Positions 1-23,845 of a DNA stretch of 23,845 bases are shown piece by piece. The notes under the pieces are model-generated. The model saw only the letters and a program-made list of their open reading frames with translations, searched no databases and was not told the DNA's origin. The DNA comes from a virus. Every line of letters starts with the position of its first letter. Position 1 is the stretch's first letter. Made by a program: the position numbers and the translations under genes. Where the stretch lies: IMG/VR virus record IMGVR_UViG_3300020186_000089, positions 1 through 23,845 of that record; one strand, 5' to 3'.

Positions 1-5
1 ATTCT

Positions 6-368
6 GTGTATTTCAGAATACTAATCTTTGGGTGTCTTATAGGTATAATAGCCTATCACCTACATTCATTTTATCGCGCTGTTTGGGACGATAAAAGCAT
101 AGCCGTTTTTTGGACGATTACGCACTCTGGGCTTGCGATTTATCTATTGCTTAAAGATAATGCGTTTGAGAGCAGTAAGGCGAGTGGTGCGGTTACTATA
201 TACACTATAGCATTAACCTACATACTACACACAAATATATTGCGGATAGACTCGTACAGCTTTGTAGGCTTAAATACATTGATAATGAAAACGCTAATAA
301 TCGCCATAGTTTTGGCTGGCGTTTTTGGATTAGCGACCACGTTTAGCAATAGCAAAAAAACGATATGA
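6..368 (+). CDS. Small polytopic membrane protein, possibly 5'-truncated
   Basis: I do not recognise the family. The 120-residue product has about four hydrophobic segments (roughly residues 4-18, 31-49, 62-79 and 92-112), so it should sit in the inner membrane. The only start in view is a GTG at the window edge, and the frame stays open to the first base, so the true start may lie upstream of the window. Its stop overlaps the next start (ATGA at 365-368), which implies translational coupling to another membrane protein. In a phage a holin or superinfection-exclusion role is possible, but nothing in the sequence decides this. Confidence 0.6.
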   Translation: MYFRILIFGCLIGIIAYHLHSFYRAVWDDKSIAVFWTITHSGLAIYLLLKDNAFESSKASGAVTIYTIALTYILHTNILRIDSYSFVGLNTLIMKTLIIAIVLAGVFGLATTFSNSKKTI

Positions 369-1234
369 AAAGCATAATAAACTCGATAAGGTCTATCAAC
401 GCTCCAATCTTTGGGCTGATTGCTATGGTGTTTGGTTTATTTCAAATGTATGCGAAGGTGTATTACATAATAAACCCATATCCGATAAATGTGTTTTTAG
501 ATTTGGCTATTGCGCTAATCGTAGCCAGCGGATTCGCTATTGCTACTACAATAATAATTGTGCATAGCAAAAACGCAAATACGGCGTACCTATTCGCCTT
601 CTTCGACTTCTTTGGTTACGTATTGTATTTTGGCAATAGCGCGGCAGTATGGTATGCTAACAGTGAATTTGCAAAGATAGGTGGCGCAGTCTTTATTGCA
701 ATGCTAAGCGCCGTTATTATCTACAATTTTGGCGAGATATTCATAAGCCAGCTTCGCGATAATTTTACGGAAGCGACAAGTATTCAAAAAATCAATGCCG
801 AATACAATACTGAAAGAGCAGGGCTACTTGCAAAGATTGCAGAAGTTCAAAACGCATTTTCCAACACTTCGCTATTATTGCGCGAAACCGAAACCGCATT
901 AGACAATTCGCAAAAAACACTTTCTAAAACCGAAGCCGATTTTGAGAAGTTGAAAAACGAAATGGATACTGAAACAAGTATAAGGATTACGACAGAAGAA
1001 AGCCTTAGCAAGTTAGAAGAGCAGAAAAAAGCTTTTGTGTCTAACACCACAGAGGCGGGACTTAAGGGCACGTTGGATGGATACAAAAGAGCGTACACGC
1101 GCGCGCTAAGAGATAATAGGACAGAAACGGCAAAAGATATACAAGAGAAAATGAAAGCGACCGCAAGCATCCTAAATGTAAAATTAGAAGAGCAGTATCT
1201 TAACAACTTCACCCTTTTCAAATCGGAGGCTTAA
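365..1234 (+). CDS. Membrane protein with C-terminal coiled coil
   Basis: The 289-residue product is unrecognised. About four hydrophobic segments (residues 12-36, 42-66, 73-97, 103-128) are followed by a long charged region (about 138-230) rich in Glu, Lys, Leu and Thr with heptad-like spacing, predicted as coiled coil, and a basic helical tail. The architecture is a membrane anchor carrying a cytoplasmic or periplasmic rod. The start is coupled to the previous gene (ATGA), and the stop overlaps the next start (TAATG at 1232-1236). A long opposite-strand reading frame at 847-1221 mirrors the coiled coil and is not counted as a gene. Function unknown. Confidence 0.75.
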   Translation: MKSIINSIRSINAPIFGLIAMVFGLFQMYAKVYYIINPYPINVFLDLAIALIVASGFAIATTIIIVHSKNANTAYLFAFFDFFGYVLYFGNSAAVWYANSEFAKIGGAVFIAMLSAVIIYNFGEIFISQLRDNFTEATSIQKINAEYNTERAGLLAKIAEVQNAFSNTSLLLRETETALDNSQKTLSKTEADFEKLKNEMDTETSIRITTEESLSKLEEQKKAFVSNTTEAGLKGTLDGYKRAYTRALRDNRTETAKDIQEKMKATASILNVKLEEQYLNNFTLFKSEA

Positions 1235-1551
1235 TGGAAAATTTAACTGTAGGCACGGTCTTATACGGCTTTAAATGCCTTAAAACATACACAGTAACAG
1301 AACTAAAAAATAAGTATTTTTTAGTAGATGGCAGTCGCTTAAAATTCTTGATTAGCAATTTGCGACATTCTAACAAAGAGCGACCGCATAAAGATATTCA
1401 ACTGTATGACAGCCAAGAATCGGCGTTTGCCTATGTTAATTTGCTAATGCAAGGTATAATAACCAAGCTCCAAAACACAACCGACTTAAAGGTCTTAAAG
1501 GACGTATTTTACATATTAAAAAACCAACCGCAAAATGAGGGCGAAAACTAA
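1234..1551 (+). CDS. Hypothetical small protein
   Basis: This 105-residue soluble protein has no motif that I recognise. It is moderately basic, without membrane segment or signal peptide. Its start is coupled to the upstream coiled-coil membrane protein (TAATG), and its last 17 bases overlap the start of the VRR-NUC nuclease. This tight packing, rather than any domain, is the evidence that it is a real gene. Its placement beside a nuclease does not by itself indicate a DNA-related role. Confidence 0.65.
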   Translation: MENLTVGTVLYGFKCLKTYTVTELKNKYFLVDGSRLKFLISNLRHSNKERPHKDIQLYDSQESAFAYVNLLMQGIITKLQNTTDLKVLKDVFYILKNQPQNEGEN

Positions 1552-1897
1552 AAAAACAGTAGCCATTAGCGAAACAGAAAAAGCATTGCAAATACGCGTA
1601 GTGTGGTTTTTAAAAACATACTACCCTAATGCACTTTACCTCGCCATAAGAAACGAAGGTAAACGCTCGCTACGCGAAGGCAAAGAGGCAAAAGATATGG
1701 GCTTACGACCTGGTGCGTCCGACCTGCTAATTCTAAACAAAAGCAACGCGCTTTTTTTAGAGTTAAAAACCGCGAAAGGTAGACAATCGGATACCCAAAA
1801 AACCTTCGCTAAACTTGTAGCGGAAAACCAATCTACATACACAATATGTAGAAGCTACGCAGAGGCAATACTGCAAATACACGATTTTTTAAAATAA
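1535..1897 (+). CDS. VRR-NUC domain nuclease (PD-(D/E)XK superfamily)
   Basis: The 120-residue protein is essentially one VRR-NUC domain. Visible motifs in order are N40-E41-G42, then R58-P59-G60-x-x-D63 followed by a hydrophobic strand, then E76-L-K78, and a following helix with Q88. This is the D...ExK metal-binding core plus the late Gln typical of the family. Stand-alone VRR-NUC proteins in phages are small structure-specific endonucleases, thought to resolve Holliday junctions or branched DNA before packaging. It is the last gene of the leftmost cluster; a hairpin follows at once. Domain family is well supported; the exact substrate is inference. Confidence 0.85.
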   Translation: MRAKTKKTVAISETEKALQIRVVWFLKTYYPNALYLAIRNEGKRSLREGKEAKDMGLRPGASDLLILNKSNALFLELKTAKGRQSDTQKTFAKLVAENQSTYTICRSYAEAILQIHDFLK

Positions 1898-1916
1898 ACC
1901 TAAAAAAATTAGGTTT
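1896..1916. terminator. A/T-rich hairpin after the nuclease gene, possible terminator
   Basis: A perfect 8-bp stem (AAACCTAA / TTAGGTTT) with an A5 loop begins over the nuclease stop codon. A clean T-run does not follow on the + strand (the bases after the stem are A-rich), so termination here is likely weak or partial. It separates the upstream cluster from the capsid promoter. Confidence 0.45.
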
Positions 1917-1932
1917 AATAAAAAATTAGTAT

Positions 1933-1940
1933 TAAATTTG
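1933..1940 (+). promoter_or_regulatory. Putative Bacteroidota-type promoter (-7 TAAATTTG) for capsid unit
   Basis: TAAATTTG fits the Bacteroidota -7 consensus TAnnTTTG. No good TTTG -33 box is present 19-23 bases upstream, where the hairpin lies. Transcription would start near 1947, giving a leader of about 190 nt before the capsid gene. Position after a hairpin and before a highly expressed structural gene supports the call; the missing -33 box lowers it. Confidence 0.5.
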
Positions 1941-1944
1941 CATT

Positions 1945-2111
1945 GTTGTTGTTTTGCGCGTATCTGCATTACGGCTTAAGCACATTTCCGATTGGCAATG
2001 GTTAATTAAGCTAATTTTACTTGAACCTCTTATTATTAAGAGCGCGCAAAAATACACAACACGAGGCGCACGCCTAATCGTTTTTTTGGCTTTAAAAAAA
2101 AGCAACCGATT
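1945..2111 (+). ncRNA. Structured 5' leader of the capsid gene
   Basis: No convincing protein lies in this 240-base gap. Pairings seen by eye: an outer stem TTTTGCGCG (1952-1960) with CGCGCAAAA (2043-2051), enclosing stem GCTTAA (1974-1979)/TTAAGC (2006-2011) and stem CTCTTA (2027-2032)/TAAGAG (2037-2042) with a TTAT loop. Together they form a three-way junction. It is followed by a terminator-like hairpin AGGC/GCCT (2064-2075), extended by ACG/CGT, then T7 (2081-2087), and by an overlapping alternative hairpin AATCG (2076-2080)/CGATT (2107-2111) with inner GCTTT (2089-2093)/AAAGC (2099-2103). The last two cannot form together. Attenuation or regulation of capsid expression is inference. Confidence 0.45.
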
Positions 2112-2137
2112 TACCAAAAAATCTAAAAAAGAAAACA

Positions 2138-3244
2138 ATGCCAGATATAGGTGTGTGTGATGCTATAATCGCGTCAGTAGAGATGGCTTCTCAAATACAG
2201 AAGCAAATGATACCTTCAGTCGGCGGGCTACGCGCTTCGCTCGACCCTCAAAATATGCTTGCAGTAGATGTAATCTCGCCCGAACGCGGAGATGGCTTTT
2301 ACAGCTCGGCGACCAGCGGAGGAACACCCCGTGTTAGATTACGATTCTATCCGCCTCAGGTCGGAGGCGTAGACAGCTCATATACCTGTGACGCGACGGC
2401 GGACGGCGAACCTTCAGAGGTTAATTTCGATCTAACGCTTCAAAGCGTGGTTAAAGGCAAGATATCAAAACGCCGACTTCGTACCTTGTGCGAAGACGCG
2501 AATAAATTAATGCCGAATTGGCTAAACGGAATAAACACCCCGATGTCGTTTCAGATGATGGAGGTGCGTAATATAATAATGTCAAAAATGCGCGCAATGC
2601 TAACCGACATTAACGCGAAAGTAATGGCAAGGTATTTAGCCAGCTTTGGTAAAAATGCACGCACAGGAAACGTTACGTCGCAATCCGTAAACCTGCTAAA
2701 CACAACCAGTGGTGGTGTAAGGTCAGATGGCTGGGCGCAAGTCGTGACGGACTTTATGATAAACGAGTTTGTCGGAACACCCATCGTTATCGGAGGCTCC
2801 CTCCCATCTCGTTTTGCAACGGGAATGGGCTGGTCTGGGCTTGCGGACACGGGTATAGACTACGGGACGGTCGAAAGCAAAAACGGAATGAACTTCTATT
2901 TTGACAACACTGCTGACAGCGTTTTTGGAGCAGGGCAAATGGCTGTTCTTGCACCGGGTATGACCAAATTTGTTACAAGAACCAAATTTATCGGCACCTT
3001 CGCTGGGACACATGGTGTTTCAGAATACGGCACTATGACGCTCCCAGAGTTTCCGGGCATAACCTTTGATATCCAAATCAAAGAGTTGGATTGCGACCCA
3101 GATTTTGGCAATATGCCTTCGTACACGTACATAATTTCACTTGATTACGGCTTGTTTGTAATGCCGTCAATCTACGGAGTTGGCGACGTAAAAGACGGCG
3201 TTAATGGTGTGCTTAGGTACACTGGCGTAGCGGTAGCGGCTTAA
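2138..3244 (+). CDS. Probable major capsid protein
   Basis: The 368-residue soluble protein has the length and composition of a major head protein: rich in Gly, Ser, Thr, Asp and small residues, no membrane segment, with a helical stretch near residues 130-175 and beta-rich flanks. Codon use is visibly more G+C-rich than in neighbouring genes, as in a highly expressed product. It stands alone as one transcription unit: promoter-like box and folded leader upstream, strong terminator immediately downstream. No other gene in the window fits this role, while portal, MuF, scaffold and terminase are all present. An HK97-like fold is expected from that partner set but I cannot see it directly. A less likely alternative is a major tail protein. 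Confidence 0.7.
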   Translation: MPDIGVCDAIIASVEMASQIQKQMIPSVGGLRASLDPQNMLAVDVISPERGDGFYSSATSGGTPRVRLRFYPPQVGGVDSSYTCDATADGEPSEVNFDLTLQSVVKGKISKRRLRTLCEDANKLMPNWLNGINTPMSFQMMEVRNIIMSKMRAMLTDINAKVMARYLASFGKNARTGNVTSQSVNLLNTTSGGVRSDGWAQVVTDFMINEFVGTPIVIGGSLPSRFATGMGWSGLADTGIDYGTVESKNGMNFYFDNTADSVFGAGQMAVLAPGMTKFVTRTKFIGTFAGTHGVSEYGTMTLPEFPGITFDIQIKELDCDPDFGNMPSYTYIISLDYGLFVMPSIYGVGDVKDGVNGVLRYTGVAVAA

Positions 3245-3252
3245 TTTTTAGG

Positions 3253-3295
3253 ACAGGAAAGTGAATGTTTTTAATTTCATTTTCCTGTTTTTAAT
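3253..3295 (+). terminator. Strong rho-independent terminator after capsid gene
   Basis: A 13-bp stem with one G-U pair joins 3253-3265 (ACAGGAAAGTGAA) and 3276-3288 (TTCATTTTCCTGT), followed by a T-rich tract. It closes the capsid transcription unit. It also overlaps an in-frame GTG at 3261 of the next reading frame, which argues that the next gene starts downstream at 3309. Confidence 0.85.
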
Positions 3296-3308
3296 TTCAT
3301 TTAAAAAT

Positions 3309-3830
3309 ATGAGTTGTTTTGATGCGATTATTGGACTTCGCGAGTTAGATATTAATGCAACATATTGGATTAATGACTGCTTGGGAATAACGACCGAGAT
3401 GGCGGGATATTTACAAAACTCCGACAATGAAACATTGCGCGAGTTTTGGATTATGATTAAAACTCGCACCGAAATTAAATATTTCGCCGAGTTTTCAATA
3501 ACATTTAATCAGTACTTTTCGAGTTGTTGCAAGGGCAGAAACGAAATAGATGCTTACATAAAAAGCATTATTTGCGCAAACAAGGGTATATTAGCCGTGT
3601 CTTATCTTAATCTTTTGTGCAAACAAATGCTATTAGAAAAAAAGCACAGTTCTAATATAAACTTTTATACAACTGTGGACAGCGAAAGCACTAATGAGCT
3701 TATAGGGCTGTACACAGAAGAGTTTGATAAGGTATTTGTAAACAGTGTTAAGACAATACAAGTTCCTGAAACCCTAAGCATAAGCGAAACAGCACGCTGT
3801 CTTATAAGCACCACTTACAGTTTACCATAA
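3309..3830 (+). CDS. Hypothetical phage protein next to capsid
   Basis: The 173-residue product is not recognised. I chose the ATG at 3309 (A-rich context, start MSCFDAIIGL) over the GTG at 3261, because the extra 16 residues would be encoded by the capsid terminator hairpin. The protein is mostly helical, with scattered Cys residues (for example a CC pair near residue 75) and no membrane segment. In head gene clusters the position directly after the capsid gene often holds a head-tail connector or completion protein; that is a positional guess only. A short gap separates it from the 60-residue protein that follows. Confidence 0.65.
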   Translation: MSCFDAIIGLRELDINATYWINDCLGITTEMAGYLQNSDNETLREFWIMIKTRTEIKYFAEFSITFNQYFSSCCKGRNEIDAYIKSIICANKGILAVSYLNLLCKQMLLEKKHSSNINFYTTVDSESTNELIGLYTEEFDKVFVNSVKTIQVPETLSISETARCLISTTYSLP

Positions 3831-3841
3831 CCAAAAAAAAT

Positions 3842-4024
3842 ATGAAAACGATAACGGAAAAAGAATACACAGCCGAAGAGCTGGCGCGAATAAGCTATCT
3901 TAAAGCGAATATAAACAACGCTTACGAAGCTGGGAGCGACTCGTGGAATGATTGGCACACTGCGCTAAAGACAGAGTTTGGCATATTGCATATCCCAGAA
4001 AGACCTGTCGCTAAAAAAAAATAA
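3842..4024 (+). CDS. Small hypothetical protein, 60 residues
   Basis: A short acidic, helix-prone protein ending in a basic tail (PVAKKK). It starts 11 bases after the previous stop in an A-rich context and precedes the neck candidate by 21 bases. No family recognised. Support comes from spacing, good start context and codon use matching its neighbours. Confidence 0.55.
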   Translation: MKTITEKEYTAEELARISYLKANINNAYEAGSDSWNDWHTALKTEFGILHIPERPVAKKK

Positions 4025-4045
4025 CACCTAAATGCTGTATATAAA

Positions 4046-4483
4046 ATGCCTGTTGAAATTCTTAGCTACCTCGACCAGCACGTTCTTGCGTTACAGAAAC
4101 TTAAAGACGCAGACAAGGTTTTAAGACTTGCTTGCGTGAACGGGGTAGCTATAATCTTGCACAGGATACAGCAAAAAGGAAAGAATAGTGCCGACACAAG
4201 TATGGCGGAGTATTCAAAAAAATACAAAAGGCGCAGAGCCAAAAAAGGATTGCAAGTTGAACAAGTCGACCTAACATTCACTGGGCAATTAACTCAAAAC
4301 TTTAAGGTAATCCCTCTCGTAGGGATGGCTTATGGTTTAGGGTTCGATAACGAACTTGCAACTGCAAAAGCGGGGTGGGTCGAGGAGCAGTACGGCGAAA
4401 TATTCACGCCGACAAAAAAGGAGAATGAAACCATAATAGAATCGATACAAAACGCGGTTCTTAAAATATTAAACAAAAGATAA
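4046..4483 (+). CDS. Candidate neck / tail-completion (virion morphogenesis-like) protein
   Basis: The 145-residue protein has a basic cluster (KYKRRRAKKG, residues 59-69), then V-D-L-T-F-T-G (74-80), a short beta-rich part, and W111-x-E-E-x-Y-G-x-I-F (to residue 120). This order resembles small phage virion-morphogenesis or head-tail joining proteins, in which a conserved LTG step and an aromatic ERYG-IF-like motif occur near the C-terminus. The product would act in joining tail to head or finishing the tail. It sits among small genes after the capsid, consistent with a neck role. The family match is from memory of motif layout, so I am only moderately sure. Confidence 0.5.
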   Translation: MPVEILSYLDQHVLALQKLKDADKVLRLACVNGVAIILHRIQQKGKNSADTSMAEYSKKYKRRRAKKGLQVEQVDLTFTGQLTQNFKVIPLVGMAYGLGFDNELATAKAGWVEEQYGEIFTPTKKENETIIESIQNAVLKILNKR

Positions 4484-4487
4484 GACA

Positions 4488-5192
4488 ATGAGTTACGCCC
4501 TTCTGCAAGAAGCATTAAATAAACTTATAGGCGCGCACCTGCCCGAGCCACTAATTTGTGATGGAATTGTAGGCAAGAAAACCACACTCGCATACGACAC
4601 TCTTGCAAAAGCAAGTGCGGAAGTATTTAAAAAAAAGGGGTATGTTTGGAGCGCGGAAGCAAACCTAATCGCTATTCGCGTAAAGACCGACAGGCAGTAC
4701 AAGTTTAGCAATAGGTTTGTAGATATTGGCTTAATAACAATAGGTGATGTTGAAATATGTTTTCCGATGTCGAGCGTAGCAGGTTTGTACGGAAAAGGAA
4801 ATGTATTGTCGCCGATTTGGATAGATGGCGTGTACGGCGTTGGAGTTGTAAAAGAAGGGCAATATAAAGGCGCGTACAGCCTAAATAGTGCGTGGTGGAG
4901 CGGTCTAAAATTCTTGATGCAAGTTGAGGACTTTGACTATTATAGGGACGGGAATTTAGACACGAAGCTTAATAGACTAAAGGTCTATAGAGGCAAAAAA
5001 GGCTTTAATTTTCATAGCTGGCGAGGCTTTGTAGGCGCGTTAGTAAATAACTTATCGCAGGGCTGTATGGTAACAGAACAGGCTGTATGGACAAACACAG
5101 TACTGCCTTTATTAGAAAGGGTTGCGGTTATCTACAAAAACAAGATAGATTTCACACTTATAAACGAGGACGATTTTTATAAAGTTAAATGA
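4488..5192 (+). CDS. Putative endolysin: peptidoglycan-binding domain plus YkuD-like domain
   Basis: The 234-residue protein starts with a peptidoglycan-binding type 1-like repeat (about residues 4-39: LLQEALNKL, then CDGIVGKKTTLAY). The C-terminal part has H176 and S190-Q-G-C193, 17 residues apart, matching the His...S-x-G-C catalytic layout of L,D-transpeptidase (YkuD)-like folds; the usual Arg after the Cys is absent. Bacteroidota phages often carry such a protein in place of a classical lysozyme. There is no signal peptide, so a holin would be needed for export, and several small membrane proteins follow directly. The likely role is attack on cell-wall peptide links at lysis; a virion-associated wall enzyme is the alternative. 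Confidence 0.6.
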   Translation: MSYALLQEALNKLIGAHLPEPLICDGIVGKKTTLAYDTLAKASAEVFKKKGYVWSAEANLIAIRVKTDRQYKFSNRFVDIGLITIGDVEICFPMSSVAGLYGKGNVLSPIWIDGVYGVGVVKEGQYKGAYSLNSAWWSGLKFLMQVEDFDYYRDGNLDTKLNRLKVYRGKKGFNFHSWRGFVGALVNNLSQGCMVTEQAVWTNTVLPLLERVAVIYKNKIDFTLINEDDFYKVK

Positions 5193-5301
5193 ATTTTGGC
5201 GAGATGTTTTAGATGATATTGAGTATAAAATATTGTTTGCAACATTCGCGTTTCTTGTTGCGACTGGCGCGTGGTTTTGGTTAGATTATATCCTTAAGTA
5301 G
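5189..5301 (+). pseudogene. Small membrane protein with apparent one-base frameshift near its start
   Basis: An ATG at 5189 overlaps the lysin stop (ATGA) but its frame ends after seven codons. In the +1 frame, the stretch from 5194 encodes FWRDVLDDIEYKIL followed by a hydrophobic segment (FATFAFLVATGAWFWL) and DYILK, stopping with TAG at 5299-5301, two bases before the next start. The T4 run at 5194-5197 is where a single extra T would restore a 37-residue protein starting at 5189. So this is either a real one-base deletion, a sequencing error, or a gene using a +1 shift at AAA-TGA as a lysin extension. The intact form looks like a single-pass lysis-cassette protein. Confidence 0.5.
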
Positions 5302-5302
5302 T

Positions 5303-5521
5303 ATGGTAGCTAATATTCAAAAAAACATAGAGTTTGTAATGCTGTTAAATATAATACTATTTATCGACCCCCTATCCATAATAGGGCTATCAAAACTTAT
5401 ACTAAACACTGTGCTTGTCTTTGGAATAAGCGTAGCGTTAAAAGCATTTATAGCAAGACCTTTGACAAGGTTTTTTAACTCACTTAAAAGAAAACAAAAC
5501 AAAAATGAAAACAAGTTCTAA
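5303..5521 (+). CDS. Small two-helix membrane protein
   Basis: The 72-residue protein has hydrophobic segments at about residues 10-30 and 33-52 and a strongly basic C-terminus (RFFNSLKRKQNKNENK), as many small holins do. It lies two genes after the lysin and its end overlaps the next start by 17 bases. Holin or lysis-accessory function is inferred from size, topology and position; no sequence family is recognised. Confidence 0.55.
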   Translation: MVANIQKNIEFVMLLNIILFIDPLSIIGLSKLILNTVLVFGISVALKAFIARPLTRFFNSLKRKQNKNENKF

Positions 5522-5765
5522 AAACAATTATACCTTTAAATTATGGATTATCTTAATCCTATGCGTCTTAGGTATGGTTATAACAATGCTGTCTGGCAAA
5601 GGAGATGGCTTACAAATAGGCACGTTTAAAATACGACCGATAGCCGAAGGTGCTATAAGTGCAATATTCGTTTTGCTATCTAATGTAATATACCCTCTTG
5701 TGCAGGACGTGGTCGGCAATCAAACCGAAAGTGAAAACAACATAAACAAACAAAAAGATGTTTAG
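5505..5765 (+). CDS. Small two-helix membrane protein, holin candidate
   Basis: The 86-residue protein has two hydrophobic segments (about 12-30 and 46-66), a short Gly-rich turn between them, and a polar tail. Start overlaps the previous gene by 17 bases; the end overlaps the next start by 8. Together with the lysin and the previous membrane protein it forms a likely lysis cassette. Which one is the holin cannot be decided by eye. Confidence 0.55.
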   Translation: MKTSSKNNYTFKLWIILILCVLGMVITMLSGKGDGLQIGTFKIRPIAEGAISAIFVLLSNVIYPLVQDVVGNQTESENNINKQKDV

Positions 5766-5976
5766 CTCAATCATAAAAGTAGATACTTCGACGCTAATAA
5801 ACGCGCTGAATGATGTAATTTTAGAAGTAAGGTTCGCGAACCCAAGCCCACAGCTTGAAGACCAGCTTTGCGAAAAGTTTAAGGACGATATAGCCACTGT
5901 CGGCAGGAAACTCGCGATAAACATAACCTCGAACGGCTCGGAAACTGTAATGCAAATACGCGTCGTTAATGTCTAA
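5758..5976 (+). CDS. Small hypothetical protein, 72 residues
   Basis: A soluble alpha/beta-looking small protein (MFSSIIKVDTSTLINALND at the start) with no motif that I recognise. It overlaps both neighbours by 8 bases (5758-5765 and 5969-5976), a pattern of translational coupling. Its linkage to the following 172-residue protein suggests they act together, possibly in the neck. Confidence 0.55.
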   Translation: MFSSIIKVDTSTLINALNDVILEVRFANPSPQLEDQLCEKFKDDIATVGRKLAINITSNGSETVMQIRVVNV

Positions 5977-6487
5977 GATAGAAGCTATTATAGAAGCATT
6001 AAACCTTGCGCTTATCGCTTCTATCCAACCGCAGTTTACAGAAGGCACTATGTTATTTAATAACATAGTAAAACCTATCTATAAGCAAAACGAGATAGTG
6101 AACACTATATCAAAAAAGAATGCTTTGCAAAACGTTGTGTTTTCAGATATGAACACGTTGCAAGTATATCATAAGATAAGCGCGCCTATTTCAGTTGAGA
6201 GGCAAGTAAATGACAGCCAAAGCTTAATAAAAAGCATTGCGCGAGTGCAGTGCATAATATACACAAAGCACGAAAGGCACGCCTTCTTAGAATCGTTTGT
6301 AAGCGCATTCCCTACAATTTTAAGAATTGCTGGCATATCAGGTGTAACCCTAAACACGGCGATGTTAGATTTGAATGAACTGCAAATATTTGCAGAAGAG
6401 CGTGGCTCAATCCCGTACAATCTTAATCCAAGCTGGCAGTTAGCTAAATTGGAGTACGTAGTAACATATACATACAAAGATTGCTAA
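5969..6487 (+). CDS. Hypothetical protein, candidate tail terminator/neck component
   Basis: The 172-residue protein has no recognised motif. Its size, alpha/beta make-up and place at the end of the capsid-lysis-neck cluster, just before a strong terminator, would fit a tail-completion protein, but this is positional inference. Three acidic/aromatic patches lie in its last 40 residues (LDLNELQIFAEERG; LEYVVTYTYKDC). Start overlaps the previous gene by 8 bases. Confidence 0.55.
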   Translation: MSKIEAIIEALNLALIASIQPQFTEGTMLFNNIVKPIYKQNEIVNTISKKNALQNVVFSDMNTLQVYHKISAPISVERQVNDSQSLIKSIARVQCIIYTKHERHAFLESFVSAFPTILRIAGISGVTLNTAMLDLNELQIFAEERGSIPYNLNPSWQLAKLEYVVTYTYKDC

Positions 6488-6503
6488 ATAGCTTAAATAA
6501 AAG

Positions 6504-6544
6504 CCAAAAGGTATTAAAATAATATTTATTTTAATACCTTTTGG
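6504..6544. terminator. Perfect 19-bp hairpin terminator, probably bidirectional
   Basis: A perfect 19-bp inverted repeat (6504-6522 with 6526-6544; loop TAT) has A-rich bases before and TGTTTTAAAT after. It ends the upstream operon. Its right arm also supplies the TTTG that forms the -33 box of the next promoter, so terminator and promoter are physically merged. Confidence 0.85.
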
Positions 6545-6571
6545 TGTTTTAAATAAAAATGCTTATCTTTG
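6540..6571 (+). promoter_or_regulatory. Strong Bacteroidota-type promoter for the SSB-like operon
   Basis: TTTG at 6540-6543, 20-base spacer, then TATCTTTG at 6564-6571 is a near-perfect match to the Bacteroidota consensus TTTG-N(about 20)-TAnnTTTG. Transcription would start near 6578, 15 bases before the ATG at 6593. The -7 box rules out the TTG at 6569 as the real start of the next gene. Confidence 0.8.
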
Positions 6572-6592
6572 CTTAAATTAAACAAAAGTAGT

Positions 6593-7096
6593 ATGAATAC
6601 GATTGAAGGAACAGTAAGCAGAATAACGGACGTTGAAACTGGGCTAAACAAGCTCGGAAAAGAGTGGCGCAAGCAAGGCTTCGCTATAAGGACGAATGAG
6701 CAATACGAAAAAACGATATACTTTCAGGCTTTTAACAAAGTCACGGAGTATATTGATAACCTGAACGTGGGCGACGACGTGGAAGTCGCGTTTTACGCAG
6801 AAAGCCGTGAGTACAATGAAAAGTATTACACGAGCCTAAACGCGGTTACGATAAAGGTGACAAGGGCTAATGCTAATGCAATAAAAGCCCTGCCGACTGA
6901 AACGGCGACGTTGCCAAAAAAAGAAGCTTTGCTAAAGCCCACACCTGAAGCGAATGCTACGTATGGCGAAATGGCTAAATTCTATCCGCTCAAGAAGAAG
7001 GAGTCGCCAAGTATTGAAACGCTGGCAATGCAAGACCTCGTAAAACGTGGATTAATACCTGCCTCACCAGATGAGATAGAAGACTTACCTTTTTAA
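6593..7096 (+). CDS. DUF3127-type single-stranded DNA-binding-like protein
   Basis: The 167-residue protein starts at the ATG at 6593; an in-frame TTG at 6569 lies inside the promoter. Residues 1-90 resemble the DUF3127 OB-like domain of Bacteroidota: I-x-G-T-V at 4-8, K-E-W-x-K-Q at 23-28, then F-N and ES-R-E-Y around 69-74. A flexible linker follows, and the C-terminus ends E-D-L-P-F, like the acidic SSB tail tip that recruits replication partners. The likely role is binding single-stranded phage DNA during replication or recombination. It is the first gene of a two-gene unit flanked by a promoter and a terminator, an early-style unit inside structural genes. Confidence 0.75.
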   Translation: MNTIEGTVSRITDVETGLNKLGKEWRKQGFAIRTNEQYEKTIYFQAFNKVTEYIDNLNVGDDVEVAFYAESREYNEKYYTSLNAVTIKVTRANANAIKALPTETATLPKKEALLKPTPEANATYGEMAKFYPLKKKESPSIETLAMQDLVKRGLIPASPDEIEDLPF

Positions 7097-7107
7097 CCCA
7101 CCTACTT

Positions 7108-7653
7108 ATGAAAGCTAAAAAAGATGTACCCACTGAGCGGTTAGAAAGTGCGAAAAGTATTTTTAGGTACAACCTTGCTTGTATGCTATGCGAATACGGT
7201 ATCCCTGAAGCGGGCGCGAACGCGTACATTTCCGCAAATTATATCAACGAATGGGGTGGCTCAACAGTACGCGCAATGGTGCGCAAGGCTTACAAAAATT
7301 GCGTTTTTGGAAGCACGCCGTATATATCAATATTTTGCATATCAAGAAGCGGACAGGATAGAATAATAAACGTACCCCAAACGGCGCAAGGCGAGGCGAA
7401 ATTAAGCAAATTGTCTATAAGCCTTCGCGCTACTGTGCGGTACTTGCGAGATATAGACTTAAAAAGCGATAAATACGCGTGCTTGTATAGCGTAAAAAAC
7501 TCTTTAATAAACGCAGAAGACCTAAGAAATATATATCTAACGTGTCGCGCGAAATTTGGCATAAAGAAAGGAGATTTTAATATTATTTGCAATAGCCACC
7601 AAATATACGAAACAAATATTATAAAAGAGTTAATAAGAGACGTGAAATTTTAA
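7108..7653 (+). CDS. Hypothetical protein co-transcribed with SSB-like gene
   Basis: The 181-residue protein is not firmly recognised. The N-terminal part (about residues 15-55: FRYNLACMLCEYGIPEAGAN, then a helix ending in VRKAYKN) resembles the short helical segment found near primase C-terminal (PriCT/VirE-N, BT4734-like) domains of Bacteroidota, which link to DNA primase-helicases; this is a weak match. The rest is alpha/beta with scattered Cys. It starts 12 bases after the SSB-like gene and ends 7 bases before a terminator, so the pair is one operon and may serve DNA replication. Confidence 0.55.
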   Translation: MKAKKDVPTERLESAKSIFRYNLACMLCEYGIPEAGANAYISANYINEWGGSTVRAMVRKAYKNCVFGSTPYISIFCISRSGQDRIINVPQTAQGEAKLSKLSISLRATVRYLRDIDLKSDKYACLYSVKNSLINAEDLRNIYLTCRAKFGIKKGDFNIICNSHQIYETNIIKELIRDVKF

Positions 7654-7660
7654 CCACAAA

Positions 7661-7698
7661 ACAGCCCGATTTAAATTTAAATCGGGGTGTTTTTTTTA
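7661..7698 (+). terminator. Rho-independent terminator after SSB-like operon
   Basis: Stem CCCGATTTAAA/TTTAAATCGGG (7665-7675 with about 7676-7686) flanked by ACA/TGT pairing across a G-G mismatch, then a run of eight or more T. It is a strong terminator. The next 70 bases before the terminase gene contain only an imperfect -7-like TATTCTTT near 7704 and no clear promoter. Confidence 0.9.
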
Positions 7699-7766
7699 TT
7701 TAATATTCTTTACCAAAACCTAATGGAAGCCGAAATCGTATATAAATTAAACACACAAAAAACACT

Positions 7767-8174
7767 ATGGAAATTGAAAACGAAACGCCTGCGCGCAAGG
7801 GGCGAGGCAAAGGAAAAGCTGGCAGGCACCGATTTATTATTGATGAAGTTCTTGCAAAGAAATTTGAAATGCTGTGTTCAATCGGTTGCTATATAACCGA
7901 GATAGCTGCCGTTATGGCAATAGATGAAAAGACTTTAAAGCTGGCTATTAGTGAGTACTATAAGCTCGATTTTTCCGTTGTTTATGCACAAAAAAGAGAA
8001 ACACAAAAAGCTTTGCTTAGGCAGGCGCGTTGGAAAAAAGTAAACCAGGGCGACACGACTATGATTATATACCTTAGCAAAATAATCCTTAGCGAATCAG
8101 AAACGCAAACCGTAAACAACACGTTTGAAGTTAATTATGCGAATAGTTCTGCGCCAGATTTTACTAATAGCTAA
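7767..8174 (+). CDS. Terminase small subunit
   Basis: The 135-residue protein has a basic N-terminus (ARKGRGKGKAGRHRF, about residues 9-23), a helix-turn-helix-like stretch (about 33-62, MLCSIGCYITEIAAVMAIDE) and a helical region (LLRQARWKKVNQGDTTMIIYL) of the type that precedes oligomerisation in small terminases. It should bind phage DNA at the packaging start and load the large subunit, whose gene begins 9 bases downstream. The start at 7767 has an A-rich context; the overlapping frame opening at 7687 is a shadow. Confidence 0.8.
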   Translation: MEIENETPARKGRGKGKAGRHRFIIDEVLAKKFEMLCSIGCYITEIAAVMAIDEKTLKLAISEYYKLDFSVVYAQKRETQKALLRQARWKKVNQGDTTMIIYLSKIILSESETQTVNNTFEVNYANSSAPDFTNS

Positions 8175-8183
8175 GGTAAAATT

Positions 8184-9452
8184 ATGATAAAAGTAGAGTT
8201 ACCTATTCTGCACCCTGAGCAATTGCATTGCAAAAAAAACTCCAAGCGGTTTACTGTTTTAAACTGCGGTCGGCGGTTTGGCAAAACGACTCTCGCCATA
8301 GATTTGCTAATAAACGCTTCGAAGCAACCGCGCTATATTGCGTACTGCACGCCGACTTACAAGATGCTATCTAAGACGTGGCGGAGCGTTAAGGCGAGGC
8401 TAAGGAAAGCCAATATAATATTAGAAAAGAGCGAGGCGTTAAAGCAGATAATCCTTATAAACGGCACGATTATCGACTTTTGGAGTTTAGATAATGAAGA
8501 CAGCATAAGAGGCAATGCCTATCATTTCATAATAATTGATGAGGTCGCGATAATAAAGAACTTCCTTAACATTTGGAATAATAGTGTGCGCCCGTTGCTT
8601 GCCGATTATCAGGGAGGTGCGTGGTTCTTGAGTACACCCAAAGGATATTACAATGACTTTTATGAGATTTGCAAGATTGCGCAAGCGGAGGAAAACGAGG
8701 GCTGGGCATACTTCAAAATGCCGACCTCCTCAAACCCTAAAATACACCCTGCCGAGATTGAAATAGCAAGAAAACAACTGCCAGCTTCTGTTTTTAAGCA
8801 GGAGTACCTTGCCGAGTTCGTGAATTACGAAGGCAATCTATTTGCAGAAGCTTTTGATAAAGATAAGCACGTGTGCGAGGTTAAATACAACCTAAAAGAA
8901 AATATATACCTCTCCTTTGACTTCAACATAACAAACACGGCAATAGTTTTCCAAAGCTACGGTGGCTGTATTTATGCGTTAAAAGAGTATCATACCAAAG
9001 GCTGGGACTTGGAGAGTGTTTGCGATAAAATAATTGCCGACTATCCAAATCAAATCTATCAGGTTACGGGTGACGCGAGTGGGAACGCTGGCTCTGCGTA
9101 CACAGCAGGAAACGTTAGCGCGTATCATCTAATAGTAAAATACTTCTCATTACTGTGGCGCAATACGGCAATTCCAAAAGCCAATCCCTCCCATTTAAAC
9201 AGCCGATTGCAAACCAACTATATGCTGTCGCAAACGGACGTAAAGATTGATAGCAATTGCGCGCTTTTAATAAAAGATTTGGAGATGGTTGTTACAAACA
9301 AGGCAGGCAAAATAGACAAGACCGACCCTACTCTAACCCACGCATTGGATTGTTTTAGGTATTATCTTTGGAACTATCATTACAAAGATTTCATAAATAA
9401 TATAATAGACAAAAGATTAGTAAAAAAAGATATAGAATTTGATGGATATTAA
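8184..9452 (+). CDS. Terminase large subunit (packaging ATPase-nuclease)
   Basis: The 422-residue protein shows the full set of motor motifs: Walker A G-R-R-F-G-K-T-T (29-36), Walker B F-I-I-I-D-E (115-120), coupling motif L-S-T-P-K-G (149-154). The RNase H-like nuclease domain follows with acidic residues D246 (SFDFN), D297 (TGDASG) and D389 (THALDCFRYY). It hydrolyses ATP to drive DNA into the prohead through the portal and cuts the concatemer. Length is normal for compact phage terminases. It follows the small subunit gene by 9 bases; a promoter for the next unit begins inside its last 20 bases. Confidence 0.95.
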   Translation: MIKVELPILHPEQLHCKKNSKRFTVLNCGRRFGKTTLAIDLLINASKQPRYIAYCTPTYKMLSKTWRSVKARLRKANIILEKSEALKQIILINGTIIDFWSLDNEDSIRGNAYHFIIIDEVAIIKNFLNIWNNSVRPLLADYQGGAWFLSTPKGYYNDFYEICKIAQAEENEGWAYFKMPTSSNPKIHPAEIEIARKQLPASVFKQEYLAEFVNYEGNLFAEAFDKDKHVCEVKYNLKENIYLSFDFNITNTAIVFQSYGGCIYALKEYHTKGWDLESVCDKIIADYPNQIYQVTGDASGNAGSAYTAGNVSAYHLIVKYFSLLWRNTAIPKANPSHLNSRLQTNYMLSQTDVKIDSNCALLIKDLEMVVTNKAGKIDKTDPTLTHALDCFRYYLWNYHYKDFINNIIDKRLVKKDIEFDGY

Positions 9453-9472
9453 AAATAAAATGCGTACCTTTG
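9438..9472 (+). promoter_or_regulatory. Bacteroidota-type promoter after terminase
   Basis: TTTG at 9438-9441 and TACCTTTG at 9465-9472 match the -33 and -7 consensus with a 23-base spacer. Transcription would start near 9479. The box overlaps the last codons of the large terminase. It drives either a small RNA ending at 9609 or, with read-through, the two SANT-like genes. Confidence 0.75.
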
Positions 9473-9495
9473 CATTACATAAAACCAAAAGTAAT

Positions 9496-9537
9496 ATGAA
9501 GAACAGAAAAGGATGTGGCTGTCGCAAGACTGCGTAA
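9496..9537 (+). CDS. Tiny ORF, 13 residues, Cys/Lys-rich (leader peptide candidate)
   Basis: MKNRKGCGCRKTA begins at an ATG about 17 bases after the expected transcription start and stops just after the GNRA-loop hairpin that its own codons encode. The CGC core is unusual for chance sequence. It could be a translated leader peptide controlling the hairpins downstream, a real micro-protein with a metal-binding or RNA-binding knuckle, or a chance frame within an RNA gene. Too short for family assignment. Confidence 0.35.
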   Translation: MKNRKGCGCRKTA

Positions 9538-9579
9538 CCTATGCTTTCCGAGAGCAACAGGGGGTTCATTTCATTTCGC

Positions 9580-9609
9580 ACGGCACTGCAATTTTGTAGT
9601 GCCGTTCTT
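9580..9609 (+). terminator. Strong terminator of the short unit
   Basis: A 12-bp stem with one G-U pair joins ACGGCACTGCAA (9580-9591) and TTGTAGTGCCGT (9594-9605); TCTTTT follows. It lies about 100 bases after the expected start of transcription, so most transcripts from this promoter should end here. Confidence 0.85.
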
Positions 9610-9641
9610 TTAAAACAAAAACAAAACAAAAACAAAAATAT

Positions 9642-9824
9642 ATGCAAAATTACGAATGCACAAATTACAGTAAGCCGTGGACAGCCAAAGAGCTTACGAC
9701 GCTACGCGAGCTTAAAGAGTCAGGAAGCTATAGCGCGCACACCATTTCAAAGACGCTAAACAGGTCGCTGGGTTCCGTTCGCGGTCAGCTGTATATTCAA
9801 CGTAAGCACGGAAACATAAAATGA
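9642..9824 (+). CDS. Small SANT/Myb-like DNA-binding protein
   Basis: The 60-residue protein is almost only a three-helix SANT/Myb-like domain: W14-T-A-K-E-L-x-x-L-R-E-L-K, then a second helix with HTISKTLNRS and a recognition helix GSVRGQLYIQRK. The same pattern recurs at the C-terminus of the next protein, so they appear to be paralogues. It likely binds DNA as a small regulator, or assists packaging given the terminase genes upstream. Its stop overlaps the next start (ATGA). Confidence 0.7.
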   Translation: MQNYECTNYSKPWTAKELTTLRELKESGSYSAHTISKTLNRSLGSVRGQLYIQRKHGNIK

Positions 9825-10288
9825 AAAACAGCCAAGTAAAACACAGTGATGCGTGGTGGCGCGAGGAGCTTATGCAAAAGCCTAATAGCGAAATAACAAG
9901 GCGCAGAATGCCGTGGTGGGTTAAGGCATTGATGGACGACGCACACCGCAAATATCCAAAAGACTCGCTTAGGTTTTGGATTAAAGAACTCGTGTTCAAT
10001 AACGATAAAGACTACGCAAATAACAGCACTGCTGGAATGATTAAAGCGCACATGTACAGCCTCAAAAACGAATACCCAAAAGACACGAGGCTATGGCGAT
10101 TAAGAAACGAAATAGATGCGATTGTTTTTTGCTGGGCGTGGTCAGGCAAAGAAATTGCCGAGTTACGCAGTCTTAAAAAAAACGGCTACAGCTGTCGTGA
10201 AATCGGACACAAGCTAAACAAGTCCTATAAGTCGGTTTACCATCAGATTACACGCATAAGCGAGCGAGTGCCTATCAACAAATTCTAA
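9821..10288 (+). CDS. SANT/Myb-like DNA-binding protein with N-terminal extension
   Basis: The 155-residue protein carries a C-terminal SANT/Myb-like domain (about residues 105-148: WSGKEIAELRSLKKNGYS, then EIGHKLNKSYKSVYHQI) matching the previous gene. The N-terminal part is Trp- and Lys-rich, with two copies of Y-P-K-D-(S/T)-x-R about 39 residues apart, hinting at an internal duplication. Likely a sequence-specific DNA-binding protein; target unknown. Translation is coupled to the previous gene (ATGA) and a terminator follows, so the two form one unit. Confidence 0.65.
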   Translation: MKNSQVKHSDAWWREELMQKPNSEITRRRMPWWVKALMDDAHRKYPKDSLRFWIKELVFNNDKDYANNSTAGMIKAHMYSLKNEYPKDTRLWRLRNEIDAIVFCWAWSGKEIAELRSLKKNGYSCREIGHKLNKSYKSVYHQITRISERVPINKF

Positions 10289-10294
10289 ACACGT

Positions 10295-10327
10295 CCCACC
10301 CCTATTTTATTAGCGGTGGGTGTTTTT
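10295..10327 (+). terminator. Rho-independent terminator before tail operon
   Basis: Stem CCCACC (10295-10300)/GGTGGG (10315-10320), which can extend inward by a few pairs, followed by TGTTTTT. It separates the SANT-like pair from the tail genes. No clear promoter lies in the 20 bases before the next gene, so read-through or a distant promoter must serve the tail genes. Confidence 0.85.
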
Positions 10328-10340
10328 CAATAACCAAAAA

Positions 10341-10685
10341 ATGAATGACATAAATTTTTATTCGCTTGCGTTTCTGTCCGCCTGCGTTTCAGTTTTTTTT
10401 AATTACACGCTAACCGAAAAAGCAATTTTTAGGAGATACTACCTTTTTCTTATATACTTGCGGTGGCGGGCGACAAAATGCAATAAAACAACGCATAAAT
10501 GGGTTGTTTACATAACACGCCCACTGGGCTTGTGTTTGTATTGCAACTGCACATGGGTAGCCTTAATAATTTACACAAACAAATATGAACACTTTCTTAA
10601 TTACGATTACTTTCTTAATCTTAGCCTCTTTATTGGGCTATCTTTTGTATTTACAAAATACATATACAAAACCATTGAAGATTAA
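10341..10685 (+). CDS. Membrane protein with CxxCxC motif
   Basis: The 114-residue protein starts at the ATG at 10341; a GTG at 10320 in frame lies within the terminator. Hydrophobic segments are at about 7-21, 33-42, 70-79 and 88-108, and C65-x-x-C68-x-C70 sits just before the third. I recall similar Cys-containing small membrane proteins placed upstream of the tail chaperone in Bacteroidota phages. Function unknown. Its last 101 bases overlap the next reading frame if that starts at its first ATG. Confidence 0.65.
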   Translation: MNDINFYSLAFLSACVSVFFNYTLTEKAIFRRYYLFLIYLRWRATKCNKTTHKWVVYITRPLGLCLYCNCTWVALIIYTNKYEHFLNYDYFLNLSLFIGLSFVFTKYIYKTIED

Positions 10686-11298
10686 TCCAAAATTTTTAGC
10701 TGTGCCTAAAAGTTGTGTTGAATTTGTCTTTGAGTGCGAAGGCATTAAATATTACAAATATACGGACGAGTTTAACCTGCCCGTAGAACGCTCCATGTCC
10801 GCGCTTGACATTTACGCAGAGCTTGACTTAAAGGTAAGCCACGAGTTTCTTAAAACGCACTGCCTCGCGATAAACGAAGCGATAAACAAAGGTCAGCTAA
10901 CCACAATAGCCGCGCTTAATCGCATACTTGAAAGCAACATAAACACAATAACAAATGTAGATTTGTTGTATAAATTAGCTTCTGTATTGTATTTTTGCGA
11001 AGCGGAAAACCCTAATGTTTACGACTACTCCACTGCGCAAAAAAAGATAGCAAGTTGGAAGCGCGAAAAGGATATGCACGCTTTTTTTTTGCAGATGCCA
11101 ATATCCGTTTATCTGCCCTCTTTCAATACCTCCGAGTTGAATTTGGAAGCCTATACCCTGCTTCAAAGAAAAGAGATGTTATCAGCATTGAAATTCCATT
11201 TGAGTTTGTTATCAGAAACAGATATAAGTCCCGAATTAAAGAGCGATTTAATTTATCGGATTACGGAATTAGAGAGTTTAACGAGTTCGGAAAATTGA
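10585..11298 (+). CDS. Tail assembly chaperone (G-like, unshifted product)
   Basis: The 237-residue protein lies directly upstream of the tape measure gene, the normal site of tail assembly chaperones, which coat the tape measure before tail tube assembly. A soluble core (INPKFLAVPKSCVEFVFEC, the region with DEFNLPVERS, and DLLYKLASVLYFCEAENP) fits a recurrent Bacteroidota phage family known to me by layout. The ATG at 10585 adds an N-terminal hydrophobic segment and overlaps the previous gene by 101 bases. A TTG at 10675 would give a 207-residue soluble protein with an 11-base overlap and may be the real start. A T9 slippery run lies at codon 166-168. Confidence 0.6.
   Translation: MNTFLITITFLILASLLGYLLYLQNTYTKPLKINPKFLAVPKSCVEFVFECEGIKYYKYTDEFNLPVERSMSALDIYAELDLKVSHEFLKTHCLAINEAINKGQLTTIAALNRILESNINTITNVDLLYKLASVLYFCEAENPNVYDYSTAQKKIASWKREKDMHAFFLQMPISVYLPSFNTSELNLEAYTLLQRKEMLSALKFHLSLLSETDISPELKSDLIYRITELESLTSSEN
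11082..11090 (+). promoter_or_regulatory. -1 ribosomal frameshift site (T9 slippery run)
   Basis: In the chaperone frame the bases read GCT TTT TTT TTG, so 11082-11088 is a T-TTT-TTT heptamer of the X-XXY-YYZ type; both tRNAs can re-pair after a slip of one base. T9 could also allow polymerase slippage. No strong downstream stem-loop was identified by eye. Confidence 0.6.
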
Positions 11299-11366
11299 CA
11301 ATTTACGAATATCATATATTAATTAGCGAGTTAAACAACAACGCGCAAAAAGCAAAAAACAAATAA
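11088..11366 (+). CDS. Frameshift extension of tail chaperone (GT-like, -1 frame)
   Basis: After a -1 slip on the T9 run (11082-11090), reading continues as FADANIRLSALF and runs 92 residues to a TAA at 11364-11366, five bases before the tape measure ATG. The shifted product would have about 260 residues from the ATG at 10585. The G/GT pair made by a -1 shift just upstream of the tape measure is a classic siphovirus arrangement. Both frames look like coding sequence over 11091-11298, and without the shift 72 bases would be empty in an otherwise packed operon. An alternative is an independent gene starting at TTG 11055. Confidence 0.6.
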   Translation, partial: FADANIRLSALFQYLRVEFGSLYPASKKRDVISIEIPFEFVIRNRYKSRIKERFNLSDYGIREFNEFGKLTIYEYHILISELNNNAQKAKNK

Positions 11367-11370
11367 GGCT

Positions 11371-14139
11371 ATGGTAGAGAATATTAAGATCGTTTATAGA
11401 GTAGATGACGCGCAGATTGATGCATTGCTAAAAAAGTTTAGCAATATATCTGCGGAGGAGCGCGAGCAGATAAAGCTAATGCTCCAATTGGATACGCAAA
11501 CAGCCACAACAACAAGGAACGCTGGTAAGAATTTTGATGGATTAAACAAAACAGTCGCTAACCTTAGAAATACGATTATCGCCGCTTTTGCGGTCGATAA
11601 AGTAATTAAGTTCGGTAGCGAGGTTATTGAAGTCGCTAAAAGATTTGAGGCAATGAACAACGCGATAAAATTCGCAAGCGGTTCGGCAGCAGAGTATCAA
11701 AAAAACACCCAGTTTTTGGGTGATATAACGAGGAAGCTTGGCATAGATTTAGAAAGCGCAAGCAAGGGCTTTAAAACAATTATGGCGAGCGCAAAGCCTG
11801 CGGGAATAAGCGCAGAAGAAACAAGAAGCATATTCGAAGGGATGTCAACTGCCATAAGCGCAATGGGCTTAAGTAGTCAAGACGCGGAAGGTACATTTCT
11901 TGCGCTGGGTCAAATGTTAAGCAAGGGAACTGTGCAAGCGGAGGAATTAAGAGGGCAAATCGGCGAGAGGATACCAGGTGCGTTTAATTTAGCCGCGCAA
12001 TCTATGGGTGTAACAACACGCGAACTAAACAAGATGCTTGAGCAAGGGCAAGTAGTAGCGAATGATTTCGTCCCAAAATTCGCAAAAACACTGCAAGAGA
12101 ATTTTAGCCCTGCGCTAAAAGAAAGCGCGAATAGCTTAAATGCTGTTTCCTCTCGCGCCGATAACGCTTACAAATCGCTACAGCTAACGTTTGGTGCCGC
12201 AGGGCAGGGAACGTATAAGCTTACGTTAGACATCATAACACAGGTCTTAGAAGGTATGAACAAGTTCATCTCTGGCAATAAAAAAACAGTCAGTAGCGTG
12301 GATTTGGTAGTTGATGCTGTGGAAAAAGAAAGGACTGAATTAAACACATTGGTTAAGTCTATACGAAACCAAAACATTTCAAACGAGGCGCGGACAGAAT
12401 TGATAAACGAACTGAATAAAAAGTTTCCTGAATTTGCGAAAAGCATAGATGTTGTAAAAGCGAGCGAAAACGAATTAGAAGGCGCGCTGAAGGGAGTTAA
12501 CAAACAGTTTGATTTGCAAGTTTTTAATGTAGCAAGTGCGGAGATAAAAAAAAACTACCAAAAAGAAAACAACGACCTCATTAAAAAAGAGGCGGAGCTA
12601 ATAAAAGAAGTGGGTAAGGTAAGTGCTGGCAATTACGAAATACCTTTATCGGGAGGTATAAAAGGCGCGTTAGAGTATCTACAAGGTGGGAGAAAGATAA
12701 CTGGAGAGGGTGAAATAGATGAAAGGGTGGCTCAAATTTTTGGCTATATAGAAAAAATAAAGCGACAACGCGTGCAATTGCAAATAGATGAAGAACAAGA
12801 GCTTAAAGTTTATTTAGATAGGCTTAAAAACAAGGGCTTAACCGTACAGGACGCAAACGAAAAGGAGTTAAGAGAAAGAAAGAAAAACAACATACAAATA
12901 GGGAAAGTAGATAAAAAAGCGCAGGACGACTTAGCCAAGCAACAGGCGGAGTTTGCATTGCGTGAGTTAGAAGCACAACAAAAACTCGCCATAGATAAAA
13001 TAAAAGCGCAGATTGATTTTAACAATCTTGTACTAAAAAACGACGAGACAAACAACTTTGAAAAGATTGAAATAATTAGGGCTAACCAAAGACTTGAAAG
13101 CGATTTGCTTACGTTGAAAAACGAAACCAACAAAAAGACTTACGAAATAGATAAAGACAATATAATACAAGTAAAAAAGCTAACCAAAACGGAGCTTTTG
13201 AACATAGATAACGAAACAAGCCAAGCGCGCGTCTTATTAGAACAGAAAACAAATAACGAGCTAAAAGAGCTTGATATGGGCTATATTGCGGATGGCGCGG
13301 AAAGAGCGGAAAAAAGAGCCAAAGATGCGCTCGATACGAGGTTAGAAATAATGAAAAAAGAGCGCGCCATGTCTATGGACTTTATAAATGCGCAAATAGA
13401 AGATGAAAAAAGAAAAGAGGCGCAAATAGCAAAAATAAAAGAAGCGTCGTACAACTTAGGCGTTGCACTAATAAATGGACTGTTTGATATAAACAAAAAC
13501 AACACGGAAAAAGAATTAACCGAACTGCAAACAAGCAAAGATTACGAGTTGCAACTTGCTGGAGACAACAAAAACAAGCAAATAGAAATAAACCAAAGGT
13601 TCGCAGAAAAAGAGCGGGAGCTAAAGCGCAAGCAGGCTTCGGCAGATAAAGATAAGGCTATCTTTGATATCTTATTGCAAACAAGCGTAAACGTGGTTAA
13701 AGCGTATGCTACCCTGCCACCTACAAATTTAATTTTGGCTGGCTTTGCAGCTGCAATCGGGCTTTTACAAGTAACCGCTGTAAGCTCGCGCCCTATCCCA
13801 AAATTTAGGGGTGGCGTGGATTATTTAAATAGCCAAGCGACAGGTAAAGATGCGGACGGCGTTATAATAGAAGCGCATTTAGGAGAGCGCATTTTACCAA
13901 AACACCTAAATGATAGAATAAAACATATACCTAATCATTTAATCCCACAGCTTGTTTTAGGCAATATAAATAATAATAAAACGCAGGAGTTAAACGTTGT
14001 TGGTTTAGGAGAACAAATAACGGACGCGATAAGCAAAATACCTTTAAATAGCATAAACCTTAACGAAGATGGTTTTGAGAAATACATTAGCCAAAAAGGC
14101 AATGAAACAAGGATATTTAATAAAAACACAAGCTGGTAA
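11371..14139 (+). CDS. Tail tape measure protein
   Basis: The 922-residue protein has the tape measure N-terminal domain (about 80-240) with the hallmark E191-E-L-R-G-Q-I-G-E-R-I-P-G-A204. Long Lys/Glu-rich coiled-coil regions follow (about 330-480 and 490-760), then a hydrophobic stretch near 765-805, as these proteins carry for membrane passage of DNA. It sets tail length and is ejected with the genome. At about 0.15 nm per residue the tail would be near 138 nm (inference). It starts 5 bases after the frameshifted chaperone frame and its TAA abuts the next ATG. The opposite-strand frames in it are coiled-coil shadows. Confidence 0.95.
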   Translation: MVENIKIVYRVDDAQIDALLKKFSNISAEEREQIKLMLQLDTQTATTTRNAGKNFDGLNKTVANLRNTIIAAFAVDKVIKFGSEVIEVAKRFEAMNNAIKFASGSAAEYQKNTQFLGDITRKLGIDLESASKGFKTIMASAKPAGISAEETRSIFEGMSTAISAMGLSSQDAEGTFLALGQMLSKGTVQAEELRGQIGERIPGAFNLAAQSMGVTTRELNKMLEQGQVVANDFVPKFAKTLQENFSPALKESANSLNAVSSRADNAYKSLQLTFGAAGQGTYKLTLDIITQVLEGMNKFISGNKKTVSSVDLVVDAVEKERTELNTLVKSIRNQNISNEARTELINELNKKFPEFAKSIDVVKASENELEGALKGVNKQFDLQVFNVASAEIKKNYQKENNDLIKKEAELIKEVGKVSAGNYEIPLSGGIKGALEYLQGGRKITGEGEIDERVAQIFGYIEKIKRQRVQLQIDEEQELKVYLDRLKNKGLTVQDANEKELRERKKNNIQIGKVDKKAQDDLAKQQAEFALRELEAQQKLAIDKIKAQIDFNNLVLKNDETNNFEKIEIIRANQRLESDLLTLKNETNKKTYEIDKDNIIQVKKLTKTELLNIDNETSQARVLLEQKTNNELKELDMGYIADGAERAEKRAKDALDTRLEIMKKERAMSMDFINAQIEDEKRKEAQIAKIKEASYNLGVALINGLFDINKNNTEKELTELQTSKDYELQLAGDNKNKQIEINQRFAEKERELKRKQASADKDKAIFDILLQTSVNVVKAYATLPPTNLILAGFAAAIGLLQVTAVSSRPIPKFRGGVDYLNSQATGKDADGVIIEAHLGERILPKHLNDRIKHIPNHLIPQLVLGNINNNKTQELNVVGLGEQITDAISKIPLNSINLNEDGFEKYISQKGNETRIFNKNTSW

Positions 14140-14886
14140 ATGAAACTAACGGATAGACAGGAGAACAACATACTTGACGACAATGATTTATTTCACGGCG
14201 TTGATGTAAGCGATTTGTCGCAAGCATCATCTGGTAGTAGTTTTAAAATAAAACTAATATCTTTTGTGAATTGGCTAAGGCAAAAAACGATAACATTAAC
14301 GGGTGTTATAACGTTTAGCTCCGCTCCAAAATTAAACAGTGTCGGGGCTACAAAGTACCTAAAAACAGATGCAAGTAACGACATTATTGGGCTTAATAAT
14401 ATCCCGTATGTTGATGTTTCTGGCGCGCCATTAGCACTCCCGCCTAACGGAGTGGCTGGCGGAGATTTGACTGGTTCGTACCCAAATCCGACAGTAAACT
14501 CCAACAAAATAACCAATGCTAAAATGGCGCAAGGTGCGGCGAATACTGTAAAATGCAATCCGACAGGTGGTGCCGCAAATGTGCAAGATGTAGCTATTTC
14601 TGCAAACAGTGTATTAGGTAGGGTGGCTGGGTTAAATAGCGGAAATATAACCGCGATATCTTTTCAAGATGTTTTAGAAGGCGAAAGCACCCTTGTCGTA
14701 GGCACGGTTACAGTGTTTGATGCAAGAATTACAGTAATTAGCTTTTGCAGTGGTATTGGGTTAAGCAATATAGGCTCAATTACAAACGTGCCAATACGTT
14801 GCACTATTACTGCAGGGCAAGCGACGTTTGCGACAGGTGTGGGTACAGATACGGCAAGATTTGGGTTTAGAATAGTAATAATTTAA
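14140..14886 (+). CDS. Tail fibre / distal structural protein
   Basis: The 248-residue protein has low-complexity, Gly/Ser/Asn/Thr-rich beta-type sequence and the motif G-G-D-L-T-G-S-Y-P-N-P-T-V (about 107-119), which recurs in tail-fibre and surface repeat proteins. The N-terminus is polar and could anchor to the tail; the C-terminus is beta-rich and ends in a hydrophobic FRIVII. Its ATG directly follows the tape measure stop codon. A receptor-contact role is inferred from composition and position. Confidence 0.6.
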   Translation: MKLTDRQENNILDDNDLFHGVDVSDLSQASSGSSFKIKLISFVNWLRQKTITLTGVITFSSAPKLNSVGATKYLKTDASNDIIGLNNIPYVDVSGAPLALPPNGVAGGDLTGSYPNPTVNSNKITNAKMAQGAANTVKCNPTGGAANVQDVAISANSVLGRVAGLNSGNITAISFQDVLEGESTLVVGTVTVFDARITVISFCSGIGLSNIGSITNVPIRCTITAGQATFATGVGTDTARFGFRIVII

Positions 14887-14891
14887 AAGCT

Positions 14892-15587
14892 ATGCCTTTA
14901 AGTAAAAATAATTTAATATTGCAACCCACAAATGTTTTAGCACCTTCGGTAGGCGCAGGGCTAAAATTTGATGGAGTTAATGATTACGTAACGCATCCAA
15001 GCCTAAATGTTGGAACTATAAATAGCTATTCAATTTGGCTGATATTAAAAAGCTATACAGGGTTTCAGGCGATATTGCACTCTGGGCTTGGGAGTCAGTA
15101 TATGCTTGGGTATTTGAACGGGACTGGTGTTCTTATAAATTATAGTGGTGCATTTTTTATACTGTCTTACACTATCCCTTTAGACACTTTAACTCATATT
15201 GCAATTACAAGGAACGGGAATAATTTTGTATTGTATGTAAACAACGTGCCTACAAGTGCGACTATTGTAACCGCTTTGGCGAGCGTATTTAAAGATATTG
15301 GAATGTCCGTGTTTGATAATGCGTTTAGAACCAATTTTATATTATACGACCTTAAAATATACAATAGCGTTTTGACAGCTGGAGATATAGATGTTTTATT
15401 TAATTTAAAGGGTGTCGTAACTCCAGCGACAGGGAATTTGGTGGCGCAGTTTGGAGCAAACCAAAAAACAGGAACGGTCTTGTTTGATGCGCAAGGCAAT
15501 AACGGGACATTGATAAACTTTGCTATTACAAGCCCGGGCGCAGGCAACGCTTGGGTAGACGATTTGCAAAACTCTATTTTATTTTAA
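14892..15587 (+). CDS. LamG/concanavalin-like lectin domain protein
   Basis: The 231-residue protein matches the layout of LamG-type (concanavalin A-like) domains: G-L-K-F-D-G-V-N-D-Y-V (23-33), an internal SIWLILKS strand, HIAITRNGNNFVLYVNN (about 97-113), and LYDLKIYNSVLTAGDI (about 152-167). Such domains bind glycans, so it likely recognises host surface polysaccharide as part of the tail tip. It starts 5 bases after the previous gene. No signal peptide, as expected for a virion protein. Confidence 0.75.
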   Translation: MPLSKNNLILQPTNVLAPSVGAGLKFDGVNDYVTHPSLNVGTINSYSIWLILKSYTGFQAILHSGLGSQYMLGYLNGTGVLINYSGAFFILSYTIPLDTLTHIAITRNGNNFVLYVNNVPTSATIVTALASVFKDIGMSVFDNAFRTNFILYDLKIYNSVLTAGDIDVLFNLKGVVTPATGNLVAQFGANQKTGTVLFDAQGNNGTLINFAITSPGAGNAWVDDLQNSILF

Positions 15588-15602
15588 TTTAAGCTAAAAT
15601 AT

Positions 15603-15896
15603 ATGCCCTACTACATTTTTAATCAATCGCTTATTTCAGATATTGCAAATTCTTTTTCTGAAAAAACAGGAGATGGCTTCTTTTCATTCACAATGCACCA
15701 AAAAAGAACAGGCACCACAACCCTGCCAGTTTCAAATTTAGATGCGAGTTTCATTCTAACATATAGGCAAGTTCTAATTTTAGAAGTTGCAAATTGGGCG
15801 GAAGGCGATTTAGCATTAAAACAAACGGCAGAACTCGCTTCGGAGTTTTGGAGCGTGGACAGCAGTGCGGTTTTAGACTATTTAATAAATATATGA
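15603..15896 (+). CDS. Small hypothetical tail-region protein
   Basis: The 97-residue protein is unrecognised. It lies between the lectin-like protein and the large tail protein, with its stop overlapping the next start (ATGA at 15893-15896). It is acidic, with no membrane segment; a small virion component or an assembly factor is possible. Confidence 0.6.
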   Translation: MPYYIFNQSLISDIANSFSEKTGDGFFSFTMHQKRTGTTTLPVSNLDASFILTYRQVLILEVANWAEGDLALKQTAELASEFWSVDSSAVLDYLINI

Positions 15897-18082
15897 TTTG
15901 GAAATTCTATTTAAAATACGATGGTCAAATTATTGAAATTGACGAGCCAGTTAATTTTGATAGCGTAGTCTTTTCTTTAAAAAGAGATTTAAAGACGCAC
16001 GGTATGGTGTTTGAGTTTTCCACAACTTGCAGTTTCTACAAAGAGGCGAGAGTGTTTATTCTAAAAGCTTTAAATGAGCAAAACATAAATGCGGAGGTAA
16101 AAATATATATAACATATTTAGACTTTCAAACTCAAACGTACAAGAAGTTTTACGAAGGATTATTAGGGCTTCGCGACATTGAAATAACGGACACTTTTGC
16201 GACTTTGCGGATAGAAAACGATAACTTTCTAAGGAGGTTCAACAGCAAAAAAGATTTGAATGTAGCGATAATCCCAAATTTAAATAATGTGGAATTACAT
16301 TCAAAAGTTATTAGGCAGAGGTCGGACTGGCGTTACGATAACGGCTTTAACGTTATAACGCGGTTGGTGAACACGACGCTCGGAGGCAAGTTAAATGCGT
16401 ACTTGTTTGCTTTAAGCGCGTCCGCGAATGAGTTAGAAACCAGTGCCTCAATAAGCAATTTTTATGCTAACAACATATCAAATATTAACCCTTCAGCGAA
16501 CGGGAGTGCAGAAGTCCCATCGCATTATATTGAGTTTCGCTATTCAGGAGTCGTTAAAATAAAGTACAATATTAAAGGAAAATGCTCACTAACAAATACG
16601 GTTGCAACAAGCGCGGAAGGCAATCTTATCTTGCAATTATTCGCTACGCCAAGCTATTCGTTTAATGCAATAAATAATATTTGGGTTAGTGGCCCGCAAC
16701 TGGCATTAAACACAGGCATTCCGAGAGTCTTTGATTTTGATTTAGATGGCGACATAAGCATAAATGTAACCGCAGGCGATAAGCTATATTTCAACTTTGT
16801 AACAAATACCAACAATACCAATTTACTTATTCCCGCGAATATCGTAACCTCTTTTGAGTACAATAGCACTTCTTTTTTTGAGGTTTCGCAAGATACAGTT
16901 TCCGAAAACACCCTGCACAAAGGTGTTACGATATTTGATGCTTTAAGCCAAATCGTAAAAAACTACACGGGCGACAGTGCCAATTTTGAAAGCGACTTTT
17001 TTAGCTACGGATGTGGCGCAAATAGAATGATTGCGAACGGGTTATGGCTTAGAAAATTAGACAAAGATTTTTTTGCCAATTTCAAAGACTTGTTTGATAG
17101 CCTGAAAAATATTGACAATTTAGGGCTATCTGTTTACAAGCAAGACGGCAAAGACGTAATTAGAGTAGAAAAAATGGCGTATTTTTACAAGGAGGACTTG
17201 ATTAAAAATATCCAATATCCAAACGATTTCAAGATAACGCTATCGCCAGATTTATATGCAAACAAAGTAAACGTGGGCTATGAAAAGTGGAATAACGAAG
17301 CGGTTGGAAAAATTAACGGTCTGGACGAGTTTAATGCCAATATGCAATTTAGCACAAAGGTCGAAAGCTCCAATTATTTTGACAAGGAGGGCGCAAGAAA
17401 TGAGTTTAATTTTCTTAGCAAGATTATAGCAAGCGGGTATCTAATTGAGTCTGCGCGCAGGCAAATAGGCAAAGAAACAACAGATAACCAAACAGATAAC
17501 GATGTGTTTGTTATTTGCCTAAACGACACCAAAGATAGGGCGGAGAAAAACGAAAACTTTGCCATTGTTGAAAACATAATTAGCCCAGAAACCGCGTACA
17601 ATTTAAGAATAAGCCCAAAAAGAAACCTTTTTAATTTCGCGCCTGTTCTTGTGGCGGGGTTAATAAAAAACAATGGGCTACTTAAAGATGCGATTTTCAG
17701 GAGCGGGGTAGGGAACTTCAAAATGAAAACCCAAACAAATAACGAATGTTTAGAAATAAATGAAGTAATTGAAAACCAAAATTTTGAGTTGTTAAAAAAA
17801 ATAGCTATCTTTGAAGCTGAAATATACACGTTTAGCTATCCGATAACGTTTATCGAATATCAAAGCATTTTAGATGCGCCGTTTGGTATTATTCAAGTGT
17901 CGTTTTCTAAAACAGTATTCACGGGCTTCATCTTAGAGTTGGTGTACAAACCAAATTCAGGATTAGCTAATTTCAAATTAATAAAATCAGTCTTGCCGTA
18001 TGGCGTTGTCGGAGTAGAGTTTCAAGATGGACAGCCTTACGATTTTCAAGATGGTGATTCCAAAGATTTTCAAGACCAATAA
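15893..18082 (+). CDS. Large tail-tip / baseplate structural protein
   Basis: The 729-residue protein starts at the ATG at 15893 (ATGA overlap); an upstream opening of the frame to 15794 overlaps the previous gene and is rejected. It begins MIWKFYLKYDG, then a beta-rich N-terminal region (IENDNFLRRFNSKKD around 100-115), a long central part with Asn/Ser-rich loops, and ends in a repeat F-Q-D-G-x4-F-Q-D-G-x4-F-Q-D. Size and place after the tape measure fit a distal tail/hub protein that carries the receptor-binding parts. No enzymatic motif is seen. I do not recognise the family with certainty. Confidence 0.6.
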   Translation: MIWKFYLKYDGQIIEIDEPVNFDSVVFSLKRDLKTHGMVFEFSTTCSFYKEARVFILKALNEQNINAEVKIYITYLDFQTQTYKKFYEGLLGLRDIEITDTFATLRIENDNFLRRFNSKKDLNVAIIPNLNNVELHSKVIRQRSDWRYDNGFNVITRLVNTTLGGKLNAYLFALSASANELETSASISNFYANNISNINPSANGSAEVPSHYIEFRYSGVVKIKYNIKGKCSLTNTVATSAEGNLILQLFATPSYSFNAINNIWVSGPQLALNTGIPRVFDFDLDGDISINVTAGDKLYFNFVTNTNNTNLLIPANIVTSFEYNSTSFFEVSQDTVSENTLHKGVTIFDALSQIVKNYTGDSANFESDFFSYGCGANRMIANGLWLRKLDKDFFANFKDLFDSLKNIDNLGLSVYKQDGKDVIRVEKMAYFYKEDLIKNIQYPNDFKITLSPDLYANKVNVGYEKWNNEAVGKINGLDEFNANMQFSTKVESSNYFDKEGARNEFNFLSKIIASGYLIESARRQIGKETTDNQTDNDVFVICLNDTKDRAEKNENFAIVENIISPETAYNLRISPKRNLFNFAPVLVAGLIKNNGLLKDAIFRSGVGNFKMKTQTNNECLEINEVIENQNFELLKKIAIFEAEIYTFSYPITFIEYQSILDAPFGIIQVSFSKTVFTGFILELVYKPNSGLANFKLIKSVLPYGVVGVEFQDGQPYDFQDGDSKDFQDQ
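18020..18082 (+). repeat. 24-base tandem repeat encoding FQDG units
   Basis: TTTCAAGAT recurs at 18020, 18044 and 18068 with an exact 24-base period, giving FQDGQPYD, FQDGDSKD and FQDQ at the very C-terminus of the large tail protein. The spacing preserves frame. Confidence 0.85.
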
Positions 18083-18084
18083 AT

Positions 18085-18891
18085 ATGATAAACGCACCGT
18101 TTTCTTTTATACAGTTTACAAGCTGTAATGAACAATCAAATTGCAAAGAAGTTGGAGATTTCTTTTTGCAACTTGTTGGAGGAGACGTTGTTATTATGCA
18201 ACTAACAGATAACGATGACTATAGGATAGATTTAGAAACGCAAAGTGGCGGATTGCTATTTGCAAACATAGCCACGTTTCAAACTCTAAACAAATCAAAG
18301 ATAGTGAATATAAATATCCCTGCTAACCTCGCGGTAGGGTGCTACAGGTTAAAATTAAAGGGGTACGAAAGCGTTATTTGCGACATGGCAATTGGCAGTA
18401 TATGCGCAATGCCAATCGGCAGTATATGCAATCTGGGAAGTAATCTAATTGATATAGGTTGCTTTGGCTTTAAGATAACCAAAGAGGTTTGTTACAATAA
18501 AATTGTTACGTATAGATGTAACGAAAGCAACTCTGGGTTTGATTATTCAGAAGGCTTTTTTAATCAAATAAGGCTACCAATTAGGTACGATTTTCCGCAA
18601 ACAAAAACAAAGGCGGAAATATATAGAAGGTCGGACGGAGGTATTTTAAGGCTGGCTAATACAAAAAATAAAGAATACTTTTTTGAAACCGATTACGCAG
18701 ATGAACATTTTCACGACTGCGTTAGCACTATGTTAGATGCGGATGTTTTCATAATAGATGGAAAAAGCTTTATAGGAGCTGGAGATTACGAGGTGGGTTG
18801 GATTAAAGAAATTAACAGCATAAGCCTCGCTAAAGGCACGGGGAAAATAACGCTAACGCCTTTCAACAATCAAAACCCTACATTTATTTAA
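18085..18891 (+). CDS. Cys-rich tail structural protein
   Basis: The 268-residue protein has many Cys (for example in CNEQSNC, IGSIC twice, LIDIGC, VCYNK, YRCNE), unusual for a cytoplasmic phage protein and suggesting metal binding or disulphides in the virion. It contains a tandem octapeptide duplication (residues 101-116). Composition is beta-rich, without enzyme motif. It starts 2 bases after the large tail protein and ends 2 bases before the collar-like protein, so these are coexpressed. I infer a tail-tip or fibre component. Confidence 0.6.
   Translation: MINAPFSFIQFTSCNEQSNCKEVGDFFLQLVGGDVVIMQLTDNDDYRIDLETQSGGLLFANIATFQTLNKSKIVNINIPANLAVGCYRLKLKGYESVICDMAIGSICAMPIGSICNLGSNLIDIGCFGFKITKEVCYNKIVTYRCNESNSGFDYSEGFFNQIRLPIRYDFPQTKTKAEIYRRSDGGILRLANTKNKEYFFETDYADEHFHDCVSTMLDADVFIIDGKSFIGAGDYEVGWIKEINSISLAKGTGKITLTPFNNQNPTFI
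18385..18432 (+). repeat. 24-base tandem duplication inside the Cys-rich tail gene
   Basis: Two adjacent 24-base copies (18385-18408, 18409-18432) encode MAIGSICA and MPIGSICN. They are in frame and differ at few bases, so the duplication looks fairly recent. Confidence 0.8.
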
Positions 18892-18893
18892 AT

Positions 18894-19415
18894 ATGGCGT
18901 GGATACCTGAATTATCTTGCGGCTCGGGCAGTCAGACGGGCGCGGATATCTTAACACAAGTAAATAACATAAGCGCAATTTTAGCTAATGCAATTTTTGC
19001 GACCAATGATATTTCAAATTTCAATATAGTAACGGGACTCGGGAGTGGCAACTTTTTAGGCTTTGCGCTGTGTAACGGGCTAAACGGCACGCCGAATTTG
19101 CAAGGCGCGTTTATAGTCGGACGTTCAGATGTTGATGCAGATTACGTCAGTGTGGGCGCGGTAGGTGGTGCGAAAAAGATAGCCTTGACTTGGCAACAAA
19201 GTGGGTCGCGCGACCATAAGCATTCGCAATACAGACCAGAAATATATGTAGGAGGCGGTGCTAATGGTGCAGTAAATAATGTCGGAACGGTCGCACCAGA
19301 CCCCGCATTGCAAACAACAGGCGGAGAGTGGAAAAACGGAGGCGTTGATGCTACAGAAGAACACGAAAACCGACCGCCGTATTTCGTTTTAGCATATTAC
19401 AAAAAAATAATTTAA
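18894..19415 (+). CDS. Tail collar-like fibre protein
   Basis: The 173-residue protein resembles the collar/short-fibre end domain: G-F-A-L-C-N-G-x3-T-P-N-L-Q-G-A-F-I-V-G (about 57-76), a metal-binding type D-H-K-H (107-110), and the terminal H-E-N-R-P-P-Y-F-V-L-A-Y-Y-K-K (157-171). This series is shared with T4 short-tail-fibre-like and phage collar proteins, which form trimeric fibre tips that contact the cell. Length fits a minimal version. It starts 2 bases after the Cys-rich protein. Confidence 0.75.
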   Translation: MAWIPELSCGSGSQTGADILTQVNNISAILANAIFATNDISNFNIVTGLGSGNFLGFALCNGLNGTPNLQGAFIVGRSDVDADYVSVGAVGGAKKIALTWQQSGSRDHKHSQYRPEIYVGGGANGAVNNVGTVAPDPALQTTGGEWKNGGVDATEEHENRPPYFVLAYYKKII

Positions 19416-19431
19416 TTTAATCTAAATAACT

Positions 19432-20223
19432 ATGTACAATTGCGAAACATTAAATAGACACGCACTGCCACCCTGCGACGGAGAAGAGAAATACAACAAA
19501 ATCGTTACGGCAATTATAATACTGCCGAACGCTACAATAACGAACTACGCAGACAACTCGCAGTGGATTGCGGGAATTGCGGACGGCTCAATACGCGTAA
19601 TTAAAAAGACGCAAGGACTCTATGATGGTGGCACACCAACCTTTGCCCCGGGGTTTGGCAATAAGTTAGAGCAGGTTACGGGTGTGAAACACAGTGCTAA
19701 CTTTATGACAAAGTACAGAAGCCAAAACTACGGGTTTTTTAATCAACTCAAGGAGCTTGATATAAAGAGCTTCGGATTTGTAACTGGCGATAACGACAGC
19801 TTGCAAATCGTTGAGAAAAACGTTACGCTTCACTCAAAAGCTCCCGTAACAGATGACCTTGCCGCAGAGAGAAAGTGGGAGGTAACGGCTACGTGGTCGG
19901 ATATAAATATGCCCGTTCCGTACAACACACCTCTCGCCATTTTGGCTGTAATTCCCGCGCCTGTCGCGCTCGAAGAGTCAGCGGTCAGTGCTACAGGGTT
20001 TACTGCAAATTGGCAGTTAGTGGTTGGCGCAATAGGTTACATTGTGCAAGTAAGCACTACAAGCAACTTTGCGGTTATTTTGCAAGAACACGAAACCGCT
20101 ACTGTGCTTTTAAGACTAATAACGGGCTTAACGACAGGCACAACGTACTACTACCGAGTTGTTGCATTTAGCTTCAATGAGGAGAGTGGGCTGTCAAACA
20201 CCATTGTAGCAATAACCTCGTAA
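19432..20223 (+). CDS. Structural protein with C-terminal fibronectin III domain, tail tube candidate
   Basis: The 263-residue protein has a N-terminal domain (1-165) with no named match and a C-terminal fibronectin type III/Ig-like domain (about 175-263): PAPVALEESAV, then TGFTANW, then ITGLTTGTTYYYRVVAFS. Such added domains are typical of major tail tube or head-decorating proteins and bind cell-surface sugars weakly. No other tail tube gene is visible in the window, so I offer this as the candidate tube protein, but a fibre protein is equally possible. It is the last gene of the tail operon; a terminator follows. Confidence 0.6.
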   Translation: MYNCETLNRHALPPCDGEEKYNKIVTAIIILPNATITNYADNSQWIAGIADGSIRVIKKTQGLYDGGTPTFAPGFGNKLEQVTGVKHSANFMTKYRSQNYGFFNQLKELDIKSFGFVTGDNDSLQIVEKNVTLHSKAPVTDDLAAERKWEVTATWSDINMPVPYNTPLAILAVIPAPVALEESAVSATGFTANWQLVVGAIGYIVQVSTTSNFAVILQEHETATVLLRLITGLTTGTTYYYRVVAFSFNEESGLSNTIVAITS

Positions 20224-20237
20224 AAAATATATTTTTG
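20204..20237 (+). promoter_or_regulatory. Possible Bacteroidota-type promoter for head operon
   Basis: TTG at 20204-20206, 23-base spacer, then TATTTTTG at 20230-20237 fits TAnnTTTG. The next hairpin starts about five bases after the expected start of transcription, so either the hairpin ends upstream transcripts only or it caps the new RNA. A/T-rich surroundings make a chance match possible. Confidence 0.4.
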
Positions 20238-20248
20238 TTTAATTAAAG

Positions 20249-20277
20249 ACCGCGCATATAATTTACGCGGTTTTTTT
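20249..20277 (+). terminator. Rho-independent terminator of the tail operon
   Basis: Stem ACCGCG (20249-20254)/CGCGGT (20266-20271), 11-base loop, T-run of seven. It ends the tail operon 26 bases after the last stop codon. The remaining bases to the portal start (20278-20324) hold no clear promoter. Confidence 0.85.
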
Positions 20278-20324
20278 ATCAAGTTTATCAAAGTTGGATT
20301 ACGCCGCATTAAAACAAAAATCTT

Positions 20325-22046
20325 ATGATAACCAAGCAAACAATAGAGTCGTTTTTTGAGAGTGGGCAAAGCACTAAAAAAGACACTTACATAACCGACA
20401 TTTCAAAAAGGGTTAGAGTGCATAGTGAAGGGTTATATCCTGAAAAGCTAATAGACACATCTCGCCCAAACGAGCCAGATGTTATAAAACAATACAGAAA
20501 AGATGTGTACAAATCGTACACAGAAGGGTATTTCAATAAGATATTGGTTCTTTTGCAAAAGATAGCCAAAAGCGAAGATTGGAGTATTGAATACAAGAAA
20601 TCAGAAGGCGCGGTAGCAGAAACCGAAACCATAGAAAAATACCTAAAAGATGACTTCCCTTATTTTGACAGCTTAGAAAACTACGCGTTTTCAATATTGT
20701 TAAAAGACTTATTAGTCGACCCAAACGCAATTATTTTGGTGCTACCTCTTTCTTTAGAAGTTAAAGAAAATGAGTACTACAAACCGTTCCCTTCGGTTTA
20801 TTCCTGCGAAAATGTATTATACTTTGATGCTGATTTGCTTGTTGTTAGAACAAGCGAAATAGGCTCAATAGAAACATATAAATTTATAGACAACGACAGT
20901 ATATTTATCGTAACGAAAGACAAGACGCAGGCGGGAGAAAGCAATATTTCTTTTTTGGAATACAAAAACATTGTTGGAGAAATACCCGCATTTAAATTAG
21001 GCGGGCTAATAAAAAAAACCATTGAAAAAAACAATGGGTTAGAGTTTGTTTATGACAGCTTTATAACGCCATGCTTAAACAGCTTTGATGAAGCGGGCAG
21101 GTGTTACAGCGACCACCAAGCGAATTTAGTGCAAAACATTCACCCAGAAAAATACATTTACCAAATTGGCGAGTGCAAGACTTGCGCAGGGAACGGCAGA
21201 ATAAGACACGGCAATTTAGGCACGGAAGATTACGAAGTCTCTAATTGTAAGGATTGTAAAGGTAGCGGATCTAAATCAAGCCCTTTTGGGATTCACGAGA
21301 TAAATATAGAAAACATTCCAGGAGGTGGCGTGTCAGTACCCGCACCGCCAATCGGTTATGTTTCAAAACCGATTGAGTTAATCCACGCGCTAAAAACCGA
21401 GATAGAAGAGCAATGTAGGGCAGGGCTTAGTGCATTAGGAGTTGAATATTTACACGAGTCTCCGCTTAATCAAAGCGGTCTTGCAAAAGAGTATGACAAA
21501 CAAGAGGTTGATACATTTGTTAGCAGTGTTGCAAGGCACTTTGTGTTAAATATAATAAAGCCGATAATTTGGTACACCTCAAAGTGGAGGTACACCCTTT
21601 CACTACCAATAAAAACAATTGAAAGCAACAACCCTACAGTAAAAGTGCCAAAAAGGTTTAACACGCTTACAAGCGCGATAATAGGCGAGAGGTTAAGGAG
21701 TGCGATAACCAATAATTACAGCTTTATTATTCGCAACGCCTTAGAACTGCAATACATAAAAAGCGAGTTTGGCGAAGATAGCGACCAGCTAAACTTAGCT
21801 AAAACCGTGTTTCAAATCGACCCGTTGGTGGGCAAAACAGAAGATGAAAAAATGACCATGCTTGCAAATGGCGGAGTTTCTAAGTTAGACTACATTGTTT
21901 CTTGTAATTTAAAAAAGTACGTAACGCTCGCGCAAGATGCAACTAAAAACTTCTTTGACTTAGATTACAAAAAGAAGATAGAAGTTATTTATAAATATGC
22001 TGGCGAAACATTAAATGAACTCCCCTCTCCTATTCCGCTACAGTAA
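20325..22046 (+). CDS. Portal protein with DnaJ-like zinc-finger insertion
   Basis: The 573-residue protein has the size, acid/amide-rich helical sequence and gene neighbours (MuF-like, then scaffold) of a phage portal. The portal ring forms the DNA channel at one head vertex and docks terminase. Residues 284-315 hold C284-x-x-C287-x-G-x-G and C308-x-x-C311-x-G-x-G, two CxxCxGxG units as in the DnaJ zinc-binding domain, expected to bind one zinc ion. A Gly/Pro-rich loop (PGGGVSVPAPP) follows, which could be the wall or tunnel loop. The start is in an A-rich context; the stop overlaps the next ATG by one base (TAATG). Confidence 0.8.
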   Translation: MITKQTIESFFESGQSTKKDTYITDISKRVRVHSEGLYPEKLIDTSRPNEPDVIKQYRKDVYKSYTEGYFNKILVLLQKIAKSEDWSIEYKKSEGAVAETETIEKYLKDDFPYFDSLENYAFSILLKDLLVDPNAIILVLPLSLEVKENEYYKPFPSVYSCENVLYFDADLLVVRTSEIGSIETYKFIDNDSIFIVTKDKTQAGESNISFLEYKNIVGEIPAFKLGGLIKKTIEKNNGLEFVYDSFITPCLNSFDEAGRCYSDHQANLVQNIHPEKYIYQIGECKTCAGNGRIRHGNLGTEDYEVSNCKDCKGSGSKSSPFGIHEINIENIPGGGVSVPAPPIGYVSKPIELIHALKTEIEEQCRAGLSALGVEYLHESPLNQSGLAKEYDKQEVDTFVSSVARHFVLNIIKPIIWYTSKWRYTLSLPIKTIESNNPTVKVPKRFNTLTSAIIGERLRSAITNNYSFIIRNALELQYIKSEFGEDSDQLNLAKTVFQIDPLVGKTEDEKMTMLANGGVSKLDYIVSCNLKKYVTLAQDATKNFFDLDYKKKIEVIYKYAGETLNELPSPIPLQ

Positions 22047-22891
22047 TGATAGATGACTTAACTGAAATAACAGCCCAGTTAGATAAACAATTAGATGAAT
22101 TGTTTTCAAAATTGGATATAAATATGCCTCAAATACAAAAGGAAATTTACGATAGGCTTACGCAGTTTACCTCAAAAATTAAAACAACAGGAGGCAAGAT
22201 AGTGCCAAGCATTGAAAACCTTAAGCTATTGAACGGATACAAAAAAGAGTTAAATGGATTGTTAGATGAAAGTGCGGCAATGTCTAACGTAGTTAAAGAC
22301 TTTGTTAGCGGAATAAAGCAAAGCACAGAGTATATAAACGACTATTTTAGCATTTTAATGTCTAACTTTAACGTAAACGATAACGCACAACTTGCAAAAG
22401 CGTTACAGCAAGACGTTATAAGCCAAACGATAGACTTATTAAAGGGCAGTGGTTTAACAAGCAATTTAATAGATCCTGTCAGGACAATCTTGCAAAGAAA
22501 CATAACCACTTCCGCGAGCTATAGCGACTTGCAAACCGAGATGGGAGCGTATTTAGATGACACGACAAAAAGATATGTAAAGCAGATAACCAATGATGCC
22601 GTGCTTGGGTACGAGCGCACCTATATGCTTAATATAGCGCAAGACTTGGAGCTAAATCATTATCTTTATCAAGGCACGAAAATAGCAACAAGTCGTAATT
22701 TTTGTATAGCAAGAACAGGAAAGGTGTATACAAAAAAAGAGGTAAAAGCGTGGGCGAGCCTTACGTGGGTTGGTAAAAGAATCGGCACAAACGAAAGCAG
22801 TATCTTGTATTTTGTTGGTGGCTATAATTGCAGGCACAGGCTATTGCCTATTTCTGTAGAAGTGTATAACTCAATAAAATTAAACAAATAA
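22046..22891 (+). CDS. MuF-like minor head protein
   Basis: The 281-residue protein ends in the MuF-type head domain: R217-N-F-C220-x-A-R-T-G-K (to 226), W241-x-G-K, I246-G-T, then G258-G-Y-N-C-R-H-R-L-L-P (to 268). The N-terminal two-thirds is helical. MuF proteins bind the portal and often enter the prohead, where some carry toxins or protease domains; none is seen here. The GTAATG junction couples it to the portal gene; the scaffold gene follows after 20 bases. Confidence 0.85.
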   Translation: MIDDLTEITAQLDKQLDELFSKLDINMPQIQKEIYDRLTQFTSKIKTTGGKIVPSIENLKLLNGYKKELNGLLDESAAMSNVVKDFVSGIKQSTEYINDYFSILMSNFNVNDNAQLAKALQQDVISQTIDLLKGSGLTSNLIDPVRTILQRNITTSASYSDLQTEMGAYLDDTTKRYVKQITNDAVLGYERTYMLNIAQDLELNHYLYQGTKIATSRNFCIARTGKVYTKKEVKAWASLTWVGKRIGTNESSILYFVGGYNCRHRLLPISVEVYNSIKLNK

Positions 22892-22911
22892 ACAAATAAA
22901 CAATTAAAATT

Positions 22912-23772
22912 ATGGCAAATTTATTGCAAACCATAAAAGATATTTTCGCAAAAGCGGGAATAACAGAGGCTAATGAGCATTTGGCTAAAATGCTTGAATC
23001 TTCGGCTGTAGCGTCCCTTAAAGATGTAGAAGTGGATGTCGCGCTCTCTAATATTGTAAACCAGAAACTAATAACAGTGGAGGGTGCAAAAGCTCACAAA
23101 GACGTTAGCGCGCACTTCAAAAACTCTTATTTTGGCTCGATAGATGTTAAATTAAGAAGGGCGTTAGAAGAGGCGGGAATGACAGAAGAGGCTATCGCAG
23201 AGATAGAAAAAAACGGGACGGAGGCGCGGATTGGCGAAGCCTTAAAGCAAGCTATAAAGATAAAATCGAGCCAAAATAATAACGAGGAGGTTGCAGCTTT
23301 AAGAAACACCCTAAACCTCGCAAAAGAGTCGGCTGCAAAAGAAAAAGATGCACTAAACCTCGCCCTCGATGCAAGCCAAAAAAGCTTCAAAACATTCCAA
23401 AAAAACGGCGCGCTTGCGCAGAGTTTGACTGGGTACGCTTTTGTAGAGACCTTAAAAAAGGAGCAGGTGGAGAGGCTTCTAACCGCAGAAATAGATGCTG
23501 CGTTAGCAGTCAGGAAAGCAACGTTGGAGTTTGAAAACGGCGCATTTTCATTGCGAAGTGCCGAAAACCCTACCCTTGAGTATTTTGATACGGAGAAGGG
23601 AAAAACCATAACCTTCAAAGAATTTATAGATGGCGTTGTGGCAAGCAGTGGATTGCAAAAAACGGCGGAAACAGCGCCACGACCTTCGGCGCAATCTTTT
23701 CAGGCTAATGCTAACGGGTCTGCGCTGAGTGTGGCGCAAACCAGTTTTATGGCTAAATTTAAAGACCAATAG
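22912..23772 (+). CDS. Probable head scaffolding protein
   Basis: The 286-residue protein is soluble, Ala/Glu/Lys-rich and helical, with a coiled coil (about 118-165) and a C-terminal part rich in Ala, Ser and Gln ending in KFKDQ. These are common features of scaffold proteins, which shape the prohead and are then removed. The position after portal and MuF genes is standard for a scaffold. No protease motif is seen. Codon use is richer in G+C than in the tail genes, consistent with high expression. A strong terminator follows. A minor structural protein is the alternative. Confidence 0.6.
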   Translation: MANLLQTIKDIFAKAGITEANEHLAKMLESSAVASLKDVEVDVALSNIVNQKLITVEGAKAHKDVSAHFKNSYFGSIDVKLRRALEEAGMTEEAIAEIEKNGTEARIGEALKQAIKIKSSQNNNEEVAALRNTLNLAKESAAKEKDALNLALDASQKSFKTFQKNGALAQSLTGYAFVETLKKEQVERLLTAEIDAALAVRKATLEFENGAFSLRSAENPTLEYFDTEKGKTITFKEFIDGVVASSGLQKTAETAPRPSAQSFQANANGSALSVAQTSFMAKFKDQ

Positions 23773-23785
23773 ACATAGCTATAGT

Positions 23786-23829
23786 ATAGGGTTGCTTGCG
23801 TTAAATAACGTATGCAACCCTATTTTTTT
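23786..23829 (+). terminator. Strong rho-independent terminator after scaffold gene
   Basis: Outer stem ATAGGGTTGC (23786-23795)/GCAACCCTAT (23814-23823), a three-base internal loop, inner stem CGTT/AACG (23799-23810), then T-run. It ends the head module; the last 16 bases of the window hold nothing recognisable. Confidence 0.9.
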
Positions 23830-23845
23830 AAGCCCGCGCAAATAT

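Follow-up and report, generated by a model that had tools for sequence, protein, structure and literature searches.

A probable -1 frameshift with a long dual-coded overlap ahead of the tape measure gene in a family of Bacteroidota phages

The window, by which we mean the whole stretch of DNA analysed here, is an IMG/VR virus record of 23,845 bases. Directly ahead of its tape measure gene lie two overlapping reading frames, G and T, and the features on which our argument depends are as follows.

8184-9452, + strand: terminase large subunit gene (PHROGs phrog_2, E 7.3e-36), upstream of G in relatives too
10585-11298, + strand: G gene, frame 0, 237 codons plus stop, with homologues in 137 distinct loci
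11082-11090, + strand: T9 run, in the phase GCT TTT TTT TTG CAG (GCT TTT TTT TTG occupies 11080-11091)
11082-11088, + strand: predicted slip heptamer U_UUU_UUU, with an in-phase U_UUU_UUN in 135 of 136 loci
11088-11366, + strand: T tail, frame -1 after the slip, 92 codons plus stop
11089-11295, + strand: dual-coded segment, 207 nt, analysed by a substitution test on 45 pairs and an open-frame simulation
11371-14139, + strand: tape measure protein gene (Pfam TMP_3, E 1.9e-34; PHROGs tape measure, E 3.3e-59)

The first ATG of G lies at 10585 and is a putative start. Between 11089 and 11295 the same bases can be read as the G tail (69 residues, frame 0) and as the first part of the T tail (frame -1), after which the -1 frame crosses the end of the G ORF without a stop until the TAA at 11364-11366, leaving four bases before the ATG at 11371 of the tape measure gene, which encodes a protein of 922 aa. 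The T-only stretch, 11296-11363, is kept as T frame in relatives. A slip would yield a predicted GT fusion of 260 aa, against 237 aa for G, with residues 1-168 common to both. A preliminary description of this DNA had proposed a -1 frameshift on the T9 run and about 207 dual-read bases, and both proposals hold: the run lies in the phase GCT TTT TTT TTG, and beyond it the -1 frame has no stop until after that of G, while the 69 codons that follow U_UUU_UUU account for exactly 207 nt (11089-11295).

The order of genes across 8184-11298, which is common to relatives, is terminase, small ORFs, G/GT and tape measure, not tube, G/GT and tape measure. That is, in the window and its relatives alike G/GT does not lie between tube and tape measure genes, and has the terminase large subunit gene and small ORFs upstream of it. 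The only candidate for a tail tube gene in the window (19432-20223) is far from G and is identified mainly by its Ig/fn3 part. Elsewhere in the window, a single-strand DNA binding protein (6569-7096; PHROGs E 4.1e-18), whose start is listed as TTG, is encoded between the structural genes and the terminase, and a portal-like protein (20325-22046) contains an inserted Cys-rich CxxCxGxG stretch at about residues 281-317 that resembles a DnaJ zinc finger (Pfam E 0.0019).

The T9 at 11082-11090 is the sole T9 on the + strand of the window, the other two matches being on the - strand. Its rarity was considered as evidence and dropped, given that three T9 runs were found on both strands against 9.2 expected from window composition, so the run is not unusual for that composition; it is the phase, place and conservation of the run that count, not its mere presence. 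A second heptamer, U_UUU_UUG at 11085-11091, overlaps the first and lies one codon after it. No stimulatory RNA structure, an element that phage tail genes often lack, is conserved downstream of the slip across 56 lineages, where folding z-scores approximate those of control windows, and a search of Rfam returned a single match, far below its threshold.

A tblastn search of 50,697 named phage records with the window G and five queries from relatives found no G homologues. Profile scans of viral contigs reported 247, 252 and 224 relatives, and the best 80 per scan were kept; removal of duplicates left 137 distinct loci, which we examined, and the collections contain more. Nearly all 137 are metagenomic phage contigs. 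Cellular matches comprise four contigs, two titled Bacteroidota or Bacteroidetes bacterium, one Candidatus Azobacteroides and one Proteiniphilum, and 393 genomes from the order of the Proteiniphilum host gave no match beyond the Proteiniphilum genome itself. A separate scan of viral contigs with the tape measure protein found 72 loci, about half of which have a G homologue. The phages that carry G and T constitute a large and almost unstudied family of Bacteroidota phages.

Alignment of homologues across the junction, as the preliminary description had suggested, revealed that 135 of the 136 assessable relatives keep the slip heptamer (one locus, L018, is cut by a contig end and was left out), each of these 135 having an in-phase U_UUU_UUN and a -1 frame that continues without a stop beyond the end of G. 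The last base of the heptamer is U in 124 of them, C in 10 and A in 1, and the -1 frame overlaps the G ORF by 117-255 nt (median 216). Exactly nine Ts in the phase of the window occur in 115 of 137 loci; three loci have T8, five have T9 one phase over (a change that leaves the total at nine Ts in four of the 56 lineages), ten have T6C, and one (L266) has T6A, such that its heptamer comprises tandem Phe/Leu codons, whereas other sites are Phe/Phe. The one exception is a T10 run in a prophage of Proteiniphilum sp. X52 (L107/L153), where G and T form a single frame and the sequence that normally gives the G tail falls in +1 (at about 4380-4690); the variant may be genuine, or it may reflect decay of the prophage or an error in the homopolymer count. 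Two outcomes had been named in advance as counting against a frameshift, homologues with a single frame and a T run varying in length without regard to frame. A single-frame homologue does exist, namely the T10 prophage, while the remaining assessable loci keep two frames; and the run does vary in length (6, 8, 9 and 10), but the phase of U_UUU_UUN is kept in all cases except that one.

The heptamer begins with the wobble base of the preceding codon, and this base is T in all 56 lineages (defined at <80% identity), despite that codon specifying any of nine amino acids (Asp, Ala, Gly, Thr, Ser, Phe, Val, Asn or Pro). Under background codon usage this invariance has a log10 P of -22.5, a figure that is not an exact probability since the lineages share ancestry. 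As the wobble base lies upstream of the shift, the second frame cannot be what holds it, and on this pattern the slip site itself is under selection.

A test for constraint in both frames, also suggested in the preliminary description, was made by codon position on 45 ungapped pairs, each sequence being used once, although the pairs are not fully independent phylogenetically. Differences at G codon positions 1, 2 and 3 were.077,.030 and.308 upstream of the overlap and.060,.094 and.113 within it, while in the T-only stretch the values by T position were.063,.041 and.192. The ratio of overlap to upstream rates was therefore 0.77 at position 1, 3.13 (95% CI 2.41-4.55) at position 2, which is the third position of T in the overlap, and 0.37 (0.31-0.41) at position 3, where the rate was lower in all 45 pairs. 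This flattened pattern is present in each third of the overlap, and conserved G residues have identical codons more often there than upstream (a share of 0.91 vs 0.70). The fall to 0.37x at position 3 combined with the 3.1x rise at position 2 indicates purifying selection in each frame. Sequence comparison thus shows that selection maintains the slip site as well as the -1 frame and the G tail. Simulation gives a further measure of how readily such frames stay open: when synonymous codons in the window were redrawn with the G protein fixed, the -1 frame stayed open in 0.19% of draws, and the converse, in which the T protein was kept constant, left the G frame open in 0.08%. Of 134 relatives, none has the third frame open throughout the overlap.

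A programmed -1 ribosomal frameshift in a putative tail assembly chaperone gene is, in our judgement, the likely basis of this arrangement. Phe-tRNAs on UUU UUU (11083-11088) would now and then shift back by one base on U_UUU_UUU and pair anew, and these ribosomes would continue in the -1 frame, with the majority of ribosomes presumably making G (237 aa) and a minority GT (260 aa). The element common to the sites is U_UUU_UUN in one register, which fits ribosomal -1 slippage on a heptamer of the type X_XXY_YYZ. Several findings count against this reading: most lineages have exactly nine Ts, more than one heptamer requires; one relative has T10 and fused frames; no stimulatory RNA structure is conserved; the terminase gene, not a tube gene, is the upstream neighbour; and G and T match no characterised chaperone in sequence or fold. 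The main rival is that RNA polymerase stutters on the T9 run and some transcripts gain one U, from which GT would arise by ordinary translation, with identical products and dual coding but by a different mechanism; a T10 run would still give both products, and the prevalence of exactly nine Ts extends to the four of 56 lineages in which the run is shifted by one phase. Moreover, T-run avoidance appears at length nine in many bacterial genomes, nine being the length at which such runs become slippage-prone (PMC1088944). However, a homopolymer of about 8-9 or more is a property of the T9 majority, including the window, and not of all members, given that the loci with T6C (10) and T6A (1) keep the arrangement with runs too short for polymerase stuttering as usually described. 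These lineages argue against transcriptional slippage being required, as does the single register of the shared heptamer, and the eighth and ninth Ts are also held by a Phe codon of the T frame. Transcriptional slippage in place of a ribosomal shift is unlikely, but it could partly supply GT, and the preference for nine Ts leaves room for it in T9 lineages.

Explanations that dispense with slippage fare far worse. T might be translated as a separate gene from its own start inside G, and the -1 ORF does have a TTG at 11055, where the preliminary description began its interval; yet this codon is merely the first start-like codon after a stop and not a plausible start, it lies upstream of the slip, where relatives show no sign of second-frame coding, and the T tail of the window has no ATG. 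A separate start also leaves the conserved in-phase U run and the invariant wobble base unexplained, and we consider it highly improbable. Least probable of all for the window is a miscounted homopolymer, whereby the true sequence would be T10 in a single fused frame and the G tail accidental. One assembled bacterial genome (L153) does carry a T10 that fuses the frames, but 135 distinct loci across many metagenomes share the layout with two frames, some of them at sites that have no long run, and the G tail past the T run is under selection; for the family, these comparative data refute a miscount.

The assignment of a tail chaperone role to G and GT draws on position and frameshift, read in the light of what is known of this class of genes, and not on homology. 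The preliminary description had called them a G/GT chaperone pair, and with that qualification its interpretation is supported: the gene is immediately upstream of the tape measure gene in the window, with the same layout in relatives, and the two ORFs, joined by a predicted programmed frameshift, recur in 135 of 136 loci. G and T have no significant match to a characterised chaperone among protein families, nor did anything significant emerge when G and T were searched by profile against solved structures, when the fold of G was compared with PDB and BFVD, or when that of the T tail was compared with BFVD. One match of a T tail to phrog_441 (E 0.012) was not used as support, being found for only 1 of 15 T tails. 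Both tails are modelled as helical domains (mean pLDDT 86.8 for the G model and 83.8 for the T tail model). If G and GT act as in lambda, G would bind the tape measure and the T tail would recruit the tail tube. Unlike in lambda, each product would end in a C-terminal helical domain that the other lacks (69 residues in G, 92 in GT), although most of the bases encoding the two are shared. The modelled window G also begins with a long N-terminal hydrophobic helix (residues 2-26; 10585-10662) that is not obviously shared by the N-termini of relatives, and in view of the model the true start of G may be downstream of 10585.

In lambda, a single gene upstream of the tape measure gene gives rise by -1 frameshift to a longer minor product with a T domain (PMC5009743), and the position of the window genes and their predicted frameshift are hallmarks of this lambda-type G/GT arrangement (PMC5009743). 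The lambda slip falls near the 3' end of G, such that GT includes nearly all of G, whereas the window slip falls 69 codons before the G stop, so that the G tail and T tail are alternatives. The slip site of lambda is GGGAAAG, unlike the U-rich site of the window. Phage P2 provides a second comparison, its E and E+E' proteins being produced by a -1 shift on TTTTTTG ahead of the tail length gene without downstream RNA structure (PMC3091744), and the window and its relatives likewise have no conserved structure of this kind. In P2, however, the shift is annotated at 19685 and E ends at 19705, an overlap of about 20 nt compared with 207 nt in the window, and no sequence similarity was detected. 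In PaMx73 and D3112-like phages, a T TTT TTC slip is predicted for ORFs 35-36, 43 codons before the stop (PMC4378225); the overlap is shorter than that of the window, and in that paper we came across no test for dual coding. JBD25 has a tape measure protein of the same broad class as that of the window. Chaperone frameshifts of the same gene class have a mean distance from slip to in-frame stop of 26 nt in the SEA-PHAGES set and 36 nt in the Xu 2004 set (PMC10885494), as against 117-255 nt here. Hence frameshifting of this kind in tail genes is known, from lambda G/GT and P2 E/E', and what is new is the length of the overlap and the dual coding seen within it. Among phages with related tape measures, which we read for overlaps of this kind, one, Stenotrophomonas phage Bhz60 (L314; 417-1108), may have another long overlap: GGGAAA occurs in phase in the gene that precedes its tape measure gene, 115 nt ahead of the stop, and the -1 frame, which is not annotated as joined, stays open to four bases before the tape measure start.

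How the overlap arose may be reflected in its codon usage. Within the overlap the codons of the T frame resemble background, and in 41 of 54 lineages they score above those of the G frame, whose scores are similar to those of the unread third frame. This difference suggests that the G tail was overprinted on T, but the effect is small, the lineages are not independent, and the pattern is only suggestive. We accordingly put forward with some hesitation, as a proposal falling a little short of probable, that G and GT, rather than being short and extended forms of one protein, carry exclusive C-terminal domains and that the G tail, overprinted on an older T frame, has its own role in tail assembly. 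If so, a stretch of about 200 nt became a frame-swapped domain, the G version of which acquired a role of its own. The family provides a large natural set (137 distinct loci, with more in collections) of a known mechanism in extreme form, in which roughly 40-85 codons give two apparently stable domains from the same bases. It makes testable whether a phage G protein needs a tail of its own, something to which the lambda model gives negligible weight, and also by what route overlapping coding comes about and is kept. Predictors that expect a slip near the stop codon are likely to miss the whole family.

Individual relatives show further variation around the slip site. In one (L307, with G near 2423-3061), the -1 frame continues without a stop into the tape measure frame as far as the contig end, and a shift would produce a fusion of G, T and tape measure. 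Three others (L259, L260 and L270) have AGGAG-T9-ATG at the slip site, resembling a ribosome binding site placed nine bases ahead of an ATG in frame with G, and from this motif internal initiation is conceivable there.
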